In this document: in pieces, positions 1 to 64,000 of the stretch | Layout of the letters: each line of letters begins with the position of its first letter | How positions within the stretch are numbered: the stretch's first letter is position 1 | From: Acidobacteriota bacterium | Lineage (GTDB): Bacteria; Acidobacteriota; Thermoanaerobaculia; Gp7-AA8 | Assembly: GCA_021325515.1 (NCBI GenBank) | Contig: JAJPHC010000024.1 | Span: 1-64,000 of the forward strand | Length of the DNA stretch: 64,000 nt | Reading direction: 5' to 3' | Translations under genes and position numbers: made by a program | Notes under the pieces: generated by a model | Told to the model about the DNA's origin: nothing | What the model saw: the letters and a program-made list of their open reading frames with translations, nothing else | The model's database searches: none

Positions 1-71
1 CGACCGCATCAATCACTCCGACGCGCTCACGCGCGTCGATCTTTCAATCAGTAGAGGGGGGATTTTTAGAT

Positions 72-99
72 GATCACCCCGGGGGAAAATTGGGTGATC
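72..99. repeat. Short inverted repeat
   Basis: GATCACCC at 72-79 is perfectly complementary to GGGTGATC at 92-99, giving an 8-bp stem with a 12-base loop. There is no T-tract after it, so it is a weak candidate for a transcript end of a gene to the left. Confidence 0.35.
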
Positions 100-202
100 G
101 TTGACAAGGTGCTCCAGCCGGCCGTGAGCGGCGTATCCGGAGGTGCACTGGATCTTGCGCCAGGCGAAGGTGGAGAAGCCCGGCGGTGCCAGTCAATTCA
201 TC

Positions 203-208
203 TATAAT
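203..208 (+). promoter_or_regulatory. Candidate -10 box for the methyltransferase gene
   Basis: A perfect TATAAT lies 8 bases before the GTG at 217. No convincing -35 box sits 16-18 bases upstream. If used, the transcript would start at about the start codon, giving a leaderless or nearly leaderless mRNA. Confidence 0.4.
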
Positions 209-216
209 CTGCCGCC

Positions 217-1011
217 GTGAAACGCCAATTGATGCGTGCCATTCGTGCACTGGGATTACTCGAAATCGCTGAAGAGAGCCGCTACTTATACATACGGTCG
301 AAAAACGCGGCGCGTAACCGGCGCTTTCGGAAGTCTTTTCCCAATATTGCTTTGCCACCTGCCCGGTTGCTCTACGAAACTTCATCCGGTGTCGACTATC
401 AAGCCTATTTCGAAGGCGGGCGGTATGCGGCGGAACTGATATGGCGTTATGTCCCTGAGCATCTGCGGGCGCAGACTCGCGTCATTTGTGAGTGGGGCTG
501 TGGTAATTCTCGTGTGATTCGCCATATGCCGACGATGGCCGGTGCGTCATTCACGCGAATGATCGGTACTGATTACGATGAGCGGATGATCCGCTGGTCG
601 TCCTCGAGTCTGCCCGGCATCGAATTCAAGAAGAACGACGTCCGTCCGCCATTGCCACTGGACGATTCGTCAGTGGATTGTCTGTATGCGGTCTCTGTGC
701 TGACGCATCTGGATGAAGAGCTTCAGCGGGAGTGGATCGCGGAGATCTTCCGAGTCCTGCGGCCGGGCGGCATCATGATTCTCACCACGCACAGCGAGGG
801 AACAAAAGAGTTGCTCAGTGATGAAGAGCGCAGGCGCTACGATCGTGATGAGATGGTAATCCGCAGTGCGCGCCGAATGGGCGGCAGGCTGTTCGCCAGC
901 TATGCCAGTCCGGGCGTGATGCGCAGATTGTTCCAGGCTGGAACGATTCTCGAGCATTTCCCTGCCGGTATCGGAAATCAGGACGTATGGGTCGTGCAGC
1001 GCAGGCCATAG
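217..1011 (+). CDS. Class I SAM-dependent methyltransferase
   Basis: This 264-residue protein is a soluble class I methyltransferase of the Methyltransf_11/25 type. After a basic N-terminal region of about 90 residues it shows the SAM-binding motif I (CEWGCGNSRV, about residue 90), an acidic strand-2 motif (GTDYDERM), and the late motif FRVLRPGGIMIL near residue 185. Start is GTG. It lies at the edge of a polysaccharide locus, so methylation of a sugar or lipid-linked intermediate is plausible, but the substrate cannot be read from sequence. The neighbouring polymerase gene is convergent with it. Confidence 0.85.
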   Translation: MKRQLMRAIRALGLLEIAEESRYLYIRSKNAARNRRFRKSFPNIALPPARLLYETSSGVDYQAYFEGGRYAAELIWRYVPEHLRAQTRVICEWGCGNSRVIRHMPTMAGASFTRMIGTDYDERMIRWSSSSLPGIEFKKNDVRPPLPLDDSSVDCLYAVSVLTHLDEELQREWIAEIFRVLRPGGIMILTTHSEGTKELLSDEERRRYDRDEMVIRSARRMGGRLFASYASPGVMRRLFQAGTILEHFPAGIGNQDVWVVQRRP

Positions 1012-1070
1012 CACTGAGAGTCCGGTTTCGCAGCGCGGCGCTCTTCACGTCTTCCGGCCTTCCTGCAATA

Positions 1071-2633
1071 TTAGAGCTTCGCGGGTCGAGGGGTGAAATT
1101 GGCCGGCCGGGACAATGGGCGTGCGTGCTGTGTCGATACCTGGGAGCGCCGGTGCCAACGCCGGAGGAGCAGCGTGATCGTTGCAATGATTGACGCCACG
1201 GGCAGGAATGCATAACAGATGAAGTACAGCCACGCCAGCATTGTTGAGCGCACGGAGTAGTAAACCCAGACCAGAACGAAAACATAGAACGCAGTTGCCC
1301 AGAACTTCGACTGGCGCTTTGCATACCAGCGGTGGATTGCTCCCAGCAGAAGGCCGAGCAGTATCCCCCGCACAATCAGTTCCGCGGCGCCGAACCCAAT
1401 AGCCGCCTGTGCCATGATTCCAAACATGAATCCGACGTTGGAACCCTGCAGCCCTACCGCCTGCAAGTACCAGTCAGCAGGGTCGATCTTCGTGAAGGGG
1501 AGCAACTGGCTCGGGATGAGGAAGTAGACGTCGGAGACGTAGATCTGCCACGGCACTTCCAGGGTCCCCAGTTCGCGCCGCTTTTGAAGGTCGTAAGCGG
1601 TTGTGAAAACCGCCTGAAACTCGTTGTCCTCCGTCGTCATCTTTCCTTCGGAATGGGGAGAGATGCTGAGTGCGTCCTGACGTAGTGCCCCATACGCGAG
1701 GACTGCGACGAGTCCGACTGCGAGCGCGGAGAAGAGGAGTTTCAGCGATAGAGGCCGCACAAAACGGGCATACAGGACGATGGTCGTCAGCAGGACGATC
1801 GCGAACTCGGTCCGTCCGTACATCTTCTGGAGCAGCAGGATCAGCTCGACTGCCAATAGCGCGAATATCAATAGGCGATTGCTGATGCGCCGCCAGTGCG
1901 TAATGAGAATCAGGACGAACAACTGCTTCTCAAAGGTCAGCATCATGCGCAGATTGTGAGATACCTGCAGCACGATCAACGGCAGCGCCCGCCCCGTCGG
2001 CGATGGTCCCGTGTTGGTTCCTATCGTCGCGTAACTTTCATCGTACGAGAGGCCGAAGAAGGTTCGCATGAACCAGAAATAGGTGACCAGCAGGATCAGC
2101 GACGTAAGGGTCGCTGCCACCGTGATCCCGTCGAGGTCTCGCAACGGCTCGCTGAGAACGGGAGCTCTCGAGCGGGTGAGGAGATAGGTAATCACGAACG
2201 CGGTCAGCAGTGCGACGTACCGCCATCCGAAGGTGGCCATCTCCGAGGGCTGGGTCATGTACGGCCAAAGACGAACGTCGGTTCCCGGACCCCACTCCAT
2301 TCCGCCCGCGACGTAGTTCGCGAGCGGGATAGCTCCATAAATCGTGACGACGAGGACGAACATGGAGCCAAGTTCGAAGACGGGAACGCGGCCGTCGCGC
2401 GCAATCAACACAGAAACGAATGCCGACGAGACGAAGATCAGCAGCGAGATCGGCAGGAGAACCGGCCGGTACTCTGCAGCGCTGCAGGCGAGCAGGATTA
2501 CGTTCGCAACGGCAACCGAGGCGAGGAGGTACCACGGGCGAGGGTCGCGGCGCCGCGACGGCTCCTGGCGGCTCGCTGCGGACTGAGGGGGATTCTGAGT
2601 GTTCAAAGTCTGAACGCCGGGCGATGCTACCAC
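1071..2633 (-). CDS. O-antigen/oligosaccharide repeat-unit polymerase (Wzy-like)
   Basis: This 520-residue polytopic membrane protein starts with GTG. A polar basic N-terminus of about 30 residues is followed by roughly a dozen hydrophobic segments, with a larger loop around residues 330-390 and a basic C-terminal tail. Length, topology and context (divergent from a chain-length regulator, next to asnB and glycosyltransferases) fit the oligosaccharide repeat-unit polymerase family, which joins lipid-linked repeat units in the periplasm. Family members share little primary sequence, so the call rests on topology and neighbours. A lipid flippase is the main alternative. Confidence 0.65.
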   Translation of the reverse strand: MVASPGVQTLNTQNPPQSAASRQEPSRRRDPRPWYLLASVAVANVILLACSAAEYRPVLLPISLLIFVSSAFVSVLIARDGRVPVFELGSMFVLVVTIYGAIPLANYVAGGMEWGPGTDVRLWPYMTQPSEMATFGWRYVALLTAFVITYLLTRSRAPVLSEPLRDLDGITVAATLTSLILLVTYFWFMRTFFGLSYDESYATIGTNTGPSPTGRALPLIVLQVSHNLRMMLTFEKQLFVLILITHWRRISNRLLIFALLAVELILLLQKMYGRTEFAIVLLTTIVLYARFVRPLSLKLLFSALAVGLVAVLAYGALRQDALSISPHSEGKMTTEDNEFQAVFTTAYDLQKRRELGTLEVPWQIYVSDVYFLIPSQLLPFTKIDPADWYLQAVGLQGSNVGFMFGIMAQAAIGFGAAELIVRGILLGLLLGAIHRWYAKRQSKFWATAFYVFVLVWVYYSVRSTMLAWLYFICYAFLPVASIIATITLLLRRWHRRSQVSTQHARPLSRPANFTPRPAKL

Positions 2634-2660
2634 CCCGCTTCACGAACGCAAAATCGTGTC

Positions 2661-2689
2661 TTGACGGGAGGGGGCCGGATGGTAATGCT
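2661..2689 (+). promoter_or_regulatory. Candidate sigma-70-type promoter for the Wzz-like operon
   Basis: TTGACG at 2661-2666 is followed after 16-17 bases by TAATGC/AATGCT (2683-2689) in the 64-base divergent gap. The start site would fall within a few bases of the ATG at 2698, so the transcript would have almost no leader. Confidence 0.45.
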
Positions 2690-2697
2690 AGGCGCGC

Positions 2698-4260
2698 ATG
2701 TCAGATCAGCAGACGCATCACGACGTCGAACGTCCCGTATCGCTCCGATATCTGGTCCACGTACTCCGCGCATACGCCCCGATCATCCTGGTCGTGACTG
2801 CGGCGGTCGCTGTCTTCTATCTCATTATAGCGTCGCTCTTGTACGTCGTCGGACCCTCACAGCGCGTGACTACAGTCCGATTTCGTCTCGACTTCAAGGG
2901 TGCAACGGAGGGTCAGTATCCGAACGGAAACAAATTTTCCGGTGCGGAGATCGTTTCGACTCCGATTCTGCTGAAGGTCTTCAAGGAAAACCAATTACAG
3001 CGTTTTACGAATTTCGAGCGATTCAGCCGCGCACTGTATGTGCTCGAAGCGAATCCCGAGTACGAGCGCATGGCGGTCCTGTATCAGGGCCGGCTCGCCG
3101 ATCCGCGCCTCTCTCCCATCGATCGAGAACGGATTCTTCACGAATGGGAACTGAAATCGACATCGATCGCCAAGAACGAGTATTCCATCAACTGGATGCG
3201 CACCTCGGATACGGCGGACGTGCCGGATAACCTGATCCGCAAGTCTCTTCTCGATGTCCTCGATGCGTGGGCGCATTACGCAATCGAAGAGCAGCATGTC
3301 CTCGATTACAGCCTTCCGATTCTCCGGCAGGATGTCCTCGATTCGCTCGACACCAGCGCCGGACCGGTCGTGAGCACGCATGTCCTGCGCTCGCGTGTCT
3401 ATCAGATCATTGAGGACATCAATCAATTGGAGATGGTGCCCGGCGCGCAGTTGATCCGTAGCGCGGATCACATGTCGCTCGAAGAAATCCGTCTGCGTCT
3501 GAGCGAGATCGTTCGCTTTCGTCTGGAGCCGCTGACGGCACAACTCCTCGCCAATGGCGCGAATCGCGCCGCGACCGTGCGCTTCTTTCAAAGTCAGCTC
3601 GCCTACGACGAACGCCAATTGAAGGCCGTGCAGGATAGTACCGAAGCACTGCGGCAGTCGCTCGCCCTTTATGTGGATCGAGGCAAGGTCAGCGCAGATA
3701 CGGCCTCAGGAATGGCTACGGCGGCGCCGCCGGCGCTGCGTTCCGGAGATCGTGCCGGCGAGACCGTGATTCCACAGATCAATGAGACGTTCATCGACCG
3801 GCTGGTCGCGCTCTCGTCCCAGGCCGTCGACCGGCCTTATATGGAGCGCGCGGCGAATGAGTACAAACGCACGGCGCTCTTCGCGATCCCCTTCGAGCAG
3901 GCAGTGGCTTATGACCGCGAAGTGCTGGACGTGCTGGCGAAATCGTCCGGCGGCGAGCAGCCTGCTCCCGCAAGCGTCAATGGCGAAATCGAAAGCATCC
4001 GTCAGGAAGCACGCCAGCTCCTTGTCCGGACGAATGAGATCTATCAGGCCATCTCGCGGAATCTCAATCCGTCGACGCAGCTCTATTCGCTGGGCGAGCC
4101 TCCGATCACCCGTTCCGAGCGGCGCTTCCATCTCTCCGGTCTGCTCGTTTACGGCGTGCTGCTGAGCAGCGCGGCGTTCCTGGCGACGGCGATTCTCTCG
4201 TTCGCCCATGCGCGTCTTCGCGAGGAGGAAGCGGAAGAAGAAGAAGTCGAAGCCGCGTAG
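2698..4260 (+). CDS. Wzz-like polysaccharide co-polymerase / chain-length determinant
   Basis: This 520-residue protein has one N-terminal membrane segment (about residues 28-52), a long periplasmic helical region, and a second membrane segment near the C-terminus (about 485-508) followed by a very acidic Glu-rich tail. Two terminal membrane helices flanking a large periplasmic domain are the layout of polysaccharide co-polymerases, which set chain length together with a Wzy polymerase. No tyrosine-kinase domain is attached. It heads a + strand run through the unassigned gene, asnB and a GT4 glycosyltransferase. Sequence similarity to classic Wzz is weak, so the call relies on topology and context. 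Confidence 0.6.
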   Translation: MSDQQTHHDVERPVSLRYLVHVLRAYAPIILVVTAAVAVFYLIIASLLYVVGPSQRVTTVRFRLDFKGATEGQYPNGNKFSGAEIVSTPILLKVFKENQLQRFTNFERFSRALYVLEANPEYERMAVLYQGRLADPRLSPIDRERILHEWELKSTSIAKNEYSINWMRTSDTADVPDNLIRKSLLDVLDAWAHYAIEEQHVLDYSLPILRQDVLDSLDTSAGPVVSTHVLRSRVYQIIEDINQLEMVPGAQLIRSADHMSLEEIRLRLSEIVRFRLEPLTAQLLANGANRAATVRFFQSQLAYDERQLKAVQDSTEALRQSLALYVDRGKVSADTASGMATAAPPALRSGDRAGETVIPQINETFIDRLVALSSQAVDRPYMERAANEYKRTALFAIPFEQAVAYDREVLDVLAKSSGGEQPAPASVNGEIESIRQEARQLLVRTNEIYQAISRNLNPSTQLYSLGEPPITRSERRFHLSGLLVYGVLLSSAAFLATAILSFAHARLREEEAEEEEVEAA

Positions 4261-4282
4261 CTCGTTCCGCATTAGAGGGCCT

Positions 4283-5257
4283 ATGTTCTCGTTCGGCGTT
4301 TGCGAGCTCGACGACTATGAAGTAAAGGGACGGCTGCCGTTCCGGAATCTGCGCGCGGAATTGCGCCGCAAGCGGATCTCGATGAAGCTTCTCCGGCTCG
4401 ACGATGCTCCTTCGGAGACCGCGATCACCGTCTACAGCCGGATCATGCGGGAGCTCATGTTCGGGAACGGCACGTCGCGAACGACGTGGCGCGGCCGCTT
4501 TGCCGATCTCGATCGCGCACTGATCGCGCTGCTGGAGCAGCGATTCGCGTCCGACGCGAAGCTGCTGGCCGCGGATTGGGCCGCCGCCGACCGGCTCACC
4601 TCGACCGAGCTCGCCGTCGCGCTGTTTGCCAGATTCCCGCACGCTTCGCTCGCGGCCTCCGATCTCACCGACTTCCTCGTGGAGATCATCGACTCGAACG
4701 GCACGACGGTGATTCAGGATCCGCAGGGTCACTCGCTGCAGGTCATCCGCCCACCGTTCGTCGTCCGGCTGCAACCGCCGGAGTCGTGGCTCGTGCCGTT
4801 GAACCGCATCGTGGCGAAGAGAGCTCTGGCACGTCTCACGTCGCATCGCCTCGAGATTCCGCGCGCATGGCTCGATTCCGAGGAGGAGAGCTTCTCGATT
4901 CCGCCGTTCACTGTCCGGAAGATTTCTCTCGTGCATCCCGAAGCGAAGCGCCTCGCACAACAGGATTCGCGTTTCACGATGGAACGGCATTCGGTCTTCA
5001 CGCCGATGGATCGCCCGGCCGATGTCATCCGTTCGATGAACATTTTCAACCGGAGCTATTTCCCGGTGGAACGCCTTTCAGAAGGTGCGCGCGCCGTCCA
5101 TGCGAGTCTGAAGATGGGAGGCCTGTGGATCGTGGGGCGGACAGCCGAGGACCGTCATACCGCCACGATCTTCGAGAAGCGCGAGAATGGATTTCGTGTG
5201 GTCGAGCGCTTTGGCGGCGGTTCGGAAATCGAAGAGATCGCGCTGAGCGCGGGATGA
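4283..5257 (+). CDS. Unassigned protein of the polysaccharide locus
   Basis: I do not recognise this 324-residue protein with certainty. It is soluble, with no signal peptide. The C-terminal third (SMNIFNRSYFP, then MGGLWIVGRT, then TATIFEK) is reminiscent of the final strands of Rossmann-type methyltransferases, where a product-summary motif is followed by a 'GG..VVGRT' strand, but no clear SAM-binding motif I is visible. I chose the ATG at 4283, just after the stop of the Wzz-like gene, rather than a start inside that gene. Its position between a co-polymerase and asnB suggests a role in polysaccharide export or its regulation. Confidence 0.6.
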   Translation: MFSFGVCELDDYEVKGRLPFRNLRAELRRKRISMKLLRLDDAPSETAITVYSRIMRELMFGNGTSRTTWRGRFADLDRALIALLEQRFASDAKLLAADWAAADRLTSTELAVALFARFPHASLAASDLTDFLVEIIDSNGTTVIQDPQGHSLQVIRPPFVVRLQPPESWLVPLNRIVAKRALARLTSHRLEIPRAWLDSEEESFSIPPFTVRKISLVHPEAKRLAQQDSRFTMERHSVFTPMDRPADVIRSMNIFNRSYFPVERLSEGARAVHASLKMGGLWIVGRTAEDRHTATIFEKRENGFRVVERFGGGSEIEEIALSAG

Positions 5258-5320
5258 CGCGCATCGCCGTGGAATCACGCTCCATCGAACTGCCGTTCTC
5301 CTGCGGGGACTACTGAACGA

Positions 5321-7171
5321 ATGTGCGGAGTGTGCGGAGTCGTTGCGACACGCGAGCGGATCGACCTGGCCGTCATTCGGACGATGGCCGATACCATGCG
5401 CCATCGCGGCCCCGATGACAGTGGCATCTGGTCGGCGGCGGATGGGAGTGTCGCCTTCGGCCACCGCCGACTCGCGATCATCGATCTCTCTTCGGGCGGG
5501 CATCAGCCGATGCAGGACTCGTCCGGCTCGCTCACCATCACGTTCAATGGAGAGATCTACAACTATCTCGAGCTTCGCGAAGAACTGCATCGCGAAGGCC
5601 ATCGCTTTCGCACACAGAGCGACACGGAAGTCATCCTCGAGGCCTATCGCCGCTGGGGAACGGACTCGGTCACGCGATTGCGCGGCATGTTCGCCTTCGC
5701 AATACACGATGCAGAGACTCGCAGACTGTTTCTGGCGCGAGACCGCGCCGGCGAGAAGCCGCTGTTCTATGCCGCTCGAAACGGCCTCTTCGTCTTCGCT
5801 TCCGAACTGAAGGCGGTGCTCGCCTGGCCGGCGATCGATCGCCATATCGATCCCGATGCGCTCGACGATTACCTGACCTACGGTTACGTGCTCGGCGCGC
5901 GGTGCATTCTGAAAGGCGTAGCCAAGCTTCCGCAGGGTCACGCAGCCACCTACGACATCGACAGCGGGAAGCTGCAGCAGTGGCCCTACTGGACGCTTCC
6001 CGAGCCGCGGCATCAGGACTCGGTATCCGACGACGATCTCGTCGACGAGCTTCATGGATTGCTGCGCGATGCGGTGAAACATCAACTGATCGCTGACGTG
6101 CCCGTCGGCATCATGCTGAGCGGCGGCGTCGATTCGAGTCTCGTGACGGCGATTGCGTCGGAGGTTTCCGACCGTCCCGTTCACACGTTCAACATCTCCT
6201 TTCCCGATCATCAGCGTTTCGATGAGTCGCCGTTCGCGCGCCTCGTCGCCGGGCACTTCGGTACTCGCCATACCGAGCTCGCGGCGGAAGCGGCGACGGT
6301 CGATCTGCTTCCCGCGCTCGCGCATCAGTACGACGAGCCGATGGCCGACTCTTCGATGGTGCCGACGTATCTCGTCTCCCGTCTCATCCGCAAGAGCGCG
6401 ACTGTCGCTCTCGGAGGAGACGGCGGCGATGAACTGTTCGGCGGCTATACGCATTACGACTGGCTGCCGCTTCAGGGGTTGATCCGGCGCTTCGTGCCGC
6501 GAGCCGCGCGTTCACTGGCAGGAGGCGCCGCGTCGTTGCTGCCGCCCGGTGTGCGTGGGCGCAATTACCTCATCGCGACGGGCAAGGAGATGGACCTGGC
6601 GATTGCTCAGGCCAATGTGTTCTTCGACGCCCGCACTCGGGAGCGGCTTCTCGCGCCGCTTGGGATTTCGACCGGCGGCGCCGAAGCGCGCAAGGCCGCG
6701 CTGGCGCTCGGCTGTTCTCCGGCGCAGCGCGCGATGGCGATGGACTTCCGCTCGTATCTCGTCGACGACATTCTGGTGAAGGTCGATCGCGCCAGCATGC
6801 TGACCTCGCTCGAAACGCGCGCTCCGCTGCTCGATCCGCGCGTCATCGAATTCGCCTACGGGCGTCTGCCGGATCGTCTGCGCGTCGTGCGCGGCCAACG
6901 CAAAGTGATCCTCAGAAAACTCGCGCGGCGTCTGCTCCCGCCTCAGCTCGATCTCGAACGAAAGCAGGGATTCTCGATTCCGATCGACACGTGGTTCAAA
7001 GGCGATTGGGGCCGTTTCATGCGGGAGACGCTCGCCACCGCGGAGATCTTCGACCGCAGCGCAATCAACAGCATCATCGCGGGTCAGGAACGGGGATTCG
7101 GAAATGGACACCGCATCTTCGCTCTGACGATGTTCGAGCTCTGGCGCCGTGACTACAACGTCACGTTATGA
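5321..7171 (+). CDS. asnB: Asparagine synthetase (glutamine-hydrolysing)
   Basis: This 616-residue protein is a full-length class B asparagine synthetase. The catalytic Cys2 of the Ntn-type glutaminase domain is at the very start (MCGVCGVV), followed by RGPDDSG and the FNGEIYNYLELR segment. The C-terminal synthetase domain has the PP-loop MLSGGVDSSLVTA (about residue 267) and GGDGGDELFGGY. It transfers amide nitrogen from glutamine to aspartate or, in polysaccharide loci, often to a sugar acid or an unknown acceptor. It sits 63 bases after the unassigned gene and overlaps the next glycosyltransferase by 4 bases (ATGA), so it is part of the exopolysaccharide operon. Confidence 0.95.
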   Translation: MCGVCGVVATRERIDLAVIRTMADTMRHRGPDDSGIWSAADGSVAFGHRRLAIIDLSSGGHQPMQDSSGSLTITFNGEIYNYLELREELHREGHRFRTQSDTEVILEAYRRWGTDSVTRLRGMFAFAIHDAETRRLFLARDRAGEKPLFYAARNGLFVFASELKAVLAWPAIDRHIDPDALDDYLTYGYVLGARCILKGVAKLPQGHAATYDIDSGKLQQWPYWTLPEPRHQDSVSDDDLVDELHGLLRDAVKHQLIADVPVGIMLSGGVDSSLVTAIASEVSDRPVHTFNISFPDHQRFDESPFARLVAGHFGTRHTELAAEAATVDLLPALAHQYDEPMADSSMVPTYLVSRLIRKSATVALGGDGGDELFGGYTHYDWLPLQGLIRRFVPRAARSLAGGAASLLPPGVRGRNYLIATGKEMDLAIAQANVFFDARTRERLLAPLGISTGGAEARKAALALGCSPAQRAMAMDFRSYLVDDILVKVDRASMLTSLETRAPLLDPRVIEFAYGRLPDRLRVVRGQRKVILRKLARRLLPPQLDLERKQGFSIPIDTWFKGDWGRFMRETLATAEIFDRSAINSIIAGQERGFGNGHRIFALTMFELWRRDYNVTL

Positions 7172-8391
7172 GACGGATGCGCATTCTCTATTCGACACCC
7201 GGATACAAGCCCGCGTATCGGATCGGCGGCCCCATTCTCTCCGTTTCGGCCGCGGCCGAACGGCTCGTGAAGCGCGGTCATGAGGTCACCGTGGTCACCA
7301 CGAACGCGAACCTCGATGAGGATATCGATGTGCCGCTCGCGAGAGCGGTCGACATCGAAGGCGTGCAGGTCTGGTACTACCGCCGTGAAGAGCCGCTACG
7401 CAAGTGGCTTCCGTTCGTTTCGTACCTCTCCCGGTCGATGGGCTACATGTACGCGCCCGACATGCGTGCGGCGCTCGATCATCTCGTGCCGCAGCACGAT
7501 GTCGTCGACACGCAGATGCCGTTCGTTTATCCGACGTATGCCGCCGCGCGTGCGGCGCTCCGCCACGGGAAGCCGCTCTTCTACCATCAGCGCGGCAATT
7601 ACCTCGAAACGCATCGCGAGCGGCGGCGTTTGAAGAAGGACATCTACATCAGCCTCTTCGAGAAGCCGGTGATGCGGAAGGCCGCGGCGCTGATCGCTCT
7701 CACGGCGCAGGAGCAGGAAGCGTTTCACGCACTCTGTCCCGAGACTCCGTGCGAGATCATTCCGAATGGCATCGACGTTCCTTCTCTCGACGCCAGCGCT
7801 GCGGCTCGAATCGAAGCTCGTTACGGCATCCCACGCTCGGCACCGCTCATTCTGTTTCTGGCGAGGCTGCATCCCTGGAAAGGAGCGGACGAATTGCTCG
7901 GCGCCTTTCGCCGGATTCAGGCAGAGGTACCGGACGCACGGCTGGTGATGGCCGGAGCCGATGAATGCGATGCGGTATCGCGATGGATGCCGATCGCGCA
8001 AAGCGAGGGCTTCGCCTCGCGCCTTTTCTTTCCCGGCGTCGTGAGCGGAGACGAGAAGTCCGATCTTCTGCAGCGCGCCGGCGTCTTCTGTCTCCCTTCG
8101 CAAGGCGAAGGATTGTCGATGGCGATTCTCGAGGCGCTGGCGAATGCGACTGCTGTCGTGCTGTCTCCCGGCTGCCACTTTCCCGAGGCGGAGGCCGCGG
8201 GGGCGGGCGTGATCGCGCCGCGCGACGAAGAGGCGATCGCAAAGGTGCTTCTGGATCTGTTGCGCGACGCATCGCGCATGCGATCGGTGGGCGAGGCGGG
8301 AAGAAGGCTCGTGCAGCGGACGTACACCTGGGATGCCGTGATCGACCGCTTCGAAGAGGTCTACGGCCGCGCTATTTCAAAAGCCGGCTGA
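7168..8391 (+). CDS. GT4-family glycosyltransferase
   Basis: This 407-residue protein has the GT-B fold of family GT4. The N-terminal glycine-rich loop (YRIGGPILSVSAAAERL) binds the acceptor side, LARLHPWKGADELL starts the nucleotide-sugar domain, and the EX7E-type motif is seen in QGEGLSMAILEALA. It transfers a sugar from an NDP-sugar to a lipid-linked acceptor on the cytoplasmic face. The start ATG overlaps the asnB stop (ATGA), and the 3' end overlaps the convergent GT2 gene by 20 bases. Acceptor and donor cannot be told from sequence. Confidence 0.9.
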   Translation: MRRMRILYSTPGYKPAYRIGGPILSVSAAAERLVKRGHEVTVVTTNANLDEDIDVPLARAVDIEGVQVWYYRREEPLRKWLPFVSYLSRSMGYMYAPDMRAALDHLVPQHDVVDTQMPFVYPTYAAARAALRHGKPLFYHQRGNYLETHRERRRLKKDIYISLFEKPVMRKAAALIALTAQEQEAFHALCPETPCEIIPNGIDVPSLDASAAARIEARYGIPRSAPLILFLARLHPWKGADELLGAFRRIQAEVPDARLVMAGADECDAVSRWMPIAQSEGFASRLFFPGVVSGDEKSDLLQRAGVFCLPSQGEGLSMAILEALANATAVVLSPGCHFPEAEAAGAGVIAPRDEEAIAKVLLDLLRDASRMRSVGEAGRRLVQRTYTWDAVIDRFEEVYGRAISKAG

Positions 8392-9250
8392 CGAACGTCG
8401 CCGTGCACTGCAGCAGAAAACTGCCTGCGATTCCGAGCGCGACGAACGCCGTCATCGGGAACGGATAGCGCGACTTCAGATGCTTCTTGTAGAACAGCCA
8501 CATGCAGCCGTGCATCCCGCGAATCTTCCGGTAAGGTCTCGCATGTGCTCCCCCCTGTCCCTTCAGATGCGTGATCGAGACATCGGCCACGTACCAGACC
8601 TCCCATCCCGCCTTCGACGCGCGAACGCACCAGTCGAGGTCTTCGCCGAATCCGAACATCTCCTCATCGAGCGGACCCACGGCGGCGACCAGTTCGCGTC
8701 TGGTCAGCAGACAGCATCCCGATACGGCATCGACGATCGCGGTCTGATGCTCGTCGATGTTGCGCAGCAGATAGCGTGAGACTTCCGGATTGCCGGGCCA
8801 GATGCGATCGAGGCCGAGCGAATAGCAGAGCGAGGCGAACGGTGTCGGAAGACCGCGCTTGCATTGCGGCTGGAACGAGCCGTCGGCATTGAGGACGCGC
8901 GGTCCGGCGATTCCCGCGCGCGGATGCGCTTCGAGAAAATCGATCAGCTTCTGCAGCGCGCCGGAAGGAATGATCGTGTCGGTATTGAGCCAGAGGACGT
9001 ACTTGCCGCTGCCCGCCGCGATGGCCTGATTCGTCCCTTTGGTGAAGCCCGCATTCCATCCGTTCTCGATGAGCTTCACGTCAGGCTGCGCGCGGAGATA
9101 CTCGAGCGTTCCGTCGGTCGACCCGTTGTCGGCGCAGATGATCTCGAAGTCCTGCAGCGTGCTTTGCCGCAGCGAGACGAGACAATCCTCGACGACGTTG
9201 CGGCAGTTGAACGAGACCATGCAGATCGAGAGCAGGGGCGGCGCGGGCAT
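8372..9250 (-). CDS. GT2-family glycosyltransferase
   Basis: This inverting GT-A glycosyltransferase (about 292 residues) opens with LSICMVSFNCRNVVEDCL. It has ADNGSTDGT in the nucleotide-binding region and a DxD-like NTDT motif (LWLNTDTIIP), the layout of rhamnosyltransferase-like GT2 proteins. A short hydrophobic segment near the C-terminus may anchor it to the membrane. I chose the ATG at 9250; a TTG at 9289 would add 13 residues. It is convergent with, and overlaps, the GT4 gene, and is divergent from the epimerase gene. Confidence 0.88.
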   Translation of the reverse strand: MPAPPLLSICMVSFNCRNVVEDCLVSLRQSTLQDFEIICADNGSTDGTLEYLRAQPDVKLIENGWNAGFTKGTNQAIAAGSGKYVLWLNTDTIIPSGALQKLIDFLEAHPRAGIAGPRVLNADGSFQPQCKRGLPTPFASLCYSLGLDRIWPGNPEVSRYLLRNIDEHQTAIVDAVSGCCLLTRRELVAAVGPLDEEMFGFGEDLDWCVRASKAGWEVWYVADVSITHLKGQGGAHARPYRKIRGMHGCMWLFYKKHLKSRYPFPMTAFVALGIAGSFLLQCTATFVSRLLK

Positions 9251-9303
9251 GCAGCGCAAAGATACCTGACGAACCGCGGAAGAGTTCAAATAGACTCGCA
9301 GCC

Positions 9304-10266
9304 GTGTCTCGCTGGGCTGTGACCGGTGCGTCGGGATTCATCGGGCGGCGCCTCCTTGCCGATCTGAACGGCCGCGGAATCGAGGTGCAGGCACTCGTGC
9401 GCGGCGGCCGTCAGCTCGGGCATGCGATCGCGATTCCCGGCGACGTCCGTGACGAGATGTCCCTGCGCGAGCTCGTTCGCGGCTGCGAGGTCGTCGTGCA
9501 TCTCGCCGCGTTCGTCCACCATGGCACGATGACGGAGGAGGACGCGGAAGAATGCCGTTCCGTCAATGTGGACGGAACCGCGCGCCTCGTCCGCGCGATT
9601 GCAGACGAAGGCTCGAAGCCGTTCCTCGTCTTCATCAGCAGTGCGAATGTCTACCCGCCGGGTGTGCCGGCGGATGAAGAGACTCCGCCGCAGCCTTCGA
9701 CGCTGTACGGCGAGACGAAGTGGAGAGCCGAGGGACTCGTGCTCGACGCGATCCGGCGCGGAGAGATCGAGGGAACCGTGCTTCGTCCGGCGATGGTCTT
9801 CGGCGAGGGAGCGCCGGGCAACCTCGCACGCCTCATCGCGATGGTTCGCCGCCGCGTCGTGCTCGACGTCAACGGCGGATCGCAGAAGAAGACCATCGTG
9901 CCGGTCGCCAATGTGATCAGCGCCATTCACGCAGTCGTGTCGAATCGTGAGGCGTCATCGGGACGGATCTACAACGTTGGCGGCGCGGTGCTGAGTATGC
10001 GCGAGCTCACGGAGTTGATCGCGCGCGCCGCCGGTGTGCATCCGCTTCACGTTCCCGTTCCGGGCGGCCTCGCGCGCCGCGTTGCGCGTGTTGCCGATCG
10101 CGTTCTTCGTCCCTCTGTGTCGTTCGAACGGCTGGCGCTGACGTATATGACCGACGCCATTATTCTCGACGACAGGATTCGGAGGCTGCCGGAGTTTACG
10201 TGTGCCGATGTTCCAGCCGAGATCGCGCGGACCGTTCTCGCCAGTGGACGCCGAGCGTCAGGATGA
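9304..10266 (+). CDS. NAD-dependent epimerase/dehydratase (extended SDR)
   Basis: This 320-residue extended short-chain dehydrogenase starts with GTG. The Rossmann motif is TGASGFIGRRLL at the N-terminus, ISSANVYPP provides the catalytic Ser region, and YGETKWRAE the YxxxK pair. Such enzymes epimerise, dehydrate or reduce nucleotide-activated sugars. Next to the WecA-like gene it may supply a modified sugar nucleotide for the first or second residue of the repeat unit. It overlaps the convergent WecA-like gene by 71 bases, an unusually long overlap that looks real because both proteins keep conserved ends. Confidence 0.88.
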   Translation: MSRWAVTGASGFIGRRLLADLNGRGIEVQALVRGGRQLGHAIAIPGDVRDEMSLRELVRGCEVVVHLAAFVHHGTMTEEDAEECRSVNVDGTARLVRAIADEGSKPFLVFISSANVYPPGVPADEETPPQPSTLYGETKWRAEGLVLDAIRRGEIEGTVLRPAMVFGEGAPGNLARLIAMVRRRVVLDVNGGSQKKTIVPVANVISAIHAVVSNREASSGRIYNVGGAVLSMRELTELIARAAGVHPLHVPVPGGLARRVARVADRVLRPSVSFERLALTYMTDAIILDDRIRRLPEFTCADVPAEIARTVLASGRRASG

Positions 10267-11224
10267 CGGCGATGACGGGCACGGCCGCGCTCACGGGCGG
10301 AATCAACGCCGCCACGAGACCTGCAAGCGACATCGCGCCGTAGAGCAGCGCCAGCGCCGCATGGCTCACACCGGTCTGGTTCAGACGCTGATAGAGATGC
10401 GTGCGATGCGCTTCGTGAAGACGCTCTCCACGCATCGCGCGGCGCAGCAGCGTGTACGTGCTGTCGTAGACGAAGGGCCATACCAGCAGCACGCCTTTGA
10501 AGAGCATCGCCGGATCGCGCGTCGTCGCAATGACGGTGATGAGACCGAAGGTGAAACCGAGAAACGCGCTTCCTACATCGCCCATGAAGATTCGCGCGGG
10601 CGACCAGTTGTGGACCAGGAAGCCGAGACATGCGCCGGCGATGAGCGCAGCCGAGACGCTCAACAGGGGAAGGGCGTGGCGAAAGGCGAGGATCGCCCAG
10701 CCGGTGCCGGCGACCACGCCCTGGAGTCCCGCGATTCCATCGACTCCGTCCATGAAGTTGTAGGCATTCGTCAGTCCTGCGATCCAGAAGACGGCGAGCA
10801 CGCTTCCGGCGATCCCGAGGGACATCGTCCCCATGAGCGGCAGCGAAATGCGGCTCATGCCGCCGAACAGCGCGACTCCCGCCGCCGCCATTCCGAGATG
10901 CACTGCGAGTCGAGAGAGAGGAGGCACCTGGCGCACATCGTCGATCCAACTGATGATTGCAATGCCGAGCGAGGGAAGGAGAAAGGCGACGCAATCACGC
11001 CACGATGTCACGCGGAAGCCGGACTGCGCGATGACGACACCGGCGATGGTCGTGACGACGATCGCCAGCCCGCCTCCGCGCGGAGTCGGGCGCTGATGCG
11101 AGCTTCGATGCGTCGGATGGTCGAGCAGTGCTCGCGCTTCCGCCCAGCGGCGCACCCATTCGACGAGGAACGCTGCGGTCAGCGCGGAGAACGTGGCGGC
11201 CAATGCGACCCGGAGCACGGTCAC
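10196..11224 (-). CDS. WecA/MraY-family sugar-1-phosphate transferase
   Basis: This 342-residue membrane protein has about ten hydrophobic segments and the hallmark motifs of polyprenyl-phosphate N-acetylhexosamine-1-phosphate transferases: SWIDDVRQVP (Asp pair), NAYNFMDGVDGIAG, and FMGDVGSAFLGF. It attaches the first sugar phosphate to undecaprenyl phosphate. Start GTG overlaps the stop of the upstream TPR gene (GTGA). The locus context argues for O-antigen/EPS initiation rather than MraY of peptidoglycan synthesis. Confidence 0.88.
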   Translation of the reverse strand: MTVLRVALAATFSALTAAFLVEWVRRWAEARALLDHPTHRSSHQRPTPRGGGLAIVVTTIAGVVIAQSGFRVTSWRDCVAFLLPSLGIAIISWIDDVRQVPPLSRLAVHLGMAAAGVALFGGMSRISLPLMGTMSLGIAGSVLAVFWIAGLTNAYNFMDGVDGIAGLQGVVAGTGWAILAFRHALPLLSVSAALIAGACLGFLVHNWSPARIFMGDVGSAFLGFTFGLITVIATTRDPAMLFKGVLLVWPFVYDSTYTLLRRAMRGERLHEAHRTHLYQRLNQTGVSHAALALLYGAMSLAGLVAALIPPVSAAVPVIAVILTLGVHWRERSARSRLEHRHT

Positions 11225-11742
11225 TGCGTGCGCTTCTCCTTTTCCTCTCGCACGAGACGGAGGTAGAGCGAGTCGACAGCTTCACGCACTTCGTCATGGT
11301 GAAGTGAGATCTGAGCCTCGAGCTCCGGATTGAACGTGCATGCCTTGATGAGCAGAGGAAGTGCCTCGCTGTCTCTCTGCAGGTCGATGAGCGTCAACCC
11401 CAGGTTGAGATACAGCTCCGGACGCTGGTCATAGAGCAGTGCTGTCTGATACATCGACGCAGCTTCTGCGTTTCGATTCAGGAATCGCAGATTGGCCGCA
11501 GCGACCATATAACGGCTTGCATCGACGGAGCAGTAGACGCACGGCGCGATCGACTCGAGGTTCTGCCGGGCGCGCGGCGCCGTGAACTCCGGTGGAGGAT
11601 TCTCGCGATTGAGTTTCTCCGTGCTGCGAATGACCCGCGCTTCCACGCGATTGCAGCGCAGCGGCTCGAAGACGTAGCGGCTGGCGGCAACGAGCGCTGT
11701 GGCCCAGAGGAGAAGGGCGGCGGTCCTGCGAAGCCGGATCAT
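11221..11742 (-). CDS. Membrane-anchored TPR protein
   Basis: This 173-residue protein has one N-terminal membrane segment (LRRTAALLLWATALVAASRY) and a C-terminal tetratricopeptide-like region (NAEAASMYQTALLYDQRPELYLNLG). A Cys-x-x-Cys pair (APCVYCSVD) lies between them. The ATG at 11742 overlaps the stop of the O-antigen ligase gene by 4 bases, so the two are translationally coupled. A TPR protein fused or coupled to a Wzy_C-type ligase is a common arrangement. Its exact job is unknown; it may act as a periplasmic adaptor for the ligase. Confidence 0.75.
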   Translation of the reverse strand: MIRLRRTAALLLWATALVAASRYVFEPLRCNRVEARVIRSTEKLNRENPPPEFTAPRARQNLESIAPCVYCSVDASRYMVAAANLRFLNRNAEAASMYQTALLYDQRPELYLNLGLTLIDLQRDSEALPLLIKACTFNPELEAQISLHHDEVREAVDSLYLRLVREEKEKRTQ

Positions 11743-12962
11743 TCTGTCTCGCTCCAGCTCAGCAGCACGGCGGAGAAATAGAGGATGACCTGAAGCACAG
11801 CAGTGAGTTCCATGGGAAAGGCCGCGATGGCCAGCGTGAACAATCCTGCCGCGATCGGAGCCCCTGCGTAACGGACGAACAGGCGGCGCTCGTCCGCGGC
11901 GGCCCACGTTTCGGCCGTCGTCCAGCCGATGAGAACGAAGAACGCCATCAGCAGCAGCCAGCCGGGCAAGCCTTCTTCCGCGAGCACCTGCAGATGATCG
12001 CTGTGAACCTCGCCGAAGTTTTCGGCGTTGAGTGCGAAGAATCGGTAGTCAGTCTGAATCTGCCCGAGCCTGTATTCGAGGAAACGGTACTTGAACACGC
12101 CGGGACCGACGCCGGTGACGGGATGATCGCGAAACATCTTCCACGCGGTCATGAACGGATAGATCCGTTGTGACGTTGCTTCCGCGAGATCGTGCTGGCG
12201 GATTGCCTGTTCCAGACGTTCGATTCTGTTCCTGACCGGCGGGACGGCGGCGATGGCGATCAGCACGCAGACCAGCGTCGCCGCAACGACTCTCATCCCG
12301 TTGCGCCGCGAAAGGATGACGCTGAGGACGAGCGCCGCGGCGACGCAGCCGGCGATCGCCGTCAGCGCTTCCGAGACCGCGATGCCGAGGGTGAGTGTGC
12401 AGGCGATGAGCGTCCAGTACCAACGGCGGCGCAGGAATGCGATCGCGATCGCGGCGATCGTGATCGGCAGCAGATACGAGCCGACATCGTTGGGGTTTCC
12501 CATCAACGCCGTGGTGCGGAGGTGCACAGGCAGATTCTTCGCGAAGGGGAAAACGCTCCAGACGTTCGTCCGTTGAACGACCGCGACGATCGCATTGATC
12601 ACGCCCGCTGCAAATGGAGCGGCGATCACCTGATTCAGCGTGCTGTCGCGCACCGCGATCCATGCAGCGACGAAGAAGAGCAGGGCTTCCGCCGTGCATT
12701 CGAAGGTGCGGTAGCTGACGAGCCGGTTCGTCGACAGCATTGTCGTGATCACCGACCAGAGGACGACCGCCGCCAGCATCACGATCCGCGATCGCTTTCG
12801 AATGAGACGCCGGACGTCGAGTTTTCCGAACAATGCCGCCGTGATCAGGATGGCCGCGATCAGAATCGCAGTCAGGCGGAACAGGAGGAACTTGGGATAG
12901 CGGAACGCGTCGTATCCGGATGGATCACAGACCAGCGGCAGGAGGAAGAGCGAAGCCGCCAC
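11739..12962 (-). CDS. O-antigen ligase-family protein (Wzy_C)
   Basis: This 407-residue protein has about ten membrane segments and the large periplasmic loop typical of the Wzy_C/WaaL family, including GVGPGVFKYRF followed by HSDHLQVLAEEGLPGW. It joins finished glycan to an acceptor, or polymerises it, at the periplasmic face. The best conventional start is GTG at 12962, which puts the first residue inside a membrane segment. The frame stays open back into the upstream gene, so a rarer start slightly upstream is possible. It lies between the CapD-like gene and the coupled TPR gene. Confidence 0.82.
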   Translation of the reverse strand: MAASLFLLPLVCDPSGYDAFRYPKFLLFRLTAILIAAILITAALFGKLDVRRLIRKRSRIVMLAAVVLWSVITTMLSTNRLVSYRTFECTAEALLFFVAAWIAVRDSTLNQVIAAPFAAGVINAIVAVVQRTNVWSVFPFAKNLPVHLRTTALMGNPNDVGSYLLPITIAAIAIAFLRRRWYWTLIACTLTLGIAVSEALTAIAGCVAAALVLSVILSRRNGMRVVAATLVCVLIAIAAVPPVRNRIERLEQAIRQHDLAEATSQRIYPFMTAWKMFRDHPVTGVGPGVFKYRFLEYRLGQIQTDYRFFALNAENFGEVHSDHLQVLAEEGLPGWLLLMAFFVLIGWTTAETWAAADERRLFVRYAGAPIAAGLFTLAIAAFPMELTAVLQVILYFSAVLLSWSETE

Positions 12963-13030
12963 GACCCAGCCAAGCGCGGACTGATAGGGCGCAGCAACGA
13001 TGCCTGAGGATGGCGGCCGATCGTTCGAGA

Positions 13031-15013
13031 TCAGTTTGCGGACGGGAGTTGCTCCGCAAGTCGCGCGTTGAAGGCAACCCTGCTGGTTTCGCCGAGGTGC
13101 TTCCTGGACACGACGTCGTTGGGGCTGTATTCAGCAATCAACTGCGACAGCGCGTCGATTGCCTGTTTGCGCTCGAAGTTCAGTTGCGCAGCTCGCGTCA
13201 GCCAGGCGTTCACAACCTGACGCTGAGGCTGCGGCGCTTCGGTGACGACGATGTGAGGATGCCTCGTGGGATGGATCGATTCGCCTTCGAGCCGGATTTC
13301 CTCGAACAGCTTCTCGCCCGGCCGCAGCCCCGTGAAGATGATCGGGATCTCGTCCTCGGTCTGGTTCGAAAGCCGGATGAGGTCGCGGGCGAGATCGACG
13401 ATCTTCACCGGCTCACCCATATCGAGCATGAAGATCTCGCCGGAACTGCCGAGCGTCGCAGCCTGCAGAACGAGTGAAACCGCCTCCGACGTGCGGAGGA
13501 AGTATCGCGTTACTTCCGGATGCGTGACCGTCACCGGTCCGCCTTGTGCGATCTGCTCCATGAACAGTGGGATGACACTGCCCGAGGAGCCGATGACATT
13601 GCCGAATCGAACGATCGTCATCTTGAGCGGCGAATGCGCGGCGAGGTCGAGCAATGCGATTTCCGCAGCGCGCTTCGTTGCGCCCATCACGCTCGTCGGA
13701 TTAATGGCCTTATCGGTGGAGATGAAGACAAATCTCTCGACATTGTGGCTGGTGCAGATCTCGGCCAGTGCGCGCGTTGCAATGCAGTTGTTGAGGATGT
13801 ACTCGCGCGGGTTTTCTTCGCCGAGGGGAACGTGCTTGTGCGCTGCCGCGTGCAGCACGATCTGCGGCTTCACCCGCGCGATGAGCTGATCCAGCTCTTC
13901 GACATTGCGGATGTCCATCAGATTGAACGAGACTTCAGTCGACGGCCACACCAACTCGCGCGAGAGGCGCTTGCGCACTTCGTAGAGGGCAAACTCGGAG
14001 CGCTCGACGAGGGCGAGATCCGACGGTTCGAATTGCAGAATCTGATTTGCGAGCTCGGAGCCGATGGTGCCGCCTGCGCCGGTGATCAGGACGCGGCGTC
14101 CACGGAACAGCGCGCGCACCGGATCTCCCGGAAGCTCGATCTGTTTCCGGCGCAGCAGGTCTTCGACCTTCACCGTGCGGAGCTGCGTGACGTGCACCTT
14201 GCCCGTGACGAGGTGGTCGATGCCGGGAATCATCTTGAACTGCAGGTCCGCTTCCGAAACGTAGCGGACGATCTCGCGCAGACGCTTTCCGGATGCGCTG
14301 GGCATTGCGATGAGCGCCTCGTCGGCGTTCGTCGCATCGGCAATCGACGCGATCTCGGAGATCGGTCCGTGAACGCTGATCCCGCGAATATGCACGCCCC
14401 ATTTGGCGCGCTGGTCGTCGACGAATCCGACGACTTTTCCGAGTTGCGGCCGATGTTCGATCTCGCGCGCGAGCGTTTCTCCGGCATCGCCGGCGCCCAC
14501 GATGAGTACGCGCTTGTGTGCTCCCGCCTCGGCTGCTCCGCCGCGCCACTTGTCCCGCCCGATGCGGATGATGAGGCGCGCACCGAACAGGGTGAGGAGT
14601 GACAGTGCCCAATCGATCAGGAGAACGCCGCGCGGCGTCCGGACGAATCTCGTGAATTCGGGAAATTGCTCGCTGAGAAACCAGAGGCCGGTGAGAATCC
14701 CGTTGGCGACCGTCAGGCCGAAGACGAGACGGACAACGTCCGAGATGCCGACGTAGCGCCACCAGCCGCGATAGAAGCCGAACAATGCGCCTGCGATCAG
14801 CTGAACCGAGATCACCAGGACGAACCCATTGCGAGCGATCGCGAAGTACTCCTCGGGAATCGAAAAGTCGAAGCGGACGACGTAGGCCAGAGCGAAGCAG
14901 CCGGCAAACACCATCGCATGGAACCCGAACAGAAGGAGTGTTCTGGCAAACGCCGTTTGACCGAGCAGTCGGTCAAGCAGGGGAAGGCGGTTCGTCGCGT
15001 GAGGGTTATTCAC
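13031..15013 (-). CDS. CapD/WbpM-type nucleoside-diphosphate-sugar dehydratase
   Basis: This 660-residue protein has four N-terminal membrane segments (about residues 20-130), a first Rossmann-like domain (VGAGDAGETLARE, about 170), and a C-terminal SDR domain with GAGGTIGSELA (about 315) and the STDKAINPTSVMGATKR active-site region. This is the domain order of WbpM/FlaA1/PglF-like UDP-sugar 4,6-dehydratases that make deoxy-amino sugars for O-antigen, capsule or glycoprotein. Start is GTG at 15013. It heads the minus-strand operon of four overlapping or closely spaced genes ending at the WecA-like gene. Confidence 0.93.
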   Translation of the reverse strand: MNNPHATNRLPLLDRLLGQTAFARTLLLFGFHAMVFAGCFALAYVVRFDFSIPEEYFAIARNGFVLVISVQLIAGALFGFYRGWWRYVGISDVVRLVFGLTVANGILTGLWFLSEQFPEFTRFVRTPRGVLLIDWALSLLTLFGARLIIRIGRDKWRGGAAEAGAHKRVLIVGAGDAGETLAREIEHRPQLGKVVGFVDDQRAKWGVHIRGISVHGPISEIASIADATNADEALIAMPSASGKRLREIVRYVSEADLQFKMIPGIDHLVTGKVHVTQLRTVKVEDLLRRKQIELPGDPVRALFRGRRVLITGAGGTIGSELANQILQFEPSDLALVERSEFALYEVRKRLSRELVWPSTEVSFNLMDIRNVEELDQLIARVKPQIVLHAAAHKHVPLGEENPREYILNNCIATRALAEICTSHNVERFVFISTDKAINPTSVMGATKRAAEIALLDLAAHSPLKMTIVRFGNVIGSSGSVIPLFMEQIAQGGPVTVTHPEVTRYFLRTSEAVSLVLQAATLGSSGEIFMLDMGEPVKIVDLARDLIRLSNQTEDEIPIIFTGLRPGEKLFEEIRLEGESIHPTRHPHIVVTEAPQPQRQVVNAWLTRAAQLNFERKQAIDALSQLIAEYSPNDVVSRKHLGETSRVAFNARLAEQLPSAN

Positions 15014-15194
15014 AGGCGTAAAGTACGGTTGAAACTACAGATTCGTTTTCGGAGTCTGTGTCGTACCGTTTAGAAAATAACTCGAGATGCGGCATTGTAT
15101 CGCGTCAACGATTTTGATCAATATCGCGATCGGCTGAGTTTGCTATGTCTTTACGCATCATGCAAAAAGCACCCTGGAGCCCTGTGGCAGCCGG

Positions 15195-15944
15195 ATGATT
15201 CCCCGGGCCTACCATGACATCCGCAGGCTCCCCCGTGCGGAGCTGAAAGATTTCCTCGGCGAGAACCTCCTTACGCTCGCGGAAGAAGAGGCGTGGGCGG
15301 TCATCGAGAATCCGTACGTGACTCCGGCGATGCTGCTCGCCATCGCGCAGAGCCAGCGTCTCGCTGCTTATTACTCCGTCCGGGTCAGGCTCGTTGCGCA
15401 CCGGCAGACGCCGCTGGCGCAGTCGGTCAAGCTCATTCACTATCTCTATTTCTTCGATCTGGTTCGTCTGTCGGTCGATGTCACGGTTCCCGCTCCCGTC
15501 CGCCGCGCGATCGAGACGCAGCTTCTGCTTCGCGTCGACAAGCTGACGCTCGGCGAGCGCATCGCGAGCGCGCGCCGTTGCAGCTCTGCTCTCATCAAGG
15601 TCTTTCTCGCTGATCCCGATGTGCGCGTGTTCGAGACGGTGCTCGCGAACCAGCGCGTCCGCGAGGACGACATCCTCGCCGTGATCGCCTCGCGCGAGAC
15701 GCAGAGCGAGAAGCTGCAAATGATCGCCGACGATCAGAAGTGGTCGTATCGCTATGCGGTGCGCAAGGCTCTCGTGCTGAATCCGGCGACGCCTCGCTCG
15801 GCGGCTGCGCGGCAACTGCGGTTCCTGACCGCGCGCGATCGCCGCCAGCTCCTGCAGAATCCCACCATATCGACCTATCTGCGCCGCTGCATCGAGCGGA
15901 TGCACGCGAAGGATTTCTCGGCGCATGTCGAGCGAATTGAATAG
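15195..15944 (+). CDS. Alpha-helical-repeat protein (HEAT/DUF2336-like)
   Basis: I cannot name this 249-residue protein. It is all-helical with short repeated helical pairs, for example VIENPYVTPAMLLAIAQSQ, VLANQRVREDDILAVIASR and ALVLNPATPRSAAARQL, spaced about 38-75 residues apart, in the manner of leucine-rich-variant, HEAT or DUF2336 repeats. No membrane segment or signal is seen. It heads a seven-gene operon and resembles the third gene (16818-17909) in style, so the two may be paralogues. The start ATG is preceded by a 181-base divergent gap that should hold the operon promoter. A protein-binding scaffold role is inference. Confidence 0.65.
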   Translation: MIPRAYHDIRRLPRAELKDFLGENLLTLAEEEAWAVIENPYVTPAMLLAIAQSQRLAAYYSVRVRLVAHRQTPLAQSVKLIHYLYFFDLVRLSVDVTVPAPVRRAIETQLLLRVDKLTLGERIASARRCSSALIKVFLADPDVRVFETVLANQRVREDDILAVIASRETQSEKLQMIADDQKWSYRYAVRKALVLNPATPRSAAARQLRFLTARDRRQLLQNPTISTYLRRCIERMHAKDFSAHVERIE

Positions 15945-16821
15945 AATGCACGAATCGATGAGTGATCAGGATGCGCAGGCGCATTCCGAGCTCGCCTCCT
16001 TCGGGGAGGAGCTGAAACGGGAGCGGGAGATTCGAGGAATCTCTCTGAAAGAAATCTCGGACGAGACCAAGATCAGCAAGCGCTTCCTCGAAGCTCTCGA
16101 GCGCAATGATCACAAGACGCTGCCTGCTCCTGTCTTCACCCGCGGATTCGTCCGTCAATACTCGCGCTACCTCGGGATCAATGCCGAGGAGATGGTGAAT
16201 CGGTACAACTACGCGGCGGCGGGCGACGATCGAATCGAGAAGAGCACGCAGCTGGAGCGCCTCGTTCAGCCGCCGGTGCCGCCGGGACAGCCGCAGAGCG
16301 GGAAAGGCATCCCGCCGCTCTACGCGCGCATCGACCGCAACATCTACATCACGATCGCCATCGTCGCGGCGCTGGCGATCGTTGCCTGGTGGGCGTTCCG
16401 CTACAAGGAACAGCGGTCGGTCGAGGAAGCGGAAGCCGCGGCGCATCCTCCGGTCGTCGCGTCGTCGAGCGCCGCGGTGGCTCCGAAGTCCGTGGCGACG
16501 GTCCCGGCCCAACCAGCCGCTGCAGCAGCCGGCGATGTTCTCCGCATGACGCTCGATGTGAACGACAACTCCTGGGTCACGCTCGAAGTCGACGGCAAGA
16601 TCGTCGTCAGCGACGAATTGAAAGCGGGCGAGCACCGGACGTACGAAGCGAAAGATCGCTTCCGCTTCAAGACGGTCGGAAATGCCGGCGGCGTCGCGCT
16701 GACCATCAATGACATTCACATCCCTTCGCTCGGACGCGACCGGCAGGTCGTGCATGATCGCGTCTTCGATCGCGAATGGCTTCGCAGCCACGCCAGTTCT
16801 CCGGATCAGAACCACACATGA
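15925..16821 (+). CDS. RodZ-like HTH/DUF4115 protein
   Basis: This protein of up to 298 residues has the RodZ layout: an N-terminal HTH_25 domain (LKREREIRGISLKEIS ... ISKRFLEALE, about residues 30-100), a single membrane segment near 133-152 (IYITIAIVAALAIVAWWAF), an Ala/Pro-rich linker, and a C-terminal periplasmic DUF4115 domain (DNSWVTLEVDGKIV). RodZ links MreB to the cell-wall elongation machinery. Start choice is uncertain: ATG 15925 overlaps the upstream gene by 20 bases and has AAGGA upstream; ATG 15946 or 15958 are alternatives. It may be a RodZ homologue serving the wall-related genes downstream (PP2C, L,D-transpeptidase). Confidence 0.85.
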   Translation: MSSELNRMHESMSDQDAQAHSELASFGEELKREREIRGISLKEISDETKISKRFLEALERNDHKTLPAPVFTRGFVRQYSRYLGINAEEMVNRYNYAAAGDDRIEKSTQLERLVQPPVPPGQPQSGKGIPPLYARIDRNIYITIAIVAALAIVAWWAFRYKEQRSVEEAEAAAHPPVVASSSAAVAPKSVATVPAQPAAAAAGDVLRMTLDVNDNSWVTLEVDGKIVVSDELKAGEHRTYEAKDRFRFKTVGNAGGVALTINDIHIPSLGRDRQVVHDRVFDREWLRSHASSPDQNHT

Positions 16822-17909
16822 CCAATGTCCCTTCAGACCTCAATTCCGGCTCCGTCATCGAGCTGATCGAGTCAGGCGCGTATCCACGGGACGTCGTTCT
16901 CACGATTGCTCGCGGATTTCTTCCTCTGGCGCAGGAAGAGCTGGTCGCTGTTCTCGCGTGGCTCACTGCGTACCCCGATGCGGAGATCGCGGAAGCATCC
17001 CGCGCCTCGATTGCCGAGCTCCCGCCGCGGGTAGTCCTCACATTTGCCTCCAGCGAGGAGAGCAATGCGGACTACCTCTCGCGTCTGCTGCTGGCCAGCC
17101 ATGATCAGACGGTCGTCGAAGCACTGATCCGCAACAAGACCATTCCCGATTCGGCCGTGCTCGATCTCGCGCGCCATGCCGAGCCGGCGATCCAGGAAGT
17201 CATCGTCATCAACCAGGCTCGTATTCTCCGCACGCCGGAGATCCTCGATGCCCTGCTCGAGAACCCCACGCTGTCGATCGACGTCCGCAGACGCGCACTC
17301 GAAACGCGCGAGGAGTTCTTCGACAAAAAGGCGCGGCTGCTCCGTGTCGAGCTGCCGCCCGATCTGCCGATCGAGCCCGATCTCGTGGACGCACCACTCG
17401 ACGAGATCGCCGATCTTCTCGAGAAGGCCGAAGAGCCCGAGTTTCAGCAGACGTCTGCGCCGGAGCTCAACTCCGAGGACAAGAAGGATGAGAAGAAGGT
17501 CGCGGAGTGGGTGAAGATCCTCAACATGTCCGTGGCCCAGAAAGTGGTGATCGCTTTCCGCGGCGACAAGTCGGTTCGCATGCTGCTCGTCCGTGAGCGA
17601 AACAGGCTGGTGGCAGGCTCCGTGATGCGCAACCCGCGCATGTCGGAGCAGGAAGCGGAGATCATCGCGGGAATGCGGAACGTCGACGAGGAGGTTCTGC
17701 GGCTCCTCTCGCTGAGGAGAGACTGGATGACCAAGTATCCTGTCGTCCTGGCACTCTGCAGAAACCCGAAGGCGCCGATAGGGGTTGTCCTCACGTTGAT
17801 CAATCGGTTAGCCTTAAGAGATTTGAAAAGCCTGAAGGATGACCGTGGCGTCGCGGAAGTGGTCCGTTCGAGTGCAAGACGGGCGTATCTGCAAAAGACA
17901 CAGAAGTAG
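16818..17909 (+). CDS. Alpha-helical-repeat protein, unassigned
   Basis: This 363-residue all-helical protein has repeated short helical pairs (VVEALIRNKTIPDSAVLDLARHA, ILDALLENPTLSIDVRRRAL), then a charged linker (about 210-235, EDKKDEKKVAEW) and a second helical domain (MLLVRERNRLVAGSVMRNPRMSEQEAE). I chose the ATG at 16818, which overlaps the RodZ-like stop (ATGA), instead of a start 42 bases earlier. It looks like a longer relative of the first gene of the operon. No enzyme motif is visible; a scaffold or response-type protein is inferred. Confidence 0.7.
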   Translation: MTNVPSDLNSGSVIELIESGAYPRDVVLTIARGFLPLAQEELVAVLAWLTAYPDAEIAEASRASIAELPPRVVLTFASSEESNADYLSRLLLASHDQTVVEALIRNKTIPDSAVLDLARHAEPAIQEVIVINQARILRTPEILDALLENPTLSIDVRRRALETREEFFDKKARLLRVELPPDLPIEPDLVDAPLDEIADLLEKAEEPEFQQTSAPELNSEDKKDEKKVAEWVKILNMSVAQKVVIAFRGDKSVRMLLVRERNRLVAGSVMRNPRMSEQEAEIIAGMRNVDEEVLRLLSLRRDWMTKYPVVLALCRNPKAPIGVVLTLINRLALRDLKSLKDDRGVAEVVRSSARRAYLQKTQK

Positions 17910-17919
17910 CTCGATCTGA

Positions 17920-18564
17920 ATGAAGATCAATTACTACGAGGTGCTGGGCGTGGAGCGTAGCGCAACGGAGCAGGAAATCCGCGACCGTTTCCGCCAACTC
18001 GCGCGCGAACAGCATCCGGATCGCTACCGCGGCCCTGACAAGGCTGGCGCCGAGCGGAAATTTCAGACGCTGACGGAAGCCGTCAACGTCCTGACGAATG
18101 CCTCGCGCCGCAAACAGCACGACAGCGAGCTGGCCAGCGGAGGCGGAAAGAACGTCGATTTCGGGCAGATCGCCAAGGCGTACATCGCCAAAGGCGTCAA
18201 GGCATACAAGGATGGCGATCTGAAATCCGCCTTCGAGAATTTCGACATGGCGGTCAAGCACAATCCGCAGGACGCGAAGGCGCAATATCATTTCGCTCTC
18301 GTGGCCAAACGATTTCCCAACACGCTGCGGCAGGCGGTGCAGGCCATCGAGCTCGCAGTGCAACGCGATCCTGTCAATCCGGTGTACTTGAAAGAAGCTG
18401 GTGAGCTCTTCAAGAAGGTGAATCTGGTGACCAAGGCTGAACGCTACTTCGAGGAGGCTTTGAAGTGGGACCCGCAGAATCTCGAAGTGCAGGCGGCGCT
18501 CGGAGAGCTCCGCGGCTCGAAAGAGCCAGCCAAGACCGGCTTAGGCCGGTTCAGGAAGAGCTAG
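17920..18564 (+). CDS. DnaJ-domain protein with TPR region
   Basis: This 214-residue protein has an N-terminal J domain (NYYEVLGVERSATEQEIRDRF, with the essential HPD at EQHPDRY, about residue 31) and a C-terminal tetratricopeptide region (KAYKDGDLKSAFENFDMAVKHNP, then AERYFEEALKWDP). J domains stimulate DnaK ATPase, and the TPR part would select clients. The Gly/Phe and zinc-finger regions of classical DnaJ are missing, so this is a type III J protein. It starts 10 bases after the helical-repeat gene and ends 5 bases before the phosphatase start. Confidence 0.88.
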   Translation: MKINYYEVLGVERSATEQEIRDRFRQLAREQHPDRYRGPDKAGAERKFQTLTEAVNVLTNASRRKQHDSELASGGGKNVDFGQIAKAYIAKGVKAYKDGDLKSAFENFDMAVKHNPQDAKAQYHFALVAKRFPNTLRQAVQAIELAVQRDPVNPVYLKEAGELFKKVNLVTKAERYFEEALKWDPQNLEVQAALGELRGSKEPAKTGLGRFRKS

Positions 18565-18569
18565 TGCGA

Positions 18570-19325
18570 ATGGAGATCAAGGCTTACGGTCTGACCCACG
18601 TCGGGCGCCAACGCCAGCACAACGAGGACTCGTACCTCGTGGCTGACGAGGCGAAGCTCTTCCTCGTTGCCGACGGAATGGGTGGACATGCCGCGGGCGA
18701 GATCGCCTCGCGCATCGCCGTCGATTCCATCTCCGAATTCATCCTTCATACGAAGGAAGACGACGGAACGTGGCCGCATGCCTACGACGAGCACTACAAG
18801 CGCTCGACGAATCGGCTGATGGCCGCCGTTCGTCTTGCGAATACCCGCGTGCTCGAAGCGATGCGCAAGGATGCGCGGCTCCGCGGCATGGGAACCACCG
18901 TCGTCGCCTGTCTGGCGGAAGGCGACACGCTCTCCGTCGCGCACGTCGGCGATTCGCGCGCCTACATGATTCGCGACAACCAACTGCAGCGCATCACCAA
19001 CGACCACTCCTGGGTGTTCGAGCAGGTGCAGGCCGGGATGCTCACCGAAGCCGAGGCAGAGAAGCATCCGCTGCGCAACGTCATCACCCGCGCCCTCGGC
19101 GGCGCTCTTCAGGTCAATCCCGACGCCTCGGAGATCGAAGTGAAAGAGGGAGACCTCTTCCTTCTCTGTTCCGACGGTCTCACCGGCATGGTTCCGGAAG
19201 AGCAGATCCTCAAGGTTGTGACGGAGTACGGCGATCTCGAAAAGGCCTGTCAGAAACTGATCGACGAGGCGAACGAGCGCGGCGGTCTGGACAACGTCAC
19301 AGCCATTCTCGTGAAGGCGGTCTGA
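18570..19325 (+). CDS. PP2C-family serine/threonine phosphatase
   Basis: This 251-residue stand-alone PP2C phosphatase has all the metal-binding motifs: HNEDSYLV, ADGMGGHAAGE, GTTVVACL, VGDSRAYMIRD, LLCSDGLTGM and GGLDNVTAILV. It dephosphorylates Ser/Thr on proteins and usually works with a Hanks-type kinase, which is not in this window. I chose ATG 18570, which has AGGAAGAG about 9 bases upstream; a GTG at 18564 would add two residues. Its neighbours RodZ, DnaJ-TPR and an L,D-transpeptidase suggest a role in envelope growth control. Confidence 0.93.
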   Translation: MEIKAYGLTHVGRQRQHNEDSYLVADEAKLFLVADGMGGHAAGEIASRIAVDSISEFILHTKEDDGTWPHAYDEHYKRSTNRLMAAVRLANTRVLEAMRKDARLRGMGTTVVACLAEGDTLSVAHVGDSRAYMIRDNQLQRITNDHSWVFEQVQAGMLTEAEAEKHPLRNVITRALGGALQVNPDASEIEVKEGDLFLLCSDGLTGMVPEEQILKVVTEYGDLEKACQKLIDEANERGGLDNVTAILVKAV

Positions 19326-19329
19326 CATC

Positions 19330-19554
19330 GTGCACGTTCGTATCGACTACTGCGGCGTTTGAAACTATCTTCCCCGAGCCTCCAGTCTGGCGGCTGAGAT
19401 CAAGAAAGAGTTCGGCATCGACAGCGAGCTCGTTCGCGGCAGCGGCGGCATCTTCATCGTCACCGTCGACAATCAGAAGATCTTCTCGAAGAAAGAAGAA
19501 GGACGTTTTCCGTCGGAGCGCGAGATCCTCGACGCACTTCGCGCGAGAGCGTGA
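19330..19554 (+). CDS. SelW/Rdx-family selenoprotein with in-frame TGA (Sec)
   Basis: This 74-residue reading frame is interrupted only by TGA at 19360-19362. Reading that codon as selenocysteine gives a Rdx/SelW thioredoxin-like protein: RIDYCGV-Sec-NYLPRA at the N-terminus, SLAAEIKKEFG, SGGIFIVTVD and KIFSKKEEGRFPSE. The TGA falls exactly on the second position of the family's CxxC/CxxU redox motif. Downstream of it lies a SECIS-like hairpin. Start GTG is 4 bases after the PP2C stop with AAGGCGG about 9 bases upstream; its final TGA overlaps the next ATG. Rdx proteins are thiol redox proteins of uncertain substrate. Conventional gene callers would truncate or miss it. Confidence 0.88.
19377..19395 (+). 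promoter_or_regulatory. SECIS-like hairpin
   Basis: AGCC (19377-19380) pairs with GGCT (19392-19395), a T/C mismatch follows, then CC (19382-19383) pairs with GG (19389-19390) around a five-base loop AGTCT. The loop begins 22 bases after the TGA. Bacterial SECIS elements lie within the coding sequence about 16-37 bases after the Sec codon and carry a G at the start of a small apical loop; this hairpin fits both rules and its loop resembles that of E. coli fdhF. Confidence 0.7.
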
Positions 19555-19997
19555 TGTTGCTCGCTGTTCTCGCGCTGCACGTCAATCTGATCGTCGTGGA
19601 GAAGGGCAAGCACACGATGACGCTCCTCGATCATGGACGCGTCGTGAAGTCCTATCATGTCGCCCTCGGTCCGGATCTCGCGCCAAAGAAGAAGAAGGGG
19701 GACGGCCGTACGCCGGAAGGGCGTTACATCATCGATGGGCGTAACGCGGCAAGCCACTACCACCGCGCGCTGCACATTTCGTATCCGAGTGCCGCCGATC
19801 GCCGCAATGCTCGCCGGCGCGGCGTCGATCCTGGCGGCGACATCATGATCCATGGCTTGCCGAATGGAACTGGCAAGCTCGGCAAGCTTCATCTCGCGCG
19901 TGACTGGACACTCGGCTGCATCGCGGTGACCGATGAGGAGATCGAAGAGATCTGGAAACTCGTGCCGAACGGAACGCCGATCGTGATCAAGCCGTGA
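19554..19997 (+). CDS. YkuD-type L,D-transpeptidase-like protein
   Basis: This 147-residue protein begins with a short hydrophobic stretch and is essentially one YkuD catalytic domain. The active-site region is visible as IMIHGLPNG followed by DWTLGCIAVTDEEI, with the nucleophile Cys in LGC and the upstream catalytic His in IHG. The domain forms 3-3 cross-links in peptidoglycan or anchors proteins to it. The classical SHGC is replaced by TLGC, as in many ErfK-type members. ATG 19554 overlaps the selenoprotein stop (TGATG), so it closes the seven-gene operon. Confidence 0.88.
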   Translation: MLLAVLALHVNLIVVEKGKHTMTLLDHGRVVKSYHVALGPDLAPKKKKGDGRTPEGRYIIDGRNAASHYHRALHISYPSAADRRNARRRGVDPGGDIMIHGLPNGTGKLGKLHLARDWTLGCIAVTDEEIEEIWKLVPNGTPIVIKP

Positions 19998-20032
19998 TGT
20001 GCAGGACAAGCTCTCAGCTTGTCGGGCACATC
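19996..20032. repeat. Palindromic element at the operon end
   Basis: GATGTGC (19996-20002) pairs with GCACATC (20026-20032), and inside it GACAAGCT (20005-20012) pairs with AGCTTGTC (20016-20023) around a CTC loop. It overlaps the TGA of the L,D-transpeptidase gene and lies before a convergent gene, so it may act as a bidirectional terminator or be a REP-type repeat. Confidence 0.6.
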
Positions 20033-20050
20033 CTGAGATGAGAGGTTGTC

Positions 20051-21676
20051 CTACACCTGCCTTCTCTTGAACACGAACACGAGGCTGCCCGACTTCGGCT
20101 GGTATTGCATCGCTTCCGGACCCCACGTGTAGTGCGTTCCCTCGTCGCCGATGTCGGCGATTCCATCGAGGACGTAGCCGCTGCTGACGTATTTCTCCGA
20201 CCAGTCGAAGATCGTCTTGTCGGAGTCGGGCCGGCGCAGCCACGACTTCTGCACGGTCACCATGACGATGTATTTCGGTTTCGCCTGTTCGATCTCGGCG
20301 ATCATCTCCTGCTGCATGTGATGCGCGAAGGCCTGCTTCTCCATCAGTGGATAGGTGTAGATGTATCCGGTTGCCGACTTCCGGCCTGAATAGAAGTAGA
20401 TCTCGGGCTCCGAGCCGATGACGGCGATGCGATCGTCCGGCCCTGTGTGCTCCTTCAGGTAGTTCCCGATCTCGATCGCCTCCGGGAAAGGGTTGTCGCC
20501 GTAGAGCAACTTGTCGATGACGGCCGGCTCGGTACGCATCAGCGCCGGCCATTGCAATCCGAGCGCGACTAGATACGCGATCGCGTAAACGCCGGTTACG
20601 GCCGCGCGCATCGGCACCAGGTTCGATACTGCGGCTACGGCCGCTCCATTCAAAAGCGCGACGGCGGGGAAGAGCACGATGAAGTAGTGCGGCCGGAAGA
20701 AGAGGCCCGGCGTCGTCGCGAGAGCTCCGGCAGCGGCGAAGCCGGTCACGAACAGCGCATGGCGGCGCGTCTCCGGCCTCACGAACAGCAACACGAGACC
20801 GGCGAGCGCAATCCACCACACCGGTGCGGTGTAACGAATGATCGGCCCGAGGTTGTCACTCAGCGCGCTGAGTCCGTCGGCGAGCGATGCCTGCGACACG
20901 TACTGCCGCGCGTAGTCGATCGTCCAGAATTTCGCGCGGGAGAAAACGCCGGCGATCGCCAGGATCAGCGCCGTCAGTCCCATCATCGCCGAAGCGCCGC
21001 CCGCGAGCGCCGCCGTCTCCTTCACTTTCTTCTGCGTCAGAAGCCAGACGGCTGCGAACAAGCCGAAGAACATCCCCGGCTGTTTCATCAACGCCGCGAT
21101 GGCGAGGAGCGCTCCGCCGATCACGATGCGCGGCAGCGGCGTAGCGTCCTGTCCCGTGCGCGGCGTGAGAATCATCAGTCCCGCCACCGCCGCGAGCGCG
21201 ACGAAGTGCGTCGCGTGCGCGTAGGGACCCATCGCCGGAATCGTGATCGACAGCAGCAGTTGCACCGCCGCGGTGATGACTCCCGCGACGTGCCCGAACA
21301 TCCTCTTCGTAAGAACGAAGAGACAGAGCGCGGTTGCGCTCGTGACGAGCAGCAGTCCGATGCGAATGCCGGAGATCGTCTCGCCGAAGATACCCATCAC
21401 GAACGCGTACGCCGCGTACGTGCCGGGCCACTTCATGTTGTAAACGAGCTTGTACGGCGGAACACCGTGCAGGATCAGTTGACCGGCGTACGCGTATTCC
21501 CCTTCGTCGCGCTCGAGCGGAAGATCGATCAGCCGCATCCGGATCATCGCGAAGAACGCGACGAGCAGAAAGAGTGCGATCGCCGACAACTGAAGATGGA
21601 GAGCGCCTGCGGTCGTTTTCGCAGCGGCAGGAGCGGCGCTCGCGTCCTCCGCACTGGAGCGTTTGCGTCTGGCCAA
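20051..21676 (-). CDS. GT39/ArnT-like membrane glycosyltransferase
   Basis: This 541-residue protein has about ten membrane segments. The first periplasmic loop carries the acidic motif of GT-C enzymes (PLERDEGEYAYAGQL), and a soluble C-terminal domain follows the last helix. GT-C proteins move a sugar from a polyprenyl-phosphate carrier to lipid or protein at the outer face of the membrane. Start is TTG at 21676, with no ATG or GTG in a better place. The divergent GAF/HD-GYP gene begins 52 bases away. Donor and acceptor are unknown. Confidence 0.78.
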   Translation of the reverse strand: MARRKRSSAEDASAAPAAAKTTAGALHLQLSAIALFLLVAFFAMIRMRLIDLPLERDEGEYAYAGQLILHGVPPYKLVYNMKWPGTYAAYAFVMGIFGETISGIRIGLLLVTSATALCLFVLTKRMFGHVAGVITAAVQLLLSITIPAMGPYAHATHFVALAAVAGLMILTPRTGQDATPLPRIVIGGALLAIAALMKQPGMFFGLFAAVWLLTQKKVKETAALAGGASAMMGLTALILAIAGVFSRAKFWTIDYARQYVSQASLADGLSALSDNLGPIIRYTAPVWWIALAGLVLLFVRPETRRHALFVTGFAAAGALATTPGLFFRPHYFIVLFPAVALLNGAAVAAVSNLVPMRAAVTGVYAIAYLVALGLQWPALMRTEPAVIDKLLYGDNPFPEAIEIGNYLKEHTGPDDRIAVIGSEPEIYFYSGRKSATGYIYTYPLMEKQAFAHHMQQEMIAEIEQAKPKYIVMVTVQKSWLRRPDSDKTIFDWSEKYVSSGYVLDGIADIGDEGTHYTWGPEAMQYQPKSGSLVFVFKRRQV

Positions 21677-21728
21677 GGCGGCGGGAGTTTGGCCGATCCG
21701 CCGCGGGATTACAAGCTACACTGAGCCC

Positions 21729-23462
21729 GTGCATCCGGAGGTGGACGAGCTTCGGCCAAAGCTCAAGGAAATCCTTTACGACTGCGCCGTCGACATCAAG
21801 GCCACGAAGGCGGCGCTCTATCTTTACGAGGGATCGACGCGGAACTTCGAGCTCGTCACCGAGTATGGATTCCGCAGCTCCGTGCGGCAGTTCGCCGACT
21901 TCAATGATCCAGTGATCGATCGCTGCGGCCGCGGCCGCACTCCCTTCTTTCTCAACGGGCTCGCCGTTGATCCGCGGTTCTCCGAGCTTCTCTATGCGTC
22001 ATCCACCGATCGCCTTCTGGCCGCACCGATCTATCTCCGCGGCCAGCTCGTTGGTGTGATCGACATGCGCGACAAGGCGAGCAAGCAGCCGTTCGAGCAG
22101 CCGGATGTGGGGAAGGCGCAGGGAATCGCCGATCGGATCGCCGCGCTGTTCGCGAACAAGAACGTGTTCGGGCTGCGCTTCATCGCGCTGTCCGATGCCG
22201 ATGATGCAGCACCGGTGATGACCGGCGCAGGCGAGACGGCGATCACGGTGACGAGTACCCCGCCGCCCCTCGCTGCTCCGCCGCCTCCGCGGCCGCAGTT
22301 GCTGGCGCGAACCGAGCCCCAACCATTGGCTGCACCACCACTGGCGCCTCCACCGCCGCCGGTGGCCAAAGTCCCCGAGGAGCGCCGCGCGCGTGTGCCG
22401 CGGTTGGCGTCGCTGGTGCTCGAGGCACGCACCGCCGCGAGCCGCATCATCATCGCGCCGCCGCCTCCCTCGATCTCGGAGGCCGAGCTCGCGGCCACCC
22501 GCGAGATTCTCCGCGCGATCCTGCTGATCCCGGGCGCCCTCGTCGCCGCATTCTCGGCATTTGGGCATATGGGCGGAGTGCAGGAGATCGCGTCGAAGTC
22601 GGCCATGACCGACGATGCCATGAGCCTGCTGCAGACGAAGTTGAACGTCTGGCTCACGCGGCGCGGCGAGGCGGGAGGCTTTCTGCGCCCTGCCGCGCAA
22701 ACGCCGCTCGGCACGAGCTCGCCGCCGATCACCGCGGGGCAACTGCAGAAGGTGTTCACGGCTCCCGTCACGGCCGCAGGAATGCACGCGATGTATCTGA
22801 CAGTGGGATTCTCCGCGCCGCCTGATCGTACGACTCACGAAATGCTCGGCGCTCAACTGCAGCAGTTGCAGGTCGGCATCGAGCACTCGATTCACCGCAT
22901 GGCGCTGCAGTCGATGCGCACGCGCGCGGCGGAGCAGCTCGTCGAGCCCGACTTCGCGAAGTTTCCCGAATTGCGGCGGCACACCGACATCGTCTGCTCC
23001 CGCGCCGTCGCCTTTGCGCAATTCCTCGGCATGACACCGTCGGAAGTCGACGACGTTCGCTTGACCGCGCTCGTGCACGATTGCGGAATGCGCGTGCTCG
23101 ATTACGACCGGCTCTATCGCAAGAAGGACATCTCCGCCGACGAGATCAGCATTCTGCGCGAGCACGTCAGCGTCGGGGCGGCGATGGTCGAGCCGCTGCT
23201 CGGACCGGAAATCGCGCGTGCCGTGCTCTGTCATCACGAACGCCCCGACGGCCGCGGCTATCCGAATGAGCTGAGCGGAAACGACATCCCCTGGCTCTCG
23301 CGTCTCGTGCAGATCTGTGATGCGTTCGTCACGATGACCGACAGCGAGTCGTATCAGCCGCCGCAGACGATGGAACAGGCGCTCGCCGTGATCTCCAGCG
23401 CGGCGGGAAGCCAGTTCGACGAGCAGCTCGCCGCGCGATTCATCGAGATGTTGAAGAGTTGA
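21729..23462 (+). CDS. GAF and HD-GYP domain signalling protein
   Basis: This 577-residue protein has an N-terminal GAF domain (about residues 1-145), a Pro/Ala-rich linker (about 165-235), a middle region, and a C-terminal HD-type phosphohydrolase domain. The last shows ALVHDCGMR (HD pair), then CHHERPDGRGYP with the GYP signature, and QICDAFVTMT. HD-GYP enzymes degrade cyclic-di-GMP. The GTG at 21729 is preferred because the in-frame TTG at 21663 would overlap the divergent gene. Likely a cytoplasmic second-messenger phosphodiesterase controlled by the GAF ligand. Confidence 0.85.
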   Translation: MHPEVDELRPKLKEILYDCAVDIKATKAALYLYEGSTRNFELVTEYGFRSSVRQFADFNDPVIDRCGRGRTPFFLNGLAVDPRFSELLYASSTDRLLAAPIYLRGQLVGVIDMRDKASKQPFEQPDVGKAQGIADRIAALFANKNVFGLRFIALSDADDAAPVMTGAGETAITVTSTPPPLAAPPPPRPQLLARTEPQPLAAPPLAPPPPPVAKVPEERRARVPRLASLVLEARTAASRIIIAPPPPSISEAELAATREILRAILLIPGALVAAFSAFGHMGGVQEIASKSAMTDDAMSLLQTKLNVWLTRRGEAGGFLRPAAQTPLGTSSPPITAGQLQKVFTAPVTAAGMHAMYLTVGFSAPPDRTTHEMLGAQLQQLQVGIEHSIHRMALQSMRTRAAEQLVEPDFAKFPELRRHTDIVCSRAVAFAQFLGMTPSEVDDVRLTALVHDCGMRVLDYDRLYRKKDISADEISILREHVSVGAAMVEPLLGPEIARAVLCHHERPDGRGYPNELSGNDIPWLSRLVQICDAFVTMTDSESYQPPQTMEQALAVISSAAGSQFDEQLAARFIEMLKS

Positions 23463-23491
23463 GCGCGCCGTTGCCGTAGAATCCGCGATCC

Positions 23492-23776
23492 ATGAACATC
23501 GATCGCGAAGAAGCGCGCCGCATCGCCGAGCTTGCCCGTCTCGATCTCGACGACGACGCGCTCGTGCGCATGGCCGCGGAGATGACGAAGATCCTCACGT
23601 ACATCGACCAGTTGCGCGAGGTCGATGTGGAGGGGTTCGAAGAGCACACGGCGGAGGCCACGCCGCTCCGCGACGATGAGCCGCGACCTTCGCTCGATCG
23701 TTCAAGCGCGGAGCGGAACGCGCCGCAGTGGACCGGCGGATTCTTCGTCGTCCCGAAGGTGATCGGCGGTGAGTGA
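23492..23776 (+). CDS. gatC: Asp-tRNA(Asn)/Glu-tRNA(Gln) amidotransferase subunit C
   Basis: This 94-residue protein shows the typical GatC start (REEARRIAELARLDLDDD) and the conserved MTKILTYIDQLREVD. GatC stabilises the GatA-GatB complex that amidates misacylated tRNA. It overlaps gatA by 8 bases. gatB is not in the window. Confidence 0.93.
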   Translation: MNIDREEARRIAELARLDLDDDALVRMAAEMTKILTYIDQLREVDVEGFEEHTAEATPLRDDEPRPSLDRSSAERNAPQWTGGFFVVPKVIGGE

Positions 23777-25151
23777 GCTGCTCGCACTGCCGTGGCACGA
23801 GGCGCGCGCAGAGGTCTCGCCGCGCGAATATCTCGACGCCTGTCTCGATGCGATCGCCGCACGCGACGGTGCGATCCGCGCGTTCCTGCATGTGAATCGC
23901 GACGCGGCGGGCGACGGCCTGCCGATCGCGGTCAAGGACAACATCGTCACCACCGACATGCCGACGACCTGCGCCTCGCGCATCCTGAGCGGCTTTCGCT
24001 CGCCGTTCGATGCGACCGTGATCTCGCGCCTCCGCGCGCAGAATGCGGCGATCGTCGGCAAGACGAATCTCGACGAGTTCGCGATGGGCTCGTCGACGGA
24101 GCATTCGGCGTTCGGAGTCACGCGCAATCCGTGGAACCTCGACTGCGTGGCCGGCGGCTCGTCGGGCGGATCCGCGGCGGCGGTTGCCGCGCGCATGGTG
24201 CCGGCGGCGCTCGGATCAGAAACGGGCGGCTCGGTGCGGCAGCCCGCAGCGCTGTGCGGCGTCGTGGGAGTGAAGCCGACCTACGGACGCGTCAGCCGCT
24301 ACGGGCTCGTGGCGTTCGCGTCGGGACTCGACCAGATCGGCGTCGTCACCAAGACCGTGCGTGAATCGGCAGACGTTCTCGGCATGATCGCGGGCCACGA
24401 TCCGATGGACTCGACCTCGAGCACGCATCCTGTCGATGACTATGCGTCCGAGCTCGAGGAAGGGGTGCGCGGCCTTCGCTTCGGCGTCGTGCGCGAAGCG
24501 ATCGAGCAGCTCACCGGCGAAGTGCGCGAGAACTTCGACGCCGCGCTCGCCGTGCTGCGCGGCGCCGGGGCGGCCGTCGAAGAGGTGAGCGTCCCTTCGA
24601 TCTCCTACGCCATCGCCGTCTACTACATCGTGGCGAACGCCGAAGCGAGCGCGAACCTCTCGCGCTTCGACGGCATTCGCTACGGACACCGGAGCTCCTC
24701 GGCGCGAACGCTCGAGGATGTCTACGCCGATTCGCGTGCCGAAGGCTTCGGTGCGGAAGTGAAGCGGCGGATCATGCTCGGCACGTTCGCACTTTCGTCC
24801 GGATATTACGATGCGTACTATGGCCGCGCGCAGCGCGTGCGTGCGCGCCTCCGCCACGACTTCAGCGAGGCCTTTCGCAAATTCGATTTTCTTCTGACGC
24901 CGACGACGCCCGAGCCCGCGTTTCCCGTCGGCGCGAAGACCGGCGATCCGCTGTCGATGTATCTCTCCGACATCTTCACCGCGCCGGCGAATCTCGTCGG
25001 CATCCCGGCGATCGCCGTCCCGTCAGGCTTCGCACGCAATGGCCTTCCGCTCTCGCTGCAGATCATGGCGCCGCATTTTGCCGAGAAGGCGATGTTCCGC
25101 GCTGCCGCAGCGTACGAGCGCGAGACGCAGTTCTGGCGGGAGAAGCGATAG
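23769..25151 (+). CDS. gatA: Asp-tRNA(Asn)/Glu-tRNA(Gln) amidotransferase subunit A
   Basis: This 460-residue amidase-signature enzyme liberates ammonia from glutamine for GatB. The Ser-cis-Ser-Lys triad regions are present: PIAVKDNIVT (Lys), then GGSSGGSAAAVA and GSETGGSVRQPA (the two Ser residues). Start GTG at 23769 lies within the end of gatC. Length is slightly short of the usual 480-490. An AsnB is encoded elsewhere in the window, but its setting in a polysaccharide locus does not rule out that this organism needs GatCAB for Asn-tRNA or Gln-tRNA. Confidence 0.94.
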   Translation: MSELLALPWHEARAEVSPREYLDACLDAIAARDGAIRAFLHVNRDAAGDGLPIAVKDNIVTTDMPTTCASRILSGFRSPFDATVISRLRAQNAAIVGKTNLDEFAMGSSTEHSAFGVTRNPWNLDCVAGGSSGGSAAAVAARMVPAALGSETGGSVRQPAALCGVVGVKPTYGRVSRYGLVAFASGLDQIGVVTKTVRESADVLGMIAGHDPMDSTSSTHPVDDYASELEEGVRGLRFGVVREAIEQLTGEVRENFDAALAVLRGAGAAVEEVSVPSISYAIAVYYIVANAEASANLSRFDGIRYGHRSSSARTLEDVYADSRAEGFGAEVKRRIMLGTFALSSGYYDAYYGRAQRVRARLRHDFSEAFRKFDFLLTPTTPEPAFPVGAKTGDPLSMYLSDIFTAPANLVGIPAIAVPSGFARNGLPLSLQIMAPHFAEKAMFRAAAAYERETQFWREKR

Positions 25152-25186
25152 AACGACGATCATCGCTGTGCTCATGATGTCGTACA

Positions 25187-26107
25187 GTGGTTCTCGTGAA
25201 CGCGCTCTTCTTCGAACGCTTTGGCGATGCCGATGTCTTGCAGTACGGACAACTTCCCGATCCCGAGCCGCGCGACGGTCATGCCATCGTCCGCACCAGG
25301 GCGATTGGACTGAACTTCGCGGACATCTACCGCCGCAACGGCAACTATCACCTCGCCGGCGCGCCGCCGTGGATTCTCGGCTACGAAGCCGCGGGCGTGA
25401 TCGAAACGACAGGCGAGCGCGTCGCGTTTGCCGATTCGCCATTTGCGAATGCGGAGCTCGTGTCGGTGCCGCGCGAGAAGCTCGTGCCGCTCCCTGACTC
25501 GATCTCGTTCGAAGTCGCGGCGAGTGTGATGCTGCAGGGGCTCACCGCGCAGTATCTCGTCGAAGACAGCGTGCGCGTCACGCCGGGAACGTCCGTGCTC
25601 GTTCATGCATCCGCCGGAGGTGTGGGCCTGCTGCTCGTGCAGTTCGCGAAAGCAGCAGGCGCTCACGTGAGCGGTGTGGTCTCGTCCGAGGAGAAGGCGA
25701 GGGCGGCACTCGAGGCGGGCGCGGATCGCATCTTCATCGGCGACGAATGGACGAAAGAGAAATTCGATGTCGTCTACGACTCTGTTGGCTCGACGCTGGC
25801 GAAGAGCCTCGACGCCACGCGCGTTCGCGGTACGGTCGTCTTCTATGGAATGGCCGGCGGCGATCCAGCTCCCGTCGATCCGCGCCGCCTGATGGACGAA
25901 TCGAAGTCGCTCACCGGCGGCGATCTCTGGAACTACCTGACGTCAGCGGATGAACGCCGCTCACGCGCCGCGCGGATGTTCGCGATGATCGAGGAAGGGA
26001 AGCTGAAGCCGCGCATCGCCTCGACGTTCGCCTTGCGCGATGGTGCGAAGGCGCATCGCTACCTTGAAAGCCGCGCCGCGATCGGCAAAGTCCTGCTGCT
26101 CCCGTAG
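25187..26107 (+). CDS. MDR-family quinone oxidoreductase-like protein
   Basis: This 306-residue zinc-independent medium-chain dehydrogenase/reductase has an N-terminal GroES-like domain (GLNFADIYRRNGNY) and the NADPH-binding motif VHASAGGVGLLLVQFAKAAGA. It resembles NADPH:quinone reductase (QorA), which reduces quinones or enones. Start is GTG 25187, with GTG 25196 as an alternative. It lies 35 bases after gatA and is probably independent in function. Confidence 0.87.
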   Translation: MVLVNALFFERFGDADVLQYGQLPDPEPRDGHAIVRTRAIGLNFADIYRRNGNYHLAGAPPWILGYEAAGVIETTGERVAFADSPFANAELVSVPREKLVPLPDSISFEVAASVMLQGLTAQYLVEDSVRVTPGTSVLVHASAGGVGLLLVQFAKAAGAHVSGVVSSEEKARAALEAGADRIFIGDEWTKEKFDVVYDSVGSTLAKSLDATRVRGTVVFYGMAGGDPAPVDPRRLMDESKSLTGGDLWNYLTSADERRSRAARMFAMIEEGKLKPRIASTFALRDGAKAHRYLESRAAIGKVLLLP

Positions 26108-26124
26108 CCTCGGCACGTGGCGCG

Positions 26125-26712
26125 TTACTTCCGTACCGCCTTCTCGATCACGACCGGCTTCGAAAGAATCTGCCCCTTCATGTACTCCGAATCCGCCGCG
26201 CCATCCGCCGGCATCTTCTGAATCGCGCGCACGACGTCCATGCCGCGGATCACGCGTCCGAACGCTGCGAAGCCCTGGCCGTCCGGGTTGCGCATGCCGC
26301 CGAAGTCGAGCGCCGGCTGGTCGCCGATGCAGATGAAGAACGCTGCCGCGCTTCCTGTTCCCACCTTCCCCCGCGCGAGCGACACCGTGCCGTCGGTGTG
26401 CCTGATGCCGGTCGCCTTCGTCGTCTCGTGCTCGATCGGCGGCAGAGCCTTGTCATCTGCGACGCCGCCTTGAATGACTTCGATCTTCGGAGTGCCGTGA
26501 TCGTTGTCTGCGCGTACGACGCGATAGAAGGTCGCTCCGTCGTACAGGCCCTTGCCGGCGTAGCGGAGAAAATCCGCCGACGAAAGCGGCGCCTGTTTCT
26601 CGAAGACCTCGATGTCGATCTCGCCGGCGGTTGTGACGAGCGTGACGACGGTGGGTTTGGCGTGCGCGAAGAAGAGCGCGAGTGCGACGAGAAGACAATT
26701 CATCGCACCCAT
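26125..26712 (-). CDS. Cyclophilin-type peptidyl-prolyl isomerase, exported
   Basis: This 195-residue protein begins with a signal peptide (MNCLLVALALFFAHA, cleavage after about residue 18) followed by a short bacterial cyclophilin domain. Recognisable parts are TTAGEIDIEVFEKQAP, GATFYRVVRA, IQGG and GSAAAFFICIGDQPALD. It would catalyse proline isomerisation during folding of exported proteins. ATG 26712 or 26703 could be the start. It is divergent from the GMC oxidoreductase gene with only 13 bases between. Confidence 0.9.
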   Translation of the reverse strand: MGAMNCLLVALALFFAHAKPTVVTLVTTAGEIDIEVFEKQAPLSSADFLRYAGKGLYDGATFYRVVRADNDHGTPKIEVIQGGVADDKALPPIEHETTKATGIRHTDGTVSLARGKVGTGSAAAFFICIGDQPALDFGGMRNPDGQGFAAFGRVIRGMDVVRAIQKMPADGAADSEYMKGQILSKPVVIEKAVRK

Positions 26713-26725
26713 TTATCATGCAAGC

Positions 26726-28282
26726 GTGGATGATTTCCTCATCATCGGCTCCGGCTTCGGCGGCAGCGTCTCCGCGCTGCGGCTCGCGGAGAAGGGCTAC
26801 AGCGTTCGCGTGCTCGAGAAGGGGAGGCGCTTCGCGGCCGCGGATTTCCCGAAGAGCAACTGGAATCTGAAGCGCTGGCTGTGGATGCCGGAGGTCGGGT
26901 TCCGCGGTTTCTTCAAGATGACGTTCCTTCGCCACGTCACGGTGCTCTCCGGAGTCGGCGTGGGCGGCGGCTCGCTCGTTTACGCGAACACGCTGCCGGT
27001 GCCGGCCGACGAATTCTTCGCAGCCGCTTCGTGGAGTCATCTCGCCGATTGGAAGAGCGAGCTCGCGCCCCACTATGCGACCGCGCGCCGCATGCTCGGC
27101 GCGAATCCAAATCCGAAGCAGACATTCGCCGACGATGTGATGAAGGAGCTGGCGTCGGAGCTCGGCATCAGCGATCAGTTGACGCGCGCCGATGTCGGCG
27201 TCTTCTTCGGCGAGCCCGGAGTCACAGTTCCGGATCCCTATTTCGGAGGCAAGGGCCCGGCGCGCAGCGGCTGCACGCACTGCGGCGCGTGCATGGTCGG
27301 CTGCCGGCACGGCGCGAAGAACACGCTCGACCGCAACTATCTCTATCTCGCCGAGCGCCTCGGCGTTCGCGTGGAGCCGGACACGATGGTGTACGACGTG
27401 CGGCCGGCCGATGACGGCTATGAAGTGCGTGCGCACGTGCATCGCGGCAGCGACGTGAGCTATCGCGCGCGGCGCGTCATCTTCGCCGGCGGCGTCCTCG
27501 GCACCGTGCCGCTGCTGCTCGCGTTGAAGGAGACGTCGCTCCCTGCTCTCTCGCCACGTCTCGGCGAGTTCGTGCGGACGAATTCCGAAGTGCTCGTCGG
27601 CGTGACGACCGAGCGGCGCGATCGCGATTTCTCGGAGGGCGTGGCGATCACGTCGTTTCTGCAGACGGGCGCGCGCTCGCATGTCGAGCCGGTCCGCTAT
27701 CCGCGCGGCTCAGGGTTCTTCCGCCTGCTCGCCATGCCGCATGCGCCGGGCCCGACGATCTTCGCGCGCTTCGCGAATGCGATCGGCCTCGCGATGAAGC
27801 ATCCGTGGAAAACCATTCGCGCATTTCTGACGCCCGACTTCGGACGTTACGCGATCATCCTTCTCTACATGCGCACCGACGACGGCCGCCTCGCGTTCCG
27901 CCTCGGACGCACCGCGCGCAATCTCTTCCGCCGCGGCATCGTGACGGAGATTGCCGCAGGGGAGGCGCCGCAGGCATCGCTGCCCGAGGCGACGGATATC
28001 GCGCATCGCGTGGCGAAGATCGCGAATGGATATCCGATGAGCATGGCCACCGAGACTCTCCTCGGCATTCCGACGACCGCTCACATCCTCGGCGGCTGCG
28101 CGATGGGACGCAATGCGGAGGAGGGCGTCATCGACGACAGGCACCAGTTGTTCAACTATCCCGGCCTGTACGTGATCGACGGCTCCTCAATCTCCGCAAA
28201 TCCCGGCGTGAATCCGTCGCTCACGATCTCTGCACTCGCGGAGCGCGCGATGTCGTTCATCCCGGAGAAGGGGCGGGAGTGA
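26726..28282 (+). CDS. GMC-family FAD oxidoreductase (cholesterol-oxidase-like)
   Basis: This 518-residue flavoprotein begins with the FAD-binding motif LIIGSGFGGSVSALRLAEKG. It has a Cys-rich segment CTHCGACMVGCRHGAKNT around residue 185 and the C-terminal GMC motifs HILGGCAMG and GSSISANPGVNPSLTISALAER. The Cys cluster followed by GAKNTLDRNYLYLAE is typical of the ChoD-like actinobacterial and acidobacterial branch. The substrate is likely a sterol or other hydrophobic alcohol, but this is not provable here. I chose GTG 26726, directly at the flavin motif, rather than a longer frame overlapping the cyclophilin gene. Confidence 0.88.
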   Translation: MDDFLIIGSGFGGSVSALRLAEKGYSVRVLEKGRRFAAADFPKSNWNLKRWLWMPEVGFRGFFKMTFLRHVTVLSGVGVGGGSLVYANTLPVPADEFFAAASWSHLADWKSELAPHYATARRMLGANPNPKQTFADDVMKELASELGISDQLTRADVGVFFGEPGVTVPDPYFGGKGPARSGCTHCGACMVGCRHGAKNTLDRNYLYLAERLGVRVEPDTMVYDVRPADDGYEVRAHVHRGSDVSYRARRVIFAGGVLGTVPLLLALKETSLPALSPRLGEFVRTNSEVLVGVTTERRDRDFSEGVAITSFLQTGARSHVEPVRYPRGSGFFRLLAMPHAPGPTIFARFANAIGLAMKHPWKTIRAFLTPDFGRYAIILLYMRTDDGRLAFRLGRTARNLFRRGIVTEIAAGEAPQASLPEATDIAHRVAKIANGYPMSMATETLLGIPTTAHILGGCAMGRNAEEGVIDDRHQLFNYPGLYVIDGSSISANPGVNPSLTISALAERAMSFIPEKGRE

Positions 28283-28322
28283 CGGGTTCGAGGCCGCAAC
28301 TGCTTCTATACTCCACGTACGC

Positions 28323-29114
28323 ATGACGATCGAGGGTCTGATCGCCGCTCAACGCTACGAGGAAGCGCTCCGGCTCGCGCAGCAGGAAGTGAAAGAGAAT
28401 CCCGGCGATCACCGGTTGCTGAATCTCTGCGCGGATCTCTTCGTCTTTCTGCGCCAGGAGGCGGCTGCGGAGCGCGTGCTGCTGCACGTCGCGGATCTGC
28501 ATGTGTCGGAAGGGGCGCCGGGCAAGGCCGTTGTCGCGCTCAAGAAAGTACAGGGCCTCGGCCGCGGCGACGAGGCGATGTACGACTCCCTCGCGTGGAG
28601 AATGCGTAACCACGCGCCGACGATGGAGGTCGACATCTCCGACATCCTCTCGTCCGTCACGTTCGAGAGCAGGGACGAGCCGCAGGCGATCGTGGAGGAA
28701 GCGGTCGCCGATGCCGCAGCGAGTCCGCTCTTCGATGCGTTCGCGCGTGAGGAGTTGCTGGCGTTCATCAAGGGGCTGCAGCTCCAGGTGTACGACAGCG
28801 GCGACATCATCGTCGCGGAAGGAGATCCGGGCGACAGTCTCTATCTGCTGACGAGCGGCGTGGCGAAGGCTTACGTGCGCGATCGCGATCGCCGCTATCG
28901 CCAGGTCGGCACGCTTCGCGATGGCGACTTCTTCGGCGAGATCTCGATCCTCAGCGGCGGGAAGCGGACTGCGACGATCACCGCCGCAACGCGATGCGAG
29001 CTGCTGGAGATCGACCGCCCGACTCTTGACGCGATCACCGCTGCCCATCCCCATGTCGCCGATGTGATGCGCCGCTTTCACGACGAGCGGCTGGGCAGCG
29101 ATCGACGGCTCTGA
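28323..29114 (+). CDS. TPR-like / cyclic-nucleotide-binding-domain protein
   Basis: This 263-residue protein has an N-terminal helical TPR-like region (about 1-100, EEALRLAQQEVKENPGDHRLLNL) and a C-terminal cNMP-binding domain (about 140-255) with EGDPGDSLYLLTSGVAKAY, GDFFGEISILSGGKRTATI and a final helix. No DNA-binding helix-turn-helix follows, so it is not a CRP-type regulator. The phosphate-binding cassette FGEISIL..GKRTAT is intact. It lies directly upstream of the duplicated small-gene cassettes on the same strand, but those have their own promoter elements. Confidence 0.85.
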   Translation: MTIEGLIAAQRYEEALRLAQQEVKENPGDHRLLNLCADLFVFLRQEAAAERVLLHVADLHVSEGAPGKAVVALKKVQGLGRGDEAMYDSLAWRMRNHAPTMEVDISDILSSVTFESRDEPQAIVEEAVADAAASPLFDAFAREELLAFIKGLQLQVYDSGDIIVAEGDPGDSLYLLTSGVAKAYVRDRDRRYRQVGTLRDGDFFGEISILSGGKRTATITAATRCELLEIDRPTLDAITAAHPHVADVMRRFHDERLGSDRRL

Positions 29115-29158
29115 AGCAGCCTCCCGCCTCCTCTCTAACGCTCGCAAAAACACACGCA

Positions 29159-29175
29159 TGTCCAATTTCGGGACA
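29159..29175 (+). promoter_or_regulatory. Inverted repeat, candidate enhancer-binding-protein site (copy 1)
   Basis: TGTCC-N7-GGACA is a perfect inverted repeat centred about 100 bases upstream of the predicted start site of the sigma-54-like promoter. The arms are identical in copy 2 while the spacer differs, which is what a protein-binding site would show. Confidence 0.6.
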
Positions 29176-29239
29176 CGCCTCCGCGAGAATTCCGATCGTT
29201 AAGTGTATGCATAATAAAGCGTTAGAAACTTTTGGACGC

Positions 29240-29255
29240 TGGCGGCCAACTTGAT
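29240..29255 (+). promoter_or_regulatory. Sigma-54-like promoter (copy 1)
   Basis: TGGCGGC-N4-TTGAT compares with the sigma-54 consensus TGGCACG-N4-TTGCW: the -24 TGGC and the -12 TTG are kept at the right spacing, but the usual GC of -12 is GA. The predicted start near 29266 leaves a leader holding AGGAG (29269-29273) before the ATG at 29283. It lies in a 31-base block (29234-29264) identical in both copies. Confidence 0.5.
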
Positions 29256-29282
29256 CTAAGAGCGTGACAGGAGAAAACGAAA

Positions 29283-29600
29283 ATGCTTGTCACGCTCTTC
29301 GCCGCCGCCCTCACGATCAAAGTCGACCTTCTTGGGATGATCCAGCAGCGCTACCACGCCGCACCCGAGGTCAAGAGCCTCACCTGCCACATCGAGACGA
29401 CGTCGTATCGGTTTGTCGGAACGCCGGGAACGCAGTTCAGCTATGACGGCGATTCGTATCGTGTGCCGGAAAGCGGCGTGATCGAGCTCGTCTCCAGCAG
29501 CGCCAAAGAGTATGTGGTCAATGGCCGCACGCTTCCGCTCAATCTCTGGCCGAAGGATTCGTTCGGCACGCGCACCGTTCCTCTTCCCACGAGCAACTGA
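29283..29600 (+). CDS. Small unknown protein, cassette copy 1
   Basis: I do not recognise this 105-residue protein. It opens with a short hydrophobic stretch (MLVTLFAAALTIKV) that could be a weak membrane anchor or signal, followed by a mainly polar domain with DSYRVPESGVIELV and a C-terminal LNLWPKDSFGTRT. It is 97% identical to its tandem copy, with Q/E, S/R and S/N changes. AGGAG lies 9 bases upstream of the ATG. The 42-residue membrane-type gene follows 18 bases later. The pair has its own sigma-54-like promoter, which points to an induced product. Confidence 0.75.
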   Translation: MLVTLFAAALTIKVDLLGMIQQRYHAAPEVKSLTCHIETTSYRFVGTPGTQFSYDGDSYRVPESGVIELVSSSAKEYVVNGRTLPLNLWPKDSFGTRTVPLPTSN

Positions 29601-29618
29601 CCAAAAGGAAACGAGACC

Positions 29619-29747
29619 ATGAGCCAGTTCTTCAATACGACCATTCAGGACATGCGCGGAGGCCGCGACAGCTGGCGCGTGATCCTGACTCTCAGCCTCC
29701 CTGCCTTCACCGTCGCATTCGTCCTCGCGCGCCTCGTGCACCTGTAA
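29619..29747 (+). CDS. Small membrane protein, cassette copy 1
   Basis: This 42-codon frame encodes a polar N-terminus (MSQFFNTTIQDMRGGRDSW) and one C-terminal hydrophobic helix (RVILTLSLPAFTVAFVLARL). Conservation of the frame, start, stop position and spacing in the tandem copy, with one residue change, supports that it is translated. AAAGGAAACGAG precedes the ATG. It looks like a single-pass small membrane protein; function is unknown. Confidence 0.7.
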   Translation: MSQFFNTTIQDMRGGRDSWRVILTLSLPAFTVAFVLARLVHL

Positions 29748-30074
29748 GACGCATTCTCCCCTCGGGGAAGGAGGATTCCGCTCCGCCCGAGTCGCAGGAT
29801 TCGGACCCATCTCATCGAACAAGTCCGCTCGCCAGCATGATCCGTGCGGTCTAACCATGCGCTGCATCTATGCTGACTGTGAAGCCCCACTGAGTCTGCG
29901 CCGCTCGTGCCGTTCCTGATGCGCGGAGACTCGTGGTCGGTCTCGAACCTTTCCGAGAGCTGAGTGAGACCTCCGTGTGGATCTTCGTTTTCGCGCTGAG
30001 CCCCGGTCGTGAACGAGGTCTCGCTGGTCGCCATCGAAGACCGGACCTCGCGATCTCACTTGAAATCACACGCC
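29748..30074. other. Spacer between the cassette copies
   Basis: No gene is supportable in this stretch. Short minus-strand frames exist but show no family features or ribosome-binding sites. A nested hairpin is present: CGAGGTC (30014-30020) with GACCTCG (30044-30050), and GGTC (30026-30029) with GACC (30039-30042). It lacks a T-tract and ends 25 bases before the copy-2 inverted repeat. Confidence 0.55.
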
Positions 30075-30091
30075 TGTCCAGTTTTAGGACA
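30075..30091 (+). promoter_or_regulatory. Inverted repeat, candidate enhancer-binding-protein site (copy 2)
   Basis: TGTCC-N7-GGACA is present again with the same arms and a different spacer. It lies 58 bases before the identical 31-base block, exactly as in copy 1. Confidence 0.6.
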
Positions 30092-30155
30092 TCGCTCGAT
30101 AGACGTATCGACTGTTAAATGTCTATGAAAGAAGGAGTTAGCAGATTTCGGACGC

Positions 30156-30171
30156 TGGCGGCCAACTTGAT
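30156..30171 (+). promoter_or_regulatory. Sigma-54-like promoter (copy 2)
   Basis: The same TGGCGGC-N4-TTGAT element as in copy 1, within the identical block 30150-30180. The predicted start near 30182 precedes AGGAG at 30185-30189 and the ATG at 30201. Confidence 0.5.
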
Positions 30172-30200
30172 CTAAGAGCGGCCCAGGAGAAAAACAGAAA

Positions 30201-30518
30201 ATGCTCGTCACGCTCTTCGCCGCCGCCCTCACGATCAAAGTCGACCTTCTCGGAATGATCCAGCAGCGCTACCACGCCGCCCCCGAGGTCAAGAGCCTCA
30301 CCTGCCACATCGAGACGACGTCGTATCGGTTTGTCGGAACGCCGGGAACGGAGTTTCGTTACGACGGCGACTCGTATCGTGTGCCGGAAAGCGGCGTGAT
30401 CGAGCTCGTCTCCAGCAACGCCAAAGAGTATGTGGTCAATGGCCGCACGCTTCCGCTCAACCTCTGGCCGAAGGATTCGTTCGGCACGCGCACCGTTCCT
30501 CTTCCGACGAGCAACTGA
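30201..30518 (+). CDS. Small unknown protein, cassette copy 2
   Basis: This 105-residue near-identical copy of 29283-29600 differs at three residues (GTEFRYDGD in place of GTQFSYDGD, and VSSNAKEY in place of VSSSAKEY). The same leader, AGGAG and 17-base gap to the small membrane gene are kept. Function unknown; the family features are those described for copy 1. Confidence 0.75.
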   Translation: MLVTLFAAALTIKVDLLGMIQQRYHAAPEVKSLTCHIETTSYRFVGTPGTEFRYDGDSYRVPESGVIELVSSNAKEYVVNGRTLPLNLWPKDSFGTRTVPLPTSN

Positions 30519-30535
30519 CCAAAGGAAAAGAGACC

Positions 30536-30664
30536 ATGAACCAGTTCTTCAATACGACCATTCAGGACATGCGCGGAGGCCGCGATAGCTGGCGCGTGAT
30601 CCTGACTCTCAGCCTCCCGGCCTTCACCGTCGCCTTCGTCCTCGCCCGCCTCGTGCACCTGTAG
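30536..30664 (+). CDS. Small membrane protein, cassette copy 2
   Basis: This 42-residue copy differs from 29619-29747 only at residue 2 (Asn for Ser). The C-terminal hydrophobic helix is unchanged. AAAGGAAAAGAG precedes the ATG. A strong hairpin starts at the next base after its stop codon. Confidence 0.7.
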   Translation: MNQFFNTTIQDMRGGRDSWRVILTLSLPAFTVAFVLARLVHL

Positions 30665-30698
30665 ACACCTTCTCCCCTCCGGAGAGGGGAGAAGGTGT
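30665..30698. terminator. Strong hairpin between convergent genes
   Basis: A perfect 15-bp inverted repeat (30665-30679 with 30684-30698, loop CGGA) starts just after the stop of the second small membrane gene and ends 8 bases before the stop of the minus-strand DUF3604 gene. There is no T-tract; position and strength suit a bidirectional terminator. Confidence 0.65.
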
Positions 30699-30706
30699 GA
30701 AAGGGC

Positions 30707-33433
30707 CTACTGCGCGGTAACGACGATGTTGTCGACGGCCGCGCCCCAATCCTGAACGCTGCCATCGCTGGTCATCCGGAAGCGGATCTTGGTCGTCGTG
30801 CTGCCGACGTACGGGCTGAGATTGATGTTGCCCTGTGCAGCCCACGACGGATAGCCGCCCGACACGCCGGACGACTTACGCAGGATCGTCCACGTCGTGC
30901 CGTTGTCTTTCGAGACTTCGACTGAGAAGTAGTCGTAGCCGGACTCCGTGGAGAACTTGCAGTAGTACGTCAGCGTCGCGGTGGTCTTGCCCGCGAGGCT
31001 GAACGCGGGGGAGACGATCGACCAGTCGGCGTTCGCGATGTACGTGCTATACGCGGCGTTCGTCCGGAAGCGATGCGTGCCGCCGATCGTGTCGGTCGTG
31101 GTCTCGATGGACCAGCCGGAGCCGGTGTTCTTCACGAAGGTCCAGCCCGTCGCGCCGCTCTCCGCGCCTTCATTGATGAGCGTCACCGGACCGCTGGCGA
31201 CCGTCGTGAACGAGCTCGTGGCGGAAGAAGCCGCGCTGCCGCAGGCATTCTTCGCGACGACGCGCCAGTAGTAGACGGTGTTGTTGGCGAGTGCGGAGAC
31301 GGCGAGCGACGTCGCGGTCGTGTTCTGGTAGAACGCCGGCGAGGAGGCCGTGCCGAAATAGACGTCGTACGACGTTGCACCTGAGGCCGCGCTCCAGGAG
31401 AGCGAGGTGCTCGTGGCGACGCCGGTGGCGCCATTCGACGGCGAGCCGAGCGTTGCGGCAGCCGGGAGTGTGCAGGAAGCAACCGTCGTGAAGGAGTTGG
31501 TGGCCGACGATGCCGCGCTGCCGCACGCGTTCTTCGCGACGACGCGCCAGTAGTACGTCGTGCTGTTGGCGAGTGCGGAGACGGCGAGCGAAGTCGCAGT
31601 CGTGTTCTGGTAGAACGCGGGCGAAGCCGCAGTGCCGAAGTAAACATCGTACGACGTCGCGCCGGACGCGGCAGCCCAACTGAGCGTTGCACTCGTCGCC
31701 ACGCCCGTGGCGCCGTTCGCGGGCGACGAGAGCGTCGTTGCGGATGGAACCGAGCAGCCGCCCCACGTGATCCACATCGGAGCCGACCAGAGCGTGTCGC
31801 CGTCGGCTTCCACGATCTTCGCGAAGTAGTACCACTCGCCCGTCTGTGCCGGGATCGCGGCAGTCAGCGTCTTGAGCGCCGTGTTCGACGCGACGACGGT
31901 TGCCGCAGCGCCGGGCGCGGCATTCGTGCCCACCGGGCCGCCCCAGATCTCGATCTTCTGCGCGCCGTCGCCATCCGGATCGTTCAGCTCTGCCGTCACC
32001 GTCAGTGACGAACCGCTGAAGACATCGCCCATCACGTGCGAGAAATCCGACGAGCCGAAGACGAGCTGCGCGTTGCGATCCTGGCTGGCGAAGATGTGGC
32101 GCGCGTTGTACGCGGCCATCAGCGTCTGCTGATTGAACGTCGAGCCGTTGGGAATGAGCGCGCCGGTGCGATTCGGCGTCGAGTTGCCGTAGTTCCAGCA
32201 GTGATTGTCCTGATGCGATTCCGGCGCGAGCTTCCATCCCTGCGCCAGCGCGCTGGTGAAGAGCGCTTCGTAGGTGGAGCCGCCGGGCGAGAACGACGTG
32301 GACGTGTTGAACGCCGGGCCGGAGATCATCGCGATGCCGCGCATCACGGCGTCGCCGTCGGCGGTGCGCGCGAAGTTGTTGAAATCGGTCGAGTTCGGAT
32401 GGCAGAAGCTGCCGTACGAGCCGAGCGTTCCCTGATTGTTCCTGATCGCGGTGTAGAGCTCCGAGTAGACCGACTTCGTCACGAGGACGTCGTACGGCTC
32501 GCCGCTCCACGCCATCAACTGCGACTGGTTGTAGATGTTGACGTGACCGCCGCCGCTGATCACGCCCCACTCCATGCCGAACAGACCGACGAAGGAGCCG
32601 GGCACGGTCGCGTTCTGCGCCGCCGTCATGCCGGAGTGATAGCGATCGAGAATCTGCTGCGCGGTGCAGGTGGTGCAGGCGTCCTGCATCAGATGGTTGT
32701 GCTCGACGACGCCGATGAAATCGACCGAGCCGCTCGTCTTCGCGTACGAGAAGGCGTCGGTCGGTACGGCGCCGCCGGCGTAGCCGTAGCGGCCGGATGC
32801 GCAATCCGTGACCGGCATGCCGCCGTCGCTCCAGCTCGTGTGCGCGTGCGTCGTGCCGAAGAAGAACTGATAGGGGAAGGCGCTGTCGATCGATACCGCC
32901 GACGAAGCCACGTGGTGCAGCGGCCGGTTGAAGAGCGAGTCGTAGCGGCCCGCGCGATCGACGACGACCGTCACCGGCGAGCTCTTCGCCTGCGTTTCGG
33001 TCACGAACGGCTCATCGCTGTCGAGGTGCATCGGGATCTTGTGATGCCGCAGTGTTCCGATGAGCGCGATCGTGTACTCGCCGTCGGCGACCTTCGCGCC
33101 GGCGTTGTCGGTTGCGTTCCAGTTGAATTCGAGATCGACGTCGCCGCCCTGCCTGAGCTCCGCATTCGCGCCGCGCGAGTAGACGAGCTCGCCCTTCGCG
33201 TTGCGGATCTCGACGCGATAGGTGACGTCGCCGCCGCCGATGCCGGCACGCTCCTCGAGCACGCCGACGATCGTCGTCTGCGAGCGGGCGGAAGCGGGAT
33301 TGATGATGTACGGCCGCGCCGCGACATAGCCCGCAAACTCGCCATGGCAATCTTCGTTGGCGAGGAGCTGCTGCGGCAGGCAGAGAATGGCCAGGGCCAG
33401 GAGCCAGAGGGTTTTCTTCAAGTTCATTTCCAT
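30707..33433 (-). CDS. Secreted DUF3604 protein with FnIII repeats
   Basis: This 908-residue exported protein has a signal peptide (KKTLWLLALAILCLPQQLLA), an N-terminal beta-rich region with a FlgD-like look (about 30-130), and a DUF3604 domain of the PHP metallohydrolase type, with THAHTSWSDG near residue 205 and GVVEHNHLM near 245 as likely metal ligands. Two nearly identical fibronectin-III-like repeats follow (about 561-650 and 651-745), then a C-terminal jelly-roll-like domain (about 750-908). DUF3604 proteins are predicted hydrolases of unknown substrate. A second ATG at 33427 is equally good. A sigma-54-like promoter lies upstream. Confidence 0.85.
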   Translation of the reverse strand: MEMNLKKTLWLLALAILCLPQQLLANEDCHGEFAGYVAARPYIINPASARSQTTIVGVLEERAGIGGGDVTYRVEIRNAKGELVYSRGANAELRQGGDVDLEFNWNATDNAGAKVADGEYTIALIGTLRHHKIPMHLDSDEPFVTETQAKSSPVTVVVDRAGRYDSLFNRPLHHVASSAVSIDSAFPYQFFFGTTHAHTSWSDGGMPVTDCASGRYGYAGGAVPTDAFSYAKTSGSVDFIGVVEHNHLMQDACTTCTAQQILDRYHSGMTAAQNATVPGSFVGLFGMEWGVISGGGHVNIYNQSQLMAWSGEPYDVLVTKSVYSELYTAIRNNQGTLGSYGSFCHPNSTDFNNFARTADGDAVMRGIAMISGPAFNTSTSFSPGGSTYEALFTSALAQGWKLAPESHQDNHCWNYGNSTPNRTGALIPNGSTFNQQTLMAAYNARHIFASQDRNAQLVFGSSDFSHVMGDVFSGSSLTVTAELNDPDGDGAQKIEIWGGPVGTNAAPGAAATVVASNTALKTLTAAIPAQTGEWYYFAKIVEADGDTLWSAPMWITWGGCSVPSATTLSSPANGATGVATSATLSWAAASGATSYDVYFGTAASPAFYQNTTATSLAVSALANSTTYYWRVVAKNACGSAASSATNSFTTVASCTLPAAATLGSPSNGATGVATSTSLSWSAASGATSYDVYFGTASSPAFYQNTTATSLAVSALANNTVYYWRVVAKNACGSAASSATSSFTTVASGPVTLINEGAESGATGWTFVKNTGSGWSIETTTDTIGGTHRFRTNAAYSTYIANADWSIVSPAFSLAGKTTATLTYYCKFSTESGYDYFSVEVSKDNGTTWTILRKSSGVSGGYPSWAAQGNINLSPYVGSTTTKIRFRMTSDGSVQDWGAAVDNIVVTAQ

Positions 33434-33478
33434 CCTTACGGTCAGCCGTGGAGAGAGAGCTGACGGGGCGGCGGAAAA

Positions 33479-33495
33479 GCAATGCCAGGGCCAAC
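33479..33495 (-). promoter_or_regulatory. Sigma-54-like promoter of the DUF3604 gene
   Basis: Read on the minus strand, TTGGCCC-N5-ATTGCTT has GG at 33492-33491 and GC at 33480-33479 with exactly ten bases between, matching the invariant GG-N10-GC of sigma-54 promoters and TTGCT at -12. The predicted start near 33468 gives a leader of about 35-40 bases. Two direct GGTCAAT repeats lie upstream 31 bases apart (33514-33520 and 33545-33551). Confidence 0.6.
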
Positions 33496-33625
33496 TGTTA
33501 AGTTATTGAAAACATTGACCTTTGCGTAAAGGCGTGGCTCACGAATTGACCATTTTCGGCGGAAAGCGCGGGTCATCGAAAGAACGCGTGCCCAAAAAGC
33601 GACCCGAGTGAGTAGGATCTCGGCT

Positions 33626-34426
33626 GTGAAACCAGAACAGAAAGCAATCATCAAGGCACTCACCGACCCCGATCCCGAAGTACGCGATGCGGCCCACGAG
33701 GATCTCTTCATCGAGATCGATGATGAGCTCGCGCTGGCGATTGTCGCGATCGCGACAGGCAACGCAGCCGAGGAGATTCGCGAAGAAGCGATCGTCGCCC
33801 TCGGGCCGCTCATCGAAGAATGCGGGAGCGAATACAGAGATGACATCGAATTCGAATTCGATCCCGATCTCGCTCCTCCTGTCACGCGCGAGACGTTCCG
33901 CGAGGTCGTGAAGCAGGTGCGCGCGATCTACAACGACGGGAGCGCGTCGAAACTTTTGCGGAGGCGCGCGCTCGAGGTTCTCGTGCGCGATCCGCAGCCG
34001 TGGCAGAGCGACGAGGTCCGGAGGCACTTCGCGTCGGGCGACGAGGAGTGGCGCCTCACGGCGATCTTCGCGATGGGCTGGCTGAACGGCTTCGATCGGG
34101 AGTTGCTCGAGGCGGTGAAGAGCAGCAGTGGGAATCACCTCATCGAAGCGGTGCGCGCCGCCGGCGATGCCGGGCTGACGTCGGCCGCGCCCAGGATCCG
34201 CGAGCTGGCGGCGTCGGACAAAACGGAGCGCGTGCTGCGGCTGCAGGCGATTCAGGCGCTGCCGTTCGTCGATGAAGATTCGTTTGAGCTCCTCGAGGAG
34301 TTGTCGCAATCGAAGCGGCCGGAGATCGCCGAGGCGGCGGAGGATGCGATCGACGAGCTCGTGATCCAACAGCGTCTCGACGACGAGTTCGATGAGGAGG
34401 ACGAGGAGCTCGACGACGAGGAGTGA
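33626..34426 (+). CDS. HEAT-repeat protein with acidic tail
   Basis: This 266-residue helical protein has HEAT-like repeats (IKALTDPDPEVRDAAHEDLF, AAEEIREEAIVALGPLIEE, IRELAASDKTERVLRLQAIQAL, ELSQSKRPEIAEAAEDAIDEL) and ends in a highly acidic tail of Glu and Asp. GTG 33626 is preferred because AGGA sits about 9 bases before it; GTG 33608 is the alternative. HEAT repeats are protein-binding scaffolds. The partner is unknown, and it has no operon partner on either side. Confidence 0.8.
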   Translation: MKPEQKAIIKALTDPDPEVRDAAHEDLFIEIDDELALAIVAIATGNAAEEIREEAIVALGPLIEECGSEYRDDIEFEFDPDLAPPVTRETFREVVKQVRAIYNDGSASKLLRRRALEVLVRDPQPWQSDEVRRHFASGDEEWRLTAIFAMGWLNGFDRELLEAVKSSSGNHLIEAVRAAGDAGLTSAAPRIRELAASDKTERVLRLQAIQALPFVDEDSFELLEELSQSKRPEIAEAAEDAIDELVIQQRLDDEFDEEDEELDDEE

Positions 34427-34593
34427 GGAGTTCACGCTGATGCGCGACGCGCGGGCGACGATGCCGTAGCTGTGTGAATGTGTCCGAAATAGGCGTGACG
34501 AGAGCAACTCGCCTCAGACATTCCGATCGAAATCGCATCCCAATCGAAGAAGCGTGGCTGCCAACAGACTCGTATGCCGTCGATGACGATCGA

Positions 34594-35163
34594 TCATCCG
34601 TTAGAGAGAGAAACCTCGGCCCGAATGAGCGTTGCGCGATCGCCCGCCGGGCGAATCGAAAGGCGTTCCGCGCCTTCGATGATGATCGTGTCGTCGGGAG
34701 CGACCGGCGTCGCATCTGCGAGGGCGTGACCGGAAACGCAGTAGAGAATGGTGGTTGCCGCCGCCAGTTCGAGCGAGTGCGGTGCATCGAGCACGAGGAT
34801 CGACACCTCGGCCGAGAATACGTCGCGCCGCGTGATGACATTGAAGTCGCGAATGGCGCCGCCGCGCAGAACGCAGGTCGTGGTCCATTCGCCGCGGAAG
34901 CGCCACGGCTCGAGCGCTGCGAGGGAAGCGGCGGCGCCGGTGTCGTGATGCGTGAGGATCATGCCCGCGCCGTCGAGCGCAACAATCACGCGATCGCATC
35001 CGGGAAAGGTGGAGAAGGGGCCATCACGGTCAATGCGAGCCACGCTGACGCGCCAGTCGAAGTCACCCTGCTGCGGCGAGCGCGCGATCTCGATCGTGAC
35101 GCCGAGGCCGTTCTTCCACGGCATGTGGCGATAGGTGGAGGGAGTCAGATGAGTGACAGGCAT
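34594..35163 (-). CDS. HutD/Ves-family cupin-like protein
   Basis: This 189-residue protein belongs to the HutD/Ves family: YRHMPWKNGLGVTIEIA at the N-terminus, FDWRVSVARIDRDGPFSTFPGCDR, and DFNVITRR in the middle are the family signature segments. The fold is a bicupin-like barrel. The role is uncertain; some members are linked to histidine utilisation or cold response, but no hut genes are nearby. The gene stands alone, convergent with the HEAT gene and divergent from the DUF433 gene. Confidence 0.88.
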   Translation of the reverse strand: MPVTHLTPSTYRHMPWKNGLGVTIEIARSPQQGDFDWRVSVARIDRDGPFSTFPGCDRVIVALDGAGMILTHHDTGAAASLAALEPWRFRGEWTTTCVLRGGAIRDFNVITRRDVFSAEVSILVLDAPHSLELAAATTILYCVSGHALADATPVAPDDTIIIEGAERLSIRPAGDRATLIRAEVSLSNG

Positions 35164-35351
35164 GAGTGGATCATGCTGCCGTTTCTGAAAACCACACAGA
35201 ATTACGAGCTAGGCGCAAATCACCATTACCCGAATTTTTCTCGAGTTTTTCTTCCAGGGATATCGCATGGCTGAACGGCGTGGGGTGCTTGCGTTTTGAG
35301 GTCGAGCGGAAGAGGGTTGTGACACTATTTGGGATGTCCAGGAGGAATACT

Positions 35352-35570
35352 GTGGGGAATCGAATCAGTGTCGTGAGCTCTTCGCCGGAGGTCATGGGTG
35401 GAGCACCCGTCTTTGCAGGGACTCGCGTTCCGATCGCAACCTTGATCGATTACCTCGAAGGGGGCGACTCGATCGACGACTTTCTCGAAGGGTTTCCGAC
35501 GGTGACACGAGAACAGGTCGTCGCGTTTCTCGAAGAGACGAAGGCAAGCCTGCTCGCCAGATCCGCATGA
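35352..35570 (+). CDS. DUF433 antitoxin-type protein
   Basis: This 72-residue DUF433 protein (VMGGAPVFAGTRVPIATLIDYLEGGDSIDDFL) has the family's winged-helix-like fold, found in VapB45-type antitoxins. I chose the GTG at 35352 because a strong AGGAGG lies 7 bases before it; the longer frame from 35166 has no such site and its extra residues are unlike the family. The downstream PIN-like gene overlaps its stop codon, so the two form a toxin-antitoxin pair. Confidence 0.85.
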   Translation: MGNRISVVSSSPEVMGGAPVFAGTRVPIATLIDYLEGGDSIDDFLEGFPTVTREQVVAFLEETKASLLARSA

Positions 35571-35890
35571 GAGTGCTCCTCGATGAGTGCGTGGACTGGC
35601 GCCTCCTGCGCGAGCTCGGCGACATCGACGCGAAGACCGTCGCGCAGATGGGTTGGCGCGAGACGAAGAACGGCGCTCTGCTCAGCATGGCTGCGAAAGA
35701 GTTCGACGTGTTCGTTACCGTCGACACGAATCTCGCCTTTCAGCAGAACCTCGATGCGCTCCCGATTGCTGTAGTCGTTCTTCATGGTGCGACTACCCGC
35801 GTCCGTGATCTCCGCACGCTCATGCCCGCATTGCTTGCATTGCTCCCCAACATTCGCGCTGGAGAACTGCATCACGTCCGAGCGAAGTGA
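35567..35890 (+). CDS. DUF5615 PIN-like toxin
   Basis: This 107-residue DUF5615 protein has the acidic residues of a compact PIN-like nuclease (LLDECVDWRLL with Asp-Glu, and VTVDTNLAFQ with Asp). The ATG overlaps the DUF433 stop (ATGA). This pairing is a known VapBC-like toxin-antitoxin layout; the enzyme would cleave RNA when the antitoxin is lost. It is complete, with no sign of decay, unlike the toxin remnant downstream. Confidence 0.85.
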   Translation: MRVLLDECVDWRLLRELGDIDAKTVAQMGWRETKNGALLSMAAKEFDVFVTVDTNLAFQQNLDALPIAVVVLHGATTRVRDLRTLMPALLALLPNIRAGELHHVRAK

Positions 35891-35900
35891 GATGCGCCTG

Positions 35901-35919
35901 ATACGAATGCTCGTATAAT
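35901..35919 (+). promoter_or_regulatory. Promoter -10 with overlapping palindrome for the HigBA-like pair
   Basis: TATAAT at 35914-35919 overlaps a palindrome ATACGA-ATGC-TCGTAT at 35901-35916, nine bases before the ATG of the toxin remnant. A palindrome over the -10 is the usual autorepression site for a HigA-type antitoxin. Confidence 0.5.
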
Positions 35920-35927
35920 CAAGCGCG

Positions 35928-36063
35928 ATGAACCCCGTGCGTTTCGTCGGGACTGCTCGCGAAACTTGAAGACGCAGTGCTGCACGCCTTCCAGAAGAAA
36001 GCAGCGAAGACCGACGTCGAAGTCGCGAAACGGCGGTATCGGTTGATTGGAGTCAAGCCATGA
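35928..36063 (+). pseudogene. HigB-like toxin remnant (internal deletion and frameshift)
   Basis: The first codons (MNPVRFVGTARE) and, in another frame, the last part (KLEDAVLHAFQKKAAKT ... RRYRLIG) match the two ends of the DUF891/HigB-like toxin family, where the C-terminal motif reads like 'VLHAFQKK'. The roughly 65 middle residues are missing and the frames no longer join, since 136 bases is not a multiple of three and the first frame stops at 35967. The tail still overlaps the antitoxin ATG (ATGA), so the operon structure survives. The toxin must be inactive. Confidence 0.75.
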
Positions 36064-36353
36064 AGAGCAAGGCGCGTAAGAGCACTCACGTCAGTGGCAA
36101 CATCTTTCTTGATCTCGGCTTCGAGCCTCATGAGGCGGCCGTCATGCTCCTCCGATGTGAGTTGGCTGAGGCGCTCCGCAAGTGGATCGATCGCGAAGGG
36201 ATTACTCAGGCGCAGGCGGCTGAACGTCTCGGCGTCGCGCAGCCGCGCATCTCTGAAATCGCCCGGAACAAGGTCGACAAGATTTCGCTCGACTACCTTG
36301 TCGGTCTCTGTTCGAAGGCCGGAGTTTCTGTGAAGGTGAAGACGGCGGCGTAG
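36060..36353 (+). CDS. XRE-family HigA-like antitoxin
   Basis: This 97-residue protein has a Cro/C1-type helix-turn-helix (ITQAQAAERLGVAQPRISEIAR, about residues 49-71) following an N-terminal helical part (NIFLDLGFEPHEAAVMLLR), the pattern of HigA-type antitoxins paired with DUF891 toxins. It remains intact while the toxin gene before it is deleted. It may still repress its own promoter or protect against a related toxin elsewhere. Confidence 0.88.
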   Translation: MKSKARKSTHVSGNIFLDLGFEPHEAAVMLLRCELAEALRKWIDREGITQAQAAERLGVAQPRISEIARNKVDKISLDYLVGLCSKAGVSVKVKTAA

Positions 36354-36362
36354 CACGCACTC

Positions 36363-39300
36363 ATGCTCCGACTCTTCCTCGCCTCCGCTGCCTCCGACCG
36401 CATCCGTGCGGCCAAGGACTACCTTCGCTCGTTTCCTCCTGCGACCGAGGTGTTTGTGGTGGCGCAGGAGCGGGGGGCGGCGGATGATCTGGTTCGTTCT
36501 TTGGCTGCGGACTCGGCGGCCACGTTTGGGTTTCATCGATTCTCTCTGACGCAACTGGCGCTGCGGCTGGCCGCGGGACGGCTGGCGGAACGCGGGCTCA
36601 CTCCTGTTTCACCGCTCGCGGCGCAGGCCGTGGCCGCGCATGTCTCGTATCGGCTCGCCACCGATGGCAAGCTGCCGTATCTCGAGAAGGTCTCGCACTT
36701 TCCCGGGTTCGCTCCTTCGCTGGCCGGCACGCTTCGGGAGTTGCGGCTCGCGGAGATCACATCCGCCGATGGCGATCTTGGGGGATTGCTTGCGGCGTAC
36801 AACGAGGAGCTGAAGAGCGATTCGTTTTCGGATTCCTCTGTGCTCTTCGAGCTCGCAGCGGAGCGCGTTGAACTGCACGCGCCGCTGCTGCTGCTGGATG
36901 TTAGAACCCAATCGAAGATGCAGCGCGAGTTTCTCGCGCAGCTCGTCAAAGCTGCGCCCGATGTGTTCGCGACGGTTCACACTGCCGACGAGGAGACGCG
37001 CAAGATCTTCGGCGATGCGGAGATCGTCCTCGCGCCGCAACACACTCCGGCGTCGAGCCTCGAGCGGCTGCGCGCGAATCTCTTCTCGCCTCAGTCGCTC
37101 GCACCCGCGACCTTCGACGACTCCGTCGCCTTCTTCTCCGCCCCCGGCGAAGGGCGCGAGGCCGTCGAGATCACGCGCGTCATTCTCGATCACGCACGGC
37201 GCGGCGTTCCCTTCGACGAGATGGCGATCTTTCTCCGCAGCCCTGCGAAATATCAGGCGCATCTCGAGTCGGCATTCGATCGCGCCGGCATCCCCGCCTA
37301 CTTCGCGCGCGGCTCGCGCAGGCCCGATCCATGCGGCCGCGCTCTCCTTGCTTTGCTCGCGTGCGCCGCCGAGCGATTGTCCGCGCGGCGCTTCGCCGAG
37401 TACCTCTCGCTCGGGCAAGTGCCGCGCGATGAAACGCGAGACTCATGGCGTCCGCCCGAAGACTTTGCGCAGCTCATGGATGAAGAAGAGCCGGAGCGCA
37501 CCGAACCGCCTCACGAACGACGCGAGCCATGGCGCTGGGAGCCGCTTCTCGTCGAAGCCGCGGTCATCGGCGGCAGGGATCGCTGGCAGCGCCGCCTGCG
37601 CGGACTCGAAGCCGAGCTCGAACGCAAGCTCGCGGAAGTGATCAGCGAAGAGCCGGAGTCGTCGCGCGTCGAAGCGGTCCGCACACAGATCACGCGCCTC
37701 CGGCATCTCTCCGACTTCGCACTCCCGATCATCGCCCGCCTCGAATCGCTGCAGCAGTGCCGCTCCTGGCGCGACTGGATCGACGCGCTGCGCGAGCTCG
37801 CCACCGCCACTCTTCGCAATCCGGACCGCGTGCTCGAAGTGCTCACCGAGCTCGAGCCGATGTCCACCATCGCCCCCGTCTCCATCGACGAAGTCCGCGT
37901 CACCCTCGGCGAGCGCCTCAGCTCACTCGAAGTGCGCCCGCCGAAACGCCGCTTCGGCCGCGTCTTCGTCGCGCCGATCGAACAAGCCGCCGGCCGCACG
38001 TTCCGCATCGTCTTCATCCCCGGCCTCGCCGAGCGCGCCTTCCCGCAACGCGTGCGCGAAGATCCATTGCTCCTCGATGCCGAACGCCGCAGGCTGTCGA
38101 GCGAGCTCGAGACGAACGAGCAGCGCGCGCACGACGAGCGGCTCCGATTGCAGTTCGCGATCAGCGCCGCATCGCACGCGGTCTACATCTCCTATCCGCG
38201 CATCGACGCCGCGCAGGGCCGCTCGCGCGTCGCATCGTTCTACGCGCTCGATGTCATCCGCGCCGTCACCGGACGCATCCCCGATCACAAGGAGCTCGAG
38301 CGGATGACGACCGGCGTCGCCGCGTCGCGCCTCGCATGGCCCGCGCCGGACGACGCGCGCGCCGCGATCGATGATCTCGAGCACGATCTCGCCATCCTCG
38401 GTCCGCGCCTCGCGCTCGCGGCGAAACAGGATCAGGCCGGCCGCGCGCGCTATCTGCTCGAGCTCAATGCGTTCATGGCCTCCTCGCTGCGCGCACGCTT
38501 CGGCCGCTGGCAGATCGCGAAGTGGAATCCGTTCGACGGCATCACGCGGAAGAACGACGCACTCGATGCGCACTCGCTGCGCGTCCGCCCTTACTCCGCA
38601 TCGTCGCTGCAGCGCTACGCCGCATGCCCGCATCAGTTCTTTCTCTCCGCGATCCTCCGCCTCGCGCCGCGCGAAGATCCCGAGCCGCCGGTGCGCCTCG
38701 ACGCACTGACGCGCGGCCTGATGATCCACGCGATGCACGCCGCGACCTTGCGGCGCTTGAAGATCCTCGACCTTCTGCCGCTCACCGCGGAGCGCATCGA
38801 GCCGGCGGAGCGCGTGCTGCACGAAGTCGTCGACGAGATCGCCGCGCGCTGGGAAGAGGAGCTCGCTCCCGCGATCCCGCGCGTCTGGAGCGATGAAGTG
38901 CAGTTGATCCGCACCGACCTCCGCCTCTGGCTGCGCGAGATCGCCGCGGAGACCGACCAGTGGATCGCCGAGAAATGCGAGCTCGCGTTCGGCCTCCGCC
39001 CTTCGCCCGATTACGACGAAGCGAGCGCGCGCGAGCCGGTGAAGCTGCCCGGCGGCTGGCTGCTGCATGGAGCCATCGATCTGATCGAGCGCCGCGTCGT
39101 CTTCGGCGATCTCCGCGTCAGCGATTACAAGACCGGATCGAATCGGACGAAGGACACGCTCGTGATCAACGGCGGCGAGACGCTGCAGCCGCTGCTCTAC
39201 GCACTCGCGGCGGAAGAGCTGTTCTCCGGCGCGAGCGTCTCCGTCTCGCGGCTCTTCTTCTCGACGTCGAAGGGCGGCTTCGCGAAGCGCGACGTCGATC

Positions 39301-39524
39301 TCAACGATCGGAACCGCAACATCATTCTTCGCGTGCTCGAGGACATCGACACCGCGATCACGTCCGGCTTCCTCCCGCCGGCCCCGCGCAACAGTAAATA
39401 CAGAAACGCGTGCGACTGGTGCGACTTCGTCAGCGTCTGCGGCCCGCACGAAGTGCTGCGCAGCACGCAGCGCAAGAAGCAGGAGCCGCTCGCGGCGCTC
39501 AAGGAGCTGCGCGATGTCCCGTAG
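36363..39524 (+). CDS. addB: AddB-like PD-(D/E)XK nuclease subunit
   Basis: This 1053-residue protein resembles the AddB subunit of the AddAB double-strand-break resection machine. The N-terminal region has the UvrD-like outline, but no Walker A GKT is visible (SAASDRIRAAKDYL instead), so this helicase half looks inactive. The C-terminal nuclease domain shows FGDLRVSDYKTGS. A Cys in AACPHQFFLS and the CDWC and VCGP cysteines near the end are spaced like the iron-sulfur staple of AddB and Cas4. It overlaps addA by 11 bases, so the two are coupled. Confidence 0.88.
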   Translation: MLRLFLASAASDRIRAAKDYLRSFPPATEVFVVAQERGAADDLVRSLAADSAATFGFHRFSLTQLALRLAAGRLAERGLTPVSPLAAQAVAAHVSYRLATDGKLPYLEKVSHFPGFAPSLAGTLRELRLAEITSADGDLGGLLAAYNEELKSDSFSDSSVLFELAAERVELHAPLLLLDVRTQSKMQREFLAQLVKAAPDVFATVHTADEETRKIFGDAEIVLAPQHTPASSLERLRANLFSPQSLAPATFDDSVAFFSAPGEGREAVEITRVILDHARRGVPFDEMAIFLRSPAKYQAHLESAFDRAGIPAYFARGSRRPDPCGRALLALLACAAERLSARRFAEYLSLGQVPRDETRDSWRPPEDFAQLMDEEEPERTEPPHERREPWRWEPLLVEAAVIGGRDRWQRRLRGLEAELERKLAEVISEEPESSRVEAVRTQITRLRHLSDFALPIIARLESLQQCRSWRDWIDALRELATATLRNPDRVLEVLTELEPMSTIAPVSIDEVRVTLGERLSSLEVRPPKRRFGRVFVAPIEQAAGRTFRIVFIPGLAERAFPQRVREDPLLLDAERRRLSSELETNEQRAHDERLRLQFAISAASHAVYISYPRIDAAQGRSRVASFYALDVIRAVTGRIPDHKELERMTTGVAASRLAWPAPDDARAAIDDLEHDLAILGPRLALAAKQDQAGRARYLLELNAFMASSLRARFGRWQIAKWNPFDGITRKNDALDAHSLRVRPYSASSLQRYAACPHQFFLSAILRLAPREDPEPPVRLDALTRGLMIHAMHAATLRRLKILDLLPLTAERIEPAERVLHEVVDEIAARWEEELAPAIPRVWSDEVQLIRTDLRLWLREIAAETDQWIAEKCELAFGLRPSPDYDEASAREPVKLPGGWLLHGAIDLIERRVVFGDLRVSDYKTGSNRTKDTLVINGGETLQPLLYALAAEELFSGASVSVSRLFFSTSKGGFAKRDVDLNDRNRNIILRVLEDIDTAITSGFLPPAPRNSKYRNACDWCDFVSVCGPHEVLRSTQRKKQEPLAALKELRDVP

Positions 39525-42500
39525 GAACATCCTCGTCGAGGCGGCGGCCGGCACCGGCAAGACCACGTGGCTGATCTCGCAGATCATCGAGATGATTCAG
39601 CGCGGCGACGCGCGCGTGCCGCACATGGCGGTGCTGACGTTCACCGAGAAAGCCGCGGGCGAGCTGAAGCTGCGCCTCCGCTCCGAGCTGGAGCGCGCTC
39701 GCACAACGGCTTCATCCTCCGATATCGGACGCATCGAGCAGGCGCTGCTCGAGCTCGAAGAAGCGCGCGTCAGCACGATCCACACCTTCTGCGCCGATCT
39801 GCTGCGCGAGCGCCCCGTCGAAGCGTGCGTCGATCCGGCGTTTCGCGTGCTCGCGGAGCCGGAATCGGTCCGGCTGCTTCGCCTCAGCTTCGATCTCTGG
39901 CTTCAGCGCATGCTGTCCGATCTTCCGGAAGGCCTGCGCCGCTTCCTCCGCCGCATTCCGCGCGGCAATCGCGAGCCTGTCGACGCGCTGCAGCGCGCGG
40001 CGATCGAGCTCGCGCAGTGGCGCGACTTCACCGCGCCCTGGTCGCGCGATGCCTTCGATCGCGAGGAGGAGATCGCCGGCCTCACGCGCGAGCTGCACGC
40101 GTTCGCGGAGCTGCTGCGCGACTGCGACAACAGGAAGAACGATTACTTCTTCAGGGACACGAATCCGGCGCTGCGCGTTTCCGAAGAGCTCGCGAGGCGC
40201 GAGGAGATCGGCGAGAGCGATGCGGATTACACCGAGGCGCGGCTGATCGATCTGCTGTTCGGCAAGTTCATGAATCCGGGCGGACGAAAGAAAGGCCGCT
40301 TCGGTCCGAACACCGATTGCGCGCAGGCGCGCGACGCGCACGAGAAGCTGCTCTTCAAGCTGCGATCGTTCGAAGCGCGTGCGAATGCGGATCTCGCGGC
40401 GCTGCTGCACGACGAGCTTCGCGGCGCAATCGACCTCTACGAAGAGCACAAGCGCCGCCTCGGCGCACTCGACTTCGTCGATCTGCTGCTGCGCGTCCGC
40501 GATCTGCTGCGCGATCACGCCGGTGTGCGCGCGGAGTTTCAGGACGAGATCCGGCATCTGTTCGTCGACGAGTTTCAGGACACCGATCCGATCCAGGTCG
40601 AGATCCTGCTGCTGCTCTCGAACGGACTCGAGCCGGGGCGCCTCTTCCTCGTCGGCGATCCGAAGCAATCCATCTATCGCTTCCGCCGCGCCGACCTCGG
40701 TATGTACGCCGATCTCAAGCAGCGGCTGCGCGATTCGGGGGCCGAGATCCGCGAGCTGACGACCAGCTATCGCTCCACTCCCGAGATCCAGAACTTCGTC
40801 AACGCGGCGTTCGCGAATGCGATGACCGGCGATCGCACGCTGCAGCAGGCGGAGTACGAGCCGCTGCGGCCGCATCGCAAGGATCTCGAGCGGCCGTCGA
40901 TCGTCGCACTGCCGGTGCCGCGGCCGTACGGTCAGCGCGACATCACCGATGAGGCGATCGAGGAGTCGCTGCCCGATGCCGTGGCGTCGTACATCGAGTG
41001 GCTGCTGACGAAGAGCGGATGGGGGATCGAGCCGCGCGATATCTGCATTCTCTTCCGGCGCTTCGAATCGTTCGGCAACGACGTGACGCGCAGGTACGTG
41101 CAGTGCCTCGAGGCGCGCGGCATCGCACAACTGCTCGTCGGCGGGAAGGCGTTCCATGCGCGCGAGGAGATCGAGACGCTGCGCACCGGGCTCTCCGCGA
41201 TCGAGTGGCCGGACGATGAGCTGTCGATGTACGCGACGCTGCGCGGGTCGCTGTTCGGGATCACGGATGAGGAGCTGTTCGAGTACCGCAATCTGCATCA
41301 TCGATTGAATCCGTTCGCGATCCCCGAAGAGCTGCCGCCGAATCTCGCGCCGATCGGTACGGCGCTGAAGTTCATGGCGGAGCTGCATGCGGCGCGCAAT
41401 TACCGGCCGGTGGCGGATACGTTGCGGCGGCTGTTCAGCGAGACGCGCTGCCATGCGGGCTTCGTGCTGCGGCCGTCGGGAAAGCAGGCGCTCGCGAATG
41501 TGATGCAACTGCTCGAGCAGGCGCGCGTGTACGACGAGTCGGGCGCGCTGTCGTTCCGCGGATTCGTGGAGCAGTTGCTCGATGAGGCGGAGCATGGCCG
41601 CGCGTCGGAAGCGCCGGTGCTGGAGGAGGGGAGCGACGGCGTGCGCCTGATGACCGTGCACAAGGCGAAGGGGCTCGAGTTCCCCGTCGTGATTCTCGCG
41701 GACATCACCTGCAACGAGACGCGCGAGACGTCGTCGCGCTTCGTCGATGCGGAGAAGAATCTCGCGGCGATGGAGCTCTGCGGCCTGCGTCCCGTGGATG
41801 TGATCCGGCACGAAGCGGAGGAGGTCGCGCGCGAAGAGGCGGAGGCGGTGCGCCTCGCGTACGTCGCGGCGACGCGCGCACGCGATCTGCTCGTGGTGCC
41901 CGCCATCGCCGACCGGCCGCTGGAAGGGAAGTGGATGTCGGTCCTGAATCGCGCGCTTTATCCGGAAGGCCGCAGAAGGGTGAAGCGCGAGGGTTTTGGC
42001 GAGGATGCGACGATGCGGCCGTTCGAGTTTCTCGATCGCGCCGCGGAGACGGTGAAGCCGGGCGACTATCGTTTTGAAAACTATAGCGTGACCTGGTGGG
42101 ATTCGCGCGCGCTCAACCTCGATGTGCCGGTCGCGCTCGGGATTCCGCAGCAGGAGTTGCTGGGCAAGGATGCGCCGGAGGGATTGATCGAGAACGATCT
42201 CGCGACGTATCGCGAATGGCAGCATGCACGCGACGCCGCCGTCGCGCAGGGATCGAACGCCTCGGTGCGCGTGCAGACTGCGATCGAGCGATCGCTGTCC
42301 GGCGATGTTCCCGCGGTCGAAGTCGTCGTCGCCTCCCGTTCGGGCGTGCATGGTCAGCGCTACGGCACGCTGGTGCATGCGGTGATGTCGCTCGTCCCGC
42401 TCACCGCGTCGCGCAGTGCGATCGAGTCCGTCGCGAAGATGCAGGCCCGCATCCTCGGCGCCACGGATCGCGAGATCGCGGCGTGCGTCGCGTCAGTCGA

Positions 42501-42774
42501 ACAGTTGCTGACACACGAGTTGATGCTGCGCGCATCGAAGGCAACGTCGCTGCGCCGCGAGGTGCCGGTGACGCTGGCGGAGGGCGAGTCGATCATCGAA
42601 GGCGTCGTCGATCTCGCATTCGAAGACGCGGACGGCTGGACGGTCCTGGACTTCAAGACCGACGCCGAGCTGGGCGCGCGCGAGGAAGCGTACAAACGCC
42701 AGGTCGCGATCTACGCCAACGCAATCGCGGCCGCCACCGGCCGCCCCGCCAAACCAATCCTCGTCCAGTTGTAG
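39514..42774 (+). CDS. addA: AddA-like helicase-nuclease
   Basis: This 1086-residue SF1A helicase has Walker A (VEAAAGTGKTTWL, about residue 8-20), Walker B (LFVDEFQDTDPIQ), VGDPKQSIYRFR, VHKAKGLEFPVV and AATRARDLLVV, followed by a C-terminal RecB-like nuclease (GVVDLAFEDADG, VLDFKTDAE, YKRQVAIYANAI). With AddB it unwinds and trims broken DNA ends for RecA loading. Both ATPase and nuclease motifs are complete. A hairpin follows 7 bases after its stop. Confidence 0.93.
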   Translation: MSRRNILVEAAAGTGKTTWLISQIIEMIQRGDARVPHMAVLTFTEKAAGELKLRLRSELERARTTASSSDIGRIEQALLELEEARVSTIHTFCADLLRERPVEACVDPAFRVLAEPESVRLLRLSFDLWLQRMLSDLPEGLRRFLRRIPRGNREPVDALQRAAIELAQWRDFTAPWSRDAFDREEEIAGLTRELHAFAELLRDCDNRKNDYFFRDTNPALRVSEELARREEIGESDADYTEARLIDLLFGKFMNPGGRKKGRFGPNTDCAQARDAHEKLLFKLRSFEARANADLAALLHDELRGAIDLYEEHKRRLGALDFVDLLLRVRDLLRDHAGVRAEFQDEIRHLFVDEFQDTDPIQVEILLLLSNGLEPGRLFLVGDPKQSIYRFRRADLGMYADLKQRLRDSGAEIRELTTSYRSTPEIQNFVNAAFANAMTGDRTLQQAEYEPLRPHRKDLERPSIVALPVPRPYGQRDITDEAIEESLPDAVASYIEWLLTKSGWGIEPRDICILFRRFESFGNDVTRRYVQCLEARGIAQLLVGGKAFHAREEIETLRTGLSAIEWPDDELSMYATLRGSLFGITDEELFEYRNLHHRLNPFAIPEELPPNLAPIGTALKFMAELHAARNYRPVADTLRRLFSETRCHAGFVLRPSGKQALANVMQLLEQARVYDESGALSFRGFVEQLLDEAEHGRASEAPVLEEGSDGVRLMTVHKAKGLEFPVVILADITCNETRETSSRFVDAEKNLAAMELCGLRPVDVIRHEAEEVAREEAEAVRLAYVAATRARDLLVVPAIADRPLEGKWMSVLNRALYPEGRRRVKREGFGEDATMRPFEFLDRAAETVKPGDYRFENYSVTWWDSRALNLDVPVALGIPQQELLGKDAPEGLIENDLATYREWQHARDAAVAQGSNASVRVQTAIERSLSGDVPAVEVVVASRSGVHGQRYGTLVHAVMSLVPLTASRSAIESVAKMQARILGATDREIAACVASVEQLLTHELMLRASKATSLRREVPVTLAEGESIIEGVVDLAFEDADGWTVLDFKTDAELGAREEAYKRQVAIYANAIAAATGRPAKPILVQL

Positions 42775-42781
42775 CCCTCGT

Positions 42782-42810
42782 CCCCTCGCCCCGCATAGCG
42801 GGGAGAGGGG
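42782..42810. terminator. Hairpin after addA
   Basis: CCCCTC plus GCCCCGC (42782-42794) pairs with GCGGGG and GAGGGG (42798-42810) around ATA. A further run of C- and G-rich sequence follows to about 42824. There is no T-tract, but it lies directly after the addA stop and before the convergent sortase gene. Confidence 0.5.
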
Positions 42811-42988
42811 CCAGGGGTGAGGGGCAGTCTCCTAGCCGAGAAGAAGATCGTCTGATCGACGAGTTCCTCCGCTTCAATGATCGTGCGCTTGCGCTCGATG
42901 CTCCGGCAAAGCTGCGCTTTTCGGAATCAGCGTGTGAAGCTTCGTCTCGACGCGGAACTGCCGGAGATTGCGCCGGCTTTCGGGTCGA

Positions 42989-43654
42989 TCAACGGCGTGG
43001 AACCCGCGCGGCGCGCACCACAAACCGGTCCGGTGCATTTCCGATGTAGTGGAACGGATAGCACGTCACGAGGGTCAGCTCTTCGTCATCCGTCGCGTCG
43101 AGCACGCGCGTCTCGGTGGGAGGGACGACGCGGATGGAGACGACCCGGTATTCGTATCTGTTCGGCGGCACGACGAAGCGGAGGCGGTCGTTCATCCGGA
43201 TGTTCTCGAGCTCGTGGAAGAACGTGTCGCGATGTGCGGCGAGTACGGTGTTGCCTTTTTCTCCCGCGTGGGCGGTGCCGCTGACATGGCCTACGGCGAT
43301 GGCCAGCGTCTCGTCGTCGACTCCTTCACGCACGATGGCGCGGACGCCGAGGCGGGGGATCTCGACCGCGCCGAGGGCGAGGGGATCGGCGGCGACTTCA
43401 ATGGTGCGCCGCGGCGATCGAGTGGGAGGCGGAAGTGCAGCCGCGGGTGGTGTGACTTCGGCAACCGCAGGAGCTACAGGTGGTGGCGGAGGCGTGATGG
43501 GCCGGACAGGGAGGAAGATGGCTCGCTCCTGGCGAGCCTGATAGAGCCAGCGATGAGCCGTCGCCGCGAAGGCTCCGCCGAGAAACAAGAGCCCTGATGC
43601 TGCCAGAGCGATCTCGAATCGGCGAAACCATTTCGCGGCGCCGGCGTTGATCAC
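42989..43654 (-). CDS. Sortase
   Basis: This 221-residue class D/E-like sortase has an N-terminal membrane segment (FEIALAASGLLFLGGAFAA), a Pro-rich linker (about 50-75) and a sortase barrel. Catalytic residues are visible as His in LAAHRDTFFHEL, Cys in TLVTCYPF (about 198) and Arg in DRFVVRAAR (about 214). Sortases cleave an LPxTG signal and join the protein to another molecule. Start GTG overlaps the stop of the upstream gene (GTGA), whose product ends in LPQTG, so enzyme and substrate are coupled. Confidence 0.92.
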   Translation of the reverse strand: MINAGAAKWFRRFEIALAASGLLFLGGAFAATAHRWLYQARQERAIFLPVRPITPPPPPVAPAVAEVTPPAAALPPPTRSPRRTIEVAADPLALGAVEIPRLGVRAIVREGVDDETLAIAVGHVSGTAHAGEKGNTVLAAHRDTFFHELENIRMNDRLRFVVPPNRYEYRVVSIRVVPPTETRVLDATDDEELTLVTCYPFHYIGNAPDRFVVRAARVPRR

Positions 43655-44316
43655 ACGGTCCTGATGACGCGAGTGGCGACCGCTGCGACGAGCAGCAGCA
43701 TGCCGATCGCGGCGTAGAGCGGAACGCTGCTGCCGGTCTGCGGCAGCTCGGCAGGTGCCGAGGCCACCATCGGTGCGGGCAGCGGCTGCATGTAGGGCTT
43801 GATCTCGTTCGCCGGCGTGACGACTACGAGCTCGACGGTCTTCGGGTCCTCAACCTTCGTGCTGTCGTCATAGGCGATGACCTTCTCGTGGACGGCAGGC
43901 GCGAGTTTCATCGCGGTCTCTTTCGGATAGACGATGTCGTGACCGCCTTCGCTCACTGCATTCGCGGCGAACCAGGTCCGCAGCGCGCGTGGAGATCCTT
44001 CGATCGCCGGGTAATAGACGAACTCCGAGAGCTGCTTGGTGTCCGACGGCGAGAGCTGGTGGGGGATCGAAAGCACAGTGGCGAAGATCTTCGAGTGATC
44101 TTCATTCGTGACCTGGAGCTGGTTGCGATTGCCGTATCCCGGAAGCACGGAGATCACGTAGACGCCGGGCTGCAGGATGTGGCCTCCGATGTTCATGGGC
44201 TCGCTCAGCCGGAGGTAAGAATTTTCCGGAATCTGGGCCGATGCGTGGGGCGTGGAGAGGACTCCGGCGATGGCCAGGAGTGCACTCAGCGCGAGTCGTT
44301 TCGCGGTAGCTTTCAT
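43651..44316 (-). CDS. LPQTG-anchored surface protein, sortase substrate
   Basis: This 221-residue exported protein has a signal peptide (LALSALLAIAGVLSTPHASA), a globular region with MNIGGHILQPGVYVISV, and a C-terminal sorting signal: LPQTG at about residues 191-195, then a hydrophobic helix (YAAIGMLLLVAAVATRV) and Arg-rich end. It is the only LPxTG protein seen in the window and sits right before the sortase gene on the same transcript. Function is unknown; it may be the dedicated substrate. Confidence 0.85.
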   Translation of the reverse strand: MKATAKRLALSALLAIAGVLSTPHASAQIPENSYLRLSEPMNIGGHILQPGVYVISVLPGYGNRNQLQVTNEDHSKIFATVLSIPHQLSPSDTKQLSEFVYYPAIEGSPRALRTWFAANAVSEGGHDIVYPKETAMKLAPAVHEKVIAYDDSTKVEDPKTVELVVVTPANEIKPYMQPLPAPMVASAPAELPQTGSSVPLYAAIGMLLLVAAVATRVIRTV

Positions 44317-44505
44317 GTTGAACAGTCTCTTTCTGCCTTAGTGGGCGGACGCTGCGGAAGGAAAAGCGTTTGAACGCGGGATGCTGGTGGGGGCCGCTGT
44401 TGGGTCAGCGGCTCGCGAAAAGCGTGGAAGATGCGCGTTCCGTACTCGAGAGCACTGCACGTGCCGCGCCACAATGGGTCCTCCGCGCCCGAATCATCCG
44501 CCGGC

Positions 44506-44534
44506 TTGACGATAGTCGTTATAACGATTATTGT
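44506..44534 (+). promoter_or_regulatory. marR promoter with palindromic operator
   Basis: TTGACG (44506-44511) and TATTGT (44529-44534) are 17 bases apart. A perfect 12-base palindrome TCGTTATAACGA (44516-44527) lies between them, so a bound repressor would block RNA polymerase. The same palindrome with one change appears upstream of the NmrA-like gene. Confidence 0.6.
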
Positions 44535-44542
44535 TGGATGCC

Positions 44543-45022
44543 ATGAAAGGCGTCATCGCCGGGCGGTTGAAGCAGAAACGCTTCTCGTCGCACGAGCAGG
44601 AGATCTTCCTCGGGCTCGTCATGGCCGCGGCGCGCGTCGTGGAACCGTGGGAGCAGTTCCTCAAGAGCGAGGCCGGCCTCACCACCAACCAGTACAACGT
44701 CCTGCGCATCCTTCGCGGCAGCCATCCCGAGCGGCGCACCTGCAGCGAGATCGGGGAGCGGATGATCGCCCGCGATCCGGACATCACGCGCCTCATCGAC
44801 CGGATGGAGAAGCGCGGCCTGGTCAAACGCTCCCGCAGCAGCCAGGACCGGCGCGTCGTCGAAGTCGGCATCACGAGCAAAGGCCTGGAGGTCGTGAACA
44901 GCCTCGACCGCCACGCCGACCGAATGCCCAAAGCTCTTCTCGGTCACCTCGGTCTCAAGCGATCCCGGCAGCTGCGCGACCTTCTGGAAGCGGTCCTGAC
45001 GGAGCTCGGAACCTTCCCCTGA
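44543..45022 (+). CDS. MarR-family transcriptional regulator
   Basis: This 159-residue winged-helix regulator has LTTNQYNVLRILRGS, the recognition region CSEIGERMIARDPDITRLIDRMEKRGLV and the wing KRSRSSQDRRVVEVGITSKG typical of MarR proteins. A ligand probably releases it from DNA. I chose ATG 44543; a TTG 12 bases upstream is possible. It is divergent from the LPQTG protein and precedes an NmrA-like gene whose upstream region carries a matching operator. Confidence 0.92.
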   Translation: MKGVIAGRLKQKRFSSHEQEIFLGLVMAAARVVEPWEQFLKSEAGLTTNQYNVLRILRGSHPERRTCSEIGERMIARDPDITRLIDRMEKRGLVKRSRSSQDRRVVEVGITSKGLEVVNSLDRHADRMPKALLGHLGLKRSRQLRDLLEAVLTELGTFP

Positions 45023-45039
45023 TTTTTTTTCTCAAATAG

Positions 45040-45051
45040 TCGTTGTAACGA
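45040..45051 (+). promoter_or_regulatory. Second MarR-type operator
   Basis: TCGTTGTAACGA matches the marR operator except one base, and the flanking bases (ATAG before, T/C-AT after) match too. It lies about 26 bases upstream of the NmrA-like ATG and just after eight T residues that follow the marR stop. Confidence 0.6.
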
Positions 45052-45077
45052 TCATCGTGAAAACATAGGAGGAGCTC

Positions 45078-46016
45078 ATGGAAAAGAAAGTCATTGCAGT
45101 CATCGGTGCCACCGGTTCCCAGGGCGGCGGACTCGCGCGTGCGATTCTTGCCGATCAAGGCGGGGAGTTCGCCTGCCGCGCCATCACGCGCGACCCGTCG
45201 AAGGAGGCCGCGAAGGCGCTCGCCGCCGCCGGCGCGGATCTCGTCCAGGCCGATCTCGACGACGTCGAGAGCCTCAAGAAGGCCTTCGCCGGCGCGTACG
45301 GCGCCTTCTGCGTCACCAATTTCTGGGAGCACTTCTCGGGCGAGAAGGAAAAGGCGCAGGCGCGCAATCTCGCCGATGCCGCCAAAGCCGCAGGACTCCG
45401 CCACGTCATCTGGTCGACGCTGGAAGACACGCGCCCGCTGATGTCCGCCGACGACAAGCGCATGCCGTTCCTTCAGGAGAAGTACCGCGTCCCGCACTTC
45501 GACGCGAAAGCGGAGGCCGACGCGTTCTTCGCCGGGCTGCCCGTCACGTTCCTCGTCACCTCCTTCTACTGGGACAACCTCTACGCCTTCGGCCTCGGCC
45601 CGAAGAAAGGGGAGGACGGAACATACGGCTGGGCGTTCCCGATGGGCGACAAGCGCCTTGCCGGCATCGCCGCGGAAGACATCGGCAAGGCCGCGTATGG
45701 AATCTTCAAAGCGGGGACGAAGTACGCCGGCAAGACCGTCGGAATCGCGGGCGAGTTCCTCACGATCGATGAGATGAGCGAAACGCTGTCGAAGGGGCTG
45801 GGCGTCACCGTGAAGTACAGCGCGGTCGAGCCCGATGCCTATCGCGGCTTCGGATTTCCGGGGGCCGACGAGATGGGAAACATGTTCCAGGTCTATCGCG
45901 ACTTCGAGAGAGAAGTCGTCGGCGCACGCAGCGCCGAGGTGACGCGCGAGCTCAATCCGTCGACGATGTCGTTCGCGCAGTGGCTCGACAAGTACAAGGA
46001 TAAGATTGCACTCTGA
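45078..46016 (+). CDS. NmrA-family NAD(P)-binding protein
   Basis: This 312-residue atypical SDR of the NmrA/HSCARG type has the dinucleotide motif VIGATGSQGGGLARAIL at the N-terminus, FACRAITRDP, and FCVTNFWEHFSG. Family members act as redox sensors or quinone/NADPH-binding proteins. A perfect AGGAGG lies just before the ATG. With the MarR gene and the shared operator this looks like a MarR-controlled response to a phenolic or oxidising compound, which is inference. Confidence 0.9.
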   Translation: MEKKVIAVIGATGSQGGGLARAILADQGGEFACRAITRDPSKEAAKALAAAGADLVQADLDDVESLKKAFAGAYGAFCVTNFWEHFSGEKEKAQARNLADAAKAAGLRHVIWSTLEDTRPLMSADDKRMPFLQEKYRVPHFDAKAEADAFFAGLPVTFLVTSFYWDNLYAFGLGPKKGEDGTYGWAFPMGDKRLAGIAAEDIGKAAYGIFKAGTKYAGKTVGIAGEFLTIDEMSETLSKGLGVTVKYSAVEPDAYRGFGFPGADEMGNMFQVYRDFEREVVGARSAEVTRELNPSTMSFAQWLDKYKDKIAL

Positions 46017-46054
46017 GCAGGTGCAGTCAGTTGTTCATCATACGGAGGTGAATT

Positions 46055-46648
46055 GTGGCCCATCGGTTCAAGGTCATCCCTCTCCTGGTTCTCTCCCTTC
46101 CGCTGGCGCTGGTGCTCGCACACTGCGCGCAACAGGCGAATGCCGCGGCGAATCCGAACGCGGCGAAGATCGAGCGAGGCAGAATGCTCGTCATCGGTGG
46201 CGCGTGTCATGACTGCCACACGCCGAAGAAGTTCGGCCCGAAAGGTCCGGAGCCCGACATGGACCGCATGCTGTCGGGTCACCCGGCCGACAGCCCGGCT
46301 CTCACGCCGTATCAGCCGGCGCCGGGCAGTCCGTGGGTCGTCGCGACGACCGCGGATCTCACCGCCTGGAGCGGCCCGTGGGGCGTTTCATTTCCTGCGA
46401 ATCTGACTCCGGACAAAGTCACCGGCTTGCGCAGCGGCGTCTGGACGGAAGCGCTGTTCATCAAAGCACTGCGCACGGGAAAACACATGGGAACCTCGCG
46501 CGACATTCTTCCGCCGATGCCGTGGAATTTTTACGGGAAGCTCAGCGACGATGACCTGAAAGCGATCTGGGCCTATCTCGGCACCATCAAGCCGATCCAC
46601 AATCAGGTGCCCGATCCGATTCCGCCGCCCGCGCCGGCTTCGAAGTGA
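46055..46648 (+). CDS. Exported mono-haem cytochrome c
   Basis: This 197-residue protein begins with an export signal (IPLLVLSLPLALVLAHC). A Cys at about residue 24 could be lipidated, although the preceding residue is unusual for a lipobox. One CxxCH haem motif (ACHDCHTP) lies near residue 52. MPWNFYGKLSDDDLKAIWAYL is a typical C-terminal cytochrome segment with a possible Met axial ligand. GGAGGTG lies before the GTG start. Redox partner unknown. Confidence 0.85.
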   Translation: MAHRFKVIPLLVLSLPLALVLAHCAQQANAAANPNAAKIERGRMLVIGGACHDCHTPKKFGPKGPEPDMDRMLSGHPADSPALTPYQPAPGSPWVVATTADLTAWSGPWGVSFPANLTPDKVTGLRSGVWTEALFIKALRTGKHMGTSRDILPPMPWNFYGKLSDDDLKAIWAYLGTIKPIHNQVPDPIPPPAPASK

Positions 46649-46658
46649 TGGCTCTCGT

Positions 46659-46682
46659 CCCCCTCTCCCGCGGGGAGGGGGG
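46659..46682. terminator. Imperfect hairpin between convergent genes
   Basis: A C-rich run (46659-46670) pairs imperfectly with the following G-rich run (46671-46682) directly between the stops of two convergent genes. It probably ends both transcripts, although there is no T-tract. Confidence 0.45.
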
Positions 46683-46686
46683 GACG

Positions 46687-47490
46687 TCACTCTGCGAGCT
46701 TGAACACGAGCCGTTCATCGCCGCGCGACCAGGTGATCGTGTTTCCGTCGTAGTCGGTCTCGTCGGGTAATTCGCCGAGGTCGATCTGCGTCTCGCGGTG
46801 CCAGCGCAGCAGTGCGCCGGACTGCGTGTCGATGTAGAGGCGGTCGTGCCGCTGCTCGAGCACCCAGGCCTCATGACCGCGGACCGTCTCGATGCCGACT
46901 GCGGCAAGCCGGTCGCGATTCAGCGCGACCGGCTGCAACGCATCGTTAGCCTCGGGCGGATACTCCAGCTCCGTCTTCACTTCGCCGTTGTGCAGCGTGA
47001 AGGGCGCACTGGCGCCATCCACTCGCGTAACCGTGCCGTGGGCATCGCCGGGCGGCTTCGCAGCCTTGAGATATTTCTCGATGATTGCGGCCACGGGAGG
47101 GAGTGCGGGCTGCTGCCTGGGAGGTGCAGGCGGCTGATTGAAGAACGCGTCCGCGATGCGCGGCGTCGTTCGCGGGCGGATCGAGCCGCGGTGGCAGGTG
47201 GTGCAGGTGATGGCGATCTCGCCGCCGAAATGGCGCTCGTTGATGTCGCGCACCATCACGATCATCGTGCGCGCCACCCCCTTCGCTTCCTTCTCGTCCG
47301 ACTCGTACGCCTTCGTGTGGCAGTGATCGCAGTTCACTCCGAGGGAGTTGGAGATGAAGGCCATCATCGGGAGGAGCTGGGAAGTCGGCAGGCCCTTCAG
47401 AACCTTGATGTTCTTCTTCGTCTGTTCGACGGGAGGATCGGGTGGTTGTTCCACCGCAAGAAACAGGAGGAGGGCGGCCAGGGCTTTCAT
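46687..47490 (-). CDS. Di-haem c-type cytochrome, reaction-centre-cytochrome-like
   Basis: This 267-residue protein has a short export signal, then two CxxCH motifs (CDHCHT near residue 55 and CTTCHRG near 96) in a setting (VLKGLPTSQLLPMMAFISNSLGVNCDHCHT) resembling the PF02276 photosynthetic reaction-centre cytochrome fold that is common in Acidobacteriota. A C-terminal beta-rich domain (HGTVTRVDGASAPFTL ...) follows. It overlaps the stop of the upstream hypothetical gene by one base. No photosystem genes are present, so it serves some other electron transfer. Confidence 0.82.
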   Translation of the reverse strand: MKALAALLLFLAVEQPPDPPVEQTKKNIKVLKGLPTSQLLPMMAFISNSLGVNCDHCHTKAYESDEKEAKGVARTMIVMVRDINERHFGGEIAITCTTCHRGSIRPRTTPRIADAFFNQPPAPPRQQPALPPVAAIIEKYLKAAKPPGDAHGTVTRVDGASAPFTLHNGEVKTELEYPPEANDALQPVALNRDRLAAVGIETVRGHEAWVLEQRHDRLYIDTQSGALLRWHRETQIDLGELPDETDYDGNTITWSRGDERLVFKLAE

Positions 47491-47969
47491 CAGCTCTCGG
47501 TCACCCTGATCCTGAGTTGTTCATCGCAGTGCAGCACCTGGAAGGACGTCCGCTCGGTTCCGCTGTCGTCGCGGTAGTGAACGGAGATCGGAATCCGCAG
47601 CTCGCCGTGCGCATCGAGGACGGCGCTGCGCACGGCGGTTCGCAGCCAATTGGCTCCGATGCCGATCGCTTCGAGCTTGAAGCGGCCGGCGCGCTCGTTC
47701 CAGGTGAGGGGCTGCGAAGCGGAGGGCGCGAGCGCCGGGATCTCGTCGAACTCGAACAGGGAATTGCGGATACGCATCGACACGACGACCTCGCGCGCGC
47801 TCGAGGATCCGCGGTTGGCGATCGCCAGCGGCGACTCGTTCTTTCCGAGGGAAGAGAGATTTCCGATCGTCGGAGTGACGTCGATCAGAGGCGCATCCCG
47901 CCGCCGCCGTGCGACGTAGAAGATGGCCGCGCCGAGAGAAAGGGCTATCCCGATGGAAATCCCGAACAC
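47490..47969 (-). CDS. Membrane-anchored hypothetical protein
   Basis: I do not recognise this 159-residue protein. It starts with GTG and one membrane helix (FGISIGIALSLGAAIFYVARRRR) followed by a beta-rich region (SPLAIANRGSSSAREVVVSMRI, LRIPISVHYRDDSGTERTSF) like an immunoglobulin-type domain with a conserved-looking LHCDEQLRIRV end. It is translationally coupled to the cytochrome gene (TGATG), so a membrane or periplasmic partner role is possible. Confidence 0.6.
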   Translation of the reverse strand: MFGISIGIALSLGAAIFYVARRRRDAPLIDVTPTIGNLSSLGKNESPLAIANRGSSSAREVVVSMRIRNSLFEFDEIPALAPSASQPLTWNERAGRFKLEAIGIGANWLRTAVRSAVLDAHGELRIPISVHYRDDSGTERTSFQVLHCDEQLRIRVTES

Positions 47970-48010
47970 GACGGTGATCAGCGTAGCACGGTCGGTGCTA
48001 TCATTTTCCC

Positions 48011-49846
48011 GTGCGTAAGTGGTGGGCCTGGCTGTTTCTCGTCGCCGTTCCGGCGATTTCCCAGCCCTCTGCGCTCCACGCGGTTCCGGTCAATCCCGAA
48101 GTCCGCGCCACTCTAACCAGCGACTACACCATCGATGTGCTCGTGCACCCGCATCCGGGCGATGCCTGGTCGCGTCTCGCCAGGCGCGTCACGGGCGATG
48201 GACGGAACTGGAAGCTGATCGCCGGCGCGAATGGAGCAGGCGAGCAGCTCGCCACAGACCGGGACGTTCACGTGCCGCTGGCGCTGCTCCGTCCCGAGCT
48301 GCAGCGGCAGATCATCGAGGCTCTCTTTCCCAACGATCTCATGACCGACTCCGGCTGGCGCCATGTCGTCGCCGGAGGCAGCGGCGTCGAAGGCGAATCG
48401 CTCTGGAACATCGCCGAATGGTTCACCGGCTCCGGCGCGAATTACTCCGCGATCCGCAGTGCAAATCCAACTCAGGGGCTCTCCACCCGATCAGGTGACG
48501 TCATCGTCGTTCCAACACAACTGCTCACTGCCGCATTTGGCGGGAGCTCGGAGGGACAGAATGCACCGACGCCGGCAACAGAGATTCGGAAACCCGAGGA
48601 CGATCCGGTTGAGCGTACGTCAGAGAATGATCATGCATCGACATCGCCAGCAGTGGAGGCGGTGGCGTCTGCCGGCCTGACGTCGCTTTCCTACGATCTC
48701 TCCGGGCCCGAGCCGTTTGCCGTTTATCGGCTGCAAAAAGGGGAGGCGCTCTATTCGTCGGTCGCGATTCGCTTCACGGGGCGCGTCTATTCGAAGGACG
48801 TCGGCGACGTTCTCGACCGCATCGTGAAGTTCAATGGCATCGACGATGTGGCGAAGATCCGTGTCGGCTATCCGGTGAAGATCCCGATGAGCCTGCTGCT
48901 GCCGGAGTATCTGCCGGCGAATGATCCCGCGCGTCTTGCGCGGGAGAAGCAGCGGCGCGACAGCGCGAAGCTCGCCAAACGCACGCACGCCCGGGGCCTC
49001 TCCGGCGTGCGTGTGATTCTCGATTCCGGTCATGGCGGCCGCGACGTCGGCACCGAGCACGAAGGAGTGTTCGAGTCGGCGTACGTCTACGATGTCATGT
49101 GCCGGCTCAAGCGTCTCATCGAGAAGAAAAGCGGTGCGAGCGTCATGACGACGACGAAGTCGGACGAGACCGGATACAGGATTCCCGACTCCGATGCGCT
49201 CGACGATGCGCCGAACGATCACATCGTGCTGACGACGCCGCCGTATCTGCTCGAGGATCCGGTGATCGGCGTGCACCTTCGCTGGTATCTCGCGAACTCG
49301 ATCTTCCGGCACGCGATCCAGTCGGGCATCGCGAAGGAGAAGGTCGTCTTCCTCTCGCTGCACGCCGACTCGCTGCATCCGTCGCTTCGCGGCGCGATGG
49401 TGTACATCCCCGGCGAGCGTTACGTGCAGGGCTCGTACAAGAAATCGGACAAGGTCTATCTCGCGCGCGCGGAAGTGCGGGAGCGGCCGGTGGTCACGCA
49501 CTCCGAAGAAGAATCGCTGCAGGCCGAGGGATTGTCGCGCGGTCTCGGCGAATCGATCATCGATGCGTTCGAAGAGCAGGGGATGAAAGTGCATCCATTC
49601 GATCCGGTGCGCGACAACGTCGTGCGTAACGGGCGCGAGTGGGTGCCTGCGGTGATCCGCTACAACATCGTTCCGACTCGCGTGCTGATCGAGATCTGCA
49701 ACCTCGGCAATCAGCGCGACCGCGATCTGATGCAGACGCGCGCGTATCGCGAGAAGGTGGCGCAGGCGATCTACGACGGCCTCGTCGCGTTCTACCGCGA
49801 TTCCGGCAGCCGTTCGCAGAGTGTCGAGAGCCGGCTGGCGCGATAG
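48011..49846 (+). CDS. N-acetylmuramoyl-L-alanine amidase with LysM-like region
   Basis: This 611-residue exported protein has an N-terminal signal (WWAWLFLVAVPAISQPSALHA), LysM-like stretches (about 120-170 and 225-300, for example YRLQKGEALYSSVAIRF), and a C-terminal Amidase_3 domain. That domain shows the zinc ligands and catalytic Glu: ILDSGHGGRDVG, EGVFESAYVYDV, LSLHADSLHP and VLIEICNLGNQRDRD. It cleaves the amide bond between MurNAc and the stem peptide and acts in cell separation. Start is GTG. It is divergent from the hypothetical gene at 47969. Confidence 0.88.
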   Translation: MRKWWAWLFLVAVPAISQPSALHAVPVNPEVRATLTSDYTIDVLVHPHPGDAWSRLARRVTGDGRNWKLIAGANGAGEQLATDRDVHVPLALLRPELQRQIIEALFPNDLMTDSGWRHVVAGGSGVEGESLWNIAEWFTGSGANYSAIRSANPTQGLSTRSGDVIVVPTQLLTAAFGGSSEGQNAPTPATEIRKPEDDPVERTSENDHASTSPAVEAVASAGLTSLSYDLSGPEPFAVYRLQKGEALYSSVAIRFTGRVYSKDVGDVLDRIVKFNGIDDVAKIRVGYPVKIPMSLLLPEYLPANDPARLAREKQRRDSAKLAKRTHARGLSGVRVILDSGHGGRDVGTEHEGVFESAYVYDVMCRLKRLIEKKSGASVMTTTKSDETGYRIPDSDALDDAPNDHIVLTTPPYLLEDPVIGVHLRWYLANSIFRHAIQSGIAKEKVVFLSLHADSLHPSLRGAMVYIPGERYVQGSYKKSDKVYLARAEVRERPVVTHSEEESLQAEGLSRGLGESIIDAFEEQGMKVHPFDPVRDNVVRNGREWVPAVIRYNIVPTRVLIEICNLGNQRDRDLMQTRAYREKVAQAIYDGLVAFYRDSGSRSQSVESRLAR

Positions 49847-49852
49847 CGGCCC

Positions 49853-50001
49853 GATGTGCGGACGAGGCGTCCGCACTCCACTTGGGACCGAAAACGTTCG
49901 CGGGGTCCGTTGTTCGTGCGAATGTGGAGTGCGGACGCCCTCATGGCGGCGTTTTCGCGCGGATCGCGATGTGCGGACGAGGCGTCCGCACTCCACTTGG
50001 G
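49853..50001. repeat. Palindromic repeat pair upstream of ribH
   Basis: A 34-base sequence occurs twice as a perfect direct repeat (49853-49886 and 49968-50001). Each begins with a 21-base palindrome, GTGCGGACG-AGG-CGTCCGCAC. Between them, 49924-49936 carries an inverted partial copy (TGGAGTGCGGACG). This is a REP/PU-like cluster in the amiC-ribH gap. Confidence 0.85.
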
Positions 50002-50046
50002 GCGCCCTCGTCCGCGGGTCCGGATCTGCGATATCTTTCGGTTCGC

Positions 50047-50526
50047 ATGACCCGTTCTTTTGAAGGCGATTTGAATGCCGAAGGACTCCGCGTCGCGATC
50101 ATCGCGAGCCGGTTCAACGATGACATCGTCTCCGGCCTGCTCGATGGCGCGCTCGACTGTCTCCGCCGCCACGGCGTCGCCGAAGAGTCCATTTCCCTTT
50201 ATCGAGTTCCCGGTGCGTTCGAGCTTCCGACGCTCGCCGCGCGTCTCGTGAGCGACACCTATGACGCGATCGTCGCGATCGGCTGTCTGCTGCGCGGCGA
50301 CACTCCGCACTTCGATTTCATCTCGCAGCAGGTGACGCTGGAGCTCTCGCGTGTCGCGGTCGATTCGCGCAAGCCTGTGGCCTATGGCGTCATCACCTGC
50401 AACACGTACGAACAGGCCGTCCAGCGCTCGTCCGCCGGCAGCGGCAACAAGGGCTGGGAAGCGGCGCTGGCGGCCATCGAGATGGCCAATCTGTGGCGCG
50501 TCATTCGCACGATGGGAGCTCACTGA
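50047..50526 (+). CDS. ribH: 6,7-dimethyl-8-ribityllumazine synthase
   Basis: This 159-residue enzyme makes the penultimate intermediate of riboflavin. Motifs fit lumazine synthase: VAIIASRFNDDIV at the N-terminus, YRVPGAFELP, IGCLLRGDTPHFDFI with the catalytic His, and GVITCNTYEQA near the C-terminus. ATG 50047 is chosen; a longer frame from 49639 would run through the palindromic repeats and an opposite-frame gene. It overlaps nusB (TGATG), a classic ribH-nusB pair. Confidence 0.95.
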   Translation: MTRSFEGDLNAEGLRVAIIASRFNDDIVSGLLDGALDCLRRHGVAEESISLYRVPGAFELPTLAARLVSDTYDAIVAIGCLLRGDTPHFDFISQQVTLELSRVAVDSRKPVAYGVITCNTYEQAVQRSSAGSGNKGWEAALAAIEMANLWRVIRTMGAH

Positions 50527-50939
50527 TGGGCGCCCGTAGAAAAGCGCGCGAGCTCGCGCTGCAGATGCTCTTCCAGTACGACATGGCGGGGAACGCGCCG
50601 GACACCATCGTCGCGACCTTCGAAGACTTTCAGAAGTCGAAGGCGAATACGCGCGAGTTTGCCGAGAAGATCTTCCGCGGAACCGTGACGCACATCCAGG
50701 AGATCGACGACATGATTCAGGCCCAGGCCGACAACTGGCGGCTCTCGCGCATGGCCATCGTCGACCGCAACATCATCCGGATGTCGATCTACGAATTCAT
50801 GCACGAGCGCGACACGCCGAAGCTCGTGATCATCGATGAGGCGATCGAGATCGCCAAGAAGTTCGGCACCCAGAAATCCTCGCAATTCATCAATGGAATC
50901 CTCGACGGGATTCTCAAACGGTACAATCTAGCCTCGTGA
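50526..50939 (+). CDS. nusB: Transcription antitermination factor NusB
   Basis: This 137-residue protein has the NusB fold signature: ARRKARELALQMLFQYD at the start, RLSRMAIVDRNIIRMSIYEF in the middle and SQFINGILDGILKR at the end. NusB with NusE binds boxA RNA and supports rRNA antitermination. The ATG overlaps the ribH stop. Confidence 0.95.
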   Translation: MGARRKARELALQMLFQYDMAGNAPDTIVATFEDFQKSKANTREFAEKIFRGTVTHIQEIDDMIQAQADNWRLSRMAIVDRNIIRMSIYEFMHERDTPKLVIIDEAIEIAKKFGTQKSSQFINGILDGILKRYNLAS

Positions 50940-50970
50940 AGCGAAACCGGAAACCAGTGGGAGGGCGTGC

Positions 50971-52869
50971 TTGAGTCTTCTCGGCCGGCTGGAAGATCTT
51001 TCGCTCACCGACATCATCCAGATCGTCCACCTCAGCCGCCGCACGGGTGTGCTCGAGATCATCGATCAGGATGGGCGGCACACCGTCCTCTTCCGGCAGG
51101 GGCTCGTCGTCAACAGCTCCGCGCCCGAGCATCAGGATCTGTTCACGTGGCTCACGAAGCACGGCGCGATTTCCGCCGACGTCGCGAACACGATCCACCA
51201 GATGGAAGAAGGCGGAATCCCCTGCGGCACCGCGGTCATCGAGATGAACCTGATGTCGAAGGCGGATCTCGGCGAGGCGATTCGCAAGCGCATTCTCGAT
51301 GTCGTCACGCCGCTGCTGCACAGCCGCGAAGGCGAATTCAACTTCATCCTGAGCGAACAGATGTCGGCACTCGACATCGAGTACGACCCGGATGTCGTCT
51401 TCAAGGAAGGCGGCATCGCGCCTCCCAAGCTCCTCGGTGCCGCAGAAGGGGAGAAGATCAAACCGCTGCGCGGCCTCGAGGAATCGCTGAAGGCCGGCAA
51501 GGCGCTGCTGCGCGGCTCCGCCTCCGCGGAGACGACGCCGGCCTCGCTGAACCTCGGCCTCGGACAACCGCTCTCGCCTCCCGAGCCCTCGCGGCTTCCG
51601 GGCACCGCACCGGCGGCGACCGACAACGTCGTCCCATTCCCCGCGCCGGAGCCGCCAGCGCCCGAAGCGCCGCCGTTTCCAACAGCCGAGGCACCGGGAC
51701 CGGTCCGCGATTTCACGCCGATCCCGGATGAAGAGCCGTTCCCCGACATCCCGGACGAGCCGCCGTCCCGCGTGACGACGACTGCACAGAGATCGGGGCA
51801 ATTCAAAGTCTCCGGCGGCCTCTTCGAAGTCGAGACGCCCGACGCGATCTTTCGCAACGTCGTCCTCTACGAGCGCAATCCGCTCGTTCGCGTGGCCGCG
51901 AAGCGCGCATTCACGAAGAAGAACGTCAAGATCTTTCAGTTCGGTTCACTGGAAGACGTGCGGCACGCGATGGGAGATCTCATCCGCTCGAACAGTTTCT
52001 TCGTGACGTTCCTCGAGCTCGAAGATCCGGAGCGGGGAAGCGAAGGGCCCGCCGTCCGCCTGATGGCGCAGCTCAAGCGGAAGAATCCGCGGCTGCCCGT
52101 CGTGCTCATCGATACCGAAGCGGATCTGCGGCGCCGCCATGACATGCTGCGCGCCGGCGCCGATCTCTATCTGACGAAACCATCCCAGGCGCGGCTGCAG
52201 CCGGGCCTCGCCGAAGAAGAGCTGGCGCTCTTCGCCGATGAGCTCGTGCTCTTCGCGGAGCGATCGTTCCAGCAGTGGGAACAGATGACGGGCGGCTATG
52301 GTCCGGAGGCCGCGCGGCGTTTTTATGAGCTCGCGGGGAAGGACAGTCTCGATCGGAGCTTCAGCCTGCTCAAGCAGTTGATCAACGAGCTGTCGGATCC
52401 GAACGACATCAGTGAAGTGTCGCAGACGATCCTCCGCCTCTCCGCGGAGTACCTCGAGCGCGGCGTGCTCTTCCGCGCGTCGGACGACGACTTCATCGGG
52501 CTGGGCGGCTTCGGCGTCACGGGCGGCGGGGCCGACATGGACACGCGCGTCCGCGCGCTGCGGTTGCCACGAAGTCAGCCGTCGGTGCTCAGCGAAGTCG
52601 TGGACTCCGGCGAAGCGCATCGCGGGAAGATGAAGAAGACTCCAGTGAACGTCGAGCTGATCAACGGGCTCGGCGGAATGCTGCCGACGGAAGTCGTTGC
52701 ACTTCCGATCATGCACTCGGGACGAACGATTGGTATCCTGTATGGTGACAACGCCGAACATCGGGCACCGATCGACAGCATGACCGGACTCGAGATTTTC
52801 CTCTCACAGGCAGGGTATGCCTTCAGTAACGCCGTCTTTGCCTCGGAAAAGGCCGAGGGCAAGCGATGA
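50971..52869 (+). CDS. DUF4388 / receiver-like / GAF-like signalling protein
   Basis: This 632-residue protein starts with TTG, preceded by GGGAGGG. It has an N-terminal DUF4388 domain (SLLGRLEDLSLTDIIQIVHLS, about 1-110, PatA-like), a Pro-rich linker (about 205-275), a degenerate receiver-like domain (VVLYERNPLVRVAAKRAF, then VVLIDTEAD ... LTKPSQAR, about 295-400), and a C-terminal GAF-like domain (about 455-630). It overlaps the cheY-type gene by 4 bases (ATGA) and so belongs to the chemosensory cluster. A regulatory, possibly motility- or polarity-related role is inferred. Confidence 0.8.
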   Translation: MSLLGRLEDLSLTDIIQIVHLSRRTGVLEIIDQDGRHTVLFRQGLVVNSSAPEHQDLFTWLTKHGAISADVANTIHQMEEGGIPCGTAVIEMNLMSKADLGEAIRKRILDVVTPLLHSREGEFNFILSEQMSALDIEYDPDVVFKEGGIAPPKLLGAAEGEKIKPLRGLEESLKAGKALLRGSASAETTPASLNLGLGQPLSPPEPSRLPGTAPAATDNVVPFPAPEPPAPEAPPFPTAEAPGPVRDFTPIPDEEPFPDIPDEPPSRVTTTAQRSGQFKVSGGLFEVETPDAIFRNVVLYERNPLVRVAAKRAFTKKNVKIFQFGSLEDVRHAMGDLIRSNSFFVTFLELEDPERGSEGPAVRLMAQLKRKNPRLPVVLIDTEADLRRRHDMLRAGADLYLTKPSQARLQPGLAEEELALFADELVLFAERSFQQWEQMTGGYGPEAARRFYELAGKDSLDRSFSLLKQLINELSDPNDISEVSQTILRLSAEYLERGVLFRASDDDFIGLGGFGVTGGGADMDTRVRALRLPRSQPSVLSEVVDSGEAHRGKMKKTPVNVELINGLGGMLPTEVVALPIMHSGRTIGILYGDNAEHRAPIDSMTGLEIFLSQAGYAFSNAVFASEKAEGKR

Positions 52870-53243
52870 AGATTCTCGTCGTCGAAGATTCGTCGTCCAT
52901 GCGGGCGTATCTGACCACCATCATCGAAGGTGGGACGGAGAGCTATGACCTCGAGATCGTGGAGGCGGCGAGCGGATTCGAGGCGTTGAAGACGCTGCCG
53001 CATCACACGTTCGATGCGATTCTCACCGACATCAACATGCCCGACATCAACGGGCTCGAGCTGGTGAGCTTCCTCAAGAATCATCCGGTTTACAAGACGA
53101 TCCCGATCATGGTGATCTCGACGGAGTCGAGCGATGAGGATCGCAAGCGCGCCGCGGCGCTCGGCGCCGAGGAGTACCTCGTGAAGCCGTTCCAGGCGGG
53201 CGAGCTGATCGAGAAGTTGCGCCGGCTGCTGAAAGTGGCTTAG
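52866..53243 (+). CDS. CheY-type single-domain response regulator (first)
   Basis: This 125-residue stand-alone receiver has VVEDSSSMRAYL with the acidic pair, the phospho-acceptor Asp at residue 55 (ILTDINMPDING), a switch Ser/Thr (VISTESS) and Lys in LVKPFQ. It relays phosphate from CheA to a target. It is coupled to the upstream DUF4388 gene and separated from cheA by a repeat-containing gap. Confidence 0.92.
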   Translation: MKILVVEDSSSMRAYLTTIIEGGTESYDLEIVEAASGFEALKTLPHHTFDAILTDINMPDINGLELVSFLKNHPVYKTIPIMVISTESSDEDRKRAAALGAEEYLVKPFQAGELIEKLRRLLKVA

Positions 53244-53368
53244 GGGCGCGAGGCGCAAGGCGCTGGGCGCTGGGCGCGAGAGCTTCTGGCGTCGATCATG
53301 TCTTCAGCCTGGAGACACCTGCGCCCCGCGCCCGGCGCCCCAACTCACGGTAAACTTACGTCGCGTCC
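53244..53368. repeat. G/C-rich repeat gap between cheY and cheA
   Basis: This 125-base gap begins with short near-tandem units of GCGCTGG and ends with an inverted C-rich counterpart (GCGCCCGGCGCCCC, about 53324-53341). The two halves can pair into an imperfect stem. It may be another interspersed palindromic repeat or a terminator-like structure. Confidence 0.5.
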
Positions 53369-55432
53369 ATGACCAAAGAAGACGATCGGGCTCGGGAAGA
53401 ATTCACCAGCGAAGCGGAAGAGTTGCTCGATACGCTCTCGCGCGATCTGGTGGAGTTCGAAGCGCAGGGAAAGAACGTCCGGCCTGAAGTCGTCAACAAG
53501 ATCTTTCGCGAGGTTCACTCGCTCAAAGGTCTGGCCGGCATGCTCGGCTTCGTCGAGATCTCCGAGCTCTCGCACAATCTGGAAGACATGCTCGATCGTC
53601 TGCGGATGGGGAAGATCCCCATCACGAAGGATCTGATCGATCTGCTCTACGACTCGGTCGATTCGCTCAATCGTCTCGTCATCGCGATCAACGATCCATC
53701 GCTCGCGGGCCTCGTCGATGTCACGAATCTCGCGAGCCGGATTCATCGCACCGTCACGAGCCAGCCGCAGCAGAAAGTCGAAGATCCGTTCTCGGAGCTC
53801 ACGCTCGATGAACAGACGAAGAAATCGCTGACGGAATACGAAGAACACCGCCTGCTCGAGAATGTGCGCGCGGGCAAATACATCCTGGCGATCGAACAGA
53901 CGTTCGACTTCTCCGACTTCGACGAGAAGCTGCGCGCGCTGACCTCGGTGCTGAACGAGGCGGGCGAAGTGATCTCCACGCTGCCGGCGCTCGACTCGAG
54001 CGGCGGCTCCGGCATCGCGTTCCGGCTGCTGTACGGATCGATGTTGAATGAGCCCGCCGTGGCGGCGCTCGCGCCCGACGCGCGCGTCAGTTCGCTGCGG
54101 AAGGACACGTCGCCCGCGGCAGTGGCTGCTGCTGGCGCCGCGATGACACCTCCTCCTCCGGGCGGAACCACGGCCGCCGACGTTGCGGCCGAAGACGACC
54201 TCTCGTCGCTCCGCTCCATGTCGCAGACGGTGCGCGTGGACATCACCAAGCTCGATCACGTGATGAATATCGTCGGCGAGCTGATCATCGAGAAGACGCA
54301 GCTCGAGGCGCTCACGCGCCAGCTCACCACCCAGCAGCAGCGGATGGCCGCGCACGAGCTCGGAAAGATCGCGCGCAATCTCGACCGCAAGCTGAGCGAG
54401 CTGCAGAAGTCGGTCATCGAGACGCGCATGGTGCCAGTCGGGCAGATCTATTCGAAGCTCGCCCGCACCGTCCGGAAAGTCGCGCGCGAGTTGAAGAAAG
54501 AGATCGAGCTGACGCTGCGCGGCGAGGATACGGAGCTCGACAAGATGATGGTCGAGGAGCTCACCGATCCGCTGATGCACATCATCCGCAACTCGATCGA
54601 TCACGGCATCGAGCCCGCGGCCGAGCGCGTGGCCGCCGGCAAGCAGCCGGAAGGCCGCGTGACGCTCACCGCATATCAACAGGGCAACTCCGTCGTGCTC
54701 GATGTGAAGGATGACGGCCGCGGCATCGATCCGGAGAAGATCCGGCAGGTCGCAATCAAGCGCGGCGTGATCGGAGAGAAGGATGCGTTCGATCTGCAGC
54801 GCGCCTACGAAGTGATCTTCGCGCCGGGCTTCTCGACTGCCGATCAGGTCAGCGAGATCTCCGGACGCGGCGTCGGACTCGACGTCGTGAAGAAGAACAT
54901 CCAGGAGCTCAAGGGGACGATCGAAGTCATCTCCAAACCTCGCGAAGGGACGACGTTCCGCATCTCGCTGCCGATCACGCTGGCGATCATTCAGGCGCTC
55001 ATCGTCCGCGCCAGCGGCGAGCAGTTCGCGATTCCGCTCACCTCCGTCGAAGAATCGCTGCGGATCTACTCGCGCGACATCCGCACGGTGGAACGGCGCG
55101 AGGTCTTCACGCTGCGCGATTTCACACTGCCGCTGCTGCGCCTCTCCGATGCGTTCGGCCTGAGCGACGATCACGATCACGGTCCGGACACGAAGTGGTT
55201 CGTCGTCGTGACGCGTGCCGGAGAGAAGACCGTCGGGCTGCTCGTCGACGCACTCGTGCGGCAGCAGGAAGTCGTCATCAAGTCGATCGGCGAACGGCTG
55301 AAAACGATTCCGGGCATCGCCGGTGCCACAGACATCGGCGAGAGCGACATTGTGCTGGTGATCGACGTCGGAACTCTCATCGATCACTTTGGAGGGCGGG
55401 CGCGTGAGACGAGAGCGCTGGCCGTGCACTGA
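53369..55432 (+). CDS. cheA: Chemotaxis histidine kinase CheA
   Basis: This 687-residue kinase has the CheA order of domains: HPt with phospho-acceptor His50 (IFREVHSLKGLAG), a second short region, dimerisation domain (TKLDHVMNIVGELII), HATPase domain (HIIRNSIDHGIE, DDGRGIDPEKI, GRGVGLDVVKKNI) and C-terminal CheW-like domain. It lacks a CheY-binding P2 domain of typical form. It phosphorylates CheY and CheB. The ATP-binding gene that follows overlaps its stop (TGATG). Confidence 0.95.
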   Translation: MTKEDDRAREEFTSEAEELLDTLSRDLVEFEAQGKNVRPEVVNKIFREVHSLKGLAGMLGFVEISELSHNLEDMLDRLRMGKIPITKDLIDLLYDSVDSLNRLVIAINDPSLAGLVDVTNLASRIHRTVTSQPQQKVEDPFSELTLDEQTKKSLTEYEEHRLLENVRAGKYILAIEQTFDFSDFDEKLRALTSVLNEAGEVISTLPALDSSGGSGIAFRLLYGSMLNEPAVAALAPDARVSSLRKDTSPAAVAAAGAAMTPPPPGGTTAADVAAEDDLSSLRSMSQTVRVDITKLDHVMNIVGELIIEKTQLEALTRQLTTQQQRMAAHELGKIARNLDRKLSELQKSVIETRMVPVGQIYSKLARTVRKVARELKKEIELTLRGEDTELDKMMVEELTDPLMHIIRNSIDHGIEPAAERVAAGKQPEGRVTLTAYQQGNSVVLDVKDDGRGIDPEKIRQVAIKRGVIGEKDAFDLQRAYEVIFAPGFSTADQVSEISGRGVGLDVVKKNIQELKGTIEVISKPREGTTFRISLPITLAIIQALIVRASGEQFAIPLTSVEESLRIYSRDIRTVERREVFTLRDFTLPLLRLSDAFGLSDDHDHGPDTKWFVVVTRAGEKTVGLLVDALVRQQEVVIKSIGERLKTIPGIAGATDIGESDIVLVIDVGTLIDHFGGRARETRALAVH

Positions 55433-56253
55433 TGTTCGAACAATTCTTCGGACTCGACGCCAAGCCATTCGGGAAAACGCCCGATCCGTCGTTCCTGTAC
55501 GAATCTCCGCAGCATAAGGAAGCGCTGGCGCGGCTGGAGTATGCGGTCGAAGAGAAGGAGCTGGCGCTGCTCGTCGGCGACATCGGCTCGGGGAAGACGA
55601 CGCTCTCGCGCGCATTGATCGACCGCGTTGGGGAGAGCCGTCCCGTCATCCTCCTGATCAATCCGCGGCTGACGCCGACGCAGCTCCTTCGCGCGATTGC
55701 ACAGGGATTGGGCGCCGGCGATGGAACGGCGCCGCCACGATTCCGCAACGATCTCCTCGACGCGATTCACACGAAGCTGTTCGAGCTCTACGAACAGAAG
55801 CGCGAGCCGCTGCTGATCATCGACGAAGCGCAACTGATTCCGACGAAGCAGACCTTCGACGAGATCCGGTTGATGACGAACTTCCAGCTCGACGATCAGA
55901 ATCTGCTGTCGGTCGTGCTGGTCGGCCAGCCGGAGCTCGACGTCCGTCTGGCGCGCGATGCATACGCGCCGCTGCGGCAGCGCATCGGCATCCGCTATTC
56001 GCTCGGGCCGCTCTCGCTCGAGGAGACGATCCGCTACATCGATCATCGCATTCGCATCGCCGGAGGAACGCGCAATCCGTTCAGCCGCGCGGCGATGGAA
56101 GAGATCCACGCGGTGAGCGGCGGAATCCCGCGGCTCATCAACACACTTGCCACGACAGCACTACTCGATGCGTTCGGCGAAGATGCGGCGACGATCGACC
56201 CCAGCCGCATTTCGGCCGCGGCGCGCGAGCATCGGATGGAGATCCATGGTTGA
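55432..56253 (+). CDS. ExeA-like AAA ATPase
   Basis: This 273-residue ATPase opens with the ExeA/TniB-type FFGLDAKPFGKTPDPSFLYES and has Walker A (LLVGDIGSGKTTLSRAL, about residue 45-60), Walker B (LLIIDEAQLIP) and the sensor region LVGQPELDVRL. Such ATPases normally work in type II secretion or related assembly. Here it is coupled to cheA at one side and to cheW by an 8-base overlap at the other. Its role in a chemosensory operon is unknown; it might position the array or a linked secretion or pilus machine. Confidence 0.85.
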   Translation: MFEQFFGLDAKPFGKTPDPSFLYESPQHKEALARLEYAVEEKELALLVGDIGSGKTTLSRALIDRVGESRPVILLINPRLTPTQLLRAIAQGLGAGDGTAPPRFRNDLLDAIHTKLFELYEQKREPLLIIDEAQLIPTKQTFDEIRLMTNFQLDDQNLLSVVLVGQPELDVRLARDAYAPLRQRIGIRYSLGPLSLEETIRYIDHRIRIAGGTRNPFSRAAMEEIHAVSGGIPRLINTLATTALLDAFGEDAATIDPSRISAAAREHRMEIHG

Positions 56254-57004
56254 TCTGGTAAAGCTTCGGAAGAAGGCGAAGAAGGGGGAGGCCGAACAAA
56301 AGCCCGAACCTTCCGCGCCCAACGCGCCCGCCGCCGTGGAGGGACAGGCGCCTCGCCTGTCCACCGAGCCGACAGGCGAGGCGGCTGTCCCTCCACCAGA
56401 GCCCGTGCACACAACGACAGGCGAGGCGCCTGTCGTACACGATGACGTGCCTCACGCCGACAAACTTTCGAAGTTCAAGGAAGAAGCCGGCCTGCGGCGC
56501 GAAGGCCTCGTCGTCGAGTCGCAGGAAGTGACCGACTCCGACATCGTCGAGCTGCTGACCTTCGTCATCGCCGGCGAGCACTACGCGGTTCACATCGAGA
56601 ACATCGTGGAGATCGTGACGCCGCGGCCGGTCACCCGCATCCCCAACGCCGACGCGTCGATCATGGGGATCATGTCGCTGCGCGGCACGATCGTCACGCT
56701 GCTGGATGCCCGCCGCAAGCTCCGCCATCCTCCCGCCGGAGAGGCGGGCGCCGACACGCGCATCGTCGTCATCGAGCATCGCGGCGAGACGGTCGGATTC
56801 GAGGTCGATCGCGTTCTGCGCGTCGTCAAGACCGACGCCAAGGCGATCGAGCCCCACCCGGTCGTTCACATGAGCGAGCTCGACGAGGCCATCCGCGGAG
56901 TCTTCCGCCACGCGAATGCGTTGACGATCCTCCTCGATTTAGACAAGCTGTTGGGCAACCGAGGTCACGCCGCAACGCAGGAAGTCGCCGCCGCGCGCCG
57001 GTGA
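56246..57004 (+). CDS. CheW-like coupling protein with extended N-terminus
   Basis: This 252-residue protein has a charged, Pro/Ala-rich N-terminal extension of about 95 residues and a C-terminal CheW domain (VELLTFVIAGEHYAVHIENIV, IMGIMSLRGTIVTLLDARR, GFEVDRVLRVV). CheW links CheA to receptors. ATG 56246 lies within the end of the ATPase gene. Part of the extension is encoded by palindromic repeats (56337-56436) read in frame. That makes it longer than ordinary CheW (about 160 residues). Confidence 0.9.
   Translation: MVDLVKLRKKAKKGEAEQKPEPSAPNAPAAVEGQAPRLSTEPTGEAAVPPPEPVHTTTGEAPVVHDDVPHADKLSKFKEEAGLRREGLVVESQEVTDSDIVELLTFVIAGEHYAVHIENIVEIVTPRPVTRIPNADASIMGIMSLRGTIVTLLDARRKLRHPPAGEAGADTRIVVIEHRGETVGFEVDRVLRVVKTDAKAIEPHPVVHMSELDEAIRGVFRHANALTILLDLDKLLGNRGHAATQEVAAARR
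56337..56436. repeat. Palindromic element inside cheW
   Basis: Two 25-base arms (56337-56361 and 56371-56395) are inverted with one mismatch around a nine-base spacer. A second, smaller palindrome, ACGACAGGCG-AGG-CGCCTGTCGT, follows at 56414-56436. The same family occurs upstream of cheB and after the last cheY. Confidence 0.9.
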
Positions 57005-57034
57005 CCCGGTACCCTGTTCAGCAACTCCGAAACT

Positions 57035-57889
57035 ATGGAACTTACTTGTAAGCACTGTGGCTCGAAATTTCGTGCAGCACTGCAACTGCCGCTGACCGCA
57101 CCGGTGCGTGTGGCTTGTCCCTCATGCCGGACGCAAATGGTGCTGAAGCCTGCGCCGGCGGAGACGCCGGTGCCGCAGGCCGCGACACACGCGGCCGAGA
57201 GGCCATTCCGGCAGAAGGCGGATCGCGTCGCGGTCATCGCCGATGAGCCCCGTCCCTTCCGCACCTTCCTCGGCGATCAGCTCCGCCGCCTCGGATTCGA
57301 AGTCCATTTCTTCACCCTCGGCGATCCCGCTCTCGATTTCGCGCGCCGTTCGCGCGCCGAGCTCGTCATCGTCAACGTCTACCTGAAGGGAAAGCTGGGC
57401 GTCGAAGTGTCGGAGGAGATCAAGGCCGATCCCTCGCTCGCCGATACGCGCGTGATCCTCATCGGCGCGCTGTTCCGCGCGAACCGCTTCCGCGGCAATC
57501 CGACCAGCCTGTACGGCGCGGATGAATACATCGAAGAAATGATTCCGGAGAAGGAACTGCGCCAGATCATCCGCAAGCTCTTCCCCGACGTCACGGGCAC
57601 TGCGGAGTTTCAGGTACCCGAGCCTCGCGAGTACGACGAAGCGCGGCGGCTCGCGCGGCTCATCCTCTCCGACATCGTGATCTACAACCCGGAAAAAGTG
57701 GAGCGCGGTCTTCGTGAGAACAACTTCTTCGAGGTCCTGAAAGAGGAGATCGAAGAAGGGCGGGCGTATTTCGACTCCCGCGTGTCATTCCGCGTCAAAC
57801 GCGACACGGAGATTTTCAACGAGACGCTCCAGCAGTTCGTGCGGATGAAGCGCGAAGAAGTGGAGCGGCTGAGAACAGGAACTCAATGA
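57035..57889 (+). CDS. Zinc-ribbon and receiver-like domain protein
   Basis: This 284-residue protein has an N-terminal zinc ribbon with two CxxC pairs (CKHCGSKF and CPSCRTQM), then a receiver-like domain (VAVIADEPRPFRTFLGDQL, AELVIVNVYLKGKLG) in which the phosphorylatable Asp is replaced (IVNVYLKG), and a C-terminal helical part rich in Glu, Lys and Arg. It is probably not phosphorylated, so it would act by binding. It sits in the middle of the chemosensory cluster, 30 bases after cheW. Confidence 0.8.
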   Translation: MELTCKHCGSKFRAALQLPLTAPVRVACPSCRTQMVLKPAPAETPVPQAATHAAERPFRQKADRVAVIADEPRPFRTFLGDQLRRLGFEVHFFTLGDPALDFARRSRAELVIVNVYLKGKLGVEVSEEIKADPSLADTRVILIGALFRANRFRGNPTSLYGADEYIEEMIPEKELRQIIRKLFPDVTGTAEFQVPEPREYDEARRLARLILSDIVIYNPEKVERGLRENNFFEVLKEEIEEGRAYFDSRVSFRVKRDTEIFNETLQQFVRMKREEVERLRTGTQ

Positions 57890-57905
57890 CGGCGGGGTGC
57901 GCACT

Positions 57906-60131
57906 ATGAGCGCTGATCCTCAACTCCTCGAACAGGCTCGATCGTCCGATCCCGACGCGCGGCAGAAAGCAGCGTTTTCCGTCTCCCAGTCGAAGAACGA
58001 GTCCGATCTGCCGCTCATGTTCGAGCTGCTCGGCGACAAGGACTGGCGCGTTCGCAAGACGATCGTCGACGGCTTCGTGCGCGATGCACGGCCGGTCATC
58101 ATCGAAGGTCTGATCGACGCACTCGCGGATCCGGAGAACGCGGGGAAGCGGAACTCGGCGACGGAAGCCCTGATCCGCATCGGCGATCCTGCGATCAATC
58201 CGATCGTGCGCCGGCTGCGGACGGAAACGGATGTCGACGTCCGCCTGTCACTGGTGAATCTGCTCGGCGATCTCCGCAGCAGCGAAGCTTTCACGATGCT
58301 GATGGGCATGCTCGATCAGGAGCAGGACATCAACATCGCGTCGTCCGTCGTTTCGTCGCTCGGCAAGTACCGCGATGCCGCGGTGCTGCCGCTGTTGATG
58401 CGCACGCTCCAGGCGCGCGAAGACCTCTGGCTGAAGTTCCACGTCATCGAGGCGCTGGGCGAGATCGGCGATCGTGCGGCGTTGCCGGCGGTCCTCCCGC
58501 TCTACGCCGAGAAGTCGCTGCGCAAGCCGGTGCTGGAGGCGGTGGGCAAGATCGCCGATGTCGGCACGGTCAGCTTTCTGCTCCGCATCATCAGCGACGA
58601 GGAGAAGCTCAATCTGACCGCGCTGCGCGCCCTGGTTCGTATTGCGGAAGCATCGAAGCCGCGCATCGTGGAACAGGCGGAACGGACACTCATTCAGCGC
58701 AAGTTCCGCGAGTCCTTTCCCCAACAGAAGATTGCACCACTGATCGATCACCTGCACACGACGCCGAAGCGCGACGTGAAGAGCTTCATCCTCAAGTTCC
58801 TCGGATGGTCGGGGGATGAACGCGCACTGCCGGTGCTGCTCACGAACCTGGAGCAGCCGGATACGGCGGAGATTGCGGCGCAGGCGCTGATCGACTTCGG
58901 CAGCGGGGCGATGCCCGCGATTCTCGAGACGCTGCGTAACGCGGAGGAGGACGAGATCATCGCCCTCCTGCTGCGCGTCATCAATGTGGTCGGCGTGCCG
59001 GAAGCGATTCCTCACATCCTGCCGTTCCTCGATCACGACAATCCGATGATCCGCAGGCTGGCGATCGAAACGCTCGGCGAGATCGCCGATCCCGGCTCGA
59101 TCGACTATCTGCTCGCGAAACTCGACGACTTCGATGTCGCGTCACAGCAGGCGGCGGTCAACTCCATCTCCGCACTCGTCGCCGCATTTCCCGAGATCAA
59201 GCAGGATGTGCTGGCGAAGATCCGTCGGCTGCTGCAGTCGCCGTCGATTCCGATGAAGCTCAACTCGCTCTCCGTCTTCGTGAACATCCAGGGAGAGGGT
59301 TACCACGATGAACTGCTGCTGGCGTCGAAAGACAGCGATCCGGTGATTCGCCAGAAGGCGGTCTCGCTGATGGGCAAGTTCGGCGAGGAGCGCTTCGCGG
59401 ATCAGCTCGTACTGTCGCTGGCCGACGAATCGACTTCGGTGCGGCTCGCGGCGATCAACGCGATCGTTCATCTCCGGCCGGAGAAGGGACTCGAGCCGCT
59501 CATCGCGTCGCTCGAGGACAACGACATCTGGATCCGCACCGCGGCCGCGCAGGCGCTGGGTGAGTACAGGCATCCGGAGGCGCTCGGTCCGCTGATGCGG
59601 CATCTGCAGCAGGACCTGCCGCCGGTGCGCATCGCAGCGATCGAAGCGCTCGGCAAGTCGGAGAACCCGTCAGTGCGCGACGTGCTCTTCAACGCGCTGA
59701 ACGAACCGGACCTCGAGATCCGGCGCGCGGCGGTGCTCGCGTTGGCGAAGATTCCTGGAGGAGATGTCTTCGACAGACTGCTCGCGGCGCTCGGCGATGA
59801 GGACTGGCGCCTGCGGGCCGCGGCGGCGACGTCGCTCGGCAATCGCGGCGACCGTGCTGCGTTGCCTGCGCTCCATCGCGCGTTCGACGACCCCGACACG
59901 TACGTGCAGCAGTCGGCGGTTCTCGCGCTCGACCACATTCCGGATCGCGAGTCGTTCCCCTATCTCTTCAAGGCGCTGGAGAACAGCGCGATTCTCGACG
60001 ATGTCTCGGACGTCTTTGTGAAACACAAACAGCTCTATCGGGACCTGCTGGAGGAGGCGTGGCGGACGGCGGATAGCAGGAGGGAAGTGGTCATTGCGGC
60101 GATTCTGCAGGCGATGAGGGAAAAAAACTAA
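57906..60131 (+). CDS. Large HEAT-repeat protein of the chemosensory cluster
   Basis: This 741-residue protein is a nearly continuous array of HEAT repeats of the type LPLMFELLGDKDWRVRKTIVDGFV. About twenty repeats can be traced, with motifs such as ALVRIAEAS, LEALGEIADP and ALAKIPGGDVFDRLLAALGDEDWRLRAAAATSLG. ATG 57906 is used, since a GTG three codons earlier is less likely. It lies between the zinc-ribbon protein and cheR, so it may be a scaffold for cluster proteins. No enzyme motif is visible. Confidence 0.85.
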   Translation: MSADPQLLEQARSSDPDARQKAAFSVSQSKNESDLPLMFELLGDKDWRVRKTIVDGFVRDARPVIIEGLIDALADPENAGKRNSATEALIRIGDPAINPIVRRLRTETDVDVRLSLVNLLGDLRSSEAFTMLMGMLDQEQDINIASSVVSSLGKYRDAAVLPLLMRTLQAREDLWLKFHVIEALGEIGDRAALPAVLPLYAEKSLRKPVLEAVGKIADVGTVSFLLRIISDEEKLNLTALRALVRIAEASKPRIVEQAERTLIQRKFRESFPQQKIAPLIDHLHTTPKRDVKSFILKFLGWSGDERALPVLLTNLEQPDTAEIAAQALIDFGSGAMPAILETLRNAEEDEIIALLLRVINVVGVPEAIPHILPFLDHDNPMIRRLAIETLGEIADPGSIDYLLAKLDDFDVASQQAAVNSISALVAAFPEIKQDVLAKIRRLLQSPSIPMKLNSLSVFVNIQGEGYHDELLLASKDSDPVIRQKAVSLMGKFGEERFADQLVLSLADESTSVRLAAINAIVHLRPEKGLEPLIASLEDNDIWIRTAAAQALGEYRHPEALGPLMRHLQQDLPPVRIAAIEALGKSENPSVRDVLFNALNEPDLEIRRAAVLALAKIPGGDVFDRLLAALGDEDWRLRAAAATSLGNRGDRAALPALHRAFDDPDTYVQQSAVLALDHIPDRESFPYLFKALENSAILDDVSDVFVKHKQLYRDLLEEAWRTADSRREVVIAAILQAMREKN

Positions 60132-60205
60132 GGCAACGATGAGCGGCGAACGATGAACGATGACCTAAGGCCACGTTCATCGTTCATCGTTCATCGTTCA
60201 TCGTT
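60132..60205. repeat. Heptamer repeat and hairpin in front of cheR
   Basis: Four perfect GTTCATC units lie at 60174-60201, ending 4 bases before the cheR ATG. A complementary arm (GAACGATGAACGATGA, about 60147-60162) can pair with them over 16 bases. No Shine-Dalgarno is visible before cheR. Confidence 0.85.
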
Positions 60206-61057
60206 ATGTCGACATTCAACCTGTCGCTGAATCATCATCTCGAGCTGCCGGATGACGTCTTCCGGTTGCTGCGGGATCAGATCTACAAGCGGACGGGGAT
60301 GTGGTTTGCCGACAACTCGAAGTACCTCCTGCAGAAGCGTCTGTCGCCCCGCGCGCGCGAGCTCAACTTCGACTCCTTTCAGAAGTACTTCTACTTCCTG
60401 CAGTACGACCCGCGTGCGGAGACGGAGTTCGATCAGATCTACGATCTCGTCACGACGAACGAGACGTACTTCTTCCGCGAGCCGGCGCAGCTTGCGGCGT
60501 TCATCGAGGAGATCATCCCCGATGTGCTGTCGCAGAAGCCGGTGAAGAAAGTGCGCATCTGGTCGGCGGGATGTTCGTCGGGCGAAGAGCCGTATTCGAT
60601 CGCGATGCTGCTCGAGGAAGCGGGCTGGTACAGCAAGGCGGCCTTCGAGATCTTCGCCAGCGACATCAATCAGCAGGTGCTGCAGAAGGCGCGGCGCGGA
60701 CAGTATCGCGAGAGTGCGTTCCGCTCGACCGAAGCGACGCTGCGCGACAAGTACTTCGTGCGCGAAGCGGACGGCTCGTGGAAGGTGAAGGATGAGGTGC
60801 GCAATCGCGTCTCGTTCGGCCGCCTCAATCTCTACGACGAAGCGCGTGTCTCGCTCCTCGGCCACCTCGACATCATCTTCTGCCGCAACGTGATCATCTA
60901 CTTCGATGACGCATCGAAGCGCGTGGTCGTGACGAACTTCTACAACCGTCTCGTCGACGGCGGCTACCTCCTCCTCGGCCACTCCGAGTCGCTCATCTCG
61001 CTCTCGACGCAGTTCAAGCTGCGGCACCTGAAGAACGACATGGTCTACCAGAAGTAG
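60206..61057 (+). CDS. cheR: Chemotaxis protein methyltransferase CheR
   Basis: This 283-residue enzyme methylates receptor glutamates. It has the N-terminal CheR helical domain (LLRDQIYKRTGMWFADNSKYLL), then TTNETYFFREPAQ and the SAM-binding motif RIWSAGCSSGEEPYSIAMLL, followed by LDIIFCRNVIIYFD. The gene is preceded by heptamer repeats instead of a clear ribosome-binding site. A cheB partner follows after a palindromic repeat. Confidence 0.95.
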   Translation: MSTFNLSLNHHLELPDDVFRLLRDQIYKRTGMWFADNSKYLLQKRLSPRARELNFDSFQKYFYFLQYDPRAETEFDQIYDLVTTNETYFFREPAQLAAFIEEIIPDVLSQKPVKKVRIWSAGCSSGEEPYSIAMLLEEAGWYSKAAFEIFASDINQQVLQKARRGQYRESAFRSTEATLRDKYFVREADGSWKVKDEVRNRVSFGRLNLYDEARVSLLGHLDIIFCRNVIIYFDDASKRVVVTNFYNRLVDGGYLLLGHSESLISLSTQFKLRHLKNDMVYQK

Positions 61058-61065
61058 GCAACAGG

Positions 61066-61124
61066 TGGAGCGACAGGCGCCTCGCCTGTCGGCTCGGTGG
61101 ACAGGCGAGGCGCCTGTCCCTCCA
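61066..61124. repeat. Palindromic element between cheR and cheB
   Basis: This is an inverted copy of the element inside cheW: two 25-base arms (61066-61090 and 61100-61124) around the reverse complement of the same nine-base spacer. It begins 9 bases after the cheR stop and lies 30 bases before cheB. Confidence 0.9.
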
Positions 61125-61154
61125 CGAGAGGGAAACCGATACAATCGGAATCCA

Positions 61155-62201
61155 ATGCCGGTCCGCGCGATGGTGATCGATGACTCCGCGTACAACCGCG
61201 TGACGCTGTCGCGCATGCTGGAGTCGCACACGCAGATCAAAGTCGTCGGCACGGCAGTCAACGGCGAAGACGGCATCAAGCAGGTCATGAAGCTGCGGCC
61301 GGACGTGATCACGCTCGATCTCGAGATGCCGATCATGGATGGCTTCGCATTTCTCCGCTGGTTGATGGCGAACCTGCCGACTGCGGTGATCGCGGTCTCG
61401 TCGCGCTCGAGCGATCGCAGCGTCTTCAAGGCGCTCGAGCTCGGAGCCATCGACTTCATCGCGAAGCCGGGCGGGCGCGTCTCTCCGCGCCTCGAGGAGA
61501 TTCAGAAGGATCTCGTCGCCAAGGTGCTGCAGATCGGCGATCTGCGGATGGACAACCTCAAGCGCCGCGTTCAGGAAGACGAACCGGCCGCAGCCGAGGC
61601 TGGCCCGATGCCCGAAGTCTGCGCCAAGGGCATCGAGTTGATCGCGATCGGCTGCTCGACCGGCGGCCCTCCTGCACTTCAGCACGTCTTTCAGAATCTG
61701 ACGCTGCTGCCGGTGCCCATCATCGTGGCGCAGCACATGCCTCCGACTTTCACGCGCCTTTTTGCCGACCGCGTGAATCGCCTCTCGCCCTATGACGTGA
61801 AGGAGGCGAGCGATGGCGAGATGCTGAAGCCGGGGACGGCATACATCGCGCCGGGCGGAATGCAGACGGAGGTGCGGCGGCTCTCGGATGGCCTGCAGGT
61901 GCGGGTCTATCCCGCAGGGCTGAACGATCTCTATGCGCCGTCCGTCGATCGCCTGTTCACGACTGCCAGCGAAGCGTGCGGCAATCGCCTCGTGGCCGTG
62001 ATCATGACGGGAATGGGCGATGACGGAGCGGAGTCCATCCGGAAAGTGCGCGAGCGGGGAGGAAAAACGATCGCCGAATCGGCGGAAACCGCCATCATTT
62101 TCGGTATGCCCGGCGAAGCGATCAAGACTGGCGCCATCGACGAAGTACTTCCGCTGCCGGAGATCCCGGCGGGCATCAGGCGGTTCTGCACCGGCGTGTA
62201 G
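61155..62201 (+). CDS. cheB: Chemotaxis protein-glutamate methylesterase CheB
   Basis: This 348-residue protein has an N-terminal receiver (MVIDDSAYNRVTL, phospho-acceptor Asp55 in ITLDLEMPIMDG) and a C-terminal methylesterase with the catalytic triad in IGCSTGGPPALQ (Ser), AQHMPPTFTRLFADR (His) and MTGMGDDGAESI (Asp). It removes methyl groups from receptors. ATG 61155 is used; a longer frame from 61065 would translate the palindromic repeat. Confidence 0.96.
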   Translation: MPVRAMVIDDSAYNRVTLSRMLESHTQIKVVGTAVNGEDGIKQVMKLRPDVITLDLEMPIMDGFAFLRWLMANLPTAVIAVSSRSSDRSVFKALELGAIDFIAKPGGRVSPRLEEIQKDLVAKVLQIGDLRMDNLKRRVQEDEPAAAEAGPMPEVCAKGIELIAIGCSTGGPPALQHVFQNLTLLPVPIIVAQHMPPTFTRLFADRVNRLSPYDVKEASDGEMLKPGTAYIAPGGMQTEVRRLSDGLQVRVYPAGLNDLYAPSVDRLFTTASEACGNRLVAVIMTGMGDDGAESIRKVRERGGKTIAESAETAIIFGMPGEAIKTGAIDEVLPLPEIPAGIRRFCTGV

Positions 62202-62269
62202 GCCGTCCTGCACGTGACACGAACGGCTGAACCTATGTTAGTCTCAACGGGCCGCGTCCGAGGCAACTA

Positions 62270-63091
62270 ATGAGCGAAGAATCGAAAGCCGAGAAGTTCC
62301 TCGAGCTGTTCAACAAGGGGAAAGAGTTCACGGAGGAACTGCTGCGCGAGAACCAGCGCCTCCGTTACCGCCTCGCCTCGATGGAGACTGAGCCTGCGAA
62401 GAGCGGCGCCAGCACGGAAGAGATCCAGCGTCTGCGCGATCAGATCACGCAACTGACCGAGGAAAACAAGCGCATTCATGCCCGCTTCTCGGAGATCGAA
62501 GAAGAGAACAAGGACTTCGCGAACCGCTACATCGAAATCGAAGAGCAGAACAACAACCTGGCGAACCTGTACGTCGCCAGCTATCAGTTGCACTCGACTC
62601 TCGACTTCCGCGAAGTGATCCAGATCGTTCAGGAAATCGTCATCAACCTCATCGGTGCGGAAGCGTTCGCGATTCTGCTGCTCGACGAGAAGACGAACGA
62701 ACTGAAGACCATCGCATCCGAGGGCGAAGACGTGATGCCCAACGTCGACCAGATCTCGATCCGTCTTGGCGACGGTGTGCTCGGTCAGGTGGCGAAGACG
62801 GGCGAGAGCTATTACATCAATCAGGATCTGGACGCCAGCGCGGGCTCGATCACCATCGAGCGCCCGCTGGCCGCCGTTCCGCTGAAGATCAAGGAGCATG
62901 TGATCGGCCTCATCGTGATCTACAAGCTCCTGCAGCAGAAGGACTCGTTCTCCGCTGTGGATTACGAGCTCTTCTCACTCCTCGCGGCGCATGCGGCGAC
63001 CGCGATTTTCTCGTCGAAACTCTATTCGCAGTCGGAGAGGAAGCTGAACACGATCCAGAGCTTCCTCGACCTGCTGACCACGACAAGCTGA
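62270..63091 (+). CDS. Coiled-coil and GAF domain protein
   Basis: This 273-residue cytoplasmic protein has a long N-terminal coiled coil (about 1-110, rich in Glu and Lys, EEIQRLRDQITQLTEENKR) and a C-terminal GAF domain (about 110-260, VIQIVQEIVINLIGAEAFAIL, IAEG-type segment, RLGDGVLGQVAKTGESYYI). GAF domains bind small ligands or act as dimer modules. No output enzyme is attached. It is placed between cheB and the last cheY and could be the sensory input in place of a receptor, but that is inference. Confidence 0.87.
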   Translation: MSEESKAEKFLELFNKGKEFTEELLRENQRLRYRLASMETEPAKSGASTEEIQRLRDQITQLTEENKRIHARFSEIEEENKDFANRYIEIEEQNNNLANLYVASYQLHSTLDFREVIQIVQEIVINLIGAEAFAILLLDEKTNELKTIASEGEDVMPNVDQISIRLGDGVLGQVAKTGESYYINQDLDASAGSITIERPLAAVPLKIKEHVIGLIVIYKLLQQKDSFSAVDYELFSLLAAHAATAIFSSKLYSQSERKLNTIQSFLDLLTTTS

Positions 63092-63112
63092 GGAAGAGGC
63101 CGAAAGTTGGGG

Positions 63113-63490
63113 ATGGATAACGCGAACTTCCTGGTCGTCGAAGACTCGCCGACCATGCGCCAGTTGATCTCGTTTTCGCTGAAGCGATTCAAGAACGCGA
63201 AGATCATCGAAGCAGTCGACGGCGTCGATGCGCTCAAGAAGCTCTCCGGCCCCGACAAGATCGATCTGATTCTGACCGACATCAACATGCCGGTCATGGA
63301 CGGATTGAAGCTGGTCTCGCTCGTGCGGCAGAACGCACAGCTCAAGGGCATTCCGATCATCATCATCACCACGGAAGGTGCTGAGGAAGATCGCGAGCGC
63401 GGCCTCGCGCTCGGCGCGAACGCTTACATCAGCAAGCCGATCCAGTCGTCGCATCTCATCAAGACGATCTCGGAACTGCTCGCCGTGTAG
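63113..63490 (+). CDS. CheY-type single-domain response regulator (second)
   Basis: This 125-residue stand-alone receiver has FLVVEDSPTMRQL, the phospho-acceptor Asp56 (ILTDINMPVMDG), IITTEGAEED and YISKPIQ. It is similar to the first cheY of the cluster and may receive phosphate from the same CheA or act as a sink. ATG 63113 is chosen; a TTG two codons earlier is possible. Its stop codon lies inside a palindromic repeat. Confidence 0.92.
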   Translation: MDNANFLVVEDSPTMRQLISFSLKRFKNAKIIEAVDGVDALKKLSGPDKIDLILTDINMPVMDGLKLVSLVRQNAQLKGIPIIIITTEGAEEDRERGLALGANAYISKPIQSSHLIKTISELLAV

Positions 63491-63554
63491 GACAGGCGCC
63501 CCCGCCTGTCCTTTCTGCCGGCGTCGAGTTGGACAGGCGAGGGCGCCTGTCCTA
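63488..63554. repeat. Palindromic element at the end of the last cheY
   Basis: Two 24-base arms (63488-63511 and 63531-63554), inverted with one mismatch, lie around a 19-base spacer. The left arm includes the cheY stop TAG. The smaller internal palindromes GGACAGGC...GCCTGTCC match the cheW family. Confidence 0.85.
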
Positions 63555-63557
63555 CAC

Positions 63558-64000
63558 CTACGGCATCCAGAAGTCTCTGGCGTAGAGCCGGAACAATCTC
63601 GTGTCCGGTTCCGCGGCCCGAATGTACCGGTCGAAGGCATCGAGCTGCTTGTCCGGGCCGATCGCGAAGTACTGCGCGTTGGCGACGTCGCGCGCATGGA
63701 CGCTCGTGCTGTACTCCGGAATCGCGCGCGCATACACCGCGTCGCGGCGATCGAAGAGGAGGTCGCCGAGCTTCGGATCCTTCCGCAATTCGAGAATCGA
63801 CTCGCGGAATTTGCGCACCTCATCGGGCGGCATCCCGTCGGCGAGATTCGCAGCCATCGCTTCGGCGCGCGTCTCGTACGTCTGCGACGAGCGGAACTCG
63901 CCGAAGGCCTGCGCGATCGTGTAGTCGACGAGTGACGTATCGCGCGGCGAGCCTTTGATGGTATCGATCACGAAGCGGAGCGTCTGCGGGATCTCCGGCG
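63558..64000 (-). CDS. Partial unassigned protein running off the right edge
   Basis: The reading frame is open through the window edge, so only the last 147 residues are visible. The visible part is helical and polar (AQAFGEFRSSQTYETRAEAMA, EVRKFRESILELRKDP) and ends in YFAIGPDKQLDAFDRYIRAA and FRLYARDFWMP. I do not recognise the family. The convergent cheY stop is 67 bases away across a palindromic repeat. Confidence 0.65.
   Translation of the reverse strand, partial: PEIPQTLRFVIDTIKGSPRDTSLVDYTIAQAFGEFRSSQTYETRAEAMAANLADGMPPDEVRKFRESILELRKDPKLGDLLFDRRDAVYARAIPEYSTSVHARDVANAQYFAIGPDKQLDAFDRYIRAAEPDTRLFRLYARDFWMP

Follow-up and report, generated by a model that had tools for sequence, protein, structure and literature searches.

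We conclude, with a probability of about 0.97, that the frame at positions 19330 to 19554 (forward strand) of the DNA analysed here is a selenocysteine-encoding selW gene, whose product would be a SelW-type redox protein with a CxxU motif. The DNA, called the window below, is a stretch of 64,000 nucleotides (positions 1 to 64,000 of contig JAJPHC010000024.1, assembly GCA_021325515.1) from a soil Acidobacteriota bacterium of the class Thermoanaerobaculia. This reading of the sequence is founded on the frame itself, the protein family, the conservation of the UGA, a covarying SECIS and a complete selenocysteine-decoding machinery.

A predicted selW frame interrupted by one TGA

We read the frame from a predicted GTG start at 19330 to a TGA stop at 19552-19554, giving 74 residues. 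A single TGA at 19360-19362 interrupts it, as the sequence-only reading had claimed and as we confirmed on the letters themselves. When this UGA is read as selenocysteine, it encodes residue 11, the final position of the CxxU redox motif (CGVU), and the read-through product is VHVRIDYCGV(U)NYLPRASSLAAEIKKEFGIDSELVRGSGGIFIVTVDNQKIFSKKEEGRFPSEREILDALRARA. The same reading had described both ends of the frame as meshing with the neighbouring genes, and this was found to be so: 4 nt separate the start from the preceding stop codon of a PP2C-type phosphatase gene (TGA, 19323-19325), and the stop shares 1 base (19554) with the ATG at which an L,D-transpeptidase gene begins. Given the close spacing, selW translation is probably coupled to the PP2C gene. 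A promoter scan found no promoter, and the one terminator-like site detected was not above the number obtained in shuffles.

The product belongs to the Rdx family

The read-through product matched the Pfam Rdx profile (PF10262) above its cut-off, with an E-value of 1.1e-19 over profile positions 1-73 of 74. It also scored 96.2 bits against NF041051, the NCBIfam SelT/SelW/SelH equivalog (cut-off 88), exceeded the curated cut-off of TIGR02174 and matched SelW-related proteins of solved structure at the sequence level. A structure prediction based on 44 sequences of the window and the loci had a mean pLDDT of 92.9 and showed a thioredoxin-like fold of the SelW type. Its best PDB matches (2fa8, 2obk, 2ojl, 2oka, and 3dex) were all SelW-family proteins, with a TM-score of about 0.9. 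In the model, CGVU occupies residues 8-11, between a strand (residues 3-8) and a helix (residues 14-28), so that the motif follows the first strand as in CxxC/CxxU proteins of this type. Y7, C8, C/U11, G40, and F42 are invariant. The Cys-form Rdx structures (2fa8, 3dex, and others) resemble the window protein in fold and in sequence, but the alignments place Cys, not Sec, at their last motif position. A fold match was also obtained with mouse selenoprotein W (2npb, E 1.1e-3), an Rdx protein with CxxU that is more distant in sequence. The mouse protein differs in its eukaryotic decoding, with the SECIS in the 3' UTR (PMC13188914). Since no obvious signal peptide could be read in the sequence, the product is likely cytosolic.

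The genome encodes a complete selenocysteine system

The genome (5.38 Mb, 99.8% complete) is a draft of 63 contigs. The tRNA-Sec search gave one match of 69.8 bits for a gathering score of 47, and ARAGORN called the same gene tRNA-SeC with anticodon tca (UCA); the next four matches of the search were three tRNA-Ser and one tRNA-Leu. Matches above the curated cut-offs were obtained for selA (473.6 bits), selB (373.6 bits) and selD (375.8 bits), so that all four components named for a check by the sequence-only reading are present. The selD gene itself carries one in-frame TGA (L018:1528; G000:C2) in the context TTGG-U-ACK, and the stretch that follows folds into a hairpin. The genome therefore has at least two selenoprotein genes.

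These data bear on a decoding of the UGA otherwise than as selenocysteine, by near-cognate read-through or by reassignment to Trp. UGA reassignment occurs in some bacteria. Here, however, TGA terminates other genes, including the PP2C gene (19323-19325), and also selW itself, a tRNA-Sec with a UCA anticodon is present and homologues carry Cys rather than Trp at the position. We consider such a decoding very improbable.

The TGA and the downstream frame are conserved in the phylum

We surveyed 297 Acidobacteriota genomes with a homologue threshold of E 1e-5 or better, and homologues were found in 90 of them. The motif codon was TGA in about 84 of these genomes (83 from the match table and one, G265, from reading the loci) and TGC, giving CxxC, in 6. 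The sequence-only reading had suggested checking homologues for an exchange of Cys and Sec at this position, and the counts show one. A seventh apparent CxxC form, at locus L041, arose from the motif search itself and was rejected: the gene of that genome carries TGA. Comparing the tables by hand, we found a selA and/or selB match (E 1e-60 or better) in 82 of the 84 TGA-form genomes, against a base rate for selA of 192 in the 297 genomes. The two without such a match, G080 and G127, are 75% and 64% complete, respectively. Cys forms occurred in G061, which gave no selA or selB match, and also in genomes having these matches.

Two further observations came from this survey. Five genomes of family f28 (G201, G295, G169, G128, and G019; loci L120, L122, L127, L128, and L131) contain only a Cys-form Rdx gene (CTQC) despite having selA and selB. 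The locus read in G265 (L125, region G265:C2:171564-171740), from a genome with selA and selB, has a divergent Rdx-like frame with the motif CFFU (RRCFFURD), and the usual hairpin sequence is absent there. This frame may represent a distinct Rdx subfamily.

The identical TGA recurs in independent assemblies from many sites. A sequencing or assembly error turning TGC into TGA, which a draft in 63 contigs might suggest, is thus extremely improbable.

Selection was measured on the 60 codons following the TGA in 15 sequences of the family (105 pairs). The median dN was 0.195 and the median dS 0.764, for a dN/dS of 0.27, a value that would be an overestimate if the SECIS depresses dS. The reading frame contained no stops in these sequences, while the other two frames contained stops in many of them. 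Relatives thus keep the frame downstream of the TGA, as the sequence-only reading had anticipated for a genuine selenoprotein gene. Alternatively, the frame could be a pseudogene, in which mutation of TGC, the active-site Cys codon of an Rdx gene, created a stop. This requires a single base change, and CxxC homologues do exist. It is nevertheless highly improbable, as about 84 genomes of many families retain the TGA with purifying selection acting downstream of it, and as the gene is accompanied by a covarying SECIS (see below) and by the full selenocysteine system of the genome.

A covarying hairpin follows the UGA

A putative SECIS stem-loop was located at 19377 to 19395 on the forward strand, 21 nt after the UGA. 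It consists of an outer stem (AGCC/GGCU), a U-C mismatch, an inner stem (CC/GG) and the loop AGUCU at 19384-19388, of which A and U may also pair to leave a 3-nt loop. The hairpin thus has 6-7 pairs and one mismatch, and the MFE is -9.9 for a 41-nt stretch. The published bacterial SECIS model specifies a loop of 3-9 nt, a stem of 4-16 bp, a G in the first two loop positions, a distance of 16-37 nt from the UGA and an MFE of -7.5 kcal/mol or lower (PMC13188914), and the window hairpin agrees with it. An Rfam scan of the locus at loose thresholds gave nothing relevant. Folded singly, the window hairpin did not exceed shuffles in stability (z -0.9 or weaker). For this reason, we moved the test to the alignment, with a null in which codons were redrawn for identical amino acids, and the support for the SECIS of the window comes from this alignment rather than from its own fold.

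With the U of the UGA numbered 1, the sequences align without gaps from the UGA on over the hairpin. Positions 24 and 30, the third positions of two codons, were paired in 74 of 75 distinct sequences (C-G in 64, G-C in 10), for 45% expected under the synonymous null. Similarly, positions 21 and 33, again both third codon positions, were paired in 97% of the sequences as compared with 43% expected. The G-C state of pair 24-30 was found in families f15, f37, and f40 and is scattered over the SelW tree, many forks of which are weak; from this distribution, the G-C form probably arose more than once. Only segments whose first base lies about 7 to 19 nt from the UGA were stabler than the synonymous null, with the largest excess at 15 nt (mean z -1.27, s.e. 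0.10). The commonest loop letters were GGUCU, AGUCU or AGUUU. Altogether, the family profiles, the fold match, the conserved TGA and the decoding genes uphold the original proposal of a SelW/Rdx selenoprotein with CxxU.

Conservation of the gene neighbourhood

Four neighbouring genes on the forward strand of the window encode a RodZ-like protein (15925 to 16821, Pfam HTH_25 and RodZ_C), a DnaJ-domain/TPR protein (17920 to 18564, Pfam DnaJ, E 9e-19), the PP2C-type phosphatase (18570 to 19325, Pfam PP2C_2, E 2.6e-20) and, downstream of selW, the YkuD-type L,D-transpeptidase (19554 to 19997, Pfam YkuD, E 1.4e-21). Among named records, the nearest are MAGs of Acidobacteriota, and several of these bear the label Thermoanaerobaculia or 'gp7'. 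We compared 17 Thermoanaerobaculia loci, some of which are contigs identical to those of survey genomes (e.g., L133 and L052), so that the counts from the loci and from the survey are not independent of each other. A CGVU selW followed the PP2C gene at a spacing of about 0-140 nt in 15 of the 17, and in the other two (L134 and L138) the PP2C gene lies within 150 nt of the contig end. The order RodZ, a protein without Pfam match (16776-17909), DnaJ/TPR, and PP2C was present in nearly all 17 loci, within the extent of their contigs, and this order, with selW after PP2C, was kept in all four survey genomes of the same family. This protein and a second one without Pfam match (15195-15944) keep their positions beside the RodZ-like, DnaJ/TPR and PP2C genes within the family, with 44-61% identity.

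The transpeptidase gene was found beside selW in none of the 17 loci and in none of the four same-family genomes; it was seen there in the window genome only. In the genome G055, of the same order, gatC-gatA follow selW, which lies there without the remaining neighbour genes. In more distant genomes, no window neighbour recurred beside selW, apart from stray opposite-strand DnaJ matches. A further survey, of neighbours in distant lineages, was noisy because the naive ORF calling used for it picked long antisense ORFs in G+C-rich DNA, and no result rests on it.

The sequence-only reading had placed selW in a cell-envelope operon with RodZ, PP2C, and transpeptidase genes. The linkage to RodZ and PP2C stands, being conserved in the family, whereas that to the transpeptidase was seen in the window alone, and outside the family selW lies elsewhere. 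As the transpeptidase is not conserved, the term cell-envelope operon was an over-reading, and a direct role of SelW in the cell envelope is a weak inference that these data do not support. We also considered whether SelW acts with its fixed neighbours (PP2C, DnaJ/TPR, and the RodZ-like protein) in this Thermoanaerobaculia family, where it might, for instance, serve as a sensor dependent on selenium or redox state that tunes a phospho-signalling or cell-shape pathway. This seems unlikely.

Proposed mechanism and relation to known systems

By analogy with well-studied relatives, SelB would bind the hairpin, which lies 21 nt beyond the UGA, and would bring Sec-tRNA(Sec), with its UCA anticodon, to this codon, and delivery of selenocysteine there would yield full-length SelW. 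Judging from its family, the product would be a soluble thioredoxin-like protein, in which Cys8 and Sec11, in the loop joining the first strand and the first helix, would cycle between the selenol/thiol and the selenenylsulfide state. It would thereby reduce a partner or a peroxide.

That bacterial SelW-like selenoproteins are known, as the sequence-only reading had stated, is well documented. A 2006 list already includes those of Geobacter, Desulfotalea, Symbiobacterium, and others (PMC1794560), and SelW-like proteins formed the largest selenoprotein family of the Global Ocean Sampling data, with 427 sequences (PMC2398784). Those of Epsilonproteobacteria were noted as missed in annotation (PMC4607533), and for C. 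jejuni SelW, ribosome profiling and proteomics demonstrate full-length translation through the UGA (PMC11955535). Like the window protein, Campylobacter jejuni SelW (NF041051, SelTWH_Campy) is a small Rdx protein (80-81 aa in Campylobacter) with a UGA-encoded Sec, whose gene annotation misses (PMC11955535), and the window product exceeds the cut-off of this Campylobacter equivalog model. The Campylobacter protein differs in coming from another phylum and in having been detected by proteomics, whereas SelW of the window is predicted from sequence. The SelW-like selenoproteins of marine and anaerobic bacteria share CxxU and the Rdx family with it, but the window gene belongs to a soil Acidobacteriota and is linked to PP2C within one family. 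A search of the open-licence literature for work on selenocysteine in Thermoanaerobaculia returned no paper.

The window selW is therefore a further example of a bacterial SelW type known for about 20 years; it holds little surprise and leaves the general picture unchanged. The linkage to PP2C at the level of the family may be its sole new feature. The gene illustrates clearly how standard gene calling breaks or misses a conserved frame, and the covariation at synonymous sites yields a clean alignment of the SECIS in Acidobacteriota. Of the genomes sampled from this phylum, which is abundant in soil, about 28% have the TGA form of SelW, and the conserved linkage to PP2C gives one lead on the physiological role of bacterial SelW.
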